Below, one piece after another: positions 1-64,000 of a DNA stretch of 64,000 nucleotides (position 1 is the first letter of the stretch; the number at the start of each line of letters is the position of its first letter). Position numbers and translations under genes: made by a program. The notes under the pieces were generated by a model, which saw only the letters and a list, made by a program, of their open reading frames with translations, was not told where the DNA came from and made no database searches. This stretch comes from Chitinophagaceae bacterium (GTDB lineage: Bacteria > Bacteroidota > Bacteroidia > Chitinophagales > Chitinophagaceae). The stretch covers positions 1 through 64,000 of the forward strand of contig JAEUVK010000163.1 in assembly GCA_016787135.1 (NCBI GenBank), in the 5' to 3' direction.

Positions 1-64
1 GATAATTGCTTTGCTGATCAAATTTGCAGATTGATTTCATGACAATTATCGTTAATGCATGAGC

Positions 65-118
65 CCGGGTATTGGAAACCGGGTATAGCGTGATGTAGAT
101 CTATGGTTATTCCGGGTA
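65..118 (+). promoter_or_regulatory. Three direct CCGGGTA repeats upstream of the kdp operon
   Basis: The heptamer CCGGGTA occurs at 65-71, 79-85 and 112-118, always in the same orientation, with starts 14 and 33 bases apart. The first two also form a short CCCGG/CCGGG hairpin. They lie in the non-coding stretch before the potassium uptake genes, so they may be a binding site for a response regulator of this operon. That role is inference. I see no clear Bacteroidota -7 box or sigma-54 site between 1 and 247. Confidence 0.35.
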
Positions 119-247
119 GTATATGTGGCGAAAAGGACAAAACAGCAAAATGGTATTGCTGATCATTCTTGCGTGGCTAATGGCCTTTGCTATAATGATG
201 ATGGTGTTTATAAAACTAAAATTCTTATTCCGTTAAAAATAACACAT

Positions 248-331
248 ATGCTGACAATTATTCTTTTACTGGCCGGGCTGATATGCTTCTGGCTGCTCTT
301 TAAATCTATTGACTGGTTCGAAAAAATTTAA
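248..331 (+). CDS. Small single-span membrane peptide (27 aa) preceding KdpF
   Basis: This short frame encodes a 27-residue peptide with one hydrophobic span (about residues 2-18) and an ending FKSIDWFEKI. The same frame stays open upstream to a GTG at 125, but that extension is polar and looks non-coding, so I chose the ATG at 248. I recall similar tiny proteins ending in a KSID-FEKI-like motif just before kdpF in other Bacteroidota; this is memory, not a search. It lies 58 bases before kdpF and could be a small accessory subunit of the Kdp pump. The function is unknown. Confidence 0.5.
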   Translation: MLTIILLLAGLICFWLLFKSIDWFEKI

Positions 332-389
332 GCCCTGAGTCCTGAACTTGAAGAAGGGGCAAAGGGAAACTTAACAAATTTGATTTTTT

Positions 390-470
390 ATGATGGTCGC
401 ATTATTTATTCTGTCTGTTGCAGTCTTCTGCTACCTCGTGTATGTATTGATCAAACCTGAAAAATTCTGA
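390..470 (+). CDS. kdpF: KdpF, small subunit of the K+-transporting ATPase
   Basis: This 26-residue peptide has one transmembrane span and ends YLVYVLIKPEKF, which matches the usual KdpF ending (G/C-YLVYAL..PE.F). KdpF stabilises the KdpABC complex in the inner membrane. It ends four bases before the kdpA start codon, the normal kdpF-kdpA arrangement. Two consecutive ATG codons (390 and 393) could serve as the start. Confidence 0.85.
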   Translation: MMVALFILSVAVFCYLVYVLIKPEKF

Positions 471-474
471 TTAT

Positions 475-2190
475 ATGACTGGCGAAATTTTAGGCGTAAT
501 TATTATGTTTCTCCTGACGGTAGTGCTCGCATACCCGTTGGGGAAATATATGGTAAAAGTCTTTAAAGGGGAAAAGACCTTTACCGATTTCATGAACCCG
601 CTGGAAAGGTTCATTTTTAAAATAAGTGGCATCAATCCCAATGAAAGCATGAACTGGAAACAGTTTTTGAAAGCGATGCTCACCATTAACATGCTTTGGC
701 TGGTATATGCGATGCTGATGCTGGTTTTCCAGGATAAACTGCCACTGAACCCGGATGGCAATGCTGGGCAAACACCTGACCTGGCTTTTAATACAGCTAT
801 CAGCTTCCTGGTCAACTGTAACCTTCAGCACTATTCCGGTGAGTCAGGATTGACTTATTTAACTCAATTATTTGTCATCACTTTTCTGCAGTTCTTGAGC
901 GCAGCCACAGGTATTGCCTGTCTTGTTGCCCTGTTCAATGGACTAAAAGAAAAAACAACCAACAACCTTGGTAACTTCTGGAATTATCTTGTAAAAAGCA
1001 CGACAAGAATTTTATTGCCGTTATCAATCGTTGTTGCGACCATTCTTGCATTCAATGGTACACCTACCAGCTATGATGGTAAAGACAGCATGGTGACGTT
1101 GCAGGGCGATAGTGTGCAGGTGTCAAGAGGACCGGCTGCCGGTATGATCGCCATTAAGCAATTAGGCACTAATGGCGGTGGCTGGTTTGGTGTAAACTCC
1201 GCACATCCTCTGGAGAATCCAAATTACCTGACCAATGCAGTTGAAACTGTCTCCATTATCCTGATACCGATCGCCCTGGTATTTGCGTTGGGATTTTATC
1301 TCAAGCGCAAAAAACTGGCTTATATCATATTTGGTGTAATGACATTTTTGTTTGTCATCTTCTGCAGTATAAATATTTATTACGAAACCAGGGGCAATCC
1401 CGCCATTGACCAATTAGGAATTGCACAAACGGCGGGAAGCATGGAAGGAAAGGAGGTACGATTTGGCGCTGCGGCTACAGCATTGTGGAGTGTTGCTACT
1501 ACATCTACCTCCAATGGTTCTGTCAATGGCATGCATGATAGTTTAACACCCATATCAGGCGGCGTGGTGATACTGGATATGATGATAAATGCATTGTATG
1601 GAGGAGTGGGAGTTGGACTGCTCAATTATTTCATCTTTATCATAGTTGCTGTTTTTATTTCCGGATTGATGGTGGGACGAACTCCGGAATTCATGGGACA
1701 TAAAGTGGAAGCAAGAGAAGTGAAAATTGCAGCGCTTGTCACCCTGCTGTCTGCATTCCTGATAAAAGGATTCACGGCCTTGGCTGCATATTTCGTAGCG
1801 CATCATCCTGAAATGGCATGGGCCGTAAAACCGGGAGCATGGTTGAACAACCCTTCTTATCATGGTTTCTCAGAAATGCTGTATGAGTACACTTCTGCCA
1901 ATGCCAATAACGGAAGCGGTTTTGAAGGATTAGGAGATAATAGTATTTTCTGGAATGTAACTACCGGCATCGTGCTGATATTGGGAAGATATCTGCCCAT
2001 CGTTGGGCCAATCGCCATTATCGGTTTGCTGGCAAATAAAAAATATATTCCTGAATCACCTGGTACATTAAGAACCGATTCCATCACGTTTGGTGCAATG
2101 ACGCTGGCAGTAATTGTTATTATCACTGCATTGTCTTATCTGCCACCACTGGCTTTGGGACCTTTGGCTGAATATTTTTCACTGTATTAA
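475..2190 (+). CDS. kdpA: KdpA, potassium-binding channel-like subunit
   Basis: KdpA is the inner-membrane subunit that selects and binds K+ in the KdpFABC pump. At 571 residues it is of normal family length. The four pore-loop filter regions can be seen in order: VNCNLQHYSGE near residue 113, GTNGGGWFGVNSAHP near 232, TSTSNGSVNGMHDS near 345 and SANANNGSGFEGL near 475. In the first filter the family usually has a TNTNWQ-like sequence, so NCNLQ is a variant. The gene follows kdpF by 4 bases and precedes kdpB by 12, so all are probably one transcript. Confidence 0.96.
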   Translation: MTGEILGVIIMFLLTVVLAYPLGKYMVKVFKGEKTFTDFMNPLERFIFKISGINPNESMNWKQFLKAMLTINMLWLVYAMLMLVFQDKLPLNPDGNAGQTPDLAFNTAISFLVNCNLQHYSGESGLTYLTQLFVITFLQFLSAATGIACLVALFNGLKEKTTNNLGNFWNYLVKSTTRILLPLSIVVATILAFNGTPTSYDGKDSMVTLQGDSVQVSRGPAAGMIAIKQLGTNGGGWFGVNSAHPLENPNYLTNAVETVSIILIPIALVFALGFYLKRKKLAYIIFGVMTFLFVIFCSINIYYETRGNPAIDQLGIAQTAGSMEGKEVRFGAAATALWSVATTSTSNGSVNGMHDSLTPISGGVVILDMMINALYGGVGVGLLNYFIFIIVAVFISGLMVGRTPEFMGHKVEAREVKIAALVTLLSAFLIKGFTALAAYFVAHHPEMAWAVKPGAWLNNPSYHGFSEMLYEYTSANANNGSGFEGLGDNSIFWNVTTGIVLILGRYLPIVGPIAIIGLLANKKYIPESPGTLRTDSITFGAMTLAVIVIITALSYLPPLALGPLAEYFSLY

Positions 2191-2202
2191 TTATAAGCAA
2201 TC

Positions 2203-4272
2203 ATGGCAAAAAGAAAACGTAATATAAAATTATTTGATCCGGCATTGGTGGGCACAGCAATAAAACAATCTTTTATAAAGCTGAACCCTGCTTTGATGAT
2301 AAAAAACCCGGTCATGTTCACCGTAGAGATCGGTACGGCGGTGATGCTGGCGGTTTGTATTTATCAGATGGCAACAGGCGATTTGAACCAGGGTGCATTG
2401 TGGTACAATATGGTTGTCTTCTTCATTCTGCTGATCACGGTGTTGTTTGCCAACTTTGCTGAAGCACTGGCTGAAGCAAGGGGAAAGGCACAGGCAGAAA
2501 GTTTGCGTAAAACAAGAGAAGAAACCCCTGCGAAGAAAGTAAGTGGTGAATGGTCGGTTGTGAATACTCACCGCTCACCACTCACCATTAAAATAGTACC
2601 GTCGTCATCTTTAAAACTGGGAGATCATTTTGTTTGCGAAGCCGGTGATATCATCCCGATGGATGGTGAAATTGTAGAAGGCATAGCCACCATTGATGAA
2701 TCAGCCATCACTGGCGAATCGGCTCCTGTTATCAGGGAAGCAGGTGGTGACAAGTCATCAGTGACCGGTGGCACCAAAGTATTAAGCGATCGTATCGTGG
2801 TGGAAGTCACTACTCAACCCGGCGAATCTTTTTTAGATAAAATGATCGCACTGGTAGAAGGCGCTTCCAGGCAAAAGACACCCAACGAGATTGCATTGAC
2901 CATCCTGCTGTCAGCATTCACACTCATATTTGTCATTGTATGTGTGACATTAAAGCCATTTGCTGACTATGCCAATACGCCGATCACGATCGCCGCATTT
3001 ATTTCATTATTTGTTTGCCTGATCCCTACTACGATCGGTGGCCTGTTATCTGCCATTGGTATTGCCGGTATGGACAGGGCGTTGAGAGCAAACGTTATCG
3101 CTAAAAGTGGTAAGGCTGTCGAAACAGCCGGTGATGTGGATGTGTTACTGCTGGATAAAACAGGAACGATCACGATCGGCAATCGCAAAGCCACTAACTT
3201 TTATCCTGCGAGCGGTGTAGGTGAAAGTGAGTTCATTCAATACTCTTCGCTGGGCTCCTTATCGGATGATACACCGGAAGGGAAATCCATTGTTGAGTTG
3301 GCGATACAGAAAGGAGTAAATGCAAAAGCAGAGACAGGTTCTCAATTCATACGGTTTACGGCAGAAACAAGAAGCAGTGGCGTGGATACACCAGGGGGTT
3401 TGAAAATTCGCAAAGGCGCTTTTGATGCTATTGCCAATATGGTTACCCAAAGCGGCAACCATGTACCTGCAGCCACTTCAGAAAAAGTAAAAACGATAGC
3501 CGCTAATGGAGGTACACCGCTGGTGGTTGCTGTGAATAATGAAGTAAAAGGTGTGATTGAATTGCAGGACATTATCAAACCCGGGATACAGGAACGTTTT
3601 CAACGTTTGCGTAAAATGGGTGTAAAGACCGTGATGGTGACAGGAGACAACCCACTTACGGCAAAATATATTGCAGAGAAAGCGGGAGTGGATGATTTTA
3701 TCGCGGAAGCCAAACCGGAGGATAAAATGAATTATATCCGGAAAGAACAGGCGGATGGGAAGCTGGTAGCAATGATGGGCGATGGCACCAATGATGCGCC
3801 GGCATTAGCACAGGCTGATGTAGGCGTGTCTATGAACAGTGGTACACAGGCGGCGAAAGAAGCAGGTAATATGGTGGACCTGGACAACGACCCTACCAAG
3901 CTGATCGAAGTAGTGGAAATAGGTAAGCAATTGCTGATTACAAGAGGTACATTGACAACCTTTTCTATTGCGAATGACGTAGCGAAATACTTTGCTATTG
4001 TCCCGGCATTGTTCATTGCTTCTATCCCGGCTTTGCAGTCGCTGAATATTATGAACCTGAAAAGCCCTGAGACAGCGATCTTGTCAGCGATCATTTTCAA
4101 CGCCCTGATCATTCCAGCGCTGATACCACTGGCATTGAGAGGAGTTCAATACAGGCCTATTGGTGCCAGTGCATTGTTGAGAAGAAATTTACTGGTATAT
4201 GGGTTAGGTGGAATCATCGCACCATTTATCGGAATTAAACTGATCGATTTGTTACTTGGCTTATTTATGTAA
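2203..4272 (+). CDS. kdpB: KdpB, P-type ATPase catalytic subunit
   Basis: KdpB hydrolyses ATP to drive K+ import through KdpA. The 689-residue protein carries the P-type motifs in order: ITGES (actuator domain), DKTGTIT (phosphorylated Asp), [10 protein letters not shown], and [16 protein letters not shown] (hinge). The actuator domain contains an extra piece between KKV and the [10 protein letters not shown] strand. It is encoded at 2542-2589 by a short repeat that also occurs in the TolB-like gene near 13.77 kb. The frame stays intact, and the insert seems to fall in a variable loop. The rest is well conserved, so I expect a working enzyme. Confidence 0.96.
2542..2589 (+). repeat. Short dispersed repeat inside kdpB, in frame
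   Basis: CCGCTCACCACTCACCATT at 2571-2589 is identical over 19 bases to 13769-13787 in the TolB-like gene. AGTGGTGAATGG at 2542-2553 is the exact reverse complement of 13783-13794. Within kdpB the two arms AGTGGTGA and TCACCACT can pair. The element adds about 16 codons to the actuator-domain loop without breaking the frame. Confidence 0.65.
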
Positions 4273-4301
4273 AAGTCAAACATCAAAGTAAAAAGTAAAA
4301 A

Positions 4302-4853
4302 ATGAAAAAGAATTTACTGATATCGCTGAAACTGACATTGGTGATGATCATCCTGTGTGCGGTTTTGTATCCATTATTCATTGCATTGATCGGTAAAGCG
4401 ACTCCAGGAAGCGGAAAAGGAGAGACGGTCACCGTAAACGGCCATGTAGTGGGTTACGAAAAAGTGGGACAAAAGTTTACAGACGATAAATATTTCTGGG
4501 GACGTCCTTCTGCTGTTGATTACAATGCGGCTGGTTCTGCAGGCAGTAACAAGGGGCCTTCCAATCCTGATTATTTACAGATCGTCAGGGACAGGATCGA
4601 TTCTTTTCTCGTGCACAACCCCGGGATAAAAAAAGAAGAAATACCTGCTGAAATGGTCACAGCCTCCGGCAGTGGATTGGACCCTCATATTTCACCGGCT
4701 GGTGCATATGTGCAGGTAAAGCGCATCGCTGCTGTACGCGGCCTGGATGAAAACAAAGTAAAACAACTGGTGGATAAGCAAATCGAAAAAGGAATACTTG
4801 GTCCTGATGTGGTAAATGTGCTGAAGCTGAATATTGCATTAGATAACTTATAA
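4302..4853 (+). CDS. kdpC: KdpC, K+-transporting ATPase subunit C
   Basis: KdpC is the single-span subunit of KdpFABC that contacts KdpA and KdpB and supports ATP binding. The 183-residue protein has one N-terminal membrane helix (about residues 8-28). Family motifs follow: FWGRPSAVDYNAAGSAGSN, then SGLDPHISPAGAYVQVKR, and a C-terminal ILGPDVVNVLKLNIALD. The gene lies 29 bases after kdpB on the same strand. Confidence 0.95.
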   Translation: MKKNLLISLKLTLVMIILCAVLYPLFIALIGKATPGSGKGETVTVNGHVVGYEKVGQKFTDDKYFWGRPSAVDYNAAGSAGSNKGPSNPDYLQIVRDRIDSFLVHNPGIKKEEIPAEMVTASGSGLDPHISPAGAYVQVKRIAAVRGLDENKVKQLVDKQIEKGILGPDVVNVLKLNIALDNL

Positions 4854-4878
4854 TAAAGGATTTTTAAAAAGCTGAAAG

Positions 4879-5952
4879 ATGAGAAAGATCTTATTAGGAT
4901 CAGCCATGCTGATCAGTGTTTCCCTGTGGTCGCAGGAAGAGCAAAAACCATCCATAACGTGGAACGGTTATGTGGAAACGTATTATCAATATGATTTCAA
5001 TAAGCCCGTGGATAATAATCGCCCGGGTTTTATTTACAGTCATAGCCGTCACAATGAGTTTAACCTGAACCTGGGTTTCCTGAAAGGTAGTTACATCGCG
5101 GAAAGGGTAAGGGCTAACCTTGCATTGGCTGCCGGTACGTATATGAACGTCAACTATGCTGCCGAACCCGGTGTTTTGAAAAATATCTATGAAGCCAATG
5201 CGGGGGTGAAGCTTAGTAAGAAAAAGAACCTGTGGTTAGATGCGGGCATTTTTGGTTCGCACATCGGGTTTGAAAGCGCTATCAGCAAGGATTGCTGGAC
5301 GTTGACGAGAGGTATTCTTGCCGACAACTCTCCTTATTACGAAGCGGGTGCAAAGATCACGTACACTACAGATGATAGTAAATGGATATTGGGTGGCCTT
5401 GCGCTGAACGGATGGCAACGCATAAAAAGAGTGGATGGCAATTCATTAATGAGCTGGGGAACACAGATCCAGTTCAAACCTTCGGACAAAGTGCTGCTGA
5501 ACTATAGTACGTTTATCGGCACGGATAAACCTGACAATGCAAGATTAATGCGCATTTTTCATAACCTGTACGGCGTATTTACAATAAGTGATAAGCTGGG
5601 GCTGACGCTTGGTTTTGATATAGGTACAGAAGAAAAAACTCCGTCAGGAGACGGGACCAATACCTGGTACACCCCAGTAGGTATACTAAAATATAGCATC
5701 AGCGATAAATGGGCAATAGCGGGAAGGGTAGAACATTATAATGACAAGAATGGGGTGATCATCAGTACCGGAACACCGAACGGTTTTCAGACAACAGGGT
5801 TTTCGCTGAATATAGACCATAGCCCGGCAAATAATGTACTGGTTAGGCTGGAAGCGAGAAGTCTTTCCAGTAAGGATGAAATATTTACGAAGGAAGATGG
5901 AATTAGTAAGAATAATACCTTTATTACATCATCTATTGCCGTTTCATTTTAG
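4879..5952 (+). CDS. OmpL-like beta-barrel porin linked to kdp
   Basis: This 357-residue protein begins with a signal peptide ending near SLWSQ. Alternating beta-strand sequence follows and it finishes in a C-terminal aromatic strand (SSIAVSF), all typical of an outer-membrane barrel. It resembles the OmpL-like putative beta-barrel porin 2 family; for example it opens with NGYVETYYQYDF, as such porins often do. It sits between kdpC (25 bases away) and the kdpD-like gene (3 bases away), so it is almost certainly cotranscribed with the K+ pump. A role in letting K+ cross the outer membrane is inferred from that position. A second member of the family is at 35494-36561. Confidence 0.8.
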   Translation: MRKILLGSAMLISVSLWSQEEQKPSITWNGYVETYYQYDFNKPVDNNRPGFIYSHSRHNEFNLNLGFLKGSYIAERVRANLALAAGTYMNVNYAAEPGVLKNIYEANAGVKLSKKKNLWLDAGIFGSHIGFESAISKDCWTLTRGILADNSPYYEAGAKITYTTDDSKWILGGLALNGWQRIKRVDGNSLMSWGTQIQFKPSDKVLLNYSTFIGTDKPDNARLMRIFHNLYGVFTISDKLGLTLGFDIGTEEKTPSGDGTNTWYTPVGILKYSISDKWAIAGRVEHYNDKNGVIISTGTPNGFQTTGFSLNIDHSPANNVLVRLEARSLSSKDEIFTKEDGISKNNTFITSSIAVSF

Positions 5953-5955
5953 CGT

Positions 5956-7077
5956 ATGGCAGAAAGCGAAGCCGATAAGTGGTTAGCCAGGATTCAGCAG
6001 GAGAATAAAGGCAAGCTGAAGATCTACATTGGCATGAGCGCCGGGGTAGGGAAGAGCTATCGTATGCTCCAGGAAGCGCATACCCTTCTGCGTAATGGGG
6101 TGAATGTAAGGGTCGGCTATATCGAAACGCATGGAAGAAAAGAAACACAGGCACTGATAGAAGGATTGCCCGTCATTCCCCGGCGAAAGGTTTTTTACAA
6201 AGGGAAAGAGCTGGATGAATTGGATGTGCAGGCCATTTTGCTGTTACATCCGGAAGTGGTAATAGTGGATGAACTGGCGCATACCAATATTCCCGGCAGC
6301 AAAAATGAAAAACGCTGGCAGGATGTACTGGATATACTGGATGCGGGCATTGATGTGATATCGGCGATCAATATCCAGCATATCGAGAGTATCAATGAGG
6401 ATGTGAAAGAGATCACCGGGGTAGAGGTAAAGGAAAGGGTCCCGGATAAGATATTGCAGATCGCAGATGAGGTGGTGAATATTGACCTGACCGCGGATGA
6501 GCTCATCACAAGATTAAAAGAAGGAAAGATATACGATCACAGCAAGGTGCAGCAGGCACTGGACAATTTTTTCAAACCGGAAAAGATCCTGCAACTCCGT
6601 GAATTGGCTTTAAAAGAAGTAGCGGGCCAGGTGGAAAGAAAGGTGGATTATGAGGTGACAGCAAAGGAAAGACCCTGGCGGCATGAACGCTTCCTTGCCT
6701 GTATCTCATCCAACCATGAAATGGCACAGAACATCATCCGCAAAACAGCCAGGCTGGCTTCTTATTATAACAGCCAGTGGTATGTGTTGTATGTGCAGAC
6801 ACCAAGAGAATCCATGGATAAGATCCCGCTGGCAGCCCAGCGTCACCTCATCAATAATTTTAAAAATGCGACCGAACTTGGAGCGGAAGTGTTGCAGGTG
6901 AAAGCTGATAATATTGCACGGGAGATCATGGACATGGTAATAGAAAAACAGGTCACCACAGTTTGTATTGGTAAACCTCATTTAAATTTGTTCCAGGTTA
7001 TCCTTAGAACTAACCTGTTTAACCAGTTATTAAAGACATTATCCCGGAACAATGTGGACCTGATCATACTATCCTGA
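5956..7077 (+). CDS. kdpD: Free-standing KdpD sensor domain with USP domain, no kinase
   Basis: The 373-residue protein matches only the cytoplasmic N-terminal half of KdpD. It has the KdpD ATP-binding domain with GMSAGVGKS at residues 26-34, the GYIETHGR segment and VIVDELAHTN. A universal-stress-protein-like domain follows at about 245-373. The four membrane helices and kinase core of classical KdpD (about 890 aa) are absent, so this is a split system rather than a chance truncation. The next gene, a complete histidine kinase, overlaps it by one base (TGATG), which points to translational coupling. Gene symbol applies to the sensor half only. No KdpE response regulator is seen in the window. 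Confidence 0.85.
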   Translation: MAESEADKWLARIQQENKGKLKIYIGMSAGVGKSYRMLQEAHTLLRNGVNVRVGYIETHGRKETQALIEGLPVIPRRKVFYKGKELDELDVQAILLLHPEVVIVDELAHTNIPGSKNEKRWQDVLDILDAGIDVISAINIQHIESINEDVKEITGVEVKERVPDKILQIADEVVNIDLTADELITRLKEGKIYDHSKVQQALDNFFKPEKILQLRELALKEVAGQVERKVDYEVTAKERPWRHERFLACISSNHEMAQNIIRKTARLASYYNSQWYVLYVQTPRESMDKIPLAAQRHLINNFKNATELGAEVLQVKADNIAREIMDMVIEKQVTTVCIGKPHLNLFQVILRTNLFNQLLKTLSRNNVDLIILS

Positions 7078-8780
7078 TGGCGATAAAACTAAAAACAAAA
7101 GTAGCCCTGGGCGGTGTTTTTCTTTTTGCACTGCTGATAACTGTCGGGGCTTTGAGTGTTTATTATTTGAACCGGATAACCGAAGAAGCCAAAGGCATCG
7201 TGAAGGATAATTACGAAACATTAAACTATTCCCGGGAAATGCTGAAAGAAATGGATGAACTCAGCGGTGCTGACAGCATGAATGCCTTCAAGGGTTTTGA
7301 ACAGAGTCTTCGATTGCAGGAAAGAAACATTACAGAGCCCGGCGAAAAGGAGTTTACCGAGTCTCTGCGAAAGAATTTCAATTCCTTAAAGCAAATAAGA
7401 ACTACTGATTCTTTACGCTCACTGATCCGTAAGGATATCAGCGGTATTATGCAATTGAATTTAAAGGCCATTGACCGGAAGAACCAGGTTGCTAAGGCAT
7501 CCGCAGAAAATGCAAAGACAATTATCACGGTGATTCTTACTCTTTGTACGCTGATCGGCCTGACATTTGTCTTCAATTTCCCTTCACTGGTGGCCTCGCC
7601 TATTGCCAAGTTAACTGAGGGCATAAAAGCCATTGCCAGTAAGAATTATGGTGAACGCATTCACCTGAACCGTAAAGATGAGTTTGGACAATTAGCTAAT
7701 GCCTTTAATAGTATGGCCGAGAAACTGGATGAGTACGAGCACAGTAATTTGGCAAAAATTCTTTTTGAGAAAAGAAGGGCAGAAACAGTTATCAATTCAT
7801 TAAAAGATGCCAGTATTGGAATTGATAACAAAGGGATCATTCTCTTTGCCAACCAGCAGGCACTACAATTACTTAACCTGAGAGAATTGGAAATTGTAGG
7901 CCAACCGCAGGAAGGGGTACAAAGAAAAAATGACTTGTTTCGGTTTCTACTCAATGAAAAAAATAATGCCCCGTTCAAGATCGTTGTAGAGGGTAAAGAA
8001 AATTATTTTACCAAAGAGATTATTGATATCAAACAGGAGGAAGATAAAGCAGGCAGTGTGATCGTCTTAAGAAATATTACTTCTTTCAAGGAACTGGATG
8101 TTGCCAAAACAAATTTCATTGCAACGATTTCTCACGAGTTAAAGACACCACTGGCCTCCTCCGACTTCAGCCTGAAATTGCTTGAGGACAGCCGTGTCGG
8201 GCTATTAACTAATGAACAGAAGGAGCTGGTACAGCAATTGAGAAATGATAACCAGCGGATGCTTAAGATACTTAGTGAGTTGTTGAATATGTCGCAGGTG
8301 GAGGCAGGAAAGATACAACTGGACATTCAGGAAGTAAGTCCTTATTCAATTGTACAAACTTCCATCAAGGCTGTGAGTGGCGCGGCAAAGGAAAAACAAA
8401 TTACTATTGACCTGAGAGGCGGGGATGACCTGCCTGATATTAAAACTGACCCGGATAAAATAAGCTGGGTATTGAATAATTTCCTGACCAATGCGATCAA
8501 ATTTTCCCCTGCTGGTAGCAGTATAATAATTGCGGTACAAAAAAAGGACAATGAAATGTCATTTTCAGTTGCAGATGAGGGTATAGGTATCGAGAAAACG
8601 TATCAAAGCCGGATATTTGAACGCTACTTCCAGGTGCCTGGCCGTTCAGAAAAAAAAGGCTCTGGCATCGGACTGGCCATTTGTAAAGAATTTATTGATG
8701 CGTTGGGCGGTAAGATCTGGGTTAGAAGTGAATTGGGGCAAGGGAGCAGATTTGGATTTGATATTCCGGTGTCACAATAA
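7077..8780 (+). CDS. HAMP-PAS histidine kinase, partner of the KdpD sensor domain
   Basis: This 567-residue membrane sensor kinase has a transmembrane helix at about 9-31, a periplasmic helical stretch, a second helix at about 148-170, a HAMP linker, and a PAS-like region (about 235-335). The HisKA motif ISHELKTPL has phospho-acceptor His353. The ATP-binding domain shows an N box (NFLTNAIKFSP), DEGIGI and GSGIGLAICKEF. It starts inside the stop codon of the kdpD-like gene, so the two are probably made together and act as one potassium or turgor sensor. Its partner response regulator is not in this window. Confidence 0.88.
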   Translation: MAIKLKTKVALGGVFLFALLITVGALSVYYLNRITEEAKGIVKDNYETLNYSREMLKEMDELSGADSMNAFKGFEQSLRLQERNITEPGEKEFTESLRKNFNSLKQIRTTDSLRSLIRKDISGIMQLNLKAIDRKNQVAKASAENAKTIITVILTLCTLIGLTFVFNFPSLVASPIAKLTEGIKAIASKNYGERIHLNRKDEFGQLANAFNSMAEKLDEYEHSNLAKILFEKRRAETVINSLKDASIGIDNKGIILFANQQALQLLNLRELEIVGQPQEGVQRKNDLFRFLLNEKNNAPFKIVVEGKENYFTKEIIDIKQEEDKAGSVIVLRNITSFKELDVAKTNFIATISHELKTPLASSDFSLKLLEDSRVGLLTNEQKELVQQLRNDNQRMLKILSELLNMSQVEAGKIQLDIQEVSPYSIVQTSIKAVSGAAKEKQITIDLRGGDDLPDIKTDPDKISWVLNNFLTNAIKFSPAGSSIIIAVQKKDNEMSFSVADEGIGIEKTYQSRIFERYFQVPGRSEKKGSGIGLAICKEFIDALGGKIWVRSELGQGSRFGFDIPVSQ

Positions 8781-8804
8781 ATTTGTGGGAAGTTCAAGTG
8801 AAGT

Positions 8805-11288
8805 TTACCACCTCGCTATGATCTTAAAATTCAGCAGCCGGGGTGTCAGCCGGTTTGGCATGGTGTAAGTAGTATTGGAGAAATCTTTGATCAGCAAATA
8901 GGAGATCGTATTGGGACGGTCAATCAGGTTGAATACTTCCAGGCTGGCCCATATATTATCAAAACCCATAAAGGGGCTATGACTACGGCGTTTGCTGCGG
9001 TCACTATCTAACAACAATGCGCTAAAACCGATATCTATCCTGATATATGGAGGTATCTCTAATCCATTCCTGTATTTGACATTATTGGGAATATTGTAAG
9101 GAAGATTGCTTCCGTACAATAAGTTGAGGTACATTTTAATATTCTTGTTTGTGGCGAGATAATCCTGGAAGAACATACCAAAGGTGATCATTCTGTCTGT
9201 CGGACGGCGTACCCATCCTTTTTCTTTGGTCACACTATCTATGGGTTGGTTGAGATCGTCAAGTGTATAGTCTTTATACGTATCCCCTTTAATATCTTCT
9301 TTTGTTTTCATCAGTCCAAGGCTGATCCAGCTTTCTGCATCTTTCACCAGTTCGCCAAATAAACGAAATTCGATACCCGCTGCATACGCTTTAGCAATGT
9401 TCTCTCCGAAATAACGGACACGGACATTATCAATATCATAAGGCACTACATCCGTCATGTGTTTATAGTACGCTTCGCTAGTAAAGCGCATGGCCCGGCC
9501 CCATCCTTCAAAATTGTAATCAAAACCGGCAACACCCTGCCAGCTTTTTTGTGCTTTCAGGTCTTTATTAACAGTGCCATTGTATCTCCTCAATTCACGA
9601 TAGAAGGGAGGCTGGTGATAAGCGCCTATTGCCGCCCGGAAAATGATGTCCCTTTTCCAGTTAGGTTTCCAACTGGCGCCGATACGGGGCGAGATCAGCA
9701 ATTCCTGGTTAAGAGAATTATAATTGAAACGGATACCGGCAGACAGGGTATAAGAATTTAATGTATCACCGAAACGGATATTATCCTGGAAAAAACCGGA
9801 GAGTTTATGGATATCAAGATCAGCTGATGATTTGATGACCTTGCTTAATTGAAGCTGATTGGTATTAAAAGGAATATTGTAACCAGCGGAGTCCTGCGCT
9901 TCCCATTCATTGAGTTTATCGGCAATAGCGGTTTTATCAAAACCTAATCCCCACTGCAGGGCATGTTTACCCATATCATAGTTTCCTTTGTGGGAAATAT
10001 TCCAGTTCTCGATGTTCAGCTTGTTACGATTGAAATTCTGGAATACACCGGTGCCCAGCGGGTTGATGATCTGCCCATAGGTTGGCTGGCTTTTGTCAAA
10101 ATCCCTTTCGCCAAATAAATAAGCGCCTGCGATGTCTACATTTTCTCTTTCATCATTCTCAAAACGGGAAGCCATCCATTTCAGTTTCAGTTTGCGGCTG
10201 ACCTGGTTGGTCAGCGCAAGACCGATCATGTTCGTCCGGTACTCATCTTTTTCCTGGCCGTCGAAATAGATATCGATACCAAGACTCTGTGTAAAGAAAG
10301 GAGAGAAGACAGAGGTACTTAATTGACTGAATTCAGGGTTCAGGGAAAATTTGGTCTGTGATATGTTGCCAAATAATTCTGCCTGCCATTTAGCATTGAT
10401 ATTATAATCGATCAATACCTGCAGGTCAGCAGAGGAAGGAACATAATTGCCCTGCGTTTCCTGGCGGCTTAACAGGTTCCTGTTGCTGCGGTTGCGTACA
10501 CCGACCAGGTAGCTCAGTTTGTTTTTGGCAGTGATGCCTTCGAGGTGTACACCTTGTTCCAGTATGCCCACATACGCTGAACCGCCAAACTTCTTCGGTT
10601 TTTTGTATTGAATATCGAGCACACTGCTCATCTTATCGCCGTACTTTGCCTGGAAGCCGCCATTGTAAAAACTGATGTTGCGGACGAGTTCCGGATTGAT
10701 AAAGCTCAACCCTTCCTGCTGGCCGCTGCGTACGAGGTAGGGGCGGAAAACTTCAAAATCGTTAACATAAATGAGGTTCTCATCGTAACTGCCGCCGCGG
10801 ACAGAATATTGCGAAGTGAGTTCGTTATTGGAACCGACAAATACTTTGATCAGGCTTTCCACACCGGTAGTAACGGATGGCAGGTTGATGATCGTTTTGG
10901 GATTGGGTTTTATCAGTCCTGCTTCTGTTCTGTCTTTCCGGTCAGTGACGATCACTTCCTGTAGTGTATTGTCACTTCTCTCGAGACGGATCGTGATCGT
11001 TTCCTCTTCATTTTCATTCAACAGGAAATTCTTTTGTTCGGGTTGTCTGCCTGTATAACTGAAGACGATGGCAAATGCTTTTTCGGCCTGCACTTTTATC
11101 CTGAAATAACCGGAGTCGTTGGTGCTGATACCTGTTTGTTTGCCTAAGATAACGACAGAAACATTGGCCAGCGGGTTCTCATTTTCGTCAATCACTTTAC
11201 CGGAAACATAGGCTGACTTTTTTTGAGAAAAGGCAACGCAGCCGAGTAGTAAAAAAATATGGATCAGCGTAAGTCGGAACAAATTCAT
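8805..11288 (-). CDS. TonB-dependent receptor with N-terminal carboxypeptidase-like domain
   Basis: The 827-residue protein has a signal peptide ending near CVAFSQ and a carboxypeptidase-regulatory-like domain (about 27-110; motif GKVIDENENPLANVSVVILG). A plug domain follows (about 130-230, with SVRGGSYDENLIYVNDFEV), then a 22-strand-type beta barrel. It imports an unknown large substrate across the outer membrane using TonB energy. There is no SusD-type partner next to it, so it is not a typical glycan-uptake pair; iron-chelate or peptide import is possible. It converges with the kinase gene, 24 bases apart. Confidence 0.9.
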   Translation of the reverse strand: MNLFRLTLIHIFLLLGCVAFSQKKSAYVSGKVIDENENPLANVSVVILGKQTGISTNDSGYFRIKVQAEKAFAIVFSYTGRQPEQKNFLLNENEEETITIRLERSDNTLQEVIVTDRKDRTEAGLIKPNPKTIINLPSVTTGVESLIKVFVGSNNELTSQYSVRGGSYDENLIYVNDFEVFRPYLVRSGQQEGLSFINPELVRNISFYNGGFQAKYGDKMSSVLDIQYKKPKKFGGSAYVGILEQGVHLEGITAKNKLSYLVGVRNRSNRNLLSRQETQGNYVPSSADLQVLIDYNINAKWQAELFGNISQTKFSLNPEFSQLSTSVFSPFFTQSLGIDIYFDGQEKDEYRTNMIGLALTNQVSRKLKLKWMASRFENDERENVDIAGAYLFGERDFDKSQPTYGQIINPLGTGVFQNFNRNKLNIENWNISHKGNYDMGKHALQWGLGFDKTAIADKLNEWEAQDSAGYNIPFNTNQLQLSKVIKSSADLDIHKLSGFFQDNIRFGDTLNSYTLSAGIRFNYNSLNQELLISPRIGASWKPNWKRDIIFRAAIGAYHQPPFYRELRRYNGTVNKDLKAQKSWQGVAGFDYNFEGWGRAMRFTSEAYYKHMTDVVPYDIDNVRVRYFGENIAKAYAAGIEFRLFGELVKDAESWISLGLMKTKEDIKGDTYKDYTLDDLNQPIDSVTKEKGWVRRPTDRMITFGMFFQDYLATNKNIKMYLNLLYGSNLPYNIPNNVKYRNGLEIPPYIRIDIGFSALLLDSDRSKRRSHSPFMGFDNIWASLEVFNLIDRPNTISYLLIKDFSNTTYTMPNRLTPRLLNFKIIARW

Positions 11289-11366
11289 TCGGTATTGGCG
11301 GATTTACGAACAATATTACTCATTTAATTCTGCTTTGCATAATGAGAAAGTACTATGCCTGAAGTG

Positions 11367-11810
11367 TTAGCGATGTAACCAGGCTATACCAGATTGATCC
11401 GGATTTGTTGATAGTTGGTCGTTGATTTTAAAACTGGAAATCCTGTTCAGACATCCTACTTTTCTATTTCTTTTCATGTACAACTGCTCTTCCTGTATAG
11501 CGGAAATATACAGGAGTGTTCCCGTTTCCGGGAAAAACAAATCGTAATCGTATTGGCTTTCAAGAATAGCAGTACCTGGGCTGGCTACCATTTTCAGCGA
11601 GTCATGCATTCGTTCAAACACTATGTCCGTGATCAGAAAAGAGTCTTTGAGTGCCGGGTTGTTTCCTTTGTAGTAACGCCGTAAAATAATTGTATCACTT
11701 TCGGTATCGGAGAAGCCGATAAGCCCAAAGGGTATTTCAGCTTTGGAACAGGGATACTCACTGCAGGAAAATAACAGGAAGAGTATTGACAAAAGAAGGA
11801 TAGGTTTCAT
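11367..11810 (-). CDS. Small predicted lipoprotein of unknown function
   Basis: This 147-residue protein opens with a hydrophobic signal and the lipobox-like LFSC, with Cys16 as the probable lipidated residue, so it is likely membrane-anchored on the periplasmic or outer-membrane side. The rest is a mixed alpha/beta sequence with no motif I recognise. It is 24 bases downstream of rpe on the same strand and may be cotranscribed with it. Confidence 0.6.
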   Translation of the reverse strand: MKPILLLSILFLLFSCSEYPCSKAEIPFGLIGFSDTESDTIILRRYYKGNNPALKDSFLITDIVFERMHDSLKMVASPGTAILESQYDYDLFFPETGTLLYISAIQEEQLYMKRNRKVGCLNRISSFKINDQLSTNPDQSGIAWLHR

Positions 11811-11834
11811 ACATGAAAGGACAACAAAAGTATA

Positions 11835-12482
11835 CTAAAGCTGCTTTAATTGCCGGATTATCTCTTTTGGATCTTTCGATCTGAAAACAGTATTACCCGC
11901 CACCAGCACATCTGCTCCTGCGGCTATGATGGAAGCAGCATTTTCCACCGTTACACCACCATCTATCTCTATGTGAACATTCAGCCCCCTGTCACTGATC
12001 ATTTTGCGAAGCTGTTTGATCTTTTCTAATGTATGCGGTATGAATTTCTGTCCACCGAAACCAGGGTTCACACTCATCATGCAAACAAGGTCAATTTCAT
12101 GCAATACATCGTTCAGGTCAGATACAGGTGTATGCGGGTTGATCGCCACTCCCGCTTTCATGCCTAATGATCTTATCAGCTCAATATTCCGGTGCAGGTG
12201 CGGACATGCTTCGATATGCACAGACAGATTATCAGCACCGGCGTTTTTGAATTCCTGCGCATAGTTGCCCGGGTCCAGTATCATCAGGTGCACATCACAA
12301 ACTTTTTTGGTGGTCTTGCGGACAAACTCCACAATCATCGGGCCGAAACTGATATTGGGAACAAAACGGCCATCCATGATGTCGAGGTGAAACCAGTCTG
12401 CTTCACTTTCGTTCACCATTTTACATTCGTCTTCCAGTTTCAGGAAATTTGCAGCTAAAAGTGAGGGAGCGACTATGGCCAT
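11835..12482 (-). CDS. rpe: Ribulose-phosphate 3-epimerase
   Basis: The enzyme interconverts ribulose 5-phosphate and xylulose 5-phosphate in the pentose phosphate pathway. The 215-residue TIM barrel shows the family's metal and catalytic motifs: APSLLAANF at the N terminus, HLDIMDGRFVPNISFGP, DVHLMI, SVNPGFGGQKFIP and EIDGGV. The frame is open for seven more codons to 12503, but homologues begin with M-IVAPSLLA, so I placed the start at the ATG at 12482. Confidence 0.95.
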   Translation of the reverse strand: MAIVAPSLLAANFLKLEDECKMVNESEADWFHLDIMDGRFVPNISFGPMIVEFVRKTTKKVCDVHLMILDPGNYAQEFKNAGADNLSVHIEACPHLHRNIELIRSLGMKAGVAINPHTPVSDLNDVLHEIDLVCMMSVNPGFGGQKFIPHTLEKIKQLRKMISDRGLNVHIEIDGGVTVENAASIIAAGADVLVAGNTVFRSKDPKEIIRQLKQL

Positions 12483-12578
12483 TCTAAGGATTTTGCGGTG
12501 CAAGTTAGTTAATTAGTGTAATGGTTGATCGTTTCCTTCGGACCACTGATGTACTGATCAACTATATTAACGGGTGAA

Positions 12579-13610
12579 CTATTTTGCCAGCCTTTCTGCT
12601 GCTTCTTTGGCCTCAGTAAAGGTCTTGTCCAGGGCATAGGCCTTTTCATAATTCAGCTTTGCTTCTTCTTTTTGGCCTGACGCTTCCTGGCAAACGCCCA
12701 TCCAGTACCAGGCATCCGGGAAAGCCGGTTTGATCGTATTGGCTAACCGGAAAACCTTAAAAGCTTCTGTATATTTTTTCTGAGCCACCAGGATCTTCCC
12801 TTTTTCAATATAAGCGTTCAGGTTATTATAATCTCTCTTTATGGTTTCATCAAATAACCGGATAGCTTTTTCTTTATCATTGATATTAGAATAATAAATG
12901 CCTTTGATATAGTAGGGTTCTGCAAATAACTTAAGAGAGTCTCTTTGTATGATAGCATCACAAAGCGAAAGTGCCTTTGCATTCTTGTCCTCTGCATATT
13001 TATAGGCAAGATCAAACGCCAGTTGGGGATTGAACGGCGCAAGACCATAGGCTTTTTCCAGAGAAACAATAGAACTCTTTGTATCACCCTTTTTTTGCAA
13101 CAATTCAGATTGCAGTATCCATACCTCCGGCTGGTCAGGCATTTTTTGCAAAATATCGTCACAGGTCTTCAGGGCATCCTCTGTCTTCCCGATTCCGTTA
13201 TAAGCCCGAGCAAGACTAAGGCGGAGTAAATAGCTTTCGGGTAATTCCTTCAGTGTTTCATTCAGGAAAATGACAGCTGAATCAGGTCTTTTTTCCATCC
13301 ATGCATTCGTTACACCAAAAGCATATTTTTCCTGCTTACTCAGGGACCATGCTTTTTGAAAATCGGCGAGAGCTGGTTCAGGAAGATTATTTTTGTTAAG
13401 CAGTACAGCCCTTCGGAAATAGAGTTCGTCATTTTTGGGTTGTTGACGGATACTGTCTGTCAGTGATGCGTAGGGTGGTTGGGAAAGGATTTCGTCAAAA
13501 GGAGAATGAATCTTGTCGTTATTGCAGGTGCCCGACAGGCAAGCAATAATGGTCAATGCGGTCAGGCAACGGATCCGGCTCCGGTCAGAAAGTGAATTGA
13601 TAATAATCAT
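12579..13610 (-). CDS. Tetratricopeptide-repeat protein, probable lipoprotein
   Basis: The 343-residue protein has a hydrophobic leader with IIAC at residues 21-24, which fits a lipobox. At least six TPR-like helix pairs follow, spaced about 34 residues apart (for example the A-x-x-DFQKAW and KAIRLFDETIKRDYNN units). TPR proteins act as scaffolds; no partner can be named from sequence. It is divergent from the TolB-like gene, with 86 bases between the two start codons. Confidence 0.75.
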   Translation of the reverse strand: MIIINSLSDRSRIRCLTALTIIACLSGTCNNDKIHSPFDEILSQPPYASLTDSIRQQPKNDELYFRRAVLLNKNNLPEPALADFQKAWSLSKQEKYAFGVTNAWMEKRPDSAVIFLNETLKELPESYLLRLSLARAYNGIGKTEDALKTCDDILQKMPDQPEVWILQSELLQKKGDTKSSIVSLEKAYGLAPFNPQLAFDLAYKYAEDKNAKALSLCDAIIQRDSLKLFAEPYYIKGIYYSNINDKEKAIRLFDETIKRDYNNLNAYIEKGKILVAQKKYTEAFKVFRLANTIKPAFPDAWYWMGVCQEASGQKEEAKLNYEKAYALDKTFTEAKEAAERLAK

Positions 13611-13664
13611 AGATAGTTACAGGTGGTATGACAATTTATTGACAAAGGTAATGGTCATAAAAAA

Positions 13665-13672
13665 TACCTTTG
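13665..13672 (+). promoter_or_regulatory. Bacteroidota -7 box (TACCTTTG) for the TolB-like gene
   Basis: TACCTTTG matches TAnnTTTG exactly and has a TTG about 23 bases upstream. Transcription would begin near 13678, after the TTG codon at 13670 that opens the longer frame, so it decides for the ATG at 13697. Confidence 0.6.
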
Positions 13673-13696
13673 CCTCCCTTTATTAAACGATCAAAT

Positions 13697-14809
13697 ATGA
13701 AAAAACTTGTTTATTTCTCTTTGCTTACTATAATAGTAATAGCGGCTGTTTCCTTTAAAAAGGCGGCCCCGCTCACCACTCACCATTCACCACTCACGAT
13801 CCACGACTCACTCCTCTATCCCGATGAGACCCATTTCAAGAATATACAGCAGCTGACCTTTGGCGGCGATAACGCCGAAGCTTACTGGAGTTATGATAGC
13901 AAGTACATCGTTTTCCAGCGTACCAATCCAAAGGAAGGTCTTAATTGTGACCAGATATTCGTGGGTAAAGTACCCAAAAAGGCAGGCGAAAAGTTTGAGT
14001 ATAAACTGATCAGCACCGGTAAGGGAAGAACCACCTGTCCTTTCTTTACCAAAGACGGTAAGCATATCATTTATGCTTCTACACATCTTGGCAGTAATGA
14101 TTGCCCTCCAGTACCCGACAGGGCAAAGTATGGCAATAAATATATATGGCCTTTGTATGACAGCTACGACATCTTCATGGCCGATCTGAATGGCAAGATC
14201 GTTAAACAACTGACCAACTCTAAAGGGTATGATGCCGAAGCCACCTTATCGCCTGATGGTAAGAAGATGGTTTATACCAGTGATAAGGATGGTGATATCG
14301 ATCTTTATATCATGGACCTGAAGACCGGCAAAGAAAAGAAAGTGACAAATATGGTGGGGTACGATGGCGGCGCCTGGTTCAGCCCGGATGGTAAAAAGAT
14401 CATCTGGAGGGCTTCACGCCCCAAAACAGAAGCAGAGGTAAAGGAATATAAAGATCTGTTAGCGGAAAATCTGGTAGCGCCAACTAATATGGAGGTTTGG
14501 GTAGCGGATGCCGATGGCGGCAATCCCCGCCAGGTATCATCATTCGGACAAGCTAATTGGGCCCCCGCTTATATGCCCGACAGCAAGCGCATCATCTTTG
14601 CGTCTAATCACGAATATAAAAGAGGCTTCCCCTTTAATCTTTATACGATGAACGAAGATGGAAGCGATCTTAAAAAGATAAGCCGCGACAAAGGTTTTGA
14701 TGCATTCCCCATGTTCTCGCCCAATGGTAAAAAGATCGTATTCTGCAGTAACCGTAATAATGGAGGTACCAGGGATACGAATGTATTCATTGCAGACTGG
14801 GTGGAATAA
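13697..14809 (+). CDS. Secreted TolB-like WD40/PD40 beta-propeller protein
   Basis: The 370-residue protein has a signal peptide (about residues 1-20) and then repeated PD40/TolB-type blades. The repeat pattern SPDGKKMVYTSDKDGDIDLY recurs as FSPDGKKIIWRAS, MPDSKRIIFASN and FSPNGKKIVFCSNRN. Such propellers bind proteins or peptides in the periplasm. The linker after the signal peptide (APLTTHHSPLTIHDS) is encoded by a short repeat, and is not a conserved domain. The start at 13697 is chosen because of the signal peptide and the promoter just upstream. No tol-pal genes are nearby, so it need not be TolB itself. Confidence 0.82.
   Translation: MKKLVYFSLLTIIVIAAVSFKKAAPLTTHHSPLTIHDSLLYPDETHFKNIQQLTFGGDNAEAYWSYDSKYIVFQRTNPKEGLNCDQIFVGKVPKKAGEKFEYKLISTGKGRTTCPFFTKDGKHIIYASTHLGSNDCPPVPDRAKYGNKYIWPLYDSYDIFMADLNGKIVKQLTNSKGYDAEATLSPDGKKMVYTSDKDGDIDLYIMDLKTGKEKKVTNMVGYDGGAWFSPDGKKIIWRASRPKTEAEVKEYKDLLAENLVAPTNMEVWVADADGGNPRQVSSFGQANWAPAYMPDSKRIIFASNHEYKRGFPFNLYTMNEDGSDLKKISRDKGFDAFPMFSPNGKKIVFCSNRNNGGTRDTNVFIADWVE
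13769..13812 (+). repeat. Degenerate TCACCA/ACTCAC repeat in the TolB-like gene
   Basis: A run of loosely repeated hexamers and heptamers (CTCACCA, CTCACCATT, CACCACTCACGA) codes for the linker between signal peptide and propeller. It shares 19 identical bases with 2571-2589 in kdpB and 12 inverted bases with 2542-2553. Confidence 0.6.
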
Positions 14810-14835
14810 GATTTCGGATTTCAGGCCGCAGACTT

Positions 14836-14843
14836 TAGATTTG
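14836..14843 (+). promoter_or_regulatory. Bacteroidota -7 box (TAGATTTG)
   Basis: TAGATTTG matches TAnnTTTG, with a TTTC at 14812-14815 about 20 bases before it as a weak -33 element. The expected transcript start, near 14849, leaves a 12-base leader before the ATG at 14861. Confidence 0.5.
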
Positions 14844-14860
14844 TCGCAAATCTTTTAATC

Positions 14861-15298
14861 ATGGAGACAGGCATGCTTCATTTGCATAGCGTACTTCGCT
14901 GGGTCATTATCCTTTTGTTGCTGATTACGTTGTTTGGTGCCATTGGCAAAAAGACAAGTATCCGCAGCACCAGTTTGTGGTTGCTGATCTCGGCACACGT
15001 CATGTTGGTGATCGGTATCTATCAGTTGGTAGCCGGGAGATTCGGGATCGTTAAAGGATTACCCGAAGGAGTGGAGTTAATGGGAGATAAATTTTACCGT
15101 TTTTTCTGGGTGGAGCACCCGTTGTTAATGATCATTGCTATCGGGCTGATCACTGCGGCGAGAGGAAAAGCAAAGACTTTGAATTATAAAGCAACCGGCT
15201 GGTTGTTGTTCATTGCATTGATACTGATACTGGCCGCTGTTCCCTGGCCATTCAGGGACATCGTGGGGGCGAACCGGGCCTGGTTTCCGGGTATGTAA
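14861..15298 (+). CDS. Four-helix membrane protein, cytochrome b-like
   Basis: This 145-residue protein has four predicted membrane helices (about 9-27, 40-58, 82-98 and 109-128). Histidines lie in or near the helices (LHLHSVLRW, SAHVML, VEHPLLM). Bacteroidota proteins of this shape, opening with a LHLH-LRW motif, are often labelled cytochrome b, but I cannot confirm haem binding. It stands alone between two terminator or promoter signals. Function unknown. Confidence 0.6.
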   Translation: METGMLHLHSVLRWVIILLLLITLFGAIGKKTSIRSTSLWLLISAHVMLVIGIYQLVAGRFGIVKGLPEGVELMGDKFYRFFWVEHPLLMIIAIGLITAARGKAKTLNYKATGWLLFIALILILAAVPWPFRDIVGANRAWFPGM

Positions 15299-15308
15299 AA
15301 AAACTTAT

Positions 15309-15333
15309 CCCGCTGCAGAAGCGGGTTTTTTTT
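15309..15333. terminator. Bidirectional intrinsic terminator
   Basis: CCCGCT (15309-15314) pairs with AGCGGG (15320-15325) around a five-base loop and is followed by eight T. On the other strand a run of A at 15297-15303 gives a T run six bases past the stem, so it may serve both convergent genes. Confidence 0.8.
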
Positions 15334-16441
15334 AGCCATTCAATACCGAAGCTACTTTTTTCATTTCGTCAACAGTACCTACACTCAGCCGCAGCCATTT
15401 ACTTCCTGCTTCAAATGACCGGGCGCCGATGATCTGTTGTGATTCGAGTAATTGTGTAACATCCTTATTAAATGGGGTAGAATCAAAATAGACGAAACTG
15501 GTGTGAGATGGTATATAGGGCATACCTGCTTTTTCCAATGCGGTATAGAAAATGTCCCGGGCTTTCCGATTTTCTTTTTTACAGAAGCTGACGAACTCTT
15601 TGTCATCCAGAGATGCCAATGCACCTGCCAATGAAACGGCACTGGTGCCTGCATTTGACCAGGGTTGTAGTTCATTCAGTTGTTTGATGGTTTGCGGATG
15701 TGCTAATGCAAAACCAGCTCTAGCACCGGCCATACCGTATATTTTGGAAAAAGTTTTAGCCACCACAAGATTAGGGTAATCGTTCACCCATTTGGCCATG
15801 GAAGGTTCATCACTGAATTCCGTATAAGCTTCATCCAAAAGGACGATACACCTGGATGCTGTTTCTTTAATGAAGGATTCTAATTCTGCAGCAGGTATGA
15901 TCGTACCTGTGGGATTGGCAGGATTGCAGATATAGACCATTTTCGTATGGGCATCCATATTGTCTTTCATCTGCTGGAGGTCCGTTTCTTTACCGGAAGT
16001 AAGCGGAACTAATTTGATCGGCAGACCAAACTTTCTCGCTGCAGGCATCCACAGGCGAAAAGTAGGATCGGGCGCCACGGCATTTCCTTTTTGTAAAGCC
16101 GCCATTACCGATACCAGTCCGAGCAGTTCAGATGAGCCGGCTCCCATTACAACATGTTCTTTCGTTAATCCATATAATGAAGCGATCTTCTCTCTTAACT
16201 GTGTCGTCACTTCCCATGGATAACGGTTAGAGCCATTCACTGCATCCATCATAGCCTTTCTTGCAGCGGGTGAAGGACCATGAGGGTTTTCGTTGGAACT
16301 AAGTTTGATGAAACCAGCAGGAGAGCCACTGTAAGTTTTTACTATTCTTTCTGCATCACGGGCAAAAGCATCACGACTAAAAACAAAAGCGGCAACGGCA
16401 AGGGCGCTTTGCCGTAAAGCCTGGCGACGATCCATAAGCAT
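15332..16441 (-). CDS. HisC-like class I/II aminotransferase with export signal
   Basis: This is a PLP-dependent aminotransferase of fold type I, close to histidinol-phosphate aminotransferase. It has SSNENPHGPSPAA, CNPANPTGT, LLDEAYTEF and the PLP-lysine motif TFSKIYGMAGARAG. Unlike HisC it begins with DRRQALRQSALAVAAFVFSRDAFA, a twin-arginine-like signal, which suggests a periplasmic location. Its substrate is unknown, and no his genes are near. It lies 69 bases downstream of the EamA gene on the same strand. MLM offers two possible ATG starts two codons apart. Confidence 0.8.
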   Translation of the reverse strand: MLMDRRQALRQSALAVAAFVFSRDAFARDAERIVKTYSGSPAGFIKLSSNENPHGPSPAARKAMMDAVNGSNRYPWEVTTQLREKIASLYGLTKEHVVMGAGSSELLGLVSVMAALQKGNAVAPDPTFRLWMPAARKFGLPIKLVPLTSGKETDLQQMKDNMDAHTKMVYICNPANPTGTIIPAAELESFIKETASRCIVLLDEAYTEFSDEPSMAKWVNDYPNLVVAKTFSKIYGMAGARAGFALAHPQTIKQLNELQPWSNAGTSAVSLAGALASLDDKEFVSFCKKENRKARDIFYTALEKAGMPYIPSHTSFVYFDSTPFNKDVTQLLESQQIIGARSFEAGSKWLRLSVGTVDEMKKVASVLNG

Positions 16442-16510
16442 GTTTTTATGGCTTTAAGATACGATAAAGTTAGCTAAGCTACTTCGTTCGTCTTTTATAA
16501 GGCCTTATAT

Positions 16511-17476
16511 TCATCCGGTCTTACGTAGGTCTTTTTGAATACGAATACCTGCTGCTGATTTACGTGTTTGTAGTATTTTATATTTAGGCAGGTTGACCAG
16601 AAGTACACCACCTAAAATGATCAGTAATGATACTACCTGAATACCGCTGATTTTTTCCCGGGCGATGATTGCACCGAGTAATACGGCTACCACCGGGTTG
16701 ACATATACATAAGTACTGACCTGTGCGGCAGACCTGATCTTTAATAACCATAGATAGCAGAGATAAGCTACCAATGAACCTATGATAGTGAGGTATAGCA
16801 GGGCCAGCCAGGAAGCTGTTGTTACCTGTGCAAAACTGAACTTTTCTGATTCACCGGTAAACAGGCTGACCATGAGACTACAAAAACCGCCGGTCATCAG
16901 TTGTATAGAGGCGTTCATGAGTAAAGAATTGCGGGCAGGGTAGTATTTGGAAAATAATGAACCTGCTGTCCATGCGATACCTCCTGCGATAAGGACAATG
17001 ATCCCTGCAATGTATTGGGAAGAATGTACTGTGGCTGGCCCGGCTGACTTATTACTCAACAGGAATACAACGCCTGCAGATCCTGTTAATAATCCTGCTA
17101 TGATCAGTTTATTGGAGAAATACCAGGACCATTGTTTTTTATCAAGGATGACAAACCAGAAAGGAACAGATGTAACAATGACGGCTGTAATACTGCTTGG
17201 CAAATATTGTTCGGCCCAGGCTACAGCTACTGTTCCGCCAAACAGTAATAGAATGCCACATAAAGTATTTTTTATAAATGAGATAAAGTCCGGCTGTTTT
17301 TCTCCTTTCCATGCCGCATAGGCATACAATATGAGGCCTGCGGTCATGAAACGAATCGCCGACATGAGTAGCGGAGGTATGGTCTTGATCGCATATAAAA
17401 TAATCAGGTAGGTAGAGCCCCAGATAATATATATGGCAGCAAAGGCAAATAAAATGGCCCACTGGTTCCTGGTCAT
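16511..17476 (-). CDS. EamA/DMT-family metabolite exporter
   Basis: The 321-residue protein has ten hydrophobic helices in two related halves, the EamA (drug/metabolite transporter) layout. The first half opens with AIYIIWGSTYLIILYAI and the second with AGGIAWTAGSLFSKYY. A basic tail of about 30 residues follows the last helix. Such proteins export amino acids or other small metabolites across the inner membrane; the substrate cannot be read from sequence. It is divergent from the AraC regulator, which may control it. Confidence 0.85.
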   Translation of the reverse strand: MTRNQWAILFAFAAIYIIWGSTYLIILYAIKTIPPLLMSAIRFMTAGLILYAYAAWKGEKQPDFISFIKNTLCGILLLFGGTVAVAWAEQYLPSSITAVIVTSVPFWFVILDKKQWSWYFSNKLIIAGLLTGSAGVVFLLSNKSAGPATVHSSQYIAGIIVLIAGGIAWTAGSLFSKYYPARNSLLMNASIQLMTGGFCSLMVSLFTGESEKFSFAQVTTASWLALLYLTIIGSLVAYLCYLWLLKIRSAAQVSTYVYVNPVVAVLLGAIIAREKISGIQVVSLLIILGGVLLVNLPKYKILQTRKSAAGIRIQKDLRKTG

Positions 17477-17613
17477 GGTAATAGTTTTTTTGATCAGACC
17501 GCAAGTTCAACCGGTTTTTTACAGGAGAACTTAGAAATCTTGCTTTATTTATGCGGGTAAAAATTTGGAGTAAAAAGCTTTTATTCACCTGTCCAAATCG
17601 ATAAATTTGTCTG

Positions 17614-18465
17614 GTGATAGCCGATGTTCATATATTATACCAGTCAGATATTTTCCGGATCGTTGATTACAAATGTCATTGTGATATCTGCTCCCTGAGC
17701 AGTCCTGAATACAATGACAGCTTCTGCATGTCATTTATCCGCAAAGGTTTTTTTGAATACCGTACTTTCAAAAAAGGTCATGAAGTGCATGTAGGGAGAG
17801 TGTTACTTTCCAAACCCGGATATGAACACGTAACCAAACATCTTGACGGTCAGCCGGATATTACCACAGTGTTTGAATTCAAACCATCCTTTTTTATAGA
17901 GGTATGTGATCATTACAAAAAGAATGCGGGTTGGTTCCTGTGTAATAATGATATTCATTCTGTATTGCTGTCATCAACTCCGGAACTGGAATACCTGCAT
18001 TCTGTCATTTTACAGAAGACCCATATACAGCCCGGCAGTCATCTGGAAACAGACGAACTGGTGATGGAATTACTGGGAAAAGTAATGTGCATTCTTGGAA
18101 ATGAACAGGAACCGGCAGGAATTCAAAGCACCATCATTCGTCATCACCTCGTCACTGGCGAAGCTGCCAAAGAGTATATCATGGATCATTTCAGCGGGAA
18201 CATCTCGCTTCAGCAACTGGCGAAGCATTGTCATGTAAGCCCTTTCCATTTCAGCCGTATTTTCAAAAGCATTTTTCAGTTATCGCCACACCAGTATCTT
18301 GCAACCATAAGACTGAACCATGCAAAAATGTTGCTGGAAACCACGGATAAACCTGTCACTGATATTGCTTTTAACTGCGGGTACAACAGCATTGAACATT
18401 TTGCAACAGCTTTTCGTCATCGCTTTAAGAAAAGCCCTTCCGGTTTCCGGATCCGCCAATTTTAA
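17614..18465 (+). CDS. AraC-family transcriptional regulator
   Basis: The 283-residue protein has an N-terminal cupin-like sensing region (about 1-150; RKGFFEYRTF and HVGRVLLSKPGYEH are family-like). A C-terminal pair of helix-turn-helix motifs spans about 185-283 (ISLQQLAKHCHVSPFHFSRIFK and ITDIAF-type second helix, then GYNSIEHFATAFRHRFKKSP). The start is a GTG. A perfect -7 box, TAAATTTG at 17602-17609, lies only four bases before it, so the message could be leaderless. It is divergent from the EamA exporter and precedes the SnoaL-like gene. Confidence 0.88.
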   Translation: MIADVHILYQSDIFRIVDYKCHCDICSLSSPEYNDSFCMSFIRKGFFEYRTFKKGHEVHVGRVLLSKPGYEHVTKHLDGQPDITTVFEFKPSFFIEVCDHYKKNAGWFLCNNDIHSVLLSSTPELEYLHSVILQKTHIQPGSHLETDELVMELLGKVMCILGNEQEPAGIQSTIIRHHLVTGEAAKEYIMDHFSGNISLQQLAKHCHVSPFHFSRIFKSIFQLSPHQYLATIRLNHAKMLLETTDKPVTDIAFNCGYNSIEHFATAFRHRFKKSPSGFRIRQF

Positions 18466-18540
18466 AAAAGCAGGATTTCTAAGATACCCGTACAGCAGGC
18501 TGTCTATCTTTCCCTTTTTGACAGCTACAAAATACATTTT

Positions 18541-19008
18541 ATGAAAAGGGTATTAACAGGACTCTTATTATTAATGACCGCCTTTCAAATTCAGGCTCAG
18601 CTACACACGAAGGAGAGAATGAAATACAACACCCGCAAGGACAGTCTCGAACTTAACCGGTTGAATGCACAATTCATACAGGATTTCATTACTAATGATA
18701 CTGTGGCGCACAACCAGATCATATATAAAGATTTTGTTTGTATCACCAGCAGTGGTGAAATTGTTGAGCGGGATGCATACATGAAAGAATGGGCTCATGG
18801 ATACGACAGCAGCTATTTGATATCCTTCACTAAAGAGAATGAAAGCATCAGGATATTTGGGGATATGGCATTGGTAAGATCGGAAACACTGGCTGTGTTC
18901 AATGACAAAGGAACTATCGGCCGCAGGCGTGGTATCTATACGGATACTTATGTGCGTGTCAGCGGGAGGTGGTGGTGTGTACAGGCGCAACTGGGCCCCA
19001 AAAAGTAA
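18541..19008 (+). CDS. Secreted SnoaL/NTF2-like (DUF4440-type) protein
   Basis: The 155-residue protein has a signal peptide ending near AFQIQAQ and then a small alpha+beta fold like the DUF4440/SnoaL group: a helix (LNAQFIQDFITNDT), a DFVCITSSGEIVER strand and a final GRWWCVQAQ strand. Members bind small hydrophobic ligands, and some are enzymes; no activity can be assigned. It lies 75 bases after the AraC gene on the same strand. Confidence 0.7.
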   Translation: MKRVLTGLLLLMTAFQIQAQLHTKERMKYNTRKDSLELNRLNAQFIQDFITNDTVAHNQIIYKDFVCITSSGEIVERDAYMKEWAHGYDSSYLISFTKENESIRIFGDMALVRSETLAVFNDKGTIGRRRGIYTDTYVRVSGRWWCVQAQLGPKK

Positions 19009-19043
19009 GATAGCCGTACATGTATTTAAAGATATAGTGACAG

Positions 19044-19544
19044 TTATCGTTTGCCCAGTTCGATCACCTTGCAATCTTTCATATCCTTGCCATCAATAGC
19101 AAAAGTGATAATGGTCCTTACTTTATGCCAGCCCTGTTTACCCGCAGCGCCGGGGTTCATGTGCAGGCAGCTGATCTTGTCATCATAGATCACTTTCAAA
19201 ATATGAGAGTGACCGCTGACGAAGAGTTGTGGTTGATGAATAGCTAATTCCTTTCTTGTTTCAGGATTATATTTCGGAGGCGAGCCGCCAATGTGACGCA
19301 TCATGACTTTTAATTCCTCACAGGTAAATACAAGCTGTTCCGGATAAACGGTTCTTATATCGTTGCCGTCAATATTTCCATAAACCCCTTTAAGCGGCAG
19401 ACCGCTTTGACCAGCCAGCTGGGTTGCAAGTTCAATATTTCCAAAATCACCGGCATGCCATATCTCATCACAGTTTTTAAAATGTATGAAAACGTTCTCA
19501 TCCAGGTAGCCATGTGTGTCTGATATAAGGCCGATGCGGGTCAT
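19044..19544 (-). CDS. YfcE/MJ0936-type metallophosphoesterase
   Basis: The 166-residue calcineurin-like phosphodiesterase carries all metal motifs: ISDTHG (Asp9, His11), HAGDFG, GNIDG, and SGHSHILKV near the C terminus. Small proteins of this group hydrolyse simple phosphodiesters in two-metal sites. The frame opens with a TTG three codons earlier, but the ATG at 19544 follows the Nudix stop codon by one base and matches the family start. It is probably cotranslated with the Nudix gene. Confidence 0.9.
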   Translation of the reverse strand: MTRIGLISDTHGYLDENVFIHFKNCDEIWHAGDFGNIELATQLAGQSGLPLKGVYGNIDGNDIRTVYPEQLVFTCEELKVMMRHIGGSPPKYNPETRKELAIHQPQLFVSGHSHILKVIYDDKISCLHMNPGAAGKQGWHKVRTIITFAIDGKDMKDCKVIELGKR

Positions 19545-19545
19545 G

Positions 19546-19950
19546 TTAATCAATTAAATTATCTGACTGCAGTTTTTCAAGGATCATTATTGCTCCTGGC
19601 GCTTTATTTTCTTCATGGAGATAATCAGCAAGGGAAAAAAACCGGATCCTGCCGATCTCAGCCGATGCAACTGGTGTCACCGGTTTGTTGATGAAAAAGC
19701 AATCCTGTTCCATAATGATCCCTGCAGTTTCACCATAAGCCGGAGCAGAGATATGAGTATAATATTCCAGTTCTTCTTCCTCCAATGCTATATTGAGTTC
19801 TTCACTGATCTCCCTGCGCAAGGCAGAACGGGCTGTTTCGCCTTCATCCATCTTACCACCGGGCAGGTAGAAGCATTGTTTATTTTTACTGAAGGCAAGT
19901 AATAGTTTACGGTCTTTAATAACCAATAAGCCTGTTGTGGGTAATTGCAT
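19546..19950 (-). CDS. Nudix hydrolase
   Basis: The protein carries a Nudix box, GGKMDEGETARSALRREI followed by SEELNI, at about residues 31-53. The usual Gly near the end is Asn. Nudix enzymes hydrolyse nucleoside diphosphates linked to other groups, often oxidised nucleotides. The frame is open to a GTG at 20016. I chose the ATG at 19950 because family members begin with a short strand like MQLPTTGLLVIKD; the longer 156-residue form is possible. It lies one base before the phosphodiesterase gene. Confidence 0.82.
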   Translation of the reverse strand: MQLPTTGLLVIKDRKLLLAFSKNKQCFYLPGGKMDEGETARSALRREISEELNIALEEEELEYYTHISAPAYGETAGIIMEQDCFFINKPVTPVASAEIGRIRFFSLADYLHEENKAPGAIMILEKLQSDNLID

Positions 19951-20206
19951 CCGGCAAAATTCGGGGTTACGGCCAGAATTCCTAATTTTAAGCAACGATT
20001 CGTTATGCTTTTTCACCGCAACTTCACCTATTGGATTGACAAACGAAAGTGGAAATATGTTTTCCTGCTTTCCACTCTTGAGTTATCACGGGGCAATTGT
20101 TGAACAGAATTCTGAAAAATGAACGGAGCGTCGCAACAAAGCTCAATAGTAGTAATAATGCCGGTCAACAAAGTATTTCATTTACAATCCTCAATCATAA
20201 ATAATC

Positions 20207-21364
20207 ATGCCTCATTACTATACACTAGGAAATATTCCGCATAAACGTCATACGCAGTTTCGTAAGCCGGATGGAAGTTTGTACAGCGAACAATTATTCT
20301 CCACCGAAGGGTTCAGCGATGATTATGCGTTGCTGTATCATTGCCATCCCCCTACTCAGATCATCAAAACAGAACCACAGGTGGATGTAAGCCCGCAGGT
20401 TGCGGAAGAAAAGATGCTGAAGCACCGTTCTTTTGAAGGGTTTCATATCAAGCCGGCCAACGATTTCCTGGAAAGCCGGGTCCCTGTATTGGTCAATAGC
20501 GATTGTCATATCGTGCTGGCTGCTCCGCAGGAAAGCATGAAAGACTATTATTATAAGAATACCGATGGCGATGAAATGATCTTTGTGCATGAAGGTAGCG
20601 GTAAGGTAAAAACACAATACGGCGAGTTGCCCTTCAGTTATGGTGATTATATTGTGCTGCCGCGGGGTACTATTTACCAGATAGAATTTACTAATGACAA
20701 GAATCGCCTGTTCATCGTTGAGTCCTTTTCACCCTTGCGTTTTCCGAAAAGATACATGAGTAAATACGGGCAACTGATGGAGCATTCGCCCTATTGCGAA
20801 CGGGATATCCGGCCGCCGCAGGACCTGCAGACCTTTGATAAAAAAGGAGATTTCCTTATTAAGGCAAAAAAGAAGGGTGTGCTCTATGGGCTGCATTACG
20901 GCACACATCCTTTTGATGTAATAGGATGGGATGGCTGCTGTTATCCCTTTATATTTTCAATTCATGATTTCGAACCGATAACGGGCAGGGTGCATATGCC
21001 GCCACCGATCCACCAGACCTTTGAGACCAATTCGTTTGTGGTCTGTTCCTTTGTTCCGCGTATGTATGATTATCATCCACAGGCTATTCCGGCGCCTTAC
21101 AATCATAGTAATATCGACAGCGACGAAGTATTGTATTATGTGGATGGTGATTTCATGAGCCGCAAGCATGTAACAAGGGGAATGATCACCTTGCATCCTG
21201 CAGGCATTCCGCATGGACCCCATCCGGGTGCTGTAGAAAAAAGTATTGGGGCAAAAGAAACCAAAGAATTGGCTGTGATGGTGGATACATTCCGTCCTTT
21301 GATGCTTACCAAACAGGCTCTGGAAATTGAGGATCAGAATTATGTGATGAGCTGGGCGGAGTAA
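20207..21364 (+). CDS. hmgA: Homogentisate 1,2-dioxygenase
   Basis: The enzyme opens the aromatic ring of homogentisate to maleylacetoacetate in tyrosine and phenylalanine breakdown. The 385-residue protein, of the shorter bacterial type, shows a cupin core. The iron ligands are expected in NHSNIDSDEVLYY (His and Glu) and IPHGPHPG (His). The C-terminal half is rich in the family's HMPPPIHQTF and PRMYDYHP segments. No other genes of the pathway (hppD, fahA) are adjacent. A stable hairpin follows it. Confidence 0.93.
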   Translation: MPHYYTLGNIPHKRHTQFRKPDGSLYSEQLFSTEGFSDDYALLYHCHPPTQIIKTEPQVDVSPQVAEEKMLKHRSFEGFHIKPANDFLESRVPVLVNSDCHIVLAAPQESMKDYYYKNTDGDEMIFVHEGSGKVKTQYGELPFSYGDYIVLPRGTIYQIEFTNDKNRLFIVESFSPLRFPKRYMSKYGQLMEHSPYCERDIRPPQDLQTFDKKGDFLIKAKKKGVLYGLHYGTHPFDVIGWDGCCYPFIFSIHDFEPITGRVHMPPPIHQTFETNSFVVCSFVPRMYDYHPQAIPAPYNHSNIDSDEVLYYVDGDFMSRKHVTRGMITLHPAGIPHGPHPGAVEKSIGAKETKELAVMVDTFRPLMLTKQALEIEDQNYVMSWAE

Positions 21365-21387
21365 GAAGGCCGGGTAAAAATTTGATT

Positions 21388-21412
21388 GAAAGGTTCACAA
21401 GGTGAACCTTTC
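21388..21412 (+). other. 11-bp perfect hairpin after hmgA
   Basis: GAAAGGTTCAC (21388-21398) pairs perfectly with GTGAACCTTTC (21402-21412) around a 3-base loop. It ends the hmgA unit, but there is no long T run after it, so it may be an mRNA-end stabiliser or a weak terminator. Confidence 0.5.
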
Positions 21413-21465
21413 GCCGTTTAAAAACAGCAATTCATCCCTGAAAACAGGCAAACAACGAAAAATAT

Positions 21466-21497
21466 TTTGGAGAAAGAAATGGTTCTTGCTACTTTTG
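21466..21497 (+). promoter_or_regulatory. Full Bacteroidota promoter for the tetR-efflux operon
   Basis: TTTG at 21466-21469 is followed after 20 bases by TACTTTTG at 21490-21497, an exact match to the TTTG / TAnnTTTG promoter. The palindromic operator starts at the next base, so bound repressor would cover the transcript start. Confidence 0.75.
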
Positions 21498-21513
21498 TTA
21501 ACCATTTGGTTAA
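21498..21513. promoter_or_regulatory. TetR operator 1 (TTAACCA-TT-TGGTTAA)
   Basis: This is a perfect 7-2-7 inverted repeat directly after the -7 box and six bases before the tetR start codon. A third half-site, TGGTTAA, follows at 21520-21526. The same palindrome recurs at 22154-22169. Confidence 0.75.
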
Positions 21514-21518
21514 ATCGT

Positions 21519-22136
21519 ATGGTTAAAAACAAAAAAGACCAGACAACAGAACAGGCAATATTGGACGCGGCGAAAAAAGTATTTGTATCAAAAGGCATGG
21601 CTGGCGCCCGGATGCAGGACATCGCCGATGAAGCAGGGATCAATAAGGCGTTGCTGCATTATTATTTTCGTAATAAAGAGAAGCTGTTCGAAGTGATATT
21701 CATGGAAGCGGCCGAAAAGCTTTTTCCCAGGATCAATAAAATATTTGATTCTGACCAACCACTTTTTGAGAAGATAGAAAGCTTTTGCGAAGAGTATATC
21801 GCAGTGGTGATGGAGAACCCCTACCTACCTCTTTTTGTGATCAATGAGATCAACCAGGATCCTGAGTATTTCTTAAAGAAAGTGTGGTCAGGGAGATCAA
21901 AACCCAATCCGGCTAAGTTTTTAGAACAGATCGAAAGAGAGGTGAAGAAGGGAAATATAAAGAGGATTAATCCTTTGCACCTCCTGATGAACCTGATCTC
22001 GATGACGATATTCCCGTTTGTGGCGAAACCTATGTTCCAGAAAAACCTCGGGATGAGTGAATCTCAGTTCAGGGTGATCATGGAACAACGGAAGAGAGAG
22101 ATACCGAAATTCATCATAGACGCAATAAAGAAATAA
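21519..22136 (+). CDS. TetR-family repressor of the efflux operon
   Basis: The 205-residue protein has an N-terminal TetR DNA-binding domain (QAILDAAKKVFVSKGMAGAR, then MQDIADEAGINKALLHYYFRNKEKLF) and an all-helical ligand-binding C-terminal part. It resembles regulators that sit with HlyD/ABC-2 efflux genes, such as CecR next to ybhGFSR in E. coli (family knowledge). The frame is open to 21402, but the promoter and operator at 21466-21513 lie inside that extension, so the ATG at 21519 is the start. It probably represses itself and the downstream pump. Confidence 0.9.
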   Translation: MVKNKKDQTTEQAILDAAKKVFVSKGMAGARMQDIADEAGINKALLHYYFRNKEKLFEVIFMEAAEKLFPRINKIFDSDQPLFEKIESFCEEYIAVVMENPYLPLFVINEINQDPEYFLKKVWSGRSKPNPAKFLEQIEREVKKGNIKRINPLHLLMNLISMTIFPFVAKPMFQKNLGMSESQFRVIMEQRKREIPKFIIDAIKK

Positions 22137-22153
22137 TTTTTTTTCATCAAATA

Positions 22154-22169
22154 TTAACCAGGTGGTTAA
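22154..22169. promoter_or_regulatory. TetR operator 2 (TTAACCA-GG-TGGTTAA)
   Basis: It is the same 7-2-7 palindrome as at 21498-21513, differing only in the two central bases. It spans the GTG start codon of the tolC-like gene, so a repressor here would act as a roadblock on transcription from the tetR promoter, or repress a local promoter. Confidence 0.7.
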
Positions 22170-23436
22170 AAAAATACGACACTTTTTTTTACTAAGTCTT
22201 TGCCCGGGTATGCTGGCGGCGCAAGGGAGCAATAAACTTGATCTGCAACAGGCTTATGATCTTTCGCAAAAGAATTACCCGGCGATAAAGCAAAAAGAAC
22301 TGATAAGGATGACCTCTGCTATCAGTGTTGAAAACTTACAGAAGGGGTTTCTGCCTCAGTTTTCACTCAGCGGTCAGGCTACTTATCAATCCGATGTGAC
22401 GAGTGTGCCCGTTACGGTCCCGGGTTTTAGTATTGAATCGCCTTCCAAAGACCAGTATAAAATTGTGGCAGAAGTCAGTCAGCTGATCTATGACGGGGGA
22501 ATAACCAAAGAGCAAAAAGCAGTGGCGCAATTGAATGCATCAGTGGAGGATCAGAAAGTGGAAGTGGAATTGTATAAACTCAGGGAAAGGATCAGCCAGA
22601 TATATCTGAGTATCCTTTATCTGGATGAACAAATGAAGCAGGTTGACCTCGTTAGAACCGATATTCAAACCGGCATAAAGAGGATAGAAGCGCAGGTGCA
22701 GAATGGGGTGGCTTTTAAATCGAACCTGAACATGCTGAAAGCGGAATTACTGAAAACGGACCAGCGGGCTATCGAAGTAAAGGCATCGAGAAAAGGATTG
22801 GTGGATGCATTGGGCCTTTTTATAGGACAGCCATTGAATGAGAAAGTACAACTGGATAAACCTGTATTGGATACCTTTTCAATGACAGGGGAAATTACAA
22901 GACCAGAGTTAAAACTCTATGGAGAGCAGTCAAGACTGATCGGGCAGCAGGATAAGATGATCACTGCCAAAAATCTTCCAAAAGCCAGCTTGTTTGCCCA
23001 GGGTGGGTATGGACGGCCGGGATTAAACATGTTATTGAATGACTTTGATTTTTATTACATCGGGGGTGTCCGTTTTAACTGGTCACTGGGCGGATTATAT
23101 ACCAAAAAAAAGGAGAAACAACAGGTAGAAGTGAATAAGAAGATCGTGGATACACAGAAAGAGGTTTTTCTGCTGAATACGAATGCGCAACTGAAGCAAC
23201 AGGAATCAGAGATAGACAAATTGAAGGAATTGGTCGCTTCGGATAATGAGATCATTATTCTGCGAAAATCCGTGACAGATGCTGCTAAAGCACAATTAGA
23301 GAATGGTATAATCACGGCCAACGATTATCTCAAAGAAGTTAATGCAGAGGATCAGGCAAGGCAATTGCTGATCACTCACCAGGTGCAGTTGTTACAGGCG
23401 CAGATCAATTATCAAACTATTTTAGGAAAACAATAA
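22162..23436 (+). CDS. TolC-family outer-membrane efflux protein
   Basis: The 424-residue protein has a signal peptide ending near GMLAAQG and long amphipathic helices of the TolC fold. These are interrupted by beta-hairpin regions (FLPQFSLSGQATYQS and LPKASLFAQGGYG) that would form the outer-membrane channel. The start must be the GTG at 22162, because the next ATG would remove the signal peptide. It is the first gene of the efflux operon, 25 bases after tetR, and the membrane-fusion gene follows 6 bases on. Confidence 0.88.
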   Translation: MVKKIRHFFLLSLCPGMLAAQGSNKLDLQQAYDLSQKNYPAIKQKELIRMTSAISVENLQKGFLPQFSLSGQATYQSDVTSVPVTVPGFSIESPSKDQYKIVAEVSQLIYDGGITKEQKAVAQLNASVEDQKVEVELYKLRERISQIYLSILYLDEQMKQVDLVRTDIQTGIKRIEAQVQNGVAFKSNLNMLKAELLKTDQRAIEVKASRKGLVDALGLFIGQPLNEKVQLDKPVLDTFSMTGEITRPELKLYGEQSRLIGQQDKMITAKNLPKASLFAQGGYGRPGLNMLLNDFDFYYIGGVRFNWSLGGLYTKKKEKQQVEVNKKIVDTQKEVFLLNTNAQLKQQESEIDKLKELVASDNEIIILRKSVTDAAKAQLENGIITANDYLKEVNAEDQARQLLITHQVQLLQAQINYQTILGKQ

Positions 23437-23442
23437 AACAAC

Positions 23443-24384
23443 ATGAACTCAATTGTAAAAATTCTTGCAGCCGGCTCTTTATTGGCTATAGCCGCCTGTA
23501 GTAATAAGAACGGCAAGTTTGATGCTTCCGGCACATTTGAAGCCGATGAAGTGATCGTTTCATCTGAGTTGCCAGGAAAAATTTTGCGTTTTGATGTGGA
23601 AGAAGGTCAATTGTATTCAAAAGATTCCATTGTTGGTATACTCGATGCTGAAAGTATCTTGCTGCAGAAGGAGCAGGTGCAGGCCAGTATCCGGTCATTG
23701 GGAGAAAAGACGGCGGATGTGACGCCACAGGTAAAACTCCTGGAAGACCAGTTGACAGTTCAACAATCCCGGCTGAATACACTCCTGCATGAAAAGACAA
23801 GGATCGAAAATCTGTTGAGACAGGATGCTGCTACCGGAAAACAGCTGGATGATATCAATGCTGAAATTGATGTGTCCAGGAAGAATATTGCTGTGACGCA
23901 GCAGCAGATCCATGTGCAGAAGAGCAATGTCGCTACACAAAACAGGGGTATCCTGAGTGAAGGAAAACCATTGGAAAAGAGAGTAGCTCAATTGGATGAC
24001 CAGTTAAAGAGAACAAATATCATCAATCCCGTCAATGGTACTGTCATTACAAAATATGCAGAAACCGGGGAGATTACATCAGCGGGCAAAGCATTGTACA
24101 AGATCGCTGACCTGTCAACTATGACATTGAGGGCTTATATCACGGGTACACAGCTTTCGCAGGTGAAACTTGGACAGACAGTGAAAGTGTTGGTGGATGA
24201 TGGGGCGGATAAGTACAAAGAACTTTCCGGCACCATTACCTGGATATCCGATAAAGCAGAGTTTACTCCAAAGACTATACAGACAAAAGATGAAAGGGCT
24301 AATCTCGTCTATGCTATTAAGATTAAAGTTAAAAATGACGGCTATTTGAAGATCGGGATGTACGGGGAGGTTAAATTTCAATAA
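23443..24384 (+). CDS. HlyD/YbhG-type membrane-fusion lipoprotein
   Basis: The 313-residue periplasmic adaptor has a lipobox IAAC (Cys19) and a biotinyl-lipoyl half-motif (GTFEADEVIVSSELPGKI). A long coiled-coil hairpin follows (about 75-180), then the second lipoyl half (INPVNGTVITKYAETGEI) and a barrel domain. It would connect the ABC-2 permeases to the TolC channel. It is tightly packed with its neighbours: 6 bases after tolC and 6 before the first ATPase. Confidence 0.9.
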   Translation: MNSIVKILAAGSLLAIAACSNKNGKFDASGTFEADEVIVSSELPGKILRFDVEEGQLYSKDSIVGILDAESILLQKEQVQASIRSLGEKTADVTPQVKLLEDQLTVQQSRLNTLLHEKTRIENLLRQDAATGKQLDDINAEIDVSRKNIAVTQQQIHVQKSNVATQNRGILSEGKPLEKRVAQLDDQLKRTNIINPVNGTVITKYAETGEITSAGKALYKIADLSTMTLRAYITGTQLSQVKLGQTVKVLVDDGADKYKELSGTITWISDKAEFTPKTIQTKDERANLVYAIKIKVKNDGYLKIGMYGEVKFQ

Positions 24385-24390
24385 CAGGTG

Positions 24391-25302
24391 ATGAAAGCGG
24401 TTACTGTAAATAATATTAAAAAACGCTACGGAGCAAAGAAGCCGTTTGTCAGTGCTTTGGAGGGAGTGAGCTTTGAAGTGGAAAAAGGGGAATTGTTTGG
24501 CATCATTGGCCCTGATGGAGCGGGTAAGACCTCTTTATTCAGGATATTGACCACATTATTATTAGCGGATGGCGGTAATGTAATGGTTGATGGATTAGAT
24601 GTTGTGAAAAATTATAAGGATATCCGGGAAAGAGTAGGGTATATGCCGGGTAGGTTTTCACTTTATCAGGACCTGACCGTGCGGGAGAACCTCGAATTCT
24701 TTGCCACCATTTTCAACACATCCATTGAAGCCAATTATGATCTTGTAAAAGATATCTATTCACAGATCGAACCTTTCAAAGATCGCAAAGCGGGAAAATT
24801 ATCAGGCGGGATGAAGCAAAAGCTGGCATTGAGTTGTGCATTGATCCATCGCCCATCGGTTCTGTTTCTAGATGAGCCAACTACAGGGGTTGACGCGGTT
24901 TCCCGGAAGGAATTCTGGGAGATGCTGAAGAAACTAAGGTCACAGGGTATTACTATCCTCGTTTCTACGCCTTATATGGATGAGGCCGGTCTTTGCGACA
25001 GGGTGGCCCTGATCCAGGCAGGTAAAATCATGTCCGTTGATACACCGGAAGGGATAGTTAGTGCTTTTGGCAAAAAATTACTGGCAGTGAAAAGTGATAG
25101 TATGCTTCATCTGCTCAATGAACTGAAAGCATGCCCGGATGTGGAAGATGCATATCCTTTCGGCGAGTATCATCATGCAGTGATGAAACAGGGTGGTCAA
25201 AAAGAGTTAAACAATTATTTGCTGCGTTCGGGAAAGGCGTTTGAATTAAAAGAAGTAACGCCTGATATAGAAGATTGTTTCATGGCATTAATGAAAAATT
25301 GA
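24391..25302 (+). CDS. ABC transporter ATPase 1 (YbhF N-half-like)
   Basis: The protein of about 303 residues is an ABC-2-type ATP-binding subunit. It has Walker A GPDGAGKT, signature LSGGMKQ and Walker B VLFLDEPT. The switch-loop His is replaced by Pro (STPYMDEA instead of THYMDEA), so this nucleotide site is probably weak. A C-terminal tail of about 80 residues follows the core. Both GTG 24388 and ATG 24391 are possible starts; I chose the ATG. The second ATPase begins one base after the stop codon. Confidence 0.92.
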   Translation: MKAVTVNNIKKRYGAKKPFVSALEGVSFEVEKGELFGIIGPDGAGKTSLFRILTTLLLADGGNVMVDGLDVVKNYKDIRERVGYMPGRFSLYQDLTVRENLEFFATIFNTSIEANYDLVKDIYSQIEPFKDRKAGKLSGGMKQKLALSCALIHRPSVLFLDEPTTGVDAVSRKEFWEMLKKLRSQGITILVSTPYMDEAGLCDRVALIQAGKIMSVDTPEGIVSAFGKKLLAVKSDSMLHLLNELKACPDVEDAYPFGEYHHAVMKQGGQKELNNYLLRSGKAFELKEVTPDIEDCFMALMKN

Positions 25303-25303
25303 A

Positions 25304-26050
25304 ATGAGTAACGATAAAGTGATAATAGCAGAACAGTTGACCAAGCGGTTTGGGCATTTCACGGCGGTAGATGGAATTTCATTTGACGTGCACAAGGGAG
25401 AGATATTCGGTTTTTTAGGGGCTAATGGTGCGGGAAAGACAACAGCTATGCGGATGTTGTCTGGCTTATCCATGCCCTCGTCGGGGAAAGCCTCTGTCGC
25501 CGGCTTTGATGTGTACAGGGAAACTGAAAAGATCAAACAGAGTATCGGTTATATGAGCCAGAAGTTTTCCTTGTATGAAGATCTTACTGTGAAAGAAAAT
25601 ATCCGTTTTTATGCGGGTATTTATGGCATGACCGATACATTCATAAAGGATAAGACCGGTTTTATATTGAAGCATCTTCATATGGAAAGTGAAGCAGATA
25701 AACTGGTAAAATCATTACCACTTGGCTGGAAACAAAAACTGGCGTTTTCAGTAGCCGTATTTCATGAACCAAAAATCGTTTTCCTCGATGAGCCTACCGG
25801 AGGGGTTGATCCTGTGACGAGAAGGGAATTCTGGAGTATGATCTACCAGGCCGCCGAAACGGGTATCACTGTTTTTGTGACCACGCATTATATGGATGAG
25901 GCGGAGTATTGTAACCGTGTTTCCATCATGGTGGATGGAAGAATTGATGCATTGGGTACACCACAGCAATTGAAAAGGACATTCAATGTTTCATCTATGG
26001 ATGAAGTGTTTTTAAAACTGGCCAGGAAAGCAACCCGGGCCGCTGATTAA
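25304..26050 (+). CDS. ABC transporter ATPase 2 (YbhF C-half-like)
   Basis: The 248-residue ABC ATPase has Walker A GANGAGKT, Walker B IVFLDEPTGGVD and a normal switch loop TTHYMDEAE. Its signature is degenerate: SLPLGWKQ in place of LSGGxxQ. It is the mirror image of the upstream ATPase, which has a good signature and a poor switch. E. coli YbhF fuses two such halves in one protein; here they are separate genes, one base apart. Confidence 0.92.
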   Translation: MSNDKVIIAEQLTKRFGHFTAVDGISFDVHKGEIFGFLGANGAGKTTAMRMLSGLSMPSSGKASVAGFDVYRETEKIKQSIGYMSQKFSLYEDLTVKENIRFYAGIYGMTDTFIKDKTGFILKHLHMESEADKLVKSLPLGWKQKLAFSVAVFHEPKIVFLDEPTGGVDPVTRREFWSMIYQAAETGITVFVTTHYMDEAEYCNRVSIMVDGRIDALGTPQQLKRTFNVSSMDEVFLKLARKATRAAD

Positions 26051-26052
26051 TT

Positions 26053-27159
26053 ATGAAACAGTTCAAAGCATTTGTAAAAAAAGAGTTTCATCACATCTTC
26101 CGGGATACCAGAACAGTCTTCATTCTCCTCGGTATGCCCGTCGTGCAGATCATCATATTCGGATTTGCGCTGACCAATGAAGTAAAGAATTCAAGAATAG
26201 GCGTGTTAGATAATTCAAAAGATGCTGCCACTGAATCGTTGATCAATGAATTGGAGGCCAGCCGTTATTTTGATATCGAAAAGAATATTTACTCCTATAA
26301 TGATATTGAACAGTCGTTCAGGGAAGGTAAGATCAAAATGGCCGTGGTATTCCCGCAACGTTTCGGGGAAAACCTGCAGCATTTCAATAAAGCACAGGTG
26401 CAATTGGTCGCTGATGCATCAGACCCTAACGTGGCAAATACACTAACAAACTACGCTACTGCCGTCGTGATGGATTATCAGAAAAGGATCACCGGAAACC
26501 GTCAGCTTCCCTATACGATCAATACCGAAATGCGCATGTTGTATAATCCTCAGCTGAAGGGGGCTTACAATTTTGTACCGGGTGTAATGGCCATGGTACT
26601 TATGCTGGTGTGTACTTTGATGACGGCAATCACTGTGGTTCGTGAGAAAGAAATGGGAACGATGGAAATATTGCTGGCTTCTCCCATCAAGCCGCTAAAG
26701 ATCATTATTGCCAAGGCTGTTCCTTATTTGTTATTATCCATCGTGAATGTTGCCAGTATTTTATTGCTAAGTGTATTTGTACTGGAAGTTCCTATCAACG
26801 GAAGCTTATTACTGCTGAGTTTTGAAAGCATATTGTTTATCCTCACCTGTTTGGCATTTGGTTTATTGATTTCTGCCTCTACTGCCTCTCAGCAAACGGC
26901 TATGTTTATTTCCTTAACCGGGATGTTTCTGCCAACGGTAATGCTCAGCGGGTTTATGTTCCCGATAGAGAATATGCCTTTACCGTTACAGATCATTTCA
27001 AATGCAGTACCGGCAAAGTGGTATTATATGATCGTAAAAGATGTGATGATAAAAGGAGTGGGGTTGGAGTCCGTCTGGAAAGAAACATTGATACTCGCAG
27101 GCATGATGTTCTTCCTGCTGGCAATGGCGATTAAAAAATTTAAAATCAGGCTGGCATGA
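26053..27159 (+). CDS. ABC-2 type permease 1 (YbhS-like)
   Basis: This 368-residue inner-membrane permease has an N-terminal helix (about 22-42), a large periplasmic domain of about 130 residues, and five further helices with the ABC-2 motif REKEMGTMEILLASPIKPL. The domain layout is that of YbhS/YbhR and DrrB-type exporters. It begins two bases after the ATPase and overlaps the next permease by 4 bases (ATGA). Confidence 0.9.
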   Translation: MKQFKAFVKKEFHHIFRDTRTVFILLGMPVVQIIIFGFALTNEVKNSRIGVLDNSKDAATESLINELEASRYFDIEKNIYSYNDIEQSFREGKIKMAVVFPQRFGENLQHFNKAQVQLVADASDPNVANTLTNYATAVVMDYQKRITGNRQLPYTINTEMRMLYNPQLKGAYNFVPGVMAMVLMLVCTLMTAITVVREKEMGTMEILLASPIKPLKIIIAKAVPYLLLSIVNVASILLLSVFVLEVPINGSLLLLSFESILFILTCLAFGLLISASTASQQTAMFISLTGMFLPTVMLSGFMFPIENMPLPLQIISNAVPAKWYYMIVKDVMIKGVGLESVWKETLILAGMMFFLLAMAIKKFKIRLA

Positions 27160-28274
27160 GGACGTTAAAATTTTTATTGCAAAAAGAGTTCAGACAGATA
27201 TTTCGGGATCCGTCGATCCTCCGTATCATTTTCGTGATGCCGATGATACAATTACTTATTTTGCCCTGGGCTGCTGATTATGAAGTGAAAGATATCAATC
27301 TTTCTGTGGTGGATCATGATCATTCTGATTATTCCCGTCAACTTATTTCAAAAATTACCGCTTCAGGATATTTCAGGTTGCGGGATTATACGGCTTCCTG
27401 CCCCTCAGCTTTGCGGGATATTGAAAAAGATAATGCCGATCTCATCTTAGAAATACCCGCTTCATTTGAAAAGCAGTTAGTGAAGGAGGATGCAGCCACT
27501 TTGTTCATGGCGGTGAATGCGATCAACGGAACAAAGGCTAACCTTGGCGGTGCCTACCTGAAAAGTATCATACAGGATTATAACCGTGAAGTGCGTACGG
27601 AGTGGATCCAGTTTCCCCGGTTCAGCCCGGAGACGACGATAGAAGTTACCTCTTCCAACTGGTTCAACCCGCTGATGAACTACAAATACTTTATGGTGCC
27701 GGGAATACTTGTGATCCTGGTGACCATGGTCGGGTCTTTTCTGGCAGCATTGAATATTGTAAAAGAAAAGGAGGTAGGAACGATAGAGCAGATCAACGTG
27801 ACCCCCGTTAGGAAATACCAGTTCATTTTGGGTAAGCTTATCCCGTTCTGGGTTCTTGGGTTACTGATCCTTTCCATCGGGTTGCTGATCTCAAGAGTGG
27901 CTTATGGTATTGTTCCGGCAGGCAGTTTCTTAACCATTTATGTGTTTGCTTCTGTTTACCTGCTGGCTGTTCTCGGGTTAGGGCTTTTGGTTTCTACATT
28001 TACAAGTACCCAGCAGCAGGCCATGCTTATTTCTTTTTTTATGATAATGGTCTTTATACTGCTCGGGGGCTTATATACTTCTATTGATAGCATGCCTGAA
28101 TGGGCGCAGGCCATTACAAAAGTAAACCCTGTATCCTATTTTATAGATGTAATGAGAATGGTGGTATTGAAGGGTAGCAGCCTGACCGATATTAAGTACC
28201 ATCTGCTGACGGTTCTCGGATTTGCCATTTTTTTTAATGGGTGGGCTGTTTTCAGTTATCGGAAAAGGTCGTAG
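27156..28274 (+). CDS. ABC-2 type permease 2 (YbhR-like)
   Basis: The 372-residue permease has the same layout as the upstream one: an N-terminal helix, a large outside domain, then five helices with KEKEVGTIEQINVTPVRKYQ. It probably forms a heterodimer with permease 1. It ends the operon. I see no terminator directly after it; the next strong one is at 28800, so the small gene at 28364 may be partly cotranscribed. Confidence 0.9.
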   Translation: MRTLKFLLQKEFRQIFRDPSILRIIFVMPMIQLLILPWAADYEVKDINLSVVDHDHSDYSRQLISKITASGYFRLRDYTASCPSALRDIEKDNADLILEIPASFEKQLVKEDAATLFMAVNAINGTKANLGGAYLKSIIQDYNREVRTEWIQFPRFSPETTIEVTSSNWFNPLMNYKYFMVPGILVILVTMVGSFLAALNIVKEKEVGTIEQINVTPVRKYQFILGKLIPFWVLGLLILSIGLLISRVAYGIVPAGSFLTIYVFASVYLLAVLGLGLLVSTFTSTQQQAMLISFFMIMVFILLGGLYTSIDSMPEWAQAITKVNPVSYFIDVMRMVVLKGSSLTDIKYHLLTVLGFAIFFNGWAVFSYRKRS

Positions 28275-28313
28275 GCTGTGGATAATTGATTCATTTCCGG
28301 GTAAAAGTCATTT

Positions 28314-28342
28314 TTTGGTCACGGCAATCTTTTTTATATTCG
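28314..28342 (+). promoter_or_regulatory. Promoter for the 28364 gene (TTTG-17-TATATTCG)
   Basis: TTTG at 28314-28317 and TATATTCG at 28335-28342 (7 of 8 bases of TAnnTTTG, separated by 17 bases) place the transcript start near 28348. This supports the ATG at 28364 over the upstream start at 28286. Confidence 0.45.
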
Positions 28343-28363
28343 GAGTATCAAAAAAGAATTGCT

Positions 28364-28756
28364 ATGCTAAAAATCGGAGAATTAAAACCAGGCGACATCG
28401 TAAAAGTAAACGATGACGGGGTAGAAAGGGAGGGCACAGTGGTCCGTGTCAGCCATGAAGAGCATCAGGCCCTGATAGACAACGGTATCCAGGAGTTTTG
28501 GTACAGCCAGGGTGATATCACATCAGTCCCATTGGATGAAGGCCATCTCATCAAGCTTGGATTTGAAAGACAGGATTTGGACGGAGCCGTCAAATACCTG
28601 AAAGGCGCTTTTCGGCTGGTTACGCCGCGGAAAGGCGATTTTTCCAATATTGAGATGTGGTACCGGGAGGACAGGAGGCATTTCAGCTTTCCTTTGGGTG
28701 TCCATGAGCTTCAGAACCTGCACCTGTCAATGACAAAAGTGCCTTTAGAGGTTTGA
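28364..28756 (+). CDS. Conserved-looking small protein of unknown function
   Basis: I do not recognise this 130-residue protein. The N-terminal half (about 1-55) reads like a small beta barrel of SH3 or KOW type (LKPGDIVKVNDDGVEREGTV, then VVRV strands). The second half has GHLIKLGFERQD and a strongly basic-aromatic segment, WYREDRRHFSFPLGVHELQNL. The coding frame is open upstream to 28286, but the promoter lies there. A strong terminator follows. Confidence 0.6.
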   Translation: MLKIGELKPGDIVKVNDDGVEREGTVVRVSHEEHQALIDNGIQEFWYSQGDITSVPLDEGHLIKLGFERQDLDGAVKYLKGAFRLVTPRKGDFSNIEMWYREDRRHFSFPLGVHELQNLHLSMTKVPLEV

Positions 28757-28799
28757 GATCAACAAGTATAATTGAAAATCAACGTTTTTTTTTACACAG

Positions 28800-28824
28800 C
28801 CCTGAAAAAAAATCAGGGTTTTTT
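28800..28824 (+). terminator. Intrinsic terminator before infA
   Basis: CCCTGA (28800-28805) pairs with TCAGGG (28813-28818) across a loop of seven A, followed by six T. It separates the upstream gene from the ribosomal operon. Confidence 0.8.
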
Positions 28825-28845
28825 CATTTTTAGGCTTGTTCCGCC

Positions 28846-28853
28846 TATCTTTG
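28846..28853 (+). promoter_or_regulatory. Promoter -7 box (TATCTTTG) of the infA-rplQ operon
   Basis: TATCTTTG matches TAnnTTTG exactly, 15 bases before the infA ATG at 28869. It shows that this ribosomal block has its own promoter, right after a terminator. Confidence 0.7.
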
Positions 28854-28868
28854 CAGCCCCAAAAATAT

Positions 28869-29087
28869 ATGTCGAAACAACCCCTTATTAAACAAGATGG
28901 TACGATCATAGAGGCCCTTTCTAATGCCATGTTCCGGGTAAAGCTCGAAAATGGACACGAAATCCTCGCCACCATCTCAGGGAAAATGAGAATGCACTAC
29001 ATCCGCATTCTGCCGGGTGATAAGGTAGGGGTTGAAATGTCGCCATACGATTTAAGCAGGGGAAGGATCATATTCAGGTATAAGTAA
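28869..29087 (+). CDS. infA: Translation initiation factor IF-1
   Basis: IF-1 binds the 30S A site during initiation. The 72-residue OB-fold protein shows the conserved run [20 protein letters not shown], then [17 protein letters not shown] and a C-terminal RGRIIFRYK. The longer open frame (28836) would begin before the promoter, so the ATG at 28869 is correct. It leads the operon of infA, rpmJ, rpsM, rpsK, rpsD, rpoA and rplQ. Confidence 0.96.
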
Positions 29088-29090
29088 GCC

Positions 29091-29172
29091 GTTAGCTGAT
29101 AGCGCATAGCTATTAGCAGATAAATAAATGTAGTCACTGCTAACAGCTAAAGGCTGATAGCTAAAAGCTAAA
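29091..29172. repeat. TAGC-rich short repeat between infA and rpmJ
   Basis: The gap is filled with variants of GCTGATAGC and AGCTAAAAGC (29091-29103, 29107-29117, 29139-29172). The arms near 29107-29119 and 29137-29150 can pair into a hairpin with one A-C mismatch. It looks like a dispersed intergenic repeat rather than a gene. Confidence 0.5.
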
Positions 29173-29176
29173 GAAA

Positions 29177-29293
29177 ATGAAAGTAAGAGCATCCATTAAG
29201 AAACGCAGCGCTGATTGCAAGATCGTACGTCGCAAAGGCAAGCTGTATGTGATTAACAAAAAGAATCCCCGCTTCAAGCAGAGACAGGGATAA
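29177..29293 (+). CDS. rpmJ: Ribosomal protein bL36
   Basis: The 38-residue protein [20 protein letters not shown]... ends [10 protein letters not shown], as bL36 does. Of the usual C-x2-C...C...H zinc ligands only Cys14 remains, so this is the zinc-free (C-) type. It lies between infA and rpsM, its normal place. Confidence 0.95.
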
Positions 29294-29336
29294 TCGTTGT
29301 TAACTGAAAATTTAAAATCGAAAATTAAAAATAACT

Positions 29337-29717
29337 ATGGCTCGTATTGCCGGTGTTGACTTACCAAAAAACAAAAGAGGCGAAATAGGTCTTACCTATA
29401 TATATGGTATCGGCCCTTCTACTGCTAAATATATTCTGGATAAGAATAATATTGACCGCAGCAAGAAAGTTCATGAATGGAATGATGAGGATCTGAATGC
29501 GATCCGTAATACCATCACAGAAGAACTGAAAGTGGAAGGCCAGTTGCGTTCTGAAGTGCAGATGAGTATCAAGCGTTTGCTGGATATTGCCTGCTATCGT
29601 GGTCTTCGCCACCGTAAAGGTCTGCCGGTTCGTGGCCAGCGCACCAAGACAAACAGCCGTACAAGGAAAGGTAAACGTAAAACAGTTGCCGGTAAAAAGA
29701 AGGCACCTAAGAAATAA
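29337..29717 (+). CDS. rpsM: Ribosomal protein uS13
   Basis: The 126-residue 30S head protein opens with [20 protein letters not shown]. It contains [10 protein letters not shown] and ends with a basic tail including [19 protein letters not shown]. Sequence and position between rpmJ and rpsK are as expected. Confidence 0.97.
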
Positions 29718-29725
29718 TACTTTGG

Positions 29726-29825
29726 CAAGCTCAGTATGTCGAGTTGAGCTTGTCGAAGAGGACTTACAAATTTCGAATCAACTCCGGATAGCTTCGTAAG
29801 TCAGCAGGAGGGTTGATTTGATCCG
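29726..29825. repeat. Palindromic repeat and nested inverted repeats before rpsK
   Basis: CAAGCTCA (29726-29733) and TGAGCTTG (29745-29752) are inverted copies around GTATGTCGAGT and lead into TCGAAG, a pattern like the GAGCTTGTCGAAG mini-repeats seen in many genomes. Further arms follow: GACTTAC/GTAAGTC, AATCAAC/GTTGATT (29776-29782 with 29812-29818) and CCGGAT/ATCCGG (29784-29789 with 29820-29825). The last three share flanks and could form a nested fold. It is either a mobile mini-repeat or a leader for rpsK. Confidence 0.45.
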
Positions 29826-29878
29826 GCATAATCGTCGGGATGATTTAAAAAAGTAAAGATTACCTCAGAACAACAATT

Positions 29879-30292
29879 ATGGCAAAAGCACAACAAGCAG
29901 CGCAGCCGAGTGCAAAAGCGGCCGCAAAGAAGAGAGTGGTGAAAGTAGACGCCTACGGCGATGCTCACATCTCTGCAACTTTCAACAACATTATCGTAAG
30001 CCTTACTAACAAAACCGGCCAGGTAATCTCCTGGAGCAGTGCTGGTAAAATGGGTTTCAAGGGTTCTAAAAAGAACACTCCCTATGCTGCACAATTGGCT
30101 GCATCTGATGCTGCCAAAACAGCTTTTGACGCTGGACTGAAAAGGGTGGATGTATATGTGAAAGGTCCCGGAGCCGGCCGCGAAAGCGCTATCCGTTCTC
30201 TTTCACAGAGTGGTATTGAAGTGGTGATGATCAAAGACGTGACCCCGTTGCCACACAACGGTTGTCGCCCTCCCAAGAAGAGAAGAGTTTAA
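29879..30292 (+). CDS. rpsK: Ribosomal protein uS11
   Basis: The 137-residue platform protein of the 30S subunit has an N-terminal basic alanine-rich extension, then [21 protein letters not shown] and the C-terminal [15 protein letters not shown]. The start ATG and position between rpsM and rpsD fit the family. Confidence 0.97.
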
Positions 30293-30296
30293 TTAA

Positions 30297-30405
30297 GTAC
30301 GATTTTCGTACAAGACATATTGAGCCATTTTGGTTTCATTTAAAAAAGGGCGCCTGATTGATTTTTAACGCTTTTACTGATCAGAACGCCGTTTCAAAAA
30401 AGCGT
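30297..30405 (+). other. Structured leader between rpsK and rpsD
   Basis: The 128-base gap holds a perfect hairpin GTACGA-TTT-TCGTAC (30297-30311) and a second stem ACGCTTTT/AAAAGCGT (30368-30375 with 30398-30405). S4 regulates its own operon in other bacteria, so a leader here that binds S4 is plausible but unproven. Confidence 0.35.
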
Positions 30406-30420
30406 AAATGAATAAAAACT

Positions 30421-31026
30421 ATGGCACGTTACAATGGTCCAAAGACCAAGATTTCCCGCATTTTTGGTGAGCCTATTTTAGGCAATGGTAAATGGTTGAA
30501 CAAAAATAGCAACCCTCCCGGTCAGCATGGTGCTGCACGCAAGCGTAAAAGCTTAGGCGAGTATGCGCTTCAGTTGCGTGAGAAACAAAAAGCCAAGTAC
30601 ACTTATGGTGTTTTGGAAAAACAGTTCCGCAAAACATTTGAAGAAGCTTCACGCCGTAAAGGTGTAACCGGTGAGAATCTGATCAAGTTACTCGAAGCCC
30701 GTCTGGACAACACTGTTTTCCGTATGGGGATAGCGCCAAGCCGCCCCGCTGCACGCCAGTTGGTAAGTCACAAGCACATCGAAGTAAATGGTGATGTGGT
30801 GAATGTGCCTTCTTATCAGCTAAAACCCGGTGATGTTGTTACTATCAAGGAAGGCAGTAAAGGAAGAACTTCTATCACCAGTGTTGTTCGTGCCAAGAAC
30901 CCGAAATTCAACTGGCTTGATTGGAGTGAAACAGAATTCAAAGGTACTTTTATCACTTATCCTGAAAGGGAAAGCGTTCCTGAGAATATCAAAGAGCAAC
31001 TGATCGTTGAGTTGTACAGTAAGTAA
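30421..31026 (+). CDS. rpsD: Ribosomal protein uS4
   Basis: The 201-residue primary 16S rRNA-binding protein opens with [20 protein letters not shown] and has PPGQHG, then the S4 RNA-binding domain at about 95-160 ([31 protein letters not shown]). It lacks zinc-binding cysteines. Confidence 0.97.
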
Positions 31027-31100
31027 TAGTCTTGAGATTATTAATCTAACAACTCAAAACTTGCTTCTCCGTTTATCATTTATAAAATTAAATCTGAAAT

Positions 31101-32102
31101 ATGGCCATTTTAAATTTCCAAAAACCGGATAAAATAATATTACAGAAGGCTACTGATTTCGAAGCTCAGTTCGAATTTCGCCCCCTGGAGCCTGGTTATG
31201 GCGTAACTATTGGGAATGCACTTCGCCGTGTATTGCTGAATTCACTCGAAGGTTATGCTATCGTAGGTGTGAAGATCGAAGGCGTGGATCATGAATTTGC
31301 TACGATGAAAGGCGTTAGTGAAGATGTGGTGGAGATATTCCTGAATCTGAAACAGGTACGCTTCAAAAAGATCGTTGATCACGAAGTGGCTAATGAAAAG
31401 ATCATCCTTTCTTTAAGAAACAGGACAGAATTTACAGCCGGTATGATCGGTGAGGCTACGCACTCTTTCCAGATCATGAACCCTGACCTGTTGATCTGCA
31501 CACTGGATTCTTCTGCGAAAATGGAGATCGAATTGACGATAGGAAAAGGCCGCGGTTATGTTCCTGCTGAAGAGAACAAACCAAAAGATGCCCCGATGGG
31601 TTATATTCCAATTGATGCTATCTACACGCCGATCAAGAATGTAAAGTACACGATCGAGAATACCCGTGTAGAGCAAAGGACAGACTTCGAAAAGCTGATC
31701 ATGGAAGTTTCTACCGATGGTACTATCCATCCGGAAGAAGCCGTGAAGCAGGCTTCACGCATCCTGATCCAGCACCTGATGATCATTACTGACGAGAACA
31801 TCACATTTGATAATAAAGAAGAGAAGAAAGAAGATCTGGTAGATGAGCAAACACTGCAACTCCGGAAAGTGCTTAAGACACCATTAGAAGACCTGGATCT
31901 TTCTGTACGTGCCTTCAACTGTCTGAAAGCTGCAAAGATCAATTCACTTAGTGAACTGGTACAGTATGAGCAGGAAGATCTGATGAAGTTCCGCAACTTC
32001 GGTCAGAAATCACTGGCTGAAATTGAGCAGGTGCTGACTGAAAGAGGCCTGCATTTCGGAATGGATCTTCAGAAATTAGGTGTTGATAAGGACGAGCTGT
32101 AA
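31101..32102 (+). CDS. rpoA: RNA polymerase alpha subunit
   Basis: The 333-residue alpha subunit has the dimerisation domain (VTIGNALRRVLLNSLEGYAIVGVKIEG) and a C-terminal domain (LDLSVRAFNCLKAAKINSLSELVQY and RNFGQKSLAEI). Alpha nucleates RNA polymerase assembly and touches regulators or UP elements. It sits in its usual place between rpsD and rplQ. Confidence 0.97.
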   Translation: MAILNFQKPDKIILQKATDFEAQFEFRPLEPGYGVTIGNALRRVLLNSLEGYAIVGVKIEGVDHEFATMKGVSEDVVEIFLNLKQVRFKKIVDHEVANEKIILSLRNRTEFTAGMIGEATHSFQIMNPDLLICTLDSSAKMEIELTIGKGRGYVPAEENKPKDAPMGYIPIDAIYTPIKNVKYTIENTRVEQRTDFEKLIMEVSTDGTIHPEEAVKQASRILIQHLMIITDENITFDNKEEKKEDLVDEQTLQLRKVLKTPLEDLDLSVRAFNCLKAAKINSLSELVQYEQEDLMKFRNFGQKSLAEIEQVLTERGLHFGMDLQKLGVDKDEL

Positions 32103-32111
32103 AACTTTTGG

Positions 32112-32141
32112 CTGAGGGGTGATTAACTTCTCAGTTTTTTT
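32112..32141 (+). terminator. Terminator-like hairpin between rpoA and rplQ
   Basis: CTGAG (32112-32116) pairs with CTCAG (32130-32134), extended by two G-U pairs, and seven T follow. It lies inside the operon and may lower rplQ output or mark an operon break. Confidence 0.55.
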
Positions 32142-32194
32142 AATAATGTAGGTCAGAATTCCTGACACGGTCTGACTGAATAAAACTAAACGTC

Positions 32195-32686
32195 ATGCGT
32201 CACGGAGACAAAATCAAAAATTTAAGCCGGACCAAAGCACACAGAGATGCTTTGCTGAGTAACCTGGCTTGTCAACTGATCCAGCACAAAAGGATCGTTA
32301 CTACATTAGCTAAAGCAAAAGCTTTGCGTGTATATGCGGAACCCCTGATCACAAAAGGCAAAGAGAATACAACACACCAGCGTCGTGTCGTATTCAGTTA
32401 CCTGCAGGATAAAGAGGTCGTGAAGGAGTTATTCGGTGCGGTAGCTGAGAAAGTAGCTGGTCGTCCCGGTGGTTACACCCGTATCATTAAATTAGGAGCC
32501 CGTCCCGGTGACAATGCTGAACAGGCATTGATCGAGTTGGTTGATTTCAATGATATCTATGGTAAGGGTAAGGGAGAAGAAAAAACTGCTGCGAAGAAAA
32601 CACGTCGTTCCGGTGGTAAGAAAAAGGCCGCTGAAACAACTGAAAAAGCAGAGGAAACAACCACTCCGGAAAAATCTGCTGAGTAA
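32195..32686 (+). CDS. rplQ: Ribosomal protein bL17 with lysine-rich tail
   Basis: The 163-residue 50S protein opens with [21 protein letters not shown] and shows [23 protein letters not shown]. The family is normally about 120-130 residues; here a low-complexity tail of about 40 residues ([16 protein letters not shown]..., then TE-rich) is added. Confidence 0.96.
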
Positions 32687-32714
32687 ACTGGTACAAATAA
32701 TCTACCATATCAAA

Positions 32715-32744
32715 ACCCCGGAGTTATATCCGGGGTTTTTGTTT
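32715..32744 (+). terminator. Terminator ending the ribosomal operon
   Basis: ACCCCGGA (32715-32722) pairs with TCCGGGGT (32729-32736) around a six-base loop, followed by a T run. It closes the infA-rplQ unit. Confidence 0.85.
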
Positions 32745-32836
32745 AAACCAACTTGTAGTTTTTGACAGGGCAGCCAAAATGATTTATTTTCACTTCGCAT
32801 TTTTGCTGCTTGCTATATACCAATCAAACTGAATAA

Positions 32837-35416
32837 ATGGAAAACAGTTCTAACAGAGCCCTGCAGCAATTTAAAAGCGAAGTTGGCATCCGCTTCCAAC
32901 TGTATAATAGCTTATTCACCTCTTTGCCCTTTCACCGGATCGAGAAAACAGGAATATTACTTTCTCTTTTGTCTAATAATTGTGATGAAGGATACAAGAA
33001 ACACCTGAGCCCTATACGGATCGTTGACGAGTTTTTTACCCGGCATACTTCTTACACAACAGAAAAGGAAAGAACAGACCTTTTGTTCCGTTTTGTTCAG
33101 TATGTGGAACGACAGGTGGTTTTGTTTGATGCGTTGGAAGATGCGGCCTATGCCCAGGTGCATGACCTGAACGGAGTAGGTACTTTAAAGCACCTGGAAT
33201 CGGAAGTAATAAAAGAAAATAAACAAAAAGAACTTGCCGATAAACTAAAGGAATTTTCCGTAAGACTCGTTTTGACAGCGCATCCCACACAATTTTACCC
33301 GGGGCCAGTTCTGGGAATTATCACTGACCTGGCAAAAGCATTGGCAGACAACAATACGAACCTTGTCAATACGTACCTGCAGCAATTAGGAAAGACGCCT
33401 TTTCTGAAAAAGAAAAAACCGACCCCATACGATGAAGCTATCAGTCTTGTCTGGTATCTGGAAAACGTATTTTATACGTCCATCGGCAGGATAATATCGA
33501 ACCTGAAAGCCCAGTTTCCCCATGCGGTGGATAAGCATAACCCTGTTATACGAATGGGTTTCTGGCCGGGCGGCGACATGGATGGCAATCCTTTTGTGAC
33601 TAGTGAAACCACAAAGCAGGTAGCAGAAGCACTTAGGGGAAGTATCATTAAGTGTTATTATCTCGAAGTGCGCAGGATAAAAAGAAGGCTTACTTTCTCA
33701 GGTATTGATAACCTGTTAAATGAACTGGAAGTAAAACTTTATAATAACCTCTTTATTCCCGGTAGCAGGACAGAACTGAAAAAGGAAGAGATACTCGGTA
33801 CACTGGAGCAGATCAGAAAGATCATCATAGAGCAACATAATGGCTTATTCCTTCACCTTGTCAATAGTCTGATCAATAAGATAGAGGTTTTTGGCCTGCA
33901 TTTCGCCTCTCTCGATATTCGTCAGGATAGTTCTGTGCATGGCAAATTGCTGGAGGCCCTTGCAGGAAAAAGTGATGTTCTTCCGGCGGGATACGCAAAA
34001 ATGACTGATGAGGAAAAGATAATATCGATTTCATCCCTTGATGGAACAGTAAGCCCGGAGATGGTGGAAGACAATGTTCAGCAAAATACACTGAAGGTCA
34101 TTGGTACAATTAAAAATATTCAGCAGTATAATGGACCGGACGGTTGTAATCGTTACATCATCAGTCAATGTAACAGTGCATTAAATGCTATGGAGGTATA
34201 TGGTCTCTTTCTGCTGAGCGGCTGGAAAAAGGAAGAGATGAATATCGATATCGTTCCCTTATTCGAAACAATCGATGACCTGCGGAACGCAAGTAGCGTG
34301 ATGAAGATACTCTATACCGACCAGGCTTATAAAGCGCATTTGAAACTCAGGAATAACAAGCAAACGATCATGCTCGGTTTTTCTGACGGCACCAAGGATG
34401 GAGGATACCTGATGGCGAACTGGAGCATTTATAAAGCTAAAGAAGAGCTGACGAAGATATCCAGGCAATACCATGTTGATGTCGTTTTTTTTGATGGACG
34501 GGGTGGCCCGCCTTCCCGGGGAGGAGGCAAAACGCACAAGTTTTATGCGTCCATGGGTCATAATATTTCCAATAAGGAGATACAACTGACCATACAGGGG
34601 CAAACGGTAAGTTCCAATTTCGGGATCGTAGAAGCTGCCCAGTTCAATATTGAACAATTACTGAATGCCGGTATTTCCAACGACCTTTTCTCTACAAAGA
34701 ACATCACATTGGATACGCAGGAGGAGTCTTTGATGCAGGAACTGTCTGAAGCAGGTTTTGACGCATATAAAAAGCTGAAAGAGCATCCATACCTTGCGGA
34801 TTATCTGTTGCAGGTAAGCCCATTACGATTCTATAGTGAAACCAATATTGGCAGCCGGCCGGCAAAACGTGGCGCCACATCAGGTTTGTCATTAAAAGAT
34901 CTCAGGGCTATTCCATTTGCAGGATCCTGGAGCCAGTTAAAGCAAAATGTGACCGGGTATTATGGTGTTGGCTCTGCATTGCAGAAAATGGAGAAGGAGG
35001 GGAAGTTGCCCCAGCTGCAGAAATTATATAAGAATTCGTTGTTCTTTAAAACTTTGCTGGATAATTGCGAGATGGCGATGTCAAAATCATTTTTCCCGCT
35101 GACATCGTTCCTGAGCAAGCATAAGCAGTTTGGAGAGTTATGGCAGATGATCTATGGCGAGTATGAACTGACCCGTGAGTATCTTACTAAGTTGAGTGGG
35201 CGTGATGAACTGATGGGAGATTACCCGGTGGATCAGCTTTCCATCCAGATGCGTGAGAGGATCGTATTGCCTTTACTTACGATCCAGCAGTATGGGCTTA
35301 CCAGGATCAGGGAAATGGATGAACAGCAGATACAGTCACCCATGAAAACTGTATATGAAAAGCTGGTGATGCGATGTTCGTTCGGGATCATTAATGCGGG
35401 AAGAAATTCGGCCTGA
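32837..35416 (+). CDS. ppc: Phosphoenolpyruvate carboxylase, divergent type
   Basis: The enzyme adds bicarbonate to PEP to make oxaloacetate, refilling the TCA cycle. The 859-residue protein keeps the family frame: LTAHPTQ with His149, FWPGGDMDGNPFVT, GLHFASLDIRQDSS, DGRGGPPSRGGGKTHKFYAS, NIGSRPAKRGATSG and a C-terminal GRNSA. Several motif positions differ from E. coli PEPC: HPTE reads HPTQ, GGDRDGNP reads GGDMDGNP, and FHGRGG reads FFDGRGG. It is probably still the carboxylase, with altered active-site or regulatory detail. Confidence 0.9.
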   Translation: MENSSNRALQQFKSEVGIRFQLYNSLFTSLPFHRIEKTGILLSLLSNNCDEGYKKHLSPIRIVDEFFTRHTSYTTEKERTDLLFRFVQYVERQVVLFDALEDAAYAQVHDLNGVGTLKHLESEVIKENKQKELADKLKEFSVRLVLTAHPTQFYPGPVLGIITDLAKALADNNTNLVNTYLQQLGKTPFLKKKKPTPYDEAISLVWYLENVFYTSIGRIISNLKAQFPHAVDKHNPVIRMGFWPGGDMDGNPFVTSETTKQVAEALRGSIIKCYYLEVRRIKRRLTFSGIDNLLNELEVKLYNNLFIPGSRTELKKEEILGTLEQIRKIIIEQHNGLFLHLVNSLINKIEVFGLHFASLDIRQDSSVHGKLLEALAGKSDVLPAGYAKMTDEEKIISISSLDGTVSPEMVEDNVQQNTLKVIGTIKNIQQYNGPDGCNRYIISQCNSALNAMEVYGLFLLSGWKKEEMNIDIVPLFETIDDLRNASSVMKILYTDQAYKAHLKLRNNKQTIMLGFSDGTKDGGYLMANWSIYKAKEELTKISRQYHVDVVFFDGRGGPPSRGGGKTHKFYASMGHNISNKEIQLTIQGQTVSSNFGIVEAAQFNIEQLLNAGISNDLFSTKNITLDTQEESLMQELSEAGFDAYKKLKEHPYLADYLLQVSPLRFYSETNIGSRPAKRGATSGLSLKDLRAIPFAGSWSQLKQNVTGYYGVGSALQKMEKEGKLPQLQKLYKNSLFFKTLLDNCEMAMSKSFFPLTSFLSKHKQFGELWQMIYGEYELTREYLTKLSGRDELMGDYPVDQLSIQMRERIVLPLLTIQQYGLTRIREMDEQQIQSPMKTVYEKLVMRCSFGIINAGRNSA

Positions 35417-35435
35417 TATCAGGTGATAAAAAAGT

Positions 35436-35463
35436 AAGCGCTTCTCTTTTGAGAAGCGCTTTT
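35436..35463. terminator. Bidirectional terminator between ppc and porin
   Basis: AAGCGCTTCTC (35436-35446) pairs perfectly with GAGAAGCGCTT (35451-35461) around TTTT. It is followed by T on the + strand, and preceded by six A, so it can end both convergent genes. Confidence 0.85.
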
Positions 35464-35493
35464 CTATATTAAATGGATGATAAAAACCTGTTA

Positions 35494-36561
35494 TCAGAAA
35501 GAATAAACCGCAGCCAGGATAAATGCTGCTCCACTTTTGGTAAGATCTCCTGAATTCTTGATAAAAAAGTTATCTTTTGCGTTATCAATGCGAAATTCAG
35601 GGATGATGGTAAGGCCATCAATTTTTATGTTAGCTGACAGTGTAGTGGCAAAAACAGAAGTGCCAATATAGCCGTCAGTTCCGTTGTCCTTGTCGTCAAA
35701 TAGCTCGCCTCTTAATGTAAGACCCACCATAGATGAAGGGTCAAAGTTCAGATAAAGTGCAGAACCCCAGAATGATTGTTTAGGATCTTTATCATGCTGC
35801 AATGATCTTGTAGTTCCATTATAACCAACGCTGAACTTGTCAGAAACTTTGCCTGTTACTACTAAGTCAAACTGAGTGCTTTTATCTTCAGCCATGTTCT
35901 TGCCCCCAACAAAGTTCAGGTACCCGCTTAAATTACCGTCTTTGGTAGCTGCATGGAATTGTCCCAGGAAGAATTTCTTCTCAAAGCTTGCAGAGGTCAT
36001 GTCAGTTGGGTTAGCTACTCCAACCATAAAACTTACGTTATCAGAAATAGAGATATCTGCTTTCAGCCCTGTATGGAAAAAAGGACCGTAAGAGAACATA
36101 TAACTCATGCTATAGTTCCTGTTTAGCTGCGGATCCAGCAGCTCGTAACCAACATGGGTTCCGAATTTACCCATTGTAAATTTTACTTTATCAGAGGGCG
36201 CATAAGTGACATATGCCTGTTTTACGGCCGCTGAAATTCCGTCATCGTTATAGGAGAATTCTTTTGCCCTTGTGCCGAATCCGAGGTCAAGAACGCCACT
36301 TACCTTGCCGAAACTGTGATCAATTTTTACTGAAGCCATACCAATTTCAAATGAATTGTGTGAATTGGTAAAGCTCGTAGCATTATTCGTAGAAGGGATA
36401 TCTTTTGCATTCAAAAAGCTATAGCGGTAGTAAGCATCCACGCTTCCGGTGATCGTTGTCTTTTTTTCAGCCGCAGTAGAATCCTGGGCGTTTGTTGAAT
36501 TTGCAATGAATAAAGCAAGAGCAGGAGCAGCCAATGCTGCAACGAGTTTTTTTCGTAACAT
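35494..36561 (-). CDS. OmpL-like beta-barrel porin linked to amt
   Basis: The 355-residue protein has a signal peptide ending near NSTNAQ, barrel-type strands and a C-terminal aromatic strand (LAAVYSF). It opens the mature part with TGSVDAYYRYSF, as OmpL-like porins do, and it is a distant relative of the kdp-linked porin at 4879-5952. It is the gene after amt on the same strand, so a role in letting ammonium or related solutes cross the outer membrane is inferred. A long hairpin lies in its leader. Confidence 0.8.
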   Translation of the reverse strand: MLRKKLVAALAAPALALFIANSTNAQDSTAAEKKTTITGSVDAYYRYSFLNAKDIPSTNNATSFTNSHNSFEIGMASVKIDHSFGKVSGVLDLGFGTRAKEFSYNDDGISAAVKQAYVTYAPSDKVKFTMGKFGTHVGYELLDPQLNRNYSMSYMFSYGPFFHTGLKADISISDNVSFMVGVANPTDMTSASFEKKFFLGQFHAATKDGNLSGYLNFVGGKNMAEDKSTQFDLVVTGKVSDKFSVGYNGTTRSLQHDKDPKQSFWGSALYLNFDPSSMVGLTLRGELFDDKDNGTDGYIGTSVFATTLSANIKIDGLTIIPEFRIDNAKDNFFIKNSGDLTKSGAAFILAAVYSF

Positions 36562-36585
36562 TGTAATTACATTTTAGAGTTTAAG

Positions 36586-36644
36586 AAAGGGCACAGCAGG
36601 TATCAACTTTTGCGAGAAGTCAATACCAATGATCTGTGCCTTTT
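36586..36644 (-). other. Long hairpin in the amt-porin gap
   Basis: On the - strand RNA, GGCACAG/CTGTGCC (36634-36640 with 36590-36596) encloses a second stem of 11 pairs, GGUAUUGACUU with AAGUUGAUACC (36617-36627 with 36599-36609). Two of these are G-U pairs that would be A-C mismatches on the + strand. This supports a folded leader in the sense transcript. No T run follows. Confidence 0.55.
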
Positions 36645-36682
36645 CTGTTTGAATATGGTTAGGGAAAAGGACTGTACGTCAA

Positions 36683-38074
36683 TTAATGGATTACTGTCTT
36701 TTCTTCAACAGTTCCATTGTTATGTACAAGCAATGTACCCTGAAGGTATTTTTCGTTATGCTGTGATGCATCCAATCCTTCAGCTTCTTCTTCCTGGGTA
36801 ACCCTCATAGGCAGTATCAGGTTGATGAATTTGAAGATGATGAATGATACCACAAAGCTATAACCTACTGCAAGCGCCATTCCTTTTAATTGGATCAGGA
36901 ACTGGCCGTCGAGTACTAAAGAATTGACAGTTTTACTGCCGAATACCCCTGTTAAGAGCATCCCTGTCATACCACCTAAGCCATGACAGGCAAATACATC
37001 CAGCGGGTCATCTAATTTGGTTTTACTTTTCAGGAACTCAGCTACTACGTTTGAAACGATAGCTGCAACAAACCCGATGAAGAGGGCCTGCGGAACACCG
37101 ACAAAACCAGCTGCAGGAGTGATGGCCACAAGTCCTACCACCGCACCGATACAAAATCCCAATACAGAAGGCTTTTTGCCCCTGATCACATCCAGGAACA
37201 TCCAGGAAAGACCAGCAGCAGCGGCGGCAGTATTAGTAGTGGCAAATGCATAAACACCCAATGAACCGGCACCTACAGCACTACCAGCGTTGAAGCCAAA
37301 CCAGCCAAACCAAAGTAAACCAGTTCCAATCAATACATAAGGGATATTAGCAGGACCATGTGCTCCTATTGTTTTTCTGGGCTTAAGAACAATGGCACCA
37401 GCCAGGGCCGCCATACCCGCTGAAATGTGCACCACTGTACCACCTGCAAAGTCAAGAACACCCCATTTGAACATCAGACCATCAGGATGCCACGCCATAT
37501 GAGCCAAAGGTGCATACACCAATATACCAAATAACACAATGAACAGGCTATAAGAACTGAAACGGATACGCTCTGCTACCGCACCTACTACCAGTCCGGG
37601 TGTGATGATGGCAAACATTAGCTGGAAGAATGCAAAGAGAGGGAGCGGAATAGTAGCCGCCAGACTCCAGGGTTCACCTTCCATGACGCCTTTGAAAAAT
37701 AGGAATGTTGTAGGGTCACCGATAAAACCACCGATTGATTTTCCAAAGCAGAGACTGAACTGAACTACGATCCAAAGAACTGAAATGATACCTGCAGAAA
37801 CCGTACTCTTGATCATCGTGGAGAGTACATTCTTGCGTCCCACCATACCTCCATAAAAAAATGCAAGGGCGGGGGTCATCAAAAACACAAAGGCACATGA
37901 TACAAGCATCCAGGCAATATCACCGCTATTGTAAGAATATTTCGGCGTTTTGCCATCTTCTCCTAAAACGGAGGCGGGGTCAAAAGATGCAGCCGGGCTG
38001 ACAAAGATTGCAGCTACTGCTATTCCTAATAGTATCAGGAATGGCGCCACCTGTTTCACTTTTGTTTTACTCAT
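36683..38074 (-). CDS. amt: Ammonium transporter (Amt family)
   Basis: The 463-residue protein has eleven or so helices and the paired-histidine features of the channel: AGGTVVHISAG and ACHGLGGMTG. A hydrophobic N-terminal segment of about 28 residues looks like an extra helix or a signal. It imports ammonium for the GS/GOGAT system, and the glutamate synthase genes are directly upstream. No P-II gene is next to it. A 7-4-7 AT-rich palindrome lies upstream. Confidence 0.94.
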   Translation of the reverse strand: MSKTKVKQVAPFLILLGIAVAAIFVSPAASFDPASVLGEDGKTPKYSYNSGDIAWMLVSCAFVFLMTPALAFFYGGMVGRKNVLSTMIKSTVSAGIISVLWIVVQFSLCFGKSIGGFIGDPTTFLFFKGVMEGEPWSLAATIPLPLFAFFQLMFAIITPGLVVGAVAERIRFSSYSLFIVLFGILVYAPLAHMAWHPDGLMFKWGVLDFAGGTVVHISAGMAALAGAIVLKPRKTIGAHGPANIPYVLIGTGLLWFGWFGFNAGSAVGAGSLGVYAFATTNTAAAAAGLSWMFLDVIRGKKPSVLGFCIGAVVGLVAITPAAGFVGVPQALFIGFVAAIVSNVVAEFLKSKTKLDDPLDVFACHGLGGMTGMLLTGVFGSKTVNSLVLDGQFLIQLKGMALAVGYSFVVSFIIFKFINLILPMRVTQEEEAEGLDASQHNEKYLQGTLLVHNNGTVEEKTVIH

Positions 38075-38137
38075 AATCAGAACGTGGGGGGGTTAGTTAT
38101 TAAATAAAAATTTAATGCTGCAATCGTCAAACTAAAT

Positions 38138-38155
38138 TATGATATTATTATCATA
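38138..38155. promoter_or_regulatory. AT-rich palindrome upstream of amt
   Basis: TATGATA-TTAT-TATCATA is a 7-4-7 inverted repeat, 64 bases before the amt start codon. A near -7 box (TTAGTTTG) follows on the - strand at about 38131-38138, so it could be an operator. The region is very AT-rich, so chance is possible. Confidence 0.35.
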
Positions 38156-38258
38156 TAATCTTAAATATGTAATATTTTTTTGAAAAATGTTCAAAAAACA
38201 GTTGTTAGTGTTGATATAATTTAATATAATATAAATATAAAATGTATAAGTTATTAAA

Positions 38259-38286
38259 ATAAAAAACCTGCAAGTATTTGCAGGTT
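38259..38286 (-). terminator. Terminator after gltD
   Basis: On the - strand AACCTGCAA (38286-38278) pairs with TTGCAGGTT (38273-38265) around a four-base loop, followed by six T. It ends gltBD before the amt promoter region. Confidence 0.85.
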
Positions 38287-38318
38287 ATAAAGCAAGTTAT
38301 ATATCAAATGAAAGTTTA

Positions 38319-39824
38319 TCAGGCAAGCATCTGCAAAGCTGAATCTCTTGTTTCCAAAAGGGAGTTGCCATTGTTATTTAAAAACTCATCCACCTTCCGG
38401 GCACATTCTCTTCCCTCACTTATGGCCCATACTACCAGGCTTTGTCCTCTTCTCATATCACCTGCAGTAAAGACTTTAGGCAGGTTAGTGCGATATTCTT
38501 TTTCAGTAGCTTTTACATTACCTCTGCTATCCAGTTCAACTCCCAGTTCTTTGATAAGCCCTTCATGTTGGGGGTGAACAAAACCCATAGCCAGCAATGC
38601 CAATTCACAAGGTATCTCTCTTTCGCTTCCCTTTACTTCAACAAACTGTGCTGGCCTGTCGTCCGTAATCTTCCATTCAAGATCCACGATTTTCAGAGCT
38701 TTAAGATTTCCATTCACGTCACCTATAAATTCTTTGGTAGCAACGGCCCATTGTCTTTCACAACCTTCTTCATGAGAAGTGGTTGTTTTTAGTAGCATGG
38801 GATAAGTAGGCCAGGGCATAAATGAAGTTCTTTCTGCCGGTGGTTTAGGCAATAATTCAAATTGCGTTACCGATGTTGCTCCATGCCTGTTGGATGTTCC
38901 TACGCAGTCGGAGCCGGTATCTCCTCCACCAATAACGACTACGTTTTTACCTGTAGCCAATACTTCTCCTGCCAGCATATTACTTTCAATAGATGCATTT
39001 GCATACGGGTCTTTGCCCGCAACTCTTTTATTGTTTTGTTTCAGAAAGTCCATCGCAAAATAAACACCTTTTAATGCTCTTCCCGGTATATCCAGGTTAC
39101 GTGGTGTTGTTGATCCTCCTGTCAATACGATCGCATTGAATTCCCGCAACAGGTCATTGATATGAACATTCACACCTACGTTAGCATGACATTTAAAAAC
39201 TACGCCTTCTCCTTCCATTACAGCGATGCGTCTGTCAATCACCCATTTTTCTAATTTAAAATCAGGAATACCATAACGAAGCAAACCTCCCGGGGCATCA
39301 TCTCTTTCAAATACAGTCACAGAATGGCCAGCATAGTTTAACTGAGCCGCTGCCGCAAGGCCTGCAGGCCCGGAACCAACAACAGCTACTTTTTTTCCTG
39401 AACGTAGATTCGGCTTTCTGGGTGTTACAAAGCCTTTTTCGAAAGCGATCTCAATAATATGTCTTTCAATCTCTTCAATGGCTACCGGTGGCTGGTTGAT
39501 ACCCAGAACACAGGATGATTCGCACGGAGCCGGGCAAATACGGCCGGTAAATTCAGGAAAATTATTTGTTGATATTAATACATCATACGCCTCTTTCCAG
39601 TCCTTACGATATACTGCGTCATTGAACTCAGGAATGATATTGCCTAAAGGACACCCGTGGTGACAAAAAGGTACGCCGCAATCCATACAACGGGCCGCCT
39701 GCTGATTCAGTTTCTCTTCTGAATATTTTTCAACGAATTCGCTGTAATTATTCAATCTTTCCTCGACGCTTCTTTTTGAAGGGAGTTCTCTTGTAAATTC
39801 TTTAAAACCTGTTGGCTTACCCAT
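38319..39824 (-). CDS. gltD: Glutamate synthase small subunit (NADPH)
   Basis: It passes electrons from NAD(P)H to the large subunit for glutamate formation. The 501-residue protein has N-terminal 4Fe-4S cysteines (CMDCGVPFCHHGCPLGN and CPAPCESSC), an FAD site (GSGPAGLAAAAQL) and an NADPH site (VVIGGGDTGSDCVG). It starts 49 bases after gltB. Confidence 0.96.
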   Translation of the reverse strand: MGKPTGFKEFTRELPSKRSVEERLNNYSEFVEKYSEEKLNQQAARCMDCGVPFCHHGCPLGNIIPEFNDAVYRKDWKEAYDVLISTNNFPEFTGRICPAPCESSCVLGINQPPVAIEEIERHIIEIAFEKGFVTPRKPNLRSGKKVAVVGSGPAGLAAAAQLNYAGHSVTVFERDDAPGGLLRYGIPDFKLEKWVIDRRIAVMEGEGVVFKCHANVGVNVHINDLLREFNAIVLTGGSTTPRNLDIPGRALKGVYFAMDFLKQNNKRVAGKDPYANASIESNMLAGEVLATGKNVVVIGGGDTGSDCVGTSNRHGATSVTQFELLPKPPAERTSFMPWPTYPMLLKTTTSHEEGCERQWAVATKEFIGDVNGNLKALKIVDLEWKITDDRPAQFVEVKGSEREIPCELALLAMGFVHPQHEGLIKELGVELDSRGNVKATEKEYRTNLPKVFTAGDMRRGQSLVVWAISEGRECARKVDEFLNNNGNSLLETRDSALQMLA

Positions 39825-39873
39825 GATTCAATTTGTAGTTTTAGGTTTAGTATTTCTGTGTCTGCTGCAATGA

Positions 39874-42800
39874 TCATCCTTTTACTTCAGCACTCACTTT
39901 TTTCTGTATGAGTGCTTTCTTATAATCCCTTGGAAATACTTTGACAAAGTTTTTCAGCTGGTTGTCAAAATCATCGAGGATGAATTTGGCTACTGTGCTG
40001 CCTGTTCTTTCATAATGTGTTTGTATCATGGTGAACAGTTCGTTCTTATCAGACAGATCGCATTCATCAAGGTCAACCATTTCCGTATTGCAATTCTCTG
40101 TGAATTTCGCCTTTACATCATATACGTACGCAATACCACCACTCATGCCTGCAGCAAAGTTTCTGCCGGTATCACCGAGAATGATCGCTCTTCCTCCGGT
40201 CATATATTCACATCCATGATCACCCACACCTTCAACAACTACATTGGCCCCTGAATTACGAACACAAAAACGTTCACCTGCTTTTCCGCGGATAAATGCT
40301 TCACCGGAAGTAGCTCCATAAAAAGCCACATTGCCAATGATGCTGTTTTCTTCCGGAACAAATAATGCATTCTTTGGCGGATAAATGATCAGTCTGGCGC
40401 CGCTTAACCCTTTTCCGAAATAATCGTTTGCATCACCTTCCAGTTCCATGGTTATTCCTTTATTGGTGAATGCTCCAAAACTTTGCCCTGCAGTTCCGAT
40501 GAATTTGAAATGGATGGTATTGTCCGGTAAGCCGGCAGCTTTGTATTTTTTTGTCAGTTCATTCGACAAGATCGTTCCTGCTGTACGGTCGGTATTCTTT
40601 ATTTCAAAGGAAGCTGCGACCGGAGTTTGTTTTTCCAAAGCTGGCTTGGCGGCTTCTAACAATTGCCAGTCTAAAACCGTTGCTATTCCGTGATCCTGTT
40701 CCTCTGCGCAATATAAACCTGTAAATGCTGATAACGGTTCTTTATACAAAACAGGTGAAAGGTCCAGCTTGCTGTATTTCCAATGAGTAATATTTTCTCT
40801 CAGCTGGAGATTATCAACCTGCCCAATCATTTCATTTACTGTTCTGAAGCCAAGATCTGCCATGATCTCCCTGAGTTCCTGCACAATGAACTGGAAAAAA
40901 TTTACCACATGATCAGGATTGCCCGAAAATCTTTTTCTTAATTCAGGGTCCTGGGTAGCGACTCCAACCGGGCATGTATTCAGGTGACATTTACGCATCA
41001 TGATACAACCTTCTACGACCAGTGCTGCTGTAGCAATTCCCCATTCTTCTGCGCCAAGCAATGCAGCAATAGCAATATCACGGCCGGTTTTCATTTGCCC
41101 GTCTGCCTGAACCACTACACGGCTGCGTAATTTATTTTTTACTAATGTCTGGTGCGTTTCAGCCAAACCAAGCTCCCATGGCAAACCTGCATGTTTGATC
41201 GAACTGACAGGAGAAGCACCTGTTCCACCATCGTGGCCGGATATCAATACTACATCCGCTTTTGCTTTGGTAACACCCGCAGCAATTGTTCCCACACCCG
41301 CCTTACTTACCAGTTTTACACTAATGCGTGCATGGCGATTGGCATTTTTTAAATCAAAAATCAACTGGGCGAGATCTTCAATAGAATAAATATCATGGTG
41401 CGGAGGAGGTGATATCAAACCAACACCGGGCGTAGCATGACGAACCCTCCCGATCCATTCATCCACTTTATGACCGGGCAACTGACCGCCTTCACCAGGT
41501 TTTGCACCCTGGGCCATTTTAATTTGCAACTCATCTGATTCTGTGAGGTATAGACTTGTCACACCAAACCTCGCACTGGCTACCTGTTTGATGGCACTGC
41601 GCATAGAATCGCCATTTGGTAATAGCTCATATCTTTTTTCATCTTCACCACCTTCACCGGTATTGCTTTTTGCACCGATGCGGTTCATAGCGATCGCCAG
41701 TGTTGTATGCGCTTCCCATGATATTGAACCGAAACTCATAGCGCCGGTAGCAAAACGTTTATAAATATTTTCTGCAGATTCTACTTCATCTATTGAAATG
41801 GATGGCCTTGTTGATTTGAATTCAAGCAGGCTGCGGAGTGTGCAAGCTTTCTCGCTCTGATCGTTTACCAGTTTAGAATATTTTTTGAAAGTAATGTAAT
41901 CATTCTTCCTTGTAGCATCCTGCAGCAAGTGAATGGTTTGGGGATTGAACAAGTGAAACTCACCCTTTCTTTTCCATTGATAAACACCGCCGACAGGTAA
42001 GCGGTCAACTGGGATATCTTTTTTGCTGAATGAAAAGAAATGTTTTGCCAGCGTTTCTTTCGCTATTTCATCCAGCCCCATTCCCTGTATCCGGGAAGTG
42101 GCGCCGGTAAAATATTTATCTACCACTTCTTTGTTCAGGCCAAGTATCTCAAATATCTGTGCGCCCTGATAAGACTGCAATGTGGAGATACCCATTTTGG
42201 AGAACACTTTTAACAATCCATCATTGATCGCCTTGATGTAGTTCTTCTTCAGTTGTTCTTCATTCAGATCTGTTTGCAGTTTACCTGTTTCCTTCAGGTC
42301 ACGAATAGATGAAAGGGCTAGGTAAGGGTTGATCGCTGTAGCGCCAAAGCCTATCAGGCATGCAAAATGATGAACTTCCCAGGCATCGCCTGCTTCCACA
42401 ATAATACCTACCTGTCCACGCATTCCTTTGCGAATAAGGTGATGGTGAATGGCGGCAGTAGCCAATAAAGAAGGAATGGGAGCGTGGTCGGAATCGATCG
42501 CACGGTCCTGTAATATCAATACTTCAAAACCATCTTCTGCTGCATCCACTGCATAACGACAGATACGGTCAAGCGCTGCTTTCAACGAGCCCGACTTGCC
42601 ATCTGCCCTGAAATAACATTGCAGTGTTTTGGCCTGGAAGATACCCGTATCAATACTTCTAATCTTTTCCAGCTCATGATTGGACAGTATCGGGTGTTTT
42701 AATGCTACGCTATGACAGGTAAGCGGATCTTCTACTAACAGGTTGCCATTATTCCCTACAAAGCTTGCCAACGACATGACCAGTCTTTCACGTATCGGAT

Positions 42801-44391
42801 CAATAGGCGGATTAGTTACCTGGGCAAATAATTGTTTAAAATAACTGCTGAGATGCTGCGGCTGATCACTGAGAATTGCCAAAGGGGTATCTGTTCCCAT
42901 TGATCCAACCGGTTCTTTACCTTCCAATGCCATGGGAGCGATGATCGATTCAAGATCTTCAGTTGAATAACCAAATGCTTTCTGGTATTTGAAAACCTGG
43001 TCATGCTCCAGGTGAGTGAACATGATACGGGGCTCCGGCAGTTCTTCCAGCCTGATCTTGTATTTATTCAGCCATTCTCCATAAGGCTTCTGGGAGCAAA
43101 TTTGTTTTTTAAGCTCTTCATCACTGATGATCTTTCCCTGTTCCATATCTACTACGAACATCTTGCCGGGTTGTAATCTCCCTTTCTCTTTGATGGTAGA
43201 AGGATCAACCGGTAATACACCTGTTTCTGATGCCATGATCACACGGTCATCAGTTGTTACGCAATAGCGTGATGGACGTAAGCCATTCCTGTCAAGGGTA
43301 GCGCCGATTATTTTTCCATCTGTAAATGAAATGGAAGCCGGACCATCCCATGGCTCCATAAAGGATGAATGATATTCATAGAATGCCTTTTTAACCGGGT
43401 CCATATGTTCGTTGCCATCCCATGCTTCAGGTATCAGCATCATCATTACATGCGGCAATGAACGTCCGGTCAATGTCAGCAATTCGATCATATTGTCAAG
43501 ACAGGCAGAGTCGCTTTGGTTCTCCGTTACGATAGGCAGCAGCCTGTCCATTTCTTCTTTGGTAAAATAAGGGGACGTAAACCCTTTTTCACTGGTCTTA
43601 AGCCAGTTTAGGTTACCCTGCAGTGTATTGATCTCCCCGTTGTGTGCAATGAAGCGGAATGGCTGAGCCAATTTCCAGGAAGGGAATGTATTGGTAGCAA
43701 AACGGGAGTGGACGAGACCAAATGCACTGACCACCCTTTTATTGCTAAGATCAGGGAAATAACCCCGTACCTGCATGCTTGTTAACTGACCTTTGTATAC
43801 GATCACTTTGTAAGAAAGCGATGCAATGTAAAAACCAATGGTATCTTTTTTTACGGTCTGGTTGATCGTATGCGAAGCGTAATTACGGAGAACGAACAGC
43901 TTTCTTTCAAAATCATCCGGGTTGGAGATATGATCCGGACATGCAATGAAGACATGCTCCATCTCTGGTTCTACCGTTAATGCGGTATAACCAATACCAT
44001 CAGTATTCACAGGTACTTTCCTGTAGGCGAGCACTTCCAATCCCAGCGTTTCGGCTGTACGATTAAAAATGTCACGGCATTCTTCCCGTAGTCTTATTTC
44101 TTTCGGAAAAAAGATCACGCCAACGCCGTACTTACCAAATGAGGGCAGGTGAACGCCCAGCTTCAGGCATTCATCAAAGAAGAACTCATGCGGCATCTGG
44201 ATCATAATACCGGCGCCGTCGCCCGTATTATTCTCACAACCGCATGCACCGCGGTGTTCCATATTTTCCAATACGGTCAATGCATCGGAAATGATGGGGT
44301 GTGATTTGTGACCTTTGATATTAGCCACAAAGCCGATACCACAGGCATCATGCTCATACGAAGGGTGATACAAACCAGTGTTGCTCGCCAT
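39874..44391 (-). CDS. gltB: Glutamate synthase large subunit
   Basis: It makes two glutamates from glutamine and 2-oxoglutarate. The 1505-residue protein has a class II amidotransferase domain whose catalytic Cys17 (HDACGIGF) becomes N-terminal after removal of a 16-residue propeptide. A central domain, the FMN synthase barrel (KPGEGGQLPGHKV, SGHDGGTGASP), a 3Fe-4S site (CIMMRKCHLNTCPVG) and the C-terminal beta-helix complete it. It is paired with gltD. Confidence 0.97.
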   Translation of the reverse strand: MASNTGLYHPSYEHDACGIGFVANIKGHKSHPIISDALTVLENMEHRGACGCENNTGDGAGIMIQMPHEFFFDECLKLGVHLPSFGKYGVGVIFFPKEIRLREECRDIFNRTAETLGLEVLAYRKVPVNTDGIGYTALTVEPEMEHVFIACPDHISNPDDFERKLFVLRNYASHTINQTVKKDTIGFYIASLSYKVIVYKGQLTSMQVRGYFPDLSNKRVVSAFGLVHSRFATNTFPSWKLAQPFRFIAHNGEINTLQGNLNWLKTSEKGFTSPYFTKEEMDRLLPIVTENQSDSACLDNMIELLTLTGRSLPHVMMMLIPEAWDGNEHMDPVKKAFYEYHSSFMEPWDGPASISFTDGKIIGATLDRNGLRPSRYCVTTDDRVIMASETGVLPVDPSTIKEKGRLQPGKMFVVDMEQGKIISDEELKKQICSQKPYGEWLNKYKIRLEELPEPRIMFTHLEHDQVFKYQKAFGYSTEDLESIIAPMALEGKEPVGSMGTDTPLAILSDQPQHLSSYFKQLFAQVTNPPIDPIRERLVMSLASFVGNNGNLLVEDPLTCHSVALKHPILSNHELEKIRSIDTGIFQAKTLQCYFRADGKSGSLKAALDRICRYAVDAAEDGFEVLILQDRAIDSDHAPIPSLLATAAIHHHLIRKGMRGQVGIIVEAGDAWEVHHFACLIGFGATAINPYLALSSIRDLKETGKLQTDLNEEQLKKNYIKAINDGLLKVFSKMGISTLQSYQGAQIFEILGLNKEVVDKYFTGATSRIQGMGLDEIAKETLAKHFFSFSKKDIPVDRLPVGGVYQWKRKGEFHLFNPQTIHLLQDATRKNDYITFKKYSKLVNDQSEKACTLRSLLEFKSTRPSISIDEVESAENIYKRFATGAMSFGSISWEAHTTLAIAMNRIGAKSNTGEGGEDEKRYELLPNGDSMRSAIKQVASARFGVTSLYLTESDELQIKMAQGAKPGEGGQLPGHKVDEWIGRVRHATPGVGLISPPPHHDIYSIEDLAQLIFDLKNANRHARISVKLVSKAGVGTIAAGVTKAKADVVLISGHDGGTGASPVSSIKHAGLPWELGLAETHQTLVKNKLRSRVVVQADGQMKTGRDIAIAALLGAEEWGIATAALVVEGCIMMRKCHLNTCPVGVATQDPELRKRFSGNPDHVVNFFQFIVQELREIMADLGFRTVNEMIGQVDNLQLRENITHWKYSKLDLSPVLYKEPLSAFTGLYCAEEQDHGIATVLDWQLLEAAKPALEKQTPVAASFEIKNTDRTAGTILSNELTKKYKAAGLPDNTIHFKFIGTAGQSFGAFTNKGITMELEGDANDYFGKGLSGARLIIYPPKNALFVPEENSIIGNVAFYGATSGEAFIRGKAGERFCVRNSGANVVVEGVGDHGCEYMTGGRAIILGDTGRNFAAGMSGGIAYVYDVKAKFTENCNTEMVDLDECDLSDKNELFTMIQTHYERTGSTVAKFILDDFDNQLKNFVKVFPRDYKKALIQKKVSAEVKG

Positions 44392-44536
44392 ACTCAGTTA
44401 TGTTGTTTTATAAAATATATGTTATTGAACCGGCAGGGCCGGTGCTGTCCAGTCAGGCAAGCAATGCGTTCAATTTACTAAATCGTGGCGGCTTTCAGAG
44501 GTACTGAGATCAATAGATTTCCACACTTACCTGACA

Positions 44537-45793
44537 TCATACCAAATAACCAAACAGTGTGTCATTCTTGTTCAGTTCTGTATAGTTGATCTTATAATCC
44601 TGCATTTTTTTTATCAGCAATTCATAATCATCTTTCGATTGCAATTCTACTCCTACCAGGGCAGGGCCATTTTCTTTATTCGTCTTTTGCATGTATTCAA
44701 AACGGGTGATATCATCTGTAGGTCCGAGTACGTTATTGACAAATTCCTTTAATGCTCCCGGTCTTTGGGCAAAATTGATCAGGAAATAATGTTTCAACCC
44801 TTCGTACTGCAACGAACGTTCTTTTATTTCCTGCATCCTGTCTATATCATTGTTGCTGCCGCTGACAATGCAGACAACATTTTTGTCTTTTATATCATCA
44901 GCAAAATCATCCAGTGCTGCGATAGATAGTGCGCCTGCGGGCTCTACTACGATAGCATCCTCATTGTACAGCTTCAGGATGGTCGTACATATTTTCCCTT
45001 CCGGAACCAAACGCATGTCATCCAGCACATCTTTGCATATAGAGAACGTAAGATCGCCGACCCTTTTTACAGCAGCGCCATCTACAAAACGGTCAATACT
45101 TTCCAGTTGAACAGGATGACCTCTCTTTAATGCTTCGTACATCGAAGGGGCACCTTCGGGTTCAAGCCCGATGATCTTTGTTTTTGGAGAAAATATTTTA
45201 AAGTAGGAACCTACTCCTGCACTCAATCCGCCGCCGCCAACTGGTACAAAGACATAATCAACTCCCGGTTTGTCAGCAAGTATTTCAACAGCTACCGTTC
45301 CCTGCCCTTCAATGATACGGTGGTCATCAAATGGAGGGATAAAGGTCATGCCGTTTTCTTCCGTGAATTTTTTTGCTGCTACAGCACAGTCATCGAACGT
45401 ATCGCCGATCAATCTTATCTCAATATTGTTTTCACCAAACATCTTCGTCTGGTTCACCTTCTGGGAAGGAGTAATGATCGGCATGAACACAACACCCTTT
45501 ACACCAAGTTTTTTACAACTGTAAGCAAATCCCTGCGCATGATTGCCGGCGCTGGCACATACCACTCCTTTCTGCAATTGTTCTTTCGGCAGGCTGCTCA
45601 TCATATTGTAAGCGCCCCGCAGTTTATAAGAACGCACCACCTGCAGGTCTTCCCTTTTCAGGTAAACGTTACACTGATACTTGCGTGAAAGGTTCGCATT
45701 CAACTGAAGCGGTGTTCTGTTCACAATTCCATGCAAACGTTCTGCCGCTTCAGCAAAATGCAATGTATTGGTATGTGTCGCCACTTGTTCCAT
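44537..45793 (-). CDS. ilvA: Threonine ammonia-lyase (threonine dehydratase)
   Basis: It converts threonine to 2-oxobutanoate, the first step of isoleucine synthesis. The 418-residue PLP enzyme has SYKLRGAYNMM (PLP lysine), SAGNHAQG and VGGGGLSAG. One C-terminal ACT-like domain (about 330-418; LKHYFLINFAQRPGALKEF) should give isoleucine feedback. The gene lies 21 bases after ilvC and ends the ilv transcript before gltB. Confidence 0.95.
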   Translation of the reverse strand: MEQVATHTNTLHFAEAAERLHGIVNRTPLQLNANLSRKYQCNVYLKREDLQVVRSYKLRGAYNMMSSLPKEQLQKGVVCASAGNHAQGFAYSCKKLGVKGVVFMPIITPSQKVNQTKMFGENNIEIRLIGDTFDDCAVAAKKFTEENGMTFIPPFDDHRIIEGQGTVAVEILADKPGVDYVFVPVGGGGLSAGVGSYFKIFSPKTKIIGLEPEGAPSMYEALKRGHPVQLESIDRFVDGAAVKRVGDLTFSICKDVLDDMRLVPEGKICTTILKLYNEDAIVVEPAGALSIAALDDFADDIKDKNVVCIVSGSNNDIDRMQEIKERSLQYEGLKHYFLINFAQRPGALKEFVNNVLGPTDDITRFEYMQKTNKENGPALVGVELQSKDDYELLIKKMQDYKINYTELNKNDTLFGYLV

Positions 45794-45814
45794 TATACTA
45801 TTCTCTTTACTCTA

Positions 45815-46939
45815 TTATCCTACTGATTCACTTTTCAACGCCTGTTTTCTGAAAGCTTCTTTGGTAGAAGAAGTACTTTCGGCTGTGGGAGGTTTTTGAT
45901 TTTCCGGTCTGAGGCTTCTTACCGTTTTTCCGGCTTGCCAGAGTTCACTTTCACGCAGCTCTTTCAGTTCTGCTTCTAATTTTTCCCGGTAATCAGGTTG
46001 CGAGTTAGAGTCTATTGAACGTTGTGATTCTTTTCCGGTCGCTACGCTTTCATACAATTCATTGAACACTGGTTTAGTAGCATCGCGGAATTTCTTCCAC
46101 CAATCCAATGCACCACGCTGTGCAGTGGTAGAGCAGTTCGCATACATCCAGTCCATGCCATTTTCAGCCACTAATGGCATCAGTGATTGTGTCAACTCTT
46201 CTACTGTTTCATTGAAGGCTTCGCTTGGGGTATGACCTTTTGCACGCAACACCTCATATTGTGCAGCAAAGATCCCTTGTATAGCGCCCATCAGTGTTCC
46301 TCTTTCGCCGGTAAGATCAGAGTACACTTCTTTTTTGAAATCAGTCTCAAACAAATAACCGCTTCCTACAGCAATACCTAATGCGATAACTCTGTCAAAT
46401 GCTTTGCCAGTTGCATCCTGGTAGATGGCATAAGAACTGTTCAGGCCGCGTCCTTGCAGGAACATCCTTCTCAGCGATGTGCCGGAGCCTTTGGGGGCTA
46501 CCAGGAATACATCTACATCTTTCGGGGGAATAATACCGGTTTGTTCGTTGAAAGTGATCCCGAAACCATGTGAGAAGTACAGCGCTTTGCCGGGTGTCAG
46601 ATGTTTTTTAACGGTCGGCCATAAAGCGATCTGCGCAGCATCGCTCAGCAAATAACAGATGATCGTTCCTTTTTGCAAAGCTTCCTCAATTTCAAATAAC
46701 GTTTCACCAGGTACGAATCCATCACGGATAGCTTTATCCCAGGTCTTTGAATCCTTGCGTTGACCCACGATCACATTGATACCATTATCTTTCTGGTTCA
46801 ATGCCTGGCCGGGGCCCTGCACACCATAGCCGATCACAGCTACTGTTTCATTTTTCAATACCTGTTGTGCTTTGCTGAGTGGAAATTCTTCCCGTGTTAC
46901 CACATTTTCTTCCACTCCGCCGAAATTTAGCTTTGCCAT
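45815..46939 (-). CDS. ilvC: Ketol-acid reductoisomerase
   Basis: It converts acetolactate and acetohydroxybutyrate to the dihydroxy acids of valine and isoleucine synthesis. The protein of about 374 residues shows the NADPH site GYGVQGPGQALNQKDNG and a C-terminal helical domain with ETDFKKEVYSDLTGERGTL (acid metal ligands). The frame is open 24 codons further, overlapping the GAF gene, but homologues start at MAKLNFGG, so the ATG at 46939 was chosen. Confidence 0.95.
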   Translation of the reverse strand: MAKLNFGGVEENVVTREEFPLSKAQQVLKNETVAVIGYGVQGPGQALNQKDNGINVIVGQRKDSKTWDKAIRDGFVPGETLFEIEEALQKGTIICYLLSDAAQIALWPTVKKHLTPGKALYFSHGFGITFNEQTGIIPPKDVDVFLVAPKGSGTSLRRMFLQGRGLNSSYAIYQDATGKAFDRVIALGIAVGSGYLFETDFKKEVYSDLTGERGTLMGAIQGIFAAQYEVLRAKGHTPSEAFNETVEELTQSLMPLVAENGMDWMYANCSTTAQRGALDWWKKFRDATKPVFNELYESVATGKESQRSIDSNSQPDYREKLEAELKELRESELWQAGKTVRSLRPENQKPPTAESTSSTKEAFRKQALKSESVG

Positions 46940-46970
46940 TGTTATTTGTTTTTGGTTGATTATTGTTTGT

Positions 46971-47423
46971 TTAGTTATTTGTTCTCCATAATGACCGTAT
47001 CGCTGCTGCACATTCTTCTAAAAAGGCAGCATCCTCTTTACTGAAAGCATTCTTCGTTTCACTTTCTGCATCAATAGTTCCAGTGATCGTTCCGTTATTT
47101 TCACTAAATACAGGCACAATGATCTCTGATTCGGTATTGGTGAATGTCAGCAGGTAATCCTCATCTGATTTGGCGTCGTTCACTATCACTGTTTTCTTTT
47201 GAATAACAGCTTTACCATTTAATCCTTTGTCTTTTGGAAACGAAGTAAAGACCGGTTCTGTTCTTCCTGCACAGGAAATAATGGATATCTCCGATTCTTT
47301 TACGTCATAAAGACCCACCCATGAGTAGTTACCTGCCAAACGGATCTTATCAGCGATCAGTTTAGCTTTTTCTTTCCTTGGACGGTCGCTTTGTAATATG
47401 TCAGCAAAAGATATTTTCTCCAT
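46971..47423 (-). CDS. GAF-domain protein inside the ilv operon
   Basis: The 150-residue single GAF domain resembles free methionine-(R)-sulfoxide reductase (NYSWVGLYD, then FTSFPKDKGLNGKA, SEIIVPVF, TGTIDAESE). The family's catalytic cysteines are absent: the usual VCG reads LNG, and the Cys before SEI is missing. It is therefore not expected to be that reductase. It lies between ilvN (18 bases) and ilvC, so it may bind a metabolite of the pathway. Function unknown. Confidence 0.7.
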   Translation of the reverse strand: MEKISFADILQSDRPRKEKAKLIADKIRLAGNYSWVGLYDVKESEISIISCAGRTEPVFTSFPKDKGLNGKAVIQKKTVIVNDAKSDEDYLLTFTNTESEIIVPVFSENNGTITGTIDAESETKNAFSKEDAAFLEECAAAIRSLWRTNN

Positions 47424-47441
47424 AACAGGTTATTCTTTCAG

Positions 47442-48032
47442 TTACATGCTGAAAACCTTCTCGTTTTCATTCAGGAACTCATTTTCTATGGCACCTTCCC
47501 CCGGTTCGCGGTACTCAAACTCTTTTAATTTTTCATGGAAGCCGTCACTATCTTTAATGATCGCTACCCTTGCACTGCGGACAAACTCGATCAGGCCATA
47601 AGGTTCCAGCACTTTGATCAGATTATCTGTCTCTTCTCTGTGGCCGGCTACTTCAAATACAGTATAATCTTTTCGGATCACTACGGCTTTGGCGCCATGC
47701 TCACGCAACAGTCTTTCTACTTTTACTTCTTCAGCAATGATATCCGTCGGGACCTTATATAATGCCAGTTCCTGCCATACGATCTCTTCCTGTGTGTTAT
47801 AATATGCTTTCAACACCTCTACCTGTTTTTCGATCTGGCGGCAAAGCTTTCTTACCACGTCTTCTGTTTCATTGATCACAATAGTGAATCTGTGAACACT
47901 ATCCACTTCGGAGGGAGAAGTGTTCAGGCTTTCGATATTGATCTTTCGCCTGGAGAAAATGATCGCAATACGGTTCAGCAGACCAATCTGGTTCTCGGTG
48001 TAAACGGTGATAGTATATTCCTGTTTGAGCAT
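47442..48032 (-). CDS. ilvN: Acetolactate synthase small (regulatory) subunit
   Basis: It binds the end product (usually valine) and controls the catalytic subunit IlvB. The 196-residue protein has an N-terminal ACT domain (YTITVYTENQIGLLNRIAI, residues 5-80) and a C-terminal regulatory domain. It follows ilvB by 19 bases. Confidence 0.93.
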   Translation of the reverse strand: MLKQEYTITVYTENQIGLLNRIAIIFSRRKINIESLNTSPSEVDSVHRFTIVINETEDVVRKLCRQIEKQVEVLKAYYNTQEEIVWQELALYKVPTDIIAEEVKVERLLREHGAKAVVIRKDYTVFEVAGHREETDNLIKVLEPYGLIEFVRSARVAIIKDSDGFHEKLKEFEYREPGEGAIENEFLNENEKVFSM

Positions 48033-48051
48033 GATTTTTACTTTTTAATTA

Positions 48052-49812
48052 TCAAACCTCTTCTTTACATAAAACGATCTCTGCTACGCCTCGCCCCTGT
48101 GGTACCATCGGGAATACGTTATTTTCTTTTCCTACCATTACTTCCAGCAGAAAACTTCTTTTTGATCCCAGCAGTTCTTTTAAAGCGCCTTTAAGGTCTT
48201 TTCTTTCAGAAATGCTTTTGCCAGGAATGCCAAATCCCTTTGCCACCTGTACAAAGTCGGGGCTTTGGATATCAACAAATGAATATCTCTTTTCATGGAA
48301 CAGCTGCTGCCATTGACGTACCATTCCAAGGAAATTATTATTGAGAATAATGATTTTTACATCCGGCTTGAACTGCATGATGGTACCCAGTTCCTGCAAT
48401 GTCATCTGGAACCCGCCGTCACCAATGATAGCTATCGTTGTCCTTGAGGGATCGCCGTAAGAAGCCCCGATAGCTGCAGGCAAAGCATATCCCATTGTTC
48501 CCAGTCCGCCACTGGTAATATTGCTTTTCGACTGGTTGAATTTGGCATACCGGCATGCTACCATCTGGTGCTGGCCCACATCTGTTACGATGATCGCATC
48601 GCCCTTGGTTAATTCGTTTAATTCTTTGATCACTTCGCCCATTGTCAATACATCTCCGGCTGGGTTGAGTTCATCTTTTATTACTTTATCTTCTTCTTTT
48701 TGCTGGTGATCTTTGAAACGCTGCAGCCACTGTGGATAGACTTTCTGTTCGATCAGTTCTGTAAGCATAGGTAATGTCTCCTTACAATCACCCCAGACAG
48801 GAACTGTTGATTTTACATTCTTGTCTATTTCTGCAGGATCAATGTCAAGATGCACCACTTTTGCCTGCTTGGCATATTTATCCAATCTTCCTGTTACACG
48901 GTCATCAAAGCGCATACCGACAGCGATCAGTACATCGCATTCATTCGTGAGCACATTCGGTCCATAGTTGCCATGCATACCTAACATACCCATCGCTAAT
49001 GGGTGATCAGTAGGAATAGCGCTCATTCCCATGATGGTCCATGCTGCAGGAGTGCCGGCTTTTTCTATGAATTGTTTAAATTCTTTTTCTGCTTTGCCCA
49101 GTATAACTCCCTGGCCAAAGATCACAAATGGCCTTTCCGCAGCATTGATGAGCCTGGCTGCTTCTTCCACATATTCTTTTCTTACAATGGGCTTCGGGCG
49201 ATAGCTCCTGATATGTTCACATTTTTCGTAGCCTGTATAATCAAACTTCTGTAGCTGTGCATTCTTTGTGATATCAATTACCACTGGTCCGGGTCTTCCG
49301 CTGCCTGCGATATAAAAGGCTTTGGCCAACACCGAAGGTATTTCCGTGGCATCGGTTACCTGGTAGTTCCATTTGGTGACCGGTGTAGTGATGTTGATCA
49401 CATCTGTTTCCTGGAAGGCATCTGTCCCTAACAAATGAGCAAACACCTGGCCGGTGATACATACAACCGGGGTAGAGTCTATCATTGCATCAGCCAGGCC
49501 GGTTACAAGATTGGTAGCGCCAGGGCCGCTGGTGGCAAATACAACACCGACTTTACCGGAGGCCCTTGCATAACCCTGTGCTGCATGGATAGCGCCTTGC
49601 TCATGACGGACAAGGATATGCTGGAGTCTATCATTGTAATCATACAGTGCATCATAGATAGGCATGATGGCTCCACCCGGATACCCGAAGATCGTTTCCA
49701 CGCCCTCTGCCAAAAAAGCCTCAAGCACGGCGACCGAACCTGAAACAGAAGTTACTGTCTTTGTATCTGTTTTCGTTTGCTTTTTTGTCATTGCAAGAGT
49801 TTCCATGATCAT
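48052..49812 (-). CDS. ilvB: Acetolactate synthase large subunit
   Basis: It joins pyruvate to pyruvate or 2-oxobutanoate using thiamine diphosphate, FAD and Mg2+. The 586-residue enzyme shows FGYPGGAIMPIYD, the active-site RHEQGAIHAAQGYARASG and the ThDP motif GDGGFQMTLQEL with NNNFLGMVRQWQ. Three possible starts exist (49812, 49806, 49791); the first follows the DinB-like stop codon by one base. Confidence 0.96.
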   Translation of the reverse strand: MIMETLAMTKKQTKTDTKTVTSVSGSVAVLEAFLAEGVETIFGYPGGAIMPIYDALYDYNDRLQHILVRHEQGAIHAAQGYARASGKVGVVFATSGPGATNLVTGLADAMIDSTPVVCITGQVFAHLLGTDAFQETDVINITTPVTKWNYQVTDATEIPSVLAKAFYIAGSGRPGPVVIDITKNAQLQKFDYTGYEKCEHIRSYRPKPIVRKEYVEEAARLINAAERPFVIFGQGVILGKAEKEFKQFIEKAGTPAAWTIMGMSAIPTDHPLAMGMLGMHGNYGPNVLTNECDVLIAVGMRFDDRVTGRLDKYAKQAKVVHLDIDPAEIDKNVKSTVPVWGDCKETLPMLTELIEQKVYPQWLQRFKDHQQKEEDKVIKDELNPAGDVLTMGEVIKELNELTKGDAIIVTDVGQHQMVACRYAKFNQSKSNITSGGLGTMGYALPAAIGASYGDPSRTTIAIIGDGGFQMTLQELGTIMQFKPDVKIIILNNNFLGMVRQWQQLFHEKRYSFVDIQSPDFVQVAKGFGIPGKSISERKDLKGALKELLGSKRSFLLEVMVGKENNVFPMVPQGRGVAEIVLCKEEV

Positions 49813-49813
49813 T

Positions 49814-50302
49814 TTATTTTCTGTAAAAACTTAATAAATCTGTCGAGCCTATATTCGTAAATCCTGTTTGCCTGATCATCGTCACCAACTGACCACGATG
49901 GTAAGTCGAGTGATTGAACGTGTGGGCAAACATGACAAAGAACGGCGTTGTCATGTCTATACCATTCAGTCTTTTATAGGTCAATGATGTTTGCAACCGG
50001 CTTTCGTCAAAACCTGCTACATAGTCCTTTAGTTTCTGTGATGTTTTCTTCCACAATTCAATATGTTCTTCTTTTGAACCTTTGTAAGAAAACTGGATCC
50101 ATTCCACAGGCTTTTCTTCAAATCGTTCCAGCCAAGCTTTTTCCGCACTGATAATATGCAGTACCGTTTCCCGGACGGTGTTAAAGCTGCTGATAATTTC
50201 TTTGTTCCATTGCTCTTCATCTAACTGTTCCAGCCAGCTGCATACTATGTTGTTTGCCCAGACATTGAAATCAGCCAGTAGTGTAAAATATTCTTTCGTC
50301 AT
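49814..50302 (-). CDS. DinB-like metal-binding four-helix protein
   Basis: The 162-residue protein is a DinB/YfiT-type four-helix bundle. The probable metal-binding histidines are His49 (VLHIISAEKAWL), His131 and His135 (NHSTYHRGQ). Members are often thiol-dependent transferases or of unknown role. Its place between ilvD (11 bases) and ilvB (1 base) implies cotranscription with branched-chain synthesis, but no enzymatic role there is known to me. Confidence 0.82.
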   Translation of the reverse strand: MTKEYFTLLADFNVWANNIVCSWLEQLDEEQWNKEIISSFNTVRETVLHIISAEKAWLERFEEKPVEWIQFSYKGSKEEHIELWKKTSQKLKDYVAGFDESRLQTSLTYKRLNGIDMTTPFFVMFAHTFNHSTYHRGQLVTMIRQTGFTNIGSTDLLSFYRK

Positions 50303-50313
50303 GATCGTACTTT

Positions 50314-51996
50314 TCAGGCCTCATCTGTTACGCAGCCTTCGTCTGCCGGTTTTACACTTTGTGCATATTTATATAAAATACCTTTTGTCGCTTTTAGCTC
50401 TGGTTGCTTCCATTTCTTTCTTCTCTTTTCAATTTCCTTGTCGCTTACTTTTAATGAGAGTTTATTCTTCTTCGCATCAATTTTAATGATGTCATCATCT
50501 TTGACCAATGCGAGCAGCCCGCCTTCATGGGCTTCGGGAGTGATATGGCCTACGACAAATCCGTGAGTACCGCCACTGAACCTTCCATCGGTGATCAGGG
50601 CCACTGATTTACCTAGTCCTGCACCAATGATAGCGGATGTAGGTTTCAGCATCTCCGGCATACCAGGAGCGCCTTTGGGCCCAACATAACGGATCACCAC
50701 TACATCGCCTGGTTTTATTTTCCCGGAGTTAATGCCATTGATCAGTTCAAACTCACCATCAAATACCCGGGCGGGTCCTTCAAATTTTTCACCTTCTTTA
50801 CCGCTTATCTTGGCGACACTCCCTTTTTCAGCCAGGTTACCATACAGAATTTGCAGGTGCCCCGTTTTTTTTATGGGTTGCTCAAGCGGGTAAATAATTT
50901 TCTGTGTGTTAAAATCCAGACCCGGAACACCTGCTAAATTTTCTGCTACCGTTTTACCGGTCACTGTCAAACAATCGCCATGGAGCAAACCATTTTGCAA
51001 TAGATATTTCATCACTGCCGGTACACCACCATGCTCATGCAGGTCCTGCATGAGATATTTTCCAGAGGGTTTGAAATCGGCTAACACGGGTACTATATCA
51101 CTGATCTTTTGAAAATCATCTTGTGTTAATTTGATATTTACACTTTTTGCCATTGCAATCAGGTGCAATACTGCGTTAGTGCTTCCGCCCAATACCATAA
51201 TGACGGTGATAGCATTTTCAAACGCTTTCTTTGTCATGATATCAGAGGGCTTAATATCTTTTTCCAGCAATAAACGAATGGCCTGGCCTGCTGCCGCACA
51301 TTCTTTTTGCTTGTCTTCACTCAGGGCAGGATTGGAGGAAGAATAGGGGAGGCTCATACCTAATGCTTCGATGGCGGAAGCCATTGTATTGGCTGTGTAC
51401 ATGCCGCCACATGCACCCGCACCGGGACACGAATGTTGTACAATGCCTTTGAAATCTGCTTCGCTTAGTTGTCCGGCTATTTTTTGGCCCAATGCTTCAA
51501 ATGCACTCACAATATTCAGGTCTTGTCCTTTATAATGCCCGGGAGCTATTGTACCACCATATACCATGATCGCAGGACGGTTCAGTCTTCCCATGGCTAT
51601 CAATGACCCGGGCATATTCTTATCGCAACCGGGAACAGCTATCAATCCATCGTAATATTGAGCACCGCAAACGGCTTCTATCGAATCAGCAATGATATCA
51701 CGGCTTACGAGTGAATAACGCATACCGTCAGTGCCATTACTCATACCATCGCTTACGCCGATCGTATTAAATATTAAACCCACCATGTCATTGTCCCACA
51801 CACCTTGTTTGACCGTTTTGGCCAGGTCATTCAAATGCATATTGCATGTGTTGCCATCATAGCCCATGCTTACGATCCCTACCTGTGGTTTCTTCAGGTC
51901 TTCGTCTGTCAGCCCTATTCCGTAAAACATAGCCTGCGCTGCTGGCTGTGTCGGGTCCTGCGTGATCGTCTTTGAGTATTTATTGAGTTCTGCCAT
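50314..51996 (-). CDS. ilvD: Dihydroxy-acid dehydratase
   Basis: It dehydrates the dihydroxy acids to 2-oxo acids in valine and isoleucine synthesis, using an Fe-S cluster. The 560-residue protein shows the family motifs [10 protein letters not shown] (cluster Cys), [16 protein letters not shown] and [17 protein letters not shown]. It is the first structural gene after the attenuator at 52026-52059, so its output, and that of the genes behind it, should respond to isoleucine and valine supply. Confidence 0.96.
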
Positions 51997-52025
51997 TTCT
52001 GATTAATAGTTTATCGGGTACTGAT

Positions 52026-52059
52026 AAAAAAAGACCCGCCTATTGGGAGGCGGGTCTTT
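52026..52059 (-). terminator. Attenuator terminator before ilvD
   Basis: On the - strand AAAGACCCGCCT (52059-52048) pairs perfectly over 12 bp with AGGCGGGTCTTT (52041-52030) around CCCAAT, and seven T run to 52026. CCGCCTCCC (52053-52045), spanning its left arm and loop, is also able to pair with GGGAGGTGG at 52099-52091 near the end of the leader peptide gene. That gives a 9-bp antiterminator with one G-U pair. Confidence 0.9.
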
Positions 52060-52083
52060 GTATTTCGTTTAGTTATTGTAAAA

Positions 52084-52182
52084 CTAGGCACCACCTCCCG
52101 TTGAAGCAGATATAATAATGACCACCACAATAATCATTCTGGCTACAAGAGAGATCACATTATATTTTTTGCCCTTCAACAT
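52084..52182 (-). CDS. ilvD leader peptide (32 aa) for ribosome-mediated attenuation
   Basis: This frame begins with ATG at 52182 and ends with TAG. Codons 17-24 are eight consecutive Ile/Val codons (ATT ATT GTG GTG GTC ATT ATT ATA), and further Val, Ile and Leu codons occur at 9-13. The last codons (T-G-G-G-A) are themselves the antiterminator strand GGGAGGTGG. A ribosome stalled on the Ile/Val codons would leave it free; one that reaches the stop codon would cover it and let the terminator form. It lies 24 bases before the attenuator stem. Confidence 0.9.
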   Translation of the reverse strand: MLKGKKYNVISLVARMIIVVVIIISASTGGGA

Positions 52183-52197
52183 AGAGTGTATGCACTG

Positions 52198-52205
52198 CGA
52201 ATATA
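52198..52205 (-). promoter_or_regulatory. Likely -7 box for the ilvD leader transcript
   Basis: TATATTCG on the - strand matches 7 of 8 bases of TAnnTTTG. It lies 15 bases before the leader start codon, so transcription would start just before it. The leu genes upstream may also read through. Confidence 0.45.
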
Positions 52206-52247
52206 CACCCGCCGGTCGAAAAAAGAACTAAGGCAAGCAATTATTTT

Positions 52248-53369
52248 TTATATGATAGTTGATTTTCTCAACTCAATATTCTCCTTCTTCACCGATGCAG
52301 GTATCTTTCCTGATACGTAGTCGCTGATCAGTTCACCGATCGTTGAAGTGAAATAGAAATTTACCGGGTCAATATCTTTTGTCACGAAACTGTTTTCCAA
52401 TGTCCAGTTAACGGCTTCACGCACCAATGCTGCTTCCTGCGTCAGGGAGAGGTATTCGAGCAACATGGCTCCTGATAAGATGGAACCCAGCGGATTGGCG
52501 ATATCTTTTCCGGCCGCCTGCGGATAAGAGCCATGGATCGGTTCGAATAATACAGTTCCTTTTCCAACAGAAGCAGAGGGCATCAGTCCTAATGAACCGC
52601 TTAATACACTGGCTTCATCACTGATGATATCGCCAAACATGTTTTCTGTGAGAACGATGTCAAATTGCTTTGGATTGAGAATGATCTGCATGGCAGCATT
52701 GTCAACGAACATATATTCAACGGTGACATCCGGATACTCTTTTGCAATATCCTGTACTACTTTTCTCCACAACCTCGATGTCTCCAGCACATTGGCTTTG
52801 TCAACCAGCGTTAATTTCTTTCTGCGTTCAGGCTTTTGTGCAAAATGAAAAGCGAGATGAGCGATCCTTTCGATCTCTTCTCTCGTATAAATGCAATCGT
52901 CAGAGGCCTGTGTGCCTTCCGCATTGATCTCTTTTTTGCCAAAATAGATGCCGCCTGTCAGCTCACGGAAAATGATGAAGTCAACTCCTTCTAATTGTTT
53001 GGCTTTTAACGGCGATAAATGCTGCAGCGAAGCATAGGTACTGATAGGGCGGAGGTTCGCATATAGCTGTAGCGATTTCCTCAGTTTTAGTAAGCCCTGC
53101 TCTGGTCTTACTTTGGCAGTAGGGTCGTTATCATATTTGGGATGACCAATCGCCCCGAATAGCACAGCATCGCTGTTAAGGCATGATTCGATAGTTTCGT
53201 CCGGTAGGGGGTTGCCGGTTTTATCAATGGCCACAGCACCCATCAGGCAATAAGTATAGTCAAACTCGTGGCCAAAACGTTCGGCAATTGCATTCAGCAC
53301 TTTAACCGATTGCCTCGTCACTTCCGGCCCGATGCCATCACCTTCTATCACTGTTATATGTTTCTTCAT
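52248..53369 (-). CDS. leuB: 3-isopropylmalate dehydrogenase
   Basis: It oxidises 3-isopropylmalate to the leucine precursor with NAD+. The 373-residue enzyme has EGDGIGPEV, GAIGHPKYD, the RELTGGIYFG loop, DKANVLETSRLWR and the NAD site HGSYPQAAGKDIANP. It follows leuD by 36 bases, and the attenuator region starts after its stop codon. Confidence 0.96.
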   Translation of the reverse strand: MKKHITVIEGDGIGPEVTRQSVKVLNAIAERFGHEFDYTYCLMGAVAIDKTGNPLPDETIESCLNSDAVLFGAIGHPKYDNDPTAKVRPEQGLLKLRKSLQLYANLRPISTYASLQHLSPLKAKQLEGVDFIIFRELTGGIYFGKKEINAEGTQASDDCIYTREEIERIAHLAFHFAQKPERRKKLTLVDKANVLETSRLWRKVVQDIAKEYPDVTVEYMFVDNAAMQIILNPKQFDIVLTENMFGDIISDEASVLSGSLGLMPSASVGKGTVLFEPIHGSYPQAAGKDIANPLGSILSGAMLLEYLSLTQEAALVREAVNWTLENSFVTKDIDPVNFYFTSTIGELISDYVSGKIPASVKKENIELRKSTII

Positions 53370-53405
53370 ATTTCGAAAGCCAAAGGCCTTTTAAAGTTTC
53401 TGGTA

Positions 53406-54005
53406 TTAAATAACGTGCTCCTTTTCGTAGTTGCTGATCTCTTCCTTAATGCTCAGCAGATAATCAATATCATCATAGCCATTCAGCAGGCATGTCTTTT
53501 TATAGTTGTTGATGTCAAAACTTTCTTTTTCGCCTGAGGAAACGATACTGATATATTGTTCCGGTAAATTCACTTCAATTTCTGTGGCCGGATTTTGTTC
53601 AATGGCAGCAAACAGTTTCTGCAGGAAATCTTCGCTGACGGTCACAGGAAGCAGGAAGTTGTTCAGCGCATTGTTTTTAAAAATATCAGCAAAGAAGCTG
53701 CTGACCACTACATCAAAACCGCCATCTTTGATCGCCCATGCTGCATGTTCCCTGGAAGAGCCGCAGCCAAAATTTTTTGCAGCCACTAATATACTTCCAC
53801 GGTAAGCCGGTTTATTTAAGGAAAAATCTCTTTTGGGTTTTGTTTCATCATCATTTTCATATCTCCAGTCACGGAACAGGTTCTTGCCAAAACCTTCTCT
53901 GCTGGTCGCTTTTAAAAAGCGTGCAGGGATGATCTGGTCAGTATCCACATTCTCCATATTCAGTGGCACTGCAGTCGATCTGATTATGCTGATTTGTTTG
54001 CTCAT
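53406..54005 (-). CDS. leuD: 3-isopropylmalate dehydratase small subunit
   Basis: It forms the isomerase with LeuC. The 199-residue swivel domain shows [12 protein letters not shown] and the [18 protein letters not shown] motif. It lies 12 bases after leuC. Confidence 0.96.
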
Positions 54006-54017
54006 TTGCTTGCAGGA

Positions 54018-55439
54018 TCAATTATTGACTAACTCACTTTTACTGTAATATTCCCTGATATCGCCTACTTCTCCGGTAATGGCGGCTAATGCTGCCGTTA
54101 ACGGGCTCGCTAAAAATGTTCTTGCATTAGGCCCTTGTCTTCCTTCAAAGTTCCTGTTGGAAGTAGAGATGCAATATTTGCCGGCAGGAATTTTATCTTC
54201 ATTCATTCCAAGGCAAGCGCTGCAGCCGGGCTGCCGGAGTATAAAACCGGCCGCAGCAAATATTTTATCAATGCCTTCTTCAATGGCTTGTTTTTCTACC
54301 TGTTTGCTTCCGGGAACGATCCATACTTCCACGTCGTCAGCTTTGTGTTTGCCTTTTACAAAACCGGCTACCATTCTCAGGTCCTCAATTCTCGAATTGG
54401 TACAACTGCCGATGAAGACGTAATCCACTTTCTTCCCTTTGATATTCGCACCGGGCTGAAGACCCATATAAGCCAGCGACTTTTCAAAAGATGGCTTTTC
54501 TTTTTCATCTACTTCGTTCAAAGCGGGCACATGGCCGCTTACGCCAATACCCATACCCGGATTGGTACCATAAGTGATCATCGGCTCAATATCCTCAGCT
54601 TTGATGTTTATTTCTTTATCAAATACTGCATCGGCATCGCTGTATAATGTTTTCCAATAGGCTAATTTCTTATCCCATTCTGCACCTGCAGGAGCGAACT
54701 TTCTTCCTTTTATATAACCAAACGTGATTTCATCAGGGGCGATCATACCGCAACGGGCGCCCATTTCAATGCTCATGTTACAGATCGTCATTCTGGCTTC
54801 CATGGAAAGTGAACGGATAGCTGAACCAGCAAACTCAACTGCATAACCTGTAGCGCCACTGGCAGTGATCTGCGATAATATATAGAGAACAATGTCCTTA
54901 CTTACTACTCCTTTGTTCAGTTTGCCATCAATGCTGATTCGCATCAGTTTAGGTTTGCTTTGCATCAAACATTGCGTGGCCAATACCATTTCTACTTCGC
55001 TGGTGCCAATACCAAAGGCAATGTTGCCAAATGCACCATGGGTAGATGTATGGCTGTCGCCGCATACGATCGTCATTCCCGGCTGCGTGATACCGAGCTC
55101 GGGCCCTATAACATGAACAATGCCCTGGAACGGGTGTCCAAGGCCATACAATTCTATACCATGTTCTGCACAATTCTTCTTCAATGCCTCTACCTGCAGC
55201 CTCGATAATTCCTCTTTGATAGGTAAGTGCTGGTTAAGGGTAGGTACATTATGATCGGCAGTAGCAACGACCTGCTGCGGACGAAAAACTTTGATGCCCC
55301 TCTTATTCAGTCCTGCAAATGCCTGCGGGCTGGTCACTTCGTGAATGAAATGGGTATCAATGTAAAAAACGGATGGGCCGCCATCAATCGTTTTGACGAC
55401 ATGTTTGTCCCAGATCTTTTCAAATAATGTTTGTCCCAT
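54018..55439 (-). CDS. leuC: 3-isopropylmalate dehydratase large subunit
   Basis: It carries the 4Fe-4S cluster of isopropylmalate isomerase. The 473-residue aconitase-like protein has [28 protein letters not shown] and [10 protein letters not shown] (cluster cysteines). A hairpin lies in the 71-base gap between leuA and this gene. Confidence 0.96.
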
Positions 55440-55450
55440 TGCTGTTTTTT

Positions 55451-55479
55451 AAAAATAGCATGATGTAGAAACATCACGC
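55451..55479 (-). terminator. Terminator-like hairpin between leuA and leuC
   Basis: On the - strand GCGTGATGT (55479-55471) pairs with ACATCATGC (55466-55458) over nine positions, one G-U, around TTCT, then TATTTTT. It may be a weak terminator that tunes leuCDB relative to leuA. Confidence 0.5.
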
Positions 55480-55510
55480 TTTCCAAAACTATCTGCTTAA
55501 GAGAAAATCC

Positions 55511-56680
55511 TTATGTTGTGATAACTGTGGTCTCAAAACTTTTTGCCATCGCCTGCAGGTCTGCATCTTCCACTTCTTTTTTCCTGTCCGCTACTTTCAG
55601 AAACTCGGCATATAATACATCGACATCATTCCGGTTGAATTGGTACCCTAACTTGTGAAAACGGTGGGCTAATGCACTTCTTCCGCTTCTCGCTGTCAGT
55701 ACGATCTTAGAACCATCCGCACCTACCTCTTCAGGGGCTATAATCTCATAGGTCTGCGCATCTTTCAAAAATCCATCCTGGTGAATCCCGGATGAATGAG
55801 AAAATGCATTGCTTCCCACTATCGCTTTATTGGCCTGTACCGGCATCCTCATGGTATCGGATACGAGGCGGCTGATCGGATTCAACTGCTGTGTTTTGAT
55901 ATTGGTGTAGTAGCCAAGTGTATGATGCTGTTTCAGGATCATCACTACTTCTTCTAATGAAGTATTACCCGCCCTTTCACCAAGGCCATTAATAGTACAT
56001 TCTATTTGTCTGGCCCCATTTAAAACACCAGAAATGGAGTTAGCAGTAGCCAAGCCCAGATCGTTATGACAATGACAACTGATGATGGCCTTGTCTATGT
56101 TCGGTACATTATTAATAAGATAAGCGATCTTTTCACCGTACTGATGCGGTAAACAATAGCCGGTAGTATCCGGAATGTTCACCACCGTGGCGCCGGCTTT
56201 GATGACTGCTTCGATCACCCTGGCGAGATACTCATTATCCGTGCGACCGGCATCTTCTGCATAGAACTCTACATCATCTACAAAGTTCTTTGCCCACTTT
56301 ACGGCCTGAATGGCTCTTTCAAGTATTTCCTCCCTTGTGGCATTGAATTTTGCCTTGATATGAGAATCAGATGTTCCGATGCCTGTATGAATACGTGGGC
56401 GAACAGCTCCTTTTAATGCGGCTGCCGCGGTCTCAATATCTTTTTCGACGGCACGGCTGAGTCCACAGACCGTAGCATGTTTGATTACTTTGGCGATCTC
56501 CTGTACGGAAGCAAAGTCCCCAGGAGAAGAAATGGGGAACCCCGCTTCGATAATATCAACACCTAAATCCTCGAGGGCCAGCGCCAGTTCGATCTTTTCA
56601 CCGGCATTCAGCTTGCATCCCGGTACCTGCTCTCCGTCACGAAGAGTGGTATCAAAGATGTGGATTTTTTTATCAGCCAT
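55511..56680 (-). CDS. leuA: 2-isopropylmalate synthase, short form
   Basis: It commits 2-oxoisovalerate to leucine with acetyl-CoA. The 389-residue protein has [12 protein letters not shown], the metal site [14 protein letters not shown], and [15 protein letters not shown]. The C-terminal regulatory domain of the usual 500-residue LeuA is absent, so direct leucine feedback through that domain is not expected. A citramalate or homocitrate synthase role is possible in principle, but the leuCDB neighbours support LeuA. Confidence 0.9.
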
Positions 56681-56704
56681 AATTAATTGATATATTGGGT
56701 AAGA

Positions 56705-56717
56705 AAGCAGGCTGCTT
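56705..56717. promoter_or_regulatory. Palindrome AAGCAG-g-CTGCTT before leuA
   Basis: A perfect 6-1-6 inverted repeat, 25 bases upstream of the leuA start, in the 206-base gap between two divergent genes. It could be an operator or a small RNA hairpin in the leuA leader. The gap also holds a hairpin AGGGC/GCCCT at 56829-56844. No leader peptide rich in Leu codons is visible. Confidence 0.3.
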
Positions 56718-56886
56718 ATTTTTGTATTGCTTGCTATGGAAAAAGTTAATAAACAACCTGCCCTGCCAAGTTACCGACATGGCAGCGGCTGGTGAAACTA
56801 AAATGACCCTGGTTTTACACGATTGAAAAGGGCCAAAATGCCCTGAAAGCCTTTACTGTCAAGGATTTTAAATAAGAGGAATTACG

Positions 56887-58449
56887 ATGCCCAACCGCTC
56901 AACAGATGCCCTGTTTCAACTGGTAAAATCGCTGGAAAAGTCCGAAAAAAGGAATTTCAAGCTATTTGTCAGGAGGAATAGTGCCAGTGAGAACCTGAAG
57001 ATCATACAACTTTTTGACGCTCTTGATAAAATGAATGAGTACGACGAAACCGTCTTACTGAAGAAAAATAAGGCGATCAGCAAGCAGCAATTGTCCAATA
57101 TCAAGGCCCATTTATATAAACAAATACTTTCCAGCCTCCGTATCATCAAGGATGAGGACAACATAGACATACAACTCCATGAACAAATGGACCATGCCCG
57201 GATACTGTATAACAAAGGGCTCTATCACCAGACCCTGAAAGTGCTGGACAGGATGAAGGAATTGGCTAAAGTCCATAACCAGCTTACTTATCTGCAGCAG
57301 GTGCTGTTCTTTGAAAAAAAGATCGAGGCGCTCTACATCACCAGGAGTATGAAGAACCGGGCTGATCAGCTTTCAGCCGATTCCCTGGCGGTGGATTGCC
57401 AGCTTTCGCTGGTTACCAGACTCTCCAATCTTTCCCTGCAATTATATAGCTGGTATATTCAGCATGGCCATGCCCGCCATAAAGAGGATGAAACAGAACT
57501 AAAAGAGTTTTTGGCCAATCATTTACCGGAAGAGGCAAAGATGGCCAAAGGCTTCTACGAAAGATTGTACTTGTACCAGAGTTATTGCTGGTACACTTTT
57601 ATCCGGCAGGATTTTTTGCAATACTACCGCTACACGCAAAAGTGGGTTGACCTTTTTGAGGAGCAACCTGCCATGATAGAAGTAGAGACAGGCAACTACA
57701 TAAAAGGTATGCACAACCTGATGGGGGCACATTTTGACCTGCTGAACCCTAAAAAGCTGGCTGAAACCATTGAAGAGTTTGAAAAATTTGCTCATAGGAA
57801 AGTAGTGGTACAGAACGATAACAACCGCATTCTCGTTTTTACCTACTTATATACTTCCAAGATCAATCTTCATTTCCTGGAAGGCAGATTTGCCGACGGA
57901 TTGAAGCTGGTCCCTCATATTGAAGAAAAACTGAAAGAATATGAATTGTACCTTGACCGCCATCGTGTACTGGTGTTTTATTATAAAATAGCCTGTTTGT
58001 ACTTTGGCAGCGGGAATAATGAAAAGACCATTCTTTATTTAAGCAAGATCATCAATCAGAAAACGGACCTGCGTACCGACCTGCAATGTTATGCCCGGCT
58101 GCTTCACCTGATCGCCCATTATGAATTGGGCAATTTTGAGTTGCTGGAATACCTGACAAAATCGGTGTATCGCTTTATGGCCAAGATGGGTAGTCTTAGC
58201 CAGGTAGAAGAAGAAATGTTCAGGTTCCTGCGGCATTCCTTTGCTGTAGGCGCCCAAACTTTGAAACCGGAATTTGAAAAATTATTGGAAAAGCTGAAAC
58301 AATATGAAGGTAACCCGCAGGAAACAAGAGCTTTTGCCTACCTCGATGTCATCTCCTGGCTGGAAAGCAAGATCAACGGCGTACATGTGCAGGATGTGAT
58401 CCGGGAAAAGTATAAAAGAAAAAAGAAGAATATAGTCCCGGAAGACTGA
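56887..58449 (+). CDS. Large helical-repeat protein of unknown function
   Basis: I do not recognise this 520-residue protein. It is nearly all helical, in repeats of TPR/SEL1-like shape with many Tyr, Phe, Leu and Lys residues (for example YNKGLYHQTLKVLDRMKEL). It has no signal peptide and a basic C-terminus (KYKRKKKN). Such proteins occur widely in Bacteroidota without assigned role. It is divergent from leuA and 112 bases before carA. Confidence 0.6.
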   Translation: MPNRSTDALFQLVKSLEKSEKRNFKLFVRRNSASENLKIIQLFDALDKMNEYDETVLLKKNKAISKQQLSNIKAHLYKQILSSLRIIKDEDNIDIQLHEQMDHARILYNKGLYHQTLKVLDRMKELAKVHNQLTYLQQVLFFEKKIEALYITRSMKNRADQLSADSLAVDCQLSLVTRLSNLSLQLYSWYIQHGHARHKEDETELKEFLANHLPEEAKMAKGFYERLYLYQSYCWYTFIRQDFLQYYRYTQKWVDLFEEQPAMIEVETGNYIKGMHNLMGAHFDLLNPKKLAETIEEFEKFAHRKVVVQNDNNRILVFTYLYTSKINLHFLEGRFADGLKLVPHIEEKLKEYELYLDRHRVLVFYYKIACLYFGSGNNEKTILYLSKIINQKTDLRTDLQCYARLLHLIAHYELGNFELLEYLTKSVYRFMAKMGSLSQVEEEMFRFLRHSFAVGAQTLKPEFEKLLEKLKQYEGNPQETRAFAYLDVISWLESKINGVHVQDVIREKYKRKKKNIVPED

Positions 58450-58519
58450 CCTTTTATATATGTGGAAATCATCTCCCCATTTGTGAAATAATTCTGCCTG
58501 TTCTGAACTTTTTACTCCC

Positions 58520-58527
58520 TACTTTTG
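58520..58527 (+). promoter_or_regulatory. Promoter -7 box (TACTTTTG) of carA
   Basis: TACTTTTG matches TAnnTTTG exactly, 34 bases before the carA ATG. No strong -33 element is evident. Confidence 0.5.
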
Positions 58528-58561
58528 CGCAATTTGTCTAAAAGCAGATTGCAATAAAATA

Positions 58562-59668
58562 ATGAGCGAAAAACAACGTCCCGCTATTCTTGTATTGGCT
58601 GATGGAACAGTATGCCAGGGCAAGGCATTTGGGGCCATTGGCATTACCACAGGTGAAATTTGTTTTAATACCGGTATGACCGGTTACCAGGAAGTTTTTA
58701 CCGATCCCAGCTATTATGGGCAGATACTGATCATGAATACGGTACATGTCGGTAACTACGGAGTGAAGGATAAAGATGTGGAGTCAGATAGTGTGAAAAT
58801 AAGGGGTTTGATCGGCCGCAACCTCGAAGACCAGTACTCCAGAAAACTGGCCAACGGCTCGTTGGAAGATTACATGAAAGCAAATAAGATCGTTTCAATA
58901 GAGGGGGTGGACACAAGGGCATTGGTAGCACATATCCGCACCAAAGGCGCCATGAACTGTATCATCTCTTCAGAGATCACCGATGTGGAATTGCTGAAAA
59001 AGAACCTGGCCAGCGTACCGGATATGAATGGCCTCGAACTGGCTTCTCATGTAAGTACCAAACAACCTTATGAAATGGGCAATGCTGATTCGAAGGTCAG
59101 GATAGCTGTGATGGATTACGGGGTAAAACAACATATACTGCACTGCATGGTGGACAGGGGGGCTTATGTAAAAGTGTTTCCGGCCAAAACAAAACTGAAG
59201 GACGTAAAAGATTTCAGGCCCAATGGCTACTTTATATCCAATGGCCCCGGCGATCCGGCCGCTATGGATTATGCAATTGATACCGTAAAGGAAATAATGA
59301 AAGAAGATAAACCGGTATTTGGTATCTGCCTTGGCCACCAGTTGCTGGCGCTTGCCAATGGTATTCCTACTTTTAAAATGCATCATGGGCACCGCGGATT
59401 GAATCACCCGGTTAAGAACCTGATAACGGGCAAATGCGAGATCACTACGCAGAACCATGGTTTTGGCGTTGATCCCGAAGCAGTAAAAAAAGCATCACAT
59501 ATTGAGGTGACGCATCTGAACCTGAACGACCAGTCAATAGAAGGGATCAGGATAAAAGATAAACCTGCTTTCTCAGTACAATACCATCCCGAAAGTACAC
59601 CGGGGCCGCATGATTCGAGATATTTATTTGACGAGTTCATTAAACTGATAGAAGGACAGAAAAACTAA
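58562..59668 (+). CDS. carA: Carbamoyl-phosphate synthase small subunit
   Basis: It removes ammonia from glutamine for carbamoyl phosphate used in arginine and pyrimidine synthesis. The 368-residue protein has the N-terminal domain with ADGTVCQG and a class I amidotransferase domain with GICLGHQ (catalytic Cys256), HPESTPGPHD (His and Glu). carB is not in the window. A terminator follows. Confidence 0.96.
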   Translation: MSEKQRPAILVLADGTVCQGKAFGAIGITTGEICFNTGMTGYQEVFTDPSYYGQILIMNTVHVGNYGVKDKDVESDSVKIRGLIGRNLEDQYSRKLANGSLEDYMKANKIVSIEGVDTRALVAHIRTKGAMNCIISSEITDVELLKKNLASVPDMNGLELASHVSTKQPYEMGNADSKVRIAVMDYGVKQHILHCMVDRGAYVKVFPAKTKLKDVKDFRPNGYFISNGPGDPAAMDYAIDTVKEIMKEDKPVFGICLGHQLLALANGIPTFKMHHGHRGLNHPVKNLITGKCEITTQNHGFGVDPEAVKKASHIEVTHLNLNDQSIEGIRIKDKPAFSVQYHPESTPGPHDSRYLFDEFIKLIEGQKN

Positions 59669-59735
59669 ATAATACCGGCCTCTGTATTGTATCGGGTAAT
59701 TTCGGTGTGAAACATAAAATCATTTGATATAAATT

Positions 59736-59759
59736 GCCGCTCTGACAAGCGGCTTTTTT
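59736..59759 (+). terminator. Terminator after carA, touching the next gene
   Basis: GCCGCT (59736-59741) pairs with AGCGGC (59748-59753) around CTGACA, then six T. The next gene starts at the base after the T run. Confidence 0.85.
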
Positions 59760-60293
59760 ATGTTCACTGAATTAGAGACAGCAAGATTCTTATTGAAGCG
59801 GATACAGCCAGAAGACCAGGCCTTTATCTTCAAAGGGCTTAGTGACCCGCAGGTGATACCTTTTTATGGTGTGCAATACAAAACCTTCGAAGAAACAAAA
59901 GAGCAGATGGAATTTTATGAAAGGATCCTTCATGAAAGAACAGGTTGTCATTGGAAGATAGTGGAGAAGGCAAGTCTTCAGCCTGCAGGTGTCTGCGGTT
60001 TTAATGGCTATCAGCTGCTGCATGAAAAAGCAGAAATAGGGTATTGGTTATTGCCTGGTTTTTGGAAAAAAGGTGTCATGCAGGAAGTGTTACCGGTTAT
60101 GATCGGTCATTTATTCTCGGATTGGAAAATACACCGCCTGGAATCAGTGATCGAAGAAGGAAATGATGCAAGCTGCCGGCTTTCAGAAAAACTCGGATTC
60201 AGGCTCGAAGGAATGTTGAGGGAAAGCGAGATAAAATATGGTAAGCGCATCAGCCTTTTGATGTACAGCCTGTTGTCAACCGATCCTCGCTGA
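59760..60293 (+). CDS. GNAT acetyltransferase (RimJ/RimL type)
   Basis: The 177-residue protein has the RimJ/RimL pattern ETARFLLKRI at the start, GYWLLPGFWKKGVMQEVLPV (acetyl-CoA binding) and NDASCRLSEKLGFRLEGMLRE. It acetylates an unknown amine, maybe a protein N-terminus. The ATG follows directly on the T run of the carA terminator, so it probably depends on readthrough or a promoter in carA. Confidence 0.88.
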   Translation: MFTELETARFLLKRIQPEDQAFIFKGLSDPQVIPFYGVQYKTFEETKEQMEFYERILHERTGCHWKIVEKASLQPAGVCGFNGYQLLHEKAEIGYWLLPGFWKKGVMQEVLPVMIGHLFSDWKIHRLESVIEEGNDASCRLSEKLGFRLEGMLRESEIKYGKRISLLMYSLLSTDPR

Positions 60294-60325
60294 CCAGATG
60301 AATGATTTACTGTAATTTTACTTTT

Positions 60326-60751
60326 ATGAAAATAGCCATCATCAACGGTCCTAACCTGAATCTTCTTGGTAAAAGAGAAACGGATATCTATGGCAATATG
60401 TCTTTTGATAAATTCCTGGAGCAATTAAAAGCAAAATACCCGCAGGTGGTTTTTTCCTATTTCCAGAGTAATATTGAAGGCGAACTGATCAATGAGATAC
60501 AAAAGGCCGGTTATGAATATAACGGAATCGTTTTAAACCCGGCCGGTTATACACATACATCCGTAGCAATAGGAGATGCGATTGCTGCTATTAAGGCCCC
60601 GGTAATAGAAGTGCATATATCTAACGTTCATGCAAGGGAGGATTTCAGAAAGCTATCTCATGTTTCCGGTAAGGCTGCAGGCAGCATATTTGGTCTTGGA
60701 TTAAAGGGATATGAGTTGGCTGTTGAATACCTGCTCTCACGGACATCCTGA
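60326..60751 (+). CDS. aroQ: 3-dehydroquinate dehydratase, type II
   Basis: It dehydrates 3-dehydroquinate in the shikimate pathway. The 141-residue enzyme has INGPNLNLLGKRE, Tyr22 (IYG), LNPAGYTHTSVAIGDAI and VHISNVHARE (His97). The frame is open to 60302; family proteins start at MKIAIINGPN, so I used the ATG at 60326. Confidence 0.95.
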   Translation: MKIAIINGPNLNLLGKRETDIYGNMSFDKFLEQLKAKYPQVVFSYFQSNIEGELINEIQKAGYEYNGIVLNPAGYTHTSVAIGDAIAAIKAPVIEVHISNVHAREDFRKLSHVSGKAAGSIFGLGLKGYELAVEYLLSRTS

Positions 60752-60766
60752 GGCCTGCTTTGGCTT

Positions 60767-60774
60767 TAATTTTG
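60767..60774 (+). promoter_or_regulatory. Promoter -7 box (TAATTTTG)
   Basis: TAATTTTG matches TAnnTTTG and lies 54 bases before the ATG at 60829. It rules against the longer frame starting at 60760. Confidence 0.45.
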
Positions 60775-60828
60775 CGCATAAATCTGTGCACTTTTTCGTT
60801 ATTCAGTGGTACCTGCAAAACTTTTTAT

Positions 60829-61536
60829 ATGCGTTTCTTTTTAAGCTTGCTTCTTTTTGTCTCACTCAATTCTTACAGTCAGTGGAAGGATTTTGTTATT
60901 AGTGTCAGGGGGGATACGCTTAACAGGGTGGATATGAAGGGAAAAAAACAGGGTCCATGGGTTGTCAATGTGCCCGATCTGCGTGGAGAAAGAGGCTACG
61001 AGGAAGAGGGGTATTTTGAAAATGATCTGAAAGAAGGGACCTGGAAGCGGTTTTCATTACAAGGTGTAAAGATCGCTGAAGAGAATTATCGCTGGGGCAA
61101 ACTGAATGGTCGTTGCAGGTATTATACCTATAACGGTGGTTTATTGAGAGAAGAGAACTGGAGGGCAATGGATCCATTACGGCAATATGATACGGTAGCA
61201 GTATATGACATAAAAGATCCGACTAAAATGGTAGGTGAAGTAGTAGTGAAGAATGAAGGAATATCTATGAGGCACGGGACGTGGAATTATTATGACCCGG
61301 TGGAGGGAGTGATCGTTCAAACAGAAAAATACCAGCTGAACAAACTGGTAACAGACGATGGGGAAGTAATAGATGACGAACTGAAGCCGATGGGTATCGG
61401 GAAAGGTAAGATGGCTTCAGATACTGCCGGTAAAAAAGCCATGACAAAACCCCGGGCGATACTTGATTACGAAAAAAAGAATTCAGGGAAAAAGAAGATA
61501 AAGGCAAGAGATGGGAGCACCTCCGGATATCAATAG
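60829..61536 (+). CDS. Secreted MORN-like repeat protein
   Basis: The protein of about 235 residues has a signal peptide ending near NSYSQ and MORN/toxin_W-type repeats, seen as GYFENDLKEGTWKRFSLQG and YRWGKLNGRCRYYTYNGG. The C-terminus is lysine-rich and disordered-looking. Proteins of this type are surface or periplasmic in Bacteroidota; function unknown. It converges with the esterase, 12 bases apart. Confidence 0.7.
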   Translation: MRFFLSLLLFVSLNSYSQWKDFVISVRGDTLNRVDMKGKKQGPWVVNVPDLRGERGYEEEGYFENDLKEGTWKRFSLQGVKIAEENYRWGKLNGRCRYYTYNGGLLREENWRAMDPLRQYDTVAVYDIKDPTKMVGEVVVKNEGISMRHGTWNYYDPVEGVIVQTEKYQLNKLVTDDGEVIDDELKPMGIGKGKMASDTAGKKAMTKPRAILDYEKKNSGKKKIKARDGSTSGYQ

Positions 61537-61548
61537 ATGTACGCTTCT

Positions 61549-62370
61549 TTATTTATTCGCATCAAAATAGTTTCTGAAAAAAAGCAATTGATATCTTACG
61601 GCATTAGCCCAGTAGTTCCAGTCATGCTTTCCGGGTCTTTCAATATACTCATGCGGGATATTTAATTTCAGCATCTTTTCATGTAATGCATGATTGATAC
61701 CATAAAAAAAATCTTCAGTGCCGCAATCAAAGATGATAGCAATTGAATCTGCGGGGTATTTTTCTACCACATTCATTACCGAATATTTCTTCCAGTTATC
61801 TGCATATTGAACAGTATCGCCGATCCTTTTCATAATATCAAACTTATTCCGGGAAGAATATAGCTCCACACCGCCACTCATGCTGCCGCAGCCGCCGAAC
61901 ATATCTGCATGGCGAAATCCCAGGAACAAACCGCCATGCCCGCCCATACTTAGTCCTGTAATGGCCCTCGCTTTCCTGCTCCTGATCGTGGAATAATGTG
62001 CATCTATATAAGCAGGAACTTCTTTGGAAATATATGTTTCATAGCGCATGGCAGAATCAACCGGGCTGTCAAAATACCAGCTGCTGTAATGCCCGTCAGG
62101 ACAAACGATCATCAATCTATACTCGTCTGAATATTTTTTTAACTCCGGTACTTTGGTTATCCAGTTACTGAAATTGCCACTCCACCCATGAAGCAAATAA
62201 ACAACAGGGAGAGATGTATTCTCGTCCTGCACCATCGCCGGACGAATCACAACACATTTGATATCCTTTTTCATGGTAGTGCTGTAGATAGTTATAGTAT
62301 CCACAGTAGCCGCTTTGAGTATTGAGCAGCAGGCTGTTGAAAGAATAAGAAAAATTAATAATCGTCTCAT
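61549..62370 (-). CDS. Secreted esterase, alpha/beta hydrolase
   Basis: The 273-residue protein has a signal peptide, an oxyanion-side motif LLHGWSGN, the nucleophile motif TGLSMGGHG, an acid near DCGTEDFF and the His in PGKHDWNYW. It resembles the esterase D / antigen 85 / S-formylglutathione hydrolase group, and related secreted enzymes release acyl groups from sugars. The frame is open from a TTG at 62394; I used the ATG at 62370 that starts the signal peptide. Confidence 0.85.
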   Translation of the reverse strand: MRRLLIFLILSTACCSILKAATVDTITIYSTTMKKDIKCVVIRPAMVQDENTSLPVVYLLHGWSGNFSNWITKVPELKKYSDEYRLMIVCPDGHYSSWYFDSPVDSAMRYETYISKEVPAYIDAHYSTIRSRKARAITGLSMGGHGGLFLGFRHADMFGGCGSMSGGVELYSSRNKFDIMKRIGDTVQYADNWKKYSVMNVVEKYPADSIAIIFDCGTEDFFYGINHALHEKMLKLNIPHEYIERPGKHDWNYWANAVRYQLLFFRNYFDANK

Positions 62371-62410
62371 CAGAAATTTTTTTTGCAGGTTCAAGTTACT
62401 TAATATATTT

Positions 62411-62431
62411 TTGATATCAAATTGATATCAA
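62411..62431. promoter_or_regulatory. Tandem palindrome TTGATATCAA x2 (operator)
   Basis: Two 10-bp perfect palindromes TTGATATCAA (62411-62420 and 62422-62431) lie in tandem at an 11-base period, one helical turn. They sit in the 73-base gap between the divergent esterase and SPFH genes. The Arc-like repressor encoded behind SPFH is the obvious candidate binder, because ribbon-helix-helix proteins bind such tandem sites. Confidence 0.65.
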
Positions 62432-62443
62432 ACAATTCTATAT

Positions 62444-63331
62444 ATGGAAAAGATAGTTAAACCTGTTTCTGGCTTTGTCGCATTGGTAGCGTCACTGGTT
62501 GCATTGGGCGTTTCAATTTATTTATTCGTTACGACGGCAAAGATTGCTGAGCAGGAGGGTAAGCCCGAAATATGGATGATAGTATTTGGAATAGTATTGA
62601 TAATAGCCTCTATTTTACTTTTAAAAGGACTGATGATCGTCAATCCCAATCACTCCAGAGTGCTGAATTTCTTTGGGAAATACGTAGGTTCTGTTAAATC
62701 CAATGGGTTGTTTTTTGTGAATCCGTTTTATGCAACACATAAAATATCCCTGCGTGCAGAGAACCTGGAAAGTTCTAAACTGAAGGTAAATGATAAGATG
62801 GGTAACCCTATCGAGATCGCAGCCGTCATTGTATGGCAGGTAGGCGATACATACAAGGCGGCTTATGAAGTAGCTGATTTCAGGGATTATGTCAATAAGC
62901 AAAGTGAAGCGGCATTACGTCACCTGGCCAATAGTTTTCCTTATGATAACCTGGAGGATGAACATGCAAGCATTACTTTACGGGAAGGCGGCGAGAAAGT
63001 AAATGAAATGCTCGAAAAGGAATTGACTGAACGACTGTCTCCGGCAGGTATCGTTATCAGGGAGGCGAGGATCAGCCACCTGGCCTATGCACAGGAAATA
63101 GCTGGAGCCATGTTGCAGCGCCAGCAGGCGACCGCGATAGTAGCTGCCCGCACAAAAATTGTGGAAGGCGCTGTAGGCATGGTAGAGATGGCATTGGAAA
63201 TGCTGTCCAAAAAGCAGATCGTTGAACTCGATGAAGAAAAGAAAGCGGCCATGGTTAGTAACCTGATGGTTGTGCTGTGTGGTGAAAGAGGCGCACAGCC
63301 TGTATTGAATACTGGAACCTTATATCAATGA
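62444..63331 (+). CDS. SPFH/Band 7 membrane protein
   Basis: The 295-residue protein has two N-terminal helices (about 10-30 and 44-64), then the SPFH domain (about 68-250; [37 protein letters not shown]). A helical end follows, with [21 protein letters not shown]. It is likely to form ring-like membrane microdomains. Genes like this are often followed by an Arc-type regulator, as here (22 bases on). Confidence 0.88.
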
Positions 63332-63353
63332 TAGTTGAATTTAAATCCAGTCT

Positions 63354-63548
63354 GTGAGCGATAAGAAATCATTTGTATTAAGGATCGATACTGACACCTA
63401 TAAAGCCCTGGAGAAATGGGCGGCGGATGAGTTTCGTAGTGTCAATGGCCAGATAGAATGGATATTATCGCAGAAGCTTAAAGAAGCGGGTCGCATAAAA
63501 GATCCGGCATCGGGTACAACACGAACATCCGGTAAAAAGGATCAATGA
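63354..63548 (+). CDS. Arc-like ribbon-helix-helix DNA-binding protein
   Basis: The 64-residue protein starts with GTG and has the ribbon FVLRIDTDTYKAL followed by two helices (EKWAADEFRSVNGQIEWILSQKLKEAG), then a disordered tail. It is the Arc/MetJ fold. It should bind DNA as a dimer and may control the SPFH operon through the tandem palindrome at 62411-62431. Confidence 0.82.
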   Translation: MSDKKSFVLRIDTDTYKALEKWAADEFRSVNGQIEWILSQKLKEAGRIKDPASGTTRTSGKKDQ

Positions 63549-63566
63549 CCCTTTTCATACTTCAAT

Positions 63567-63600
63567 AAAAAAGCCATTCATAAGATAGAATGGCTTTTTT
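63567..63600. terminator. Bidirectional terminator
   Basis: GCCATTC (63573-63579) pairs with GAATGGC (63588-63594), flanked by A and T runs, so it serves the Arc gene and the convergent gene at 63643. Confidence 0.85.
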
Positions 63601-63642
63601 ATTCTATTAAATGATCGTGTCTGAACCAGTAATCAGCTCCTG

Positions 63643-64000
63643 CTATTCTTCTTCCAGTTCTTCTCTAAGTTCCTGGCTTATCTTTACCAGCACTTTATCT
63701 ATCCGGTGCCCGTCCATATCCATGATCTCAATAGAGAAGTCCTTCCAGTCTAATTTATCACCCGTATGGGGAATGCGTTCCAGCTTATGTAAAATGAAAC
63801 CTGCCAGCGTATCAAAATCCTGTTCACCTTCATGCATCCATTCGGCTTTTTCAAATTTGGTGAGAAAGTCATAGAACGGTATCTGCGCATCTACCAGGTA
63901 ACTTCCGTCCTCTCTTTCTTTTACTTCGTAATCCTCTATATCCGGCTGTGGTATCTCCCCGATGATCGCTTCAAGAATATCATTTAGTGTGACCATACCC
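63643..64000 (-). CDS. CBS/CorC-family transporter-type protein, C-terminal end (partial)
   Basis: Only the last about 119 residues lie in the window; the gene continues beyond 64000. It shows the end of a CBS domain (GMVTLNDILEAIIGEI) and the CorC_HlyC transporter-associated domain (DGSYLVDAQIPFYDFL, HTGDKLDWKDFSIEIMDMDGHRIDKV). Full proteins of this CNNM/hemolysin-like type have an N-terminal membrane domain and are linked to Mg2+ or Co2+ transport. Confidence 0.88.
   Translation of the reverse strand, partial: GMVTLNDILEAIIGEIPQPDIEDYEVKEREDGSYLVDAQIPFYDFLTKFEKAEWMHEGEQDFDTLAGFILHKLERIPHTGDKLDWKDFSIEIMDMDGHRIDKVLVKISQELREELEEE

Follow-up and report, generated by a model that had tools for sequence, protein, structure and literature searches.

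Results

Gene context and anatomy of the leuB–ilvD gap

The window, a 64,000-nucleotide stretch of DNA from a member of the Chitinophagaceae, carries a cluster of genes for branched-chain amino acid biosynthesis. Pfam assigns LeuB to the gene upstream of the region studied here and, downstream of it, IlvD, a DinB-family protein, the large and small subunits of acetolactate synthase, a GAF-domain protein, IlvC, and threonine dehydratase (IlvA), which agrees with the order ilvD-(dinB-like)-ilvB-ilvN-GAF-ilvC-ilvA proposed in an earlier, sequence-only reading of this DNA. The spacing of the genes from ilvD to ilvA suggests that they are co-transcribed. Within this presumed operon, the GAF-domain gene (46971-47423) overlaps the longest ilvC frame, and the DinB-family gene (49814-50302) also adjoins ilvD in four related loci (L106, L113, L119, and L120). 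No attenuator was seen before leuA. The features of the locus are as follows.

52198..52227, reverse strand: predicted promoter, with TTCTTTT at 52227-52221 and a -7 box, TATATTCG, at 52205-52198, fitting the Bacteroidota sigma-A motif TAnnTTTG
52182-52084, reverse strand: leader peptide ORF, 32 codons plus TAG, encoding MLKGKKYNVISLVARMIIVVVIIISASTGGGA (read from the sequence; homologous leaders in 94 loci)
52134-52111, reverse strand: control codons, eight consecutive Ile/Val codons (ATT ATT GTG GTG GTC ATT ATT ATA)
52099-52091, reverse strand: antiterminator 5' strand, GGGAGGTGG, inside the last leader codons (covariation and own-versus-swapped duplex test)
52053-52045, reverse strand: antiterminator 3' strand, CCGCCTCCC, common to the left arm and loop of the terminator
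52059-52030, reverse strand: intrinsic terminator hairpin of 12 bp with a 6-nt loop (arms 52059-52048 and 52041-52030; predicted fold -21 kcal/mol)
52032-52026, reverse strand: T-run of the terminator, 7 T (read from the sequence)
50314..51996, reverse strand: ilvD, first gene under presumed control (Pfam ILVD_EDD)
44537..50302, reverse strand: rest of the presumed operon, namely the DinB-family gene, ilvB, ilvN, the GAF gene, ilvC, and ilvA (Pfam)

The 32-codon frame with eight Ile/Val codons in a row and the 12-bp terminator with seven T lie, to the base, where the sequence-only reading had placed them; the coordinates that it gave for a 9-bp alternative pairing between 52099-52091 and 52053-52045 proved right as well, as did its count of 12 bases between the last Ile codon and the antiterminator strand. 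The control run encodes Ile-Ile-Val-Val-Val-Ile-Ile-Ile. When the intergenic region was shuffled 20,000 times with dinucleotides preserved, no small ORF with a run of eight such codons arose; the run therefore is not a product of chance, and the longest Ile/Val run in the other short ORFs of the 64-kb window is at most four. Folding of the whole region gives a z-score of -4.0, and sequence and structure together predict a rho-independent terminator between the leader and the first gene. The antiterminator comprises 9 bp in the window, its GGA starting 12 nt past the Ile/Val run; it thus begins just downstream of the control codons, and its formation excludes that of the terminator.

The predicted promoter region aligns among relatives. 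TAnnTTTG is the -7 box recognized by sigma-A in flavobacteria, according to a transcriptome study of Flavobacterium psychrophilum (PMC9723704), and 75 of the 94 copies of the element have a match to TAnnTTYG no more than 60 nt ahead of the leader ATG, against 7 expected from shuffles.

Conservation across the Chitinophagaceae

A homologous leader was found directly upstream of ilvD in 10 of 30 related loci. At E <= 0.01, a covariance model, R1, built from those ten leaders had matches in 158 of the 244 genomes of the family, representing 76 of its 101 genera; some of the matches weaker than about 1e-4 in this count are probably due to chance. The family in question is the Chitinophagaceae, as judged by named records: 50 of 80 named ilvD loci have a clear match (E 2e-5 or better), and the carriers include Flavihumibacter, Segetibacter, Terrimonas, Pinibacter, Pollutibacter, Agriterribacter, and Chitinophaga. 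The element is nearly always present as one strong copy per genome, and the source genome of the window likewise has one. Of 28 family genomes with this type of ilvD, 23 have a strong match and five lack one; of eight family genomes without it, none has a strong match (Fisher p 4e-5). Nearly all the matches that were fetched stand directly before ilvD or one gene away from it, usually with leuB upstream; at one such family locus (L005), the intervening gene resembles one for a branched-chain aminotransferase, as seen only from a C-terminal fragment upstream of ilvD.

The architecture is nearly uniform among the 94 copies. Their control runs comprise 461 Ile, 322 Val, and 34 Leu residues, Pro follows the run in 68 copies, 81 copies have a 12-nt gap between the last Ile/Val codon and GGAGG, and the stop codon falls 0-24 nt, mostly 9-18, after the GG. 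The comparison with relatives that the sequence-only reading had called for thus shows that they retain the frame of the leader, its run of Ile/Val codons, the spacing, and the two helices, with the terminator and the antiterminator both covarying.

Leader translation might nevertheless control the operon by some other route, for instance through translational coupling or termination by Rho, and the hairpin would then have no more than an auxiliary part. Bacteroidota use initiation signals other than Shine-Dalgarno, as the F. psychrophilum study relates (PMC9723704), so coupling might differ from that in E. coli. In relatives, however, ilvD lies up to several hundred nucleotides from the leader or behind another gene, which makes direct translational coupling unlikely, and the terminator with its T-run is kept in the 94 copies; we consider this explanation very improbable.

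One exception to the usual arrangement was seen: at L061 (G010:C1:2567733-2567836), the attenuator precedes a gene for a small ACT-domain protein, far from ilvD, where it seems to be either a remnant of the broken-up operon or a later recruit. The IlvD of Elizabethkingia, a flavobacterium (L191 and L192), is 82% identical to that of the window and is encoded without a match to the attenuator model, a possible case of horizontal transfer.

The codons of the control runs are also distinctive. Across the leaders of 94 loci (alignment A5), the runs contain 406 ATT and 16 ATC codons, and 168 GTG, 97 GTC, and 25 GTA codons, whereas ten biosynthetic genes in the window (39874-56680), which represent a single genome, prefer ATC (184) over ATT (124) and, for Val, prefer GTA (149). 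Almost all codons of the runs are therefore ATT, GTG, or GTC, and the favored Ile and Val codons of the neighboring genes, ATC and GTA, are avoided. This bias could stem from decoding speed or from RNA structure.

Covariation of the two helices

Evidence that the two mutually exclusive helices are each maintained comes from substitutions in the alignment of 94 copies, in which counts refer to sequences and not to independent events. In the terminator, 93% of cells are paired and 8 of 11 pairs have changes on both sides; cells changed on both sides number 72, against 17 in shuffles and far above the values in slid controls. In the antiterminator, 92.5% of cells are paired, and only 3 of 8 pairs show two-sided changes because this helix is so conserved; cells changed on both sides number 8 versus 0.8 in shuffles. 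Slid controls for the antiterminator give similar two-sided counts, yet far fewer of their cells are paired. The antiterminator duplex is also more stable with its own partner than with swapped partners (-16.7 versus -15.6 kcal/mol; 0 of 5000 permutations), a comparison that again counts sequences. Individual compensated changes are GGAAGTGG/CCACTTCC in three loci of one genus (L026, L109, and L131), GGAAGTG/CGCTTCC in a locus of another genus (L060), and TGCAGGAGG/CCTCCTGCA in L140. These patterns in the aligned sequences indicate that both the terminator and the antiterminator are under selection.

The same evidence bears on two rival explanations. The hairpin might simply terminate transcription of the upstream leu operon, as an ordinary intrinsic terminator next to a chance hydrophobic ORF, with no regulatory switch involved: the end of leuB is 65 nt away from the leader, no second terminator is apparent between leuB and ilvD, and folding predicts a strong terminator. 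The shuffling result for the eight-codon run, the family-wide conservation and covariation of the leader, 12-nt spacing, and antiterminator pairing, and the conserved promoter motif inside the gap all speak against this, leaving it with hardly any likelihood. Just as implausible is a functional small hydrophobic protein (a membrane peptide or toxin) to which the RNA structure is secondary: its core, IIIVVVIIIP, is kept in most of the 94 loci, but is mostly 8-11 residues long, which is not enough for a membrane-spanning helix, and consists almost only of Ile and Val (783 versus 34 Leu, the commonest membrane residue), while the N-terminal half of the leader varies freely and the codons after the run covary with the terminator arm, as pairing at the RNA level would require.

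A probable ribosome-mediated attenuator and its predicted switch

Collectively, these analyses argue that the leuB–ilvD gap harbors a transcription attenuator that works through the ribosome and responds to charged tRNA-Ile and tRNA-Val, a reading to which we assign a probability of roughly 0.93. The sequence-only reading had proposed such control of the ilv genes, and the comparative tests support it. From the anatomy and its conservation, the covariation of both helices, and the gene context, we infer how transcription would start and end prematurely, where the ribosome would stall, and how the operon would respond to amino acids. RNA polymerase would start some 10 nt ahead of the leader, whose 32 codons would be translated by a ribosome. 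With Ile and Val plentiful, the ribosome would reach the stop codon and cover GGGAGGTGG, leaving CCGCCTCCC free, so that the terminator would form and transcription would end before ilvD. Were either amino acid short, the ribosome would stall in the run, and the 12 nt between the end of the run and GGAGG would leave GGGAGGTGG just outside it; GGGAGGTGG would then pair with CCGCCTCCC while the right arm of the terminator had yet to be transcribed, permitting read-through into ilvD-ilvB-ilvN-ilvC-ilvA. Given the generally known size of the ribosome footprint, the stop codons appear to be placed so that a finishing ribosome would cover the antiterminator strand.

Folding is consistent with this sequence of events. 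When a stalled ribosome was modeled by masking the RNA up to the run, the nascent antiterminator formed with a mean probability of 0.85. With the right arm of the terminator present and the 5' part masked, the terminator prevailed at equilibrium (means of 0.88 versus 0.09 for the antiterminator), and the models therefore suggest that the switch must be kinetic. A ribosome at the stop codon would cover GGAGG and leave the terminator (-21 kcal/mol in the window) as the sole option.

No conserved protector helix is predicted

A conserved protector (1:2) or pause helix upstream was sought in the alignment, and the RNAalifold consensus was empty, with an energy of 0. Thermodynamic folding paired GGAGG upstream with a mean probability of 0.07, against 0.03 in a shuffled-upstream control. 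E. coli trp served as the positive control for this computation: the probability that the left arm of the terminator is paired upstream is 0.89 (family mean) versus 0.05 in E. coli trp without a ribosome, and 0.93 versus 0.56 with the ribosome stalled. A large 5' hairpin in the window's own fold was considered as a part of the mechanism and dropped, as the consensus was empty and the shuffled control equal.

Discussion

According to a 2010 survey, which added Firmicutes, leader peptide systems had until then been known only from Proteobacteria and Actinobacteria (PMC2965389). Leader-like sORFs have been described in Bacteroides thetaiotaomicron (PMC7366714), and the main text of the F. psychrophilum transcriptome study mentions, in a single sentence, strong clues for leader-peptide attenuation in the 5' regions of amino-acid biosynthesis operons of that member of the same phylum (PMC9723704). 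The Ile/Val element of the Chitinophagaceae is not described in that main text (PMC9723704). The sequence-only reading was thus right that attenuators are less described in this phylum, with the correction that they are not undescribed. PMC4833913 cites a comparative paper by Lopatovskaya and others (2010) that may extend to Bacteroidota. Searches of Rfam at gathering and permissive thresholds returned no family (Leu, Thr, Trp, and Phe leaders) that reaches its gathering score. Attenuation in Bacteroidota has therefore already been suggested, and the Chitinophagaceae Ile/Val element is without an Rfam family.

The element resembles the ilvL leader of the E. coli ilvXGMEDA operon, which likewise has 32 residues, stretches of Val and Ile codons with Pro after them, a trait also of most relatives of the window's element (MTALLRVISLVVISVVVIIIPPCGAALGRGKA), Gly codons near the end, and a terminator before branched-chain amino acid genes. 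Unlike ilvL, which also contains Leu codons and precedes ilvX/ilvG, the Chitinophagaceae leader uses almost only Ile and Val codons and lies before ilvD. Homology between the two is unsupported: BLAST detects none between the peptides, and E. coli ilvL scores 26 bits with R1 versus 108 bits for the window. Convergence is the simplest reading of the likeness. With the four-segment trpL system of E. coli, the element shares a 2:3 antiterminator and a 3:4 terminator, control codons just before segment 2, and a ribosome that at the stop codon would cover segment 2; it differs in that segment 1, the protector, was not found. Hence, of the enterobacterial logic invoked in the sequence-only reading, the anatomy of attenuation holds, but the element is no replica of the four-segment trp scheme, as a search for a conserved protector helix found none.

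If no protector helix forms, the models predict that an untranslated leader should read through, unlike in E. coli trp. In Corynebacterium glutamicum, the ilvBNC leader contains Val, Ile, and Leu codons, its transcription start lies close to the start codon, and a terminator, an antiterminator, and an anti-antiterminator hairpin precede the branched-chain genes; removal of the leader start codon lowers expression by 80% (PMC11857589). The opposite effect of start-codon loss is predicted for the Chitinophagaceae element. Tentatively, and at somewhat less than even odds, this reversed default may be family-wide, the RNA being antiterminated unless a ribosome finishes the leader, with ilv, his, and trp all under leader-peptide attenuation in a phylum whose translation does not depend on Shine-Dalgarno sequences. 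If so, loss of leader translation would switch the operon on, not off.

As judged from its conservation in most of the family, the attenuator is very likely functional, and the control classically known from enterobacteria very likely operates in Bacteroidota too. For the phylum, this is a family-wide example of ribosome-mediated attenuation that is well supported and whose promoter, leader, antiterminator, and terminator are each assigned to the base. Carriers with isolate genomes, including Chitinophaga japonensis, Flavihumibacter, Segetibacter, Terrimonas, and Pinibacter, open the element to direct testing. Whether transcription and translation are closely coupled in Bacteroidota could also be tested cleanly with it, because the switch would work only if the ribosome closely trails the polymerase.

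Other amino-acid operons of the source genome (G000) have leaders of the same kind. A His leader, MLVNVHIHHHHVAHAVSCDGCM, with its own terminator lies before hisG on contig C143 (L228), roughly 290 to 210 nt ahead of the HisG match, and contains a GGTAAGC complementary to the terminator arm GGGCTTACC; similar His leaders occur in relatives and in other Bacteroidota families. A Trp leader, MRMINVNIQWWWHTNS, followed by a terminator, precedes trpE (L271, contig C97) and is kept in most relatives examined. Folding of the His and Trp leaders gave mixed results as to a protector. Among weak R1 matches outside the family, L067, L071, and L078 look like plain terminators, L074 and L075 are His leaders, and L065, L066, L068, L069, and L070 are real Ile/Val leaders. 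By inspection, the gene between leader and ilvD in L065 and L066 looks like a branched-chain aminotransferase gene. The leaders of L068, L069, and L070, which come from other families of the class (for example, MKNIINIAVIIIIIIIR), precede a gene resembling that for the small subunit of acetolactate synthase instead of ilvD.
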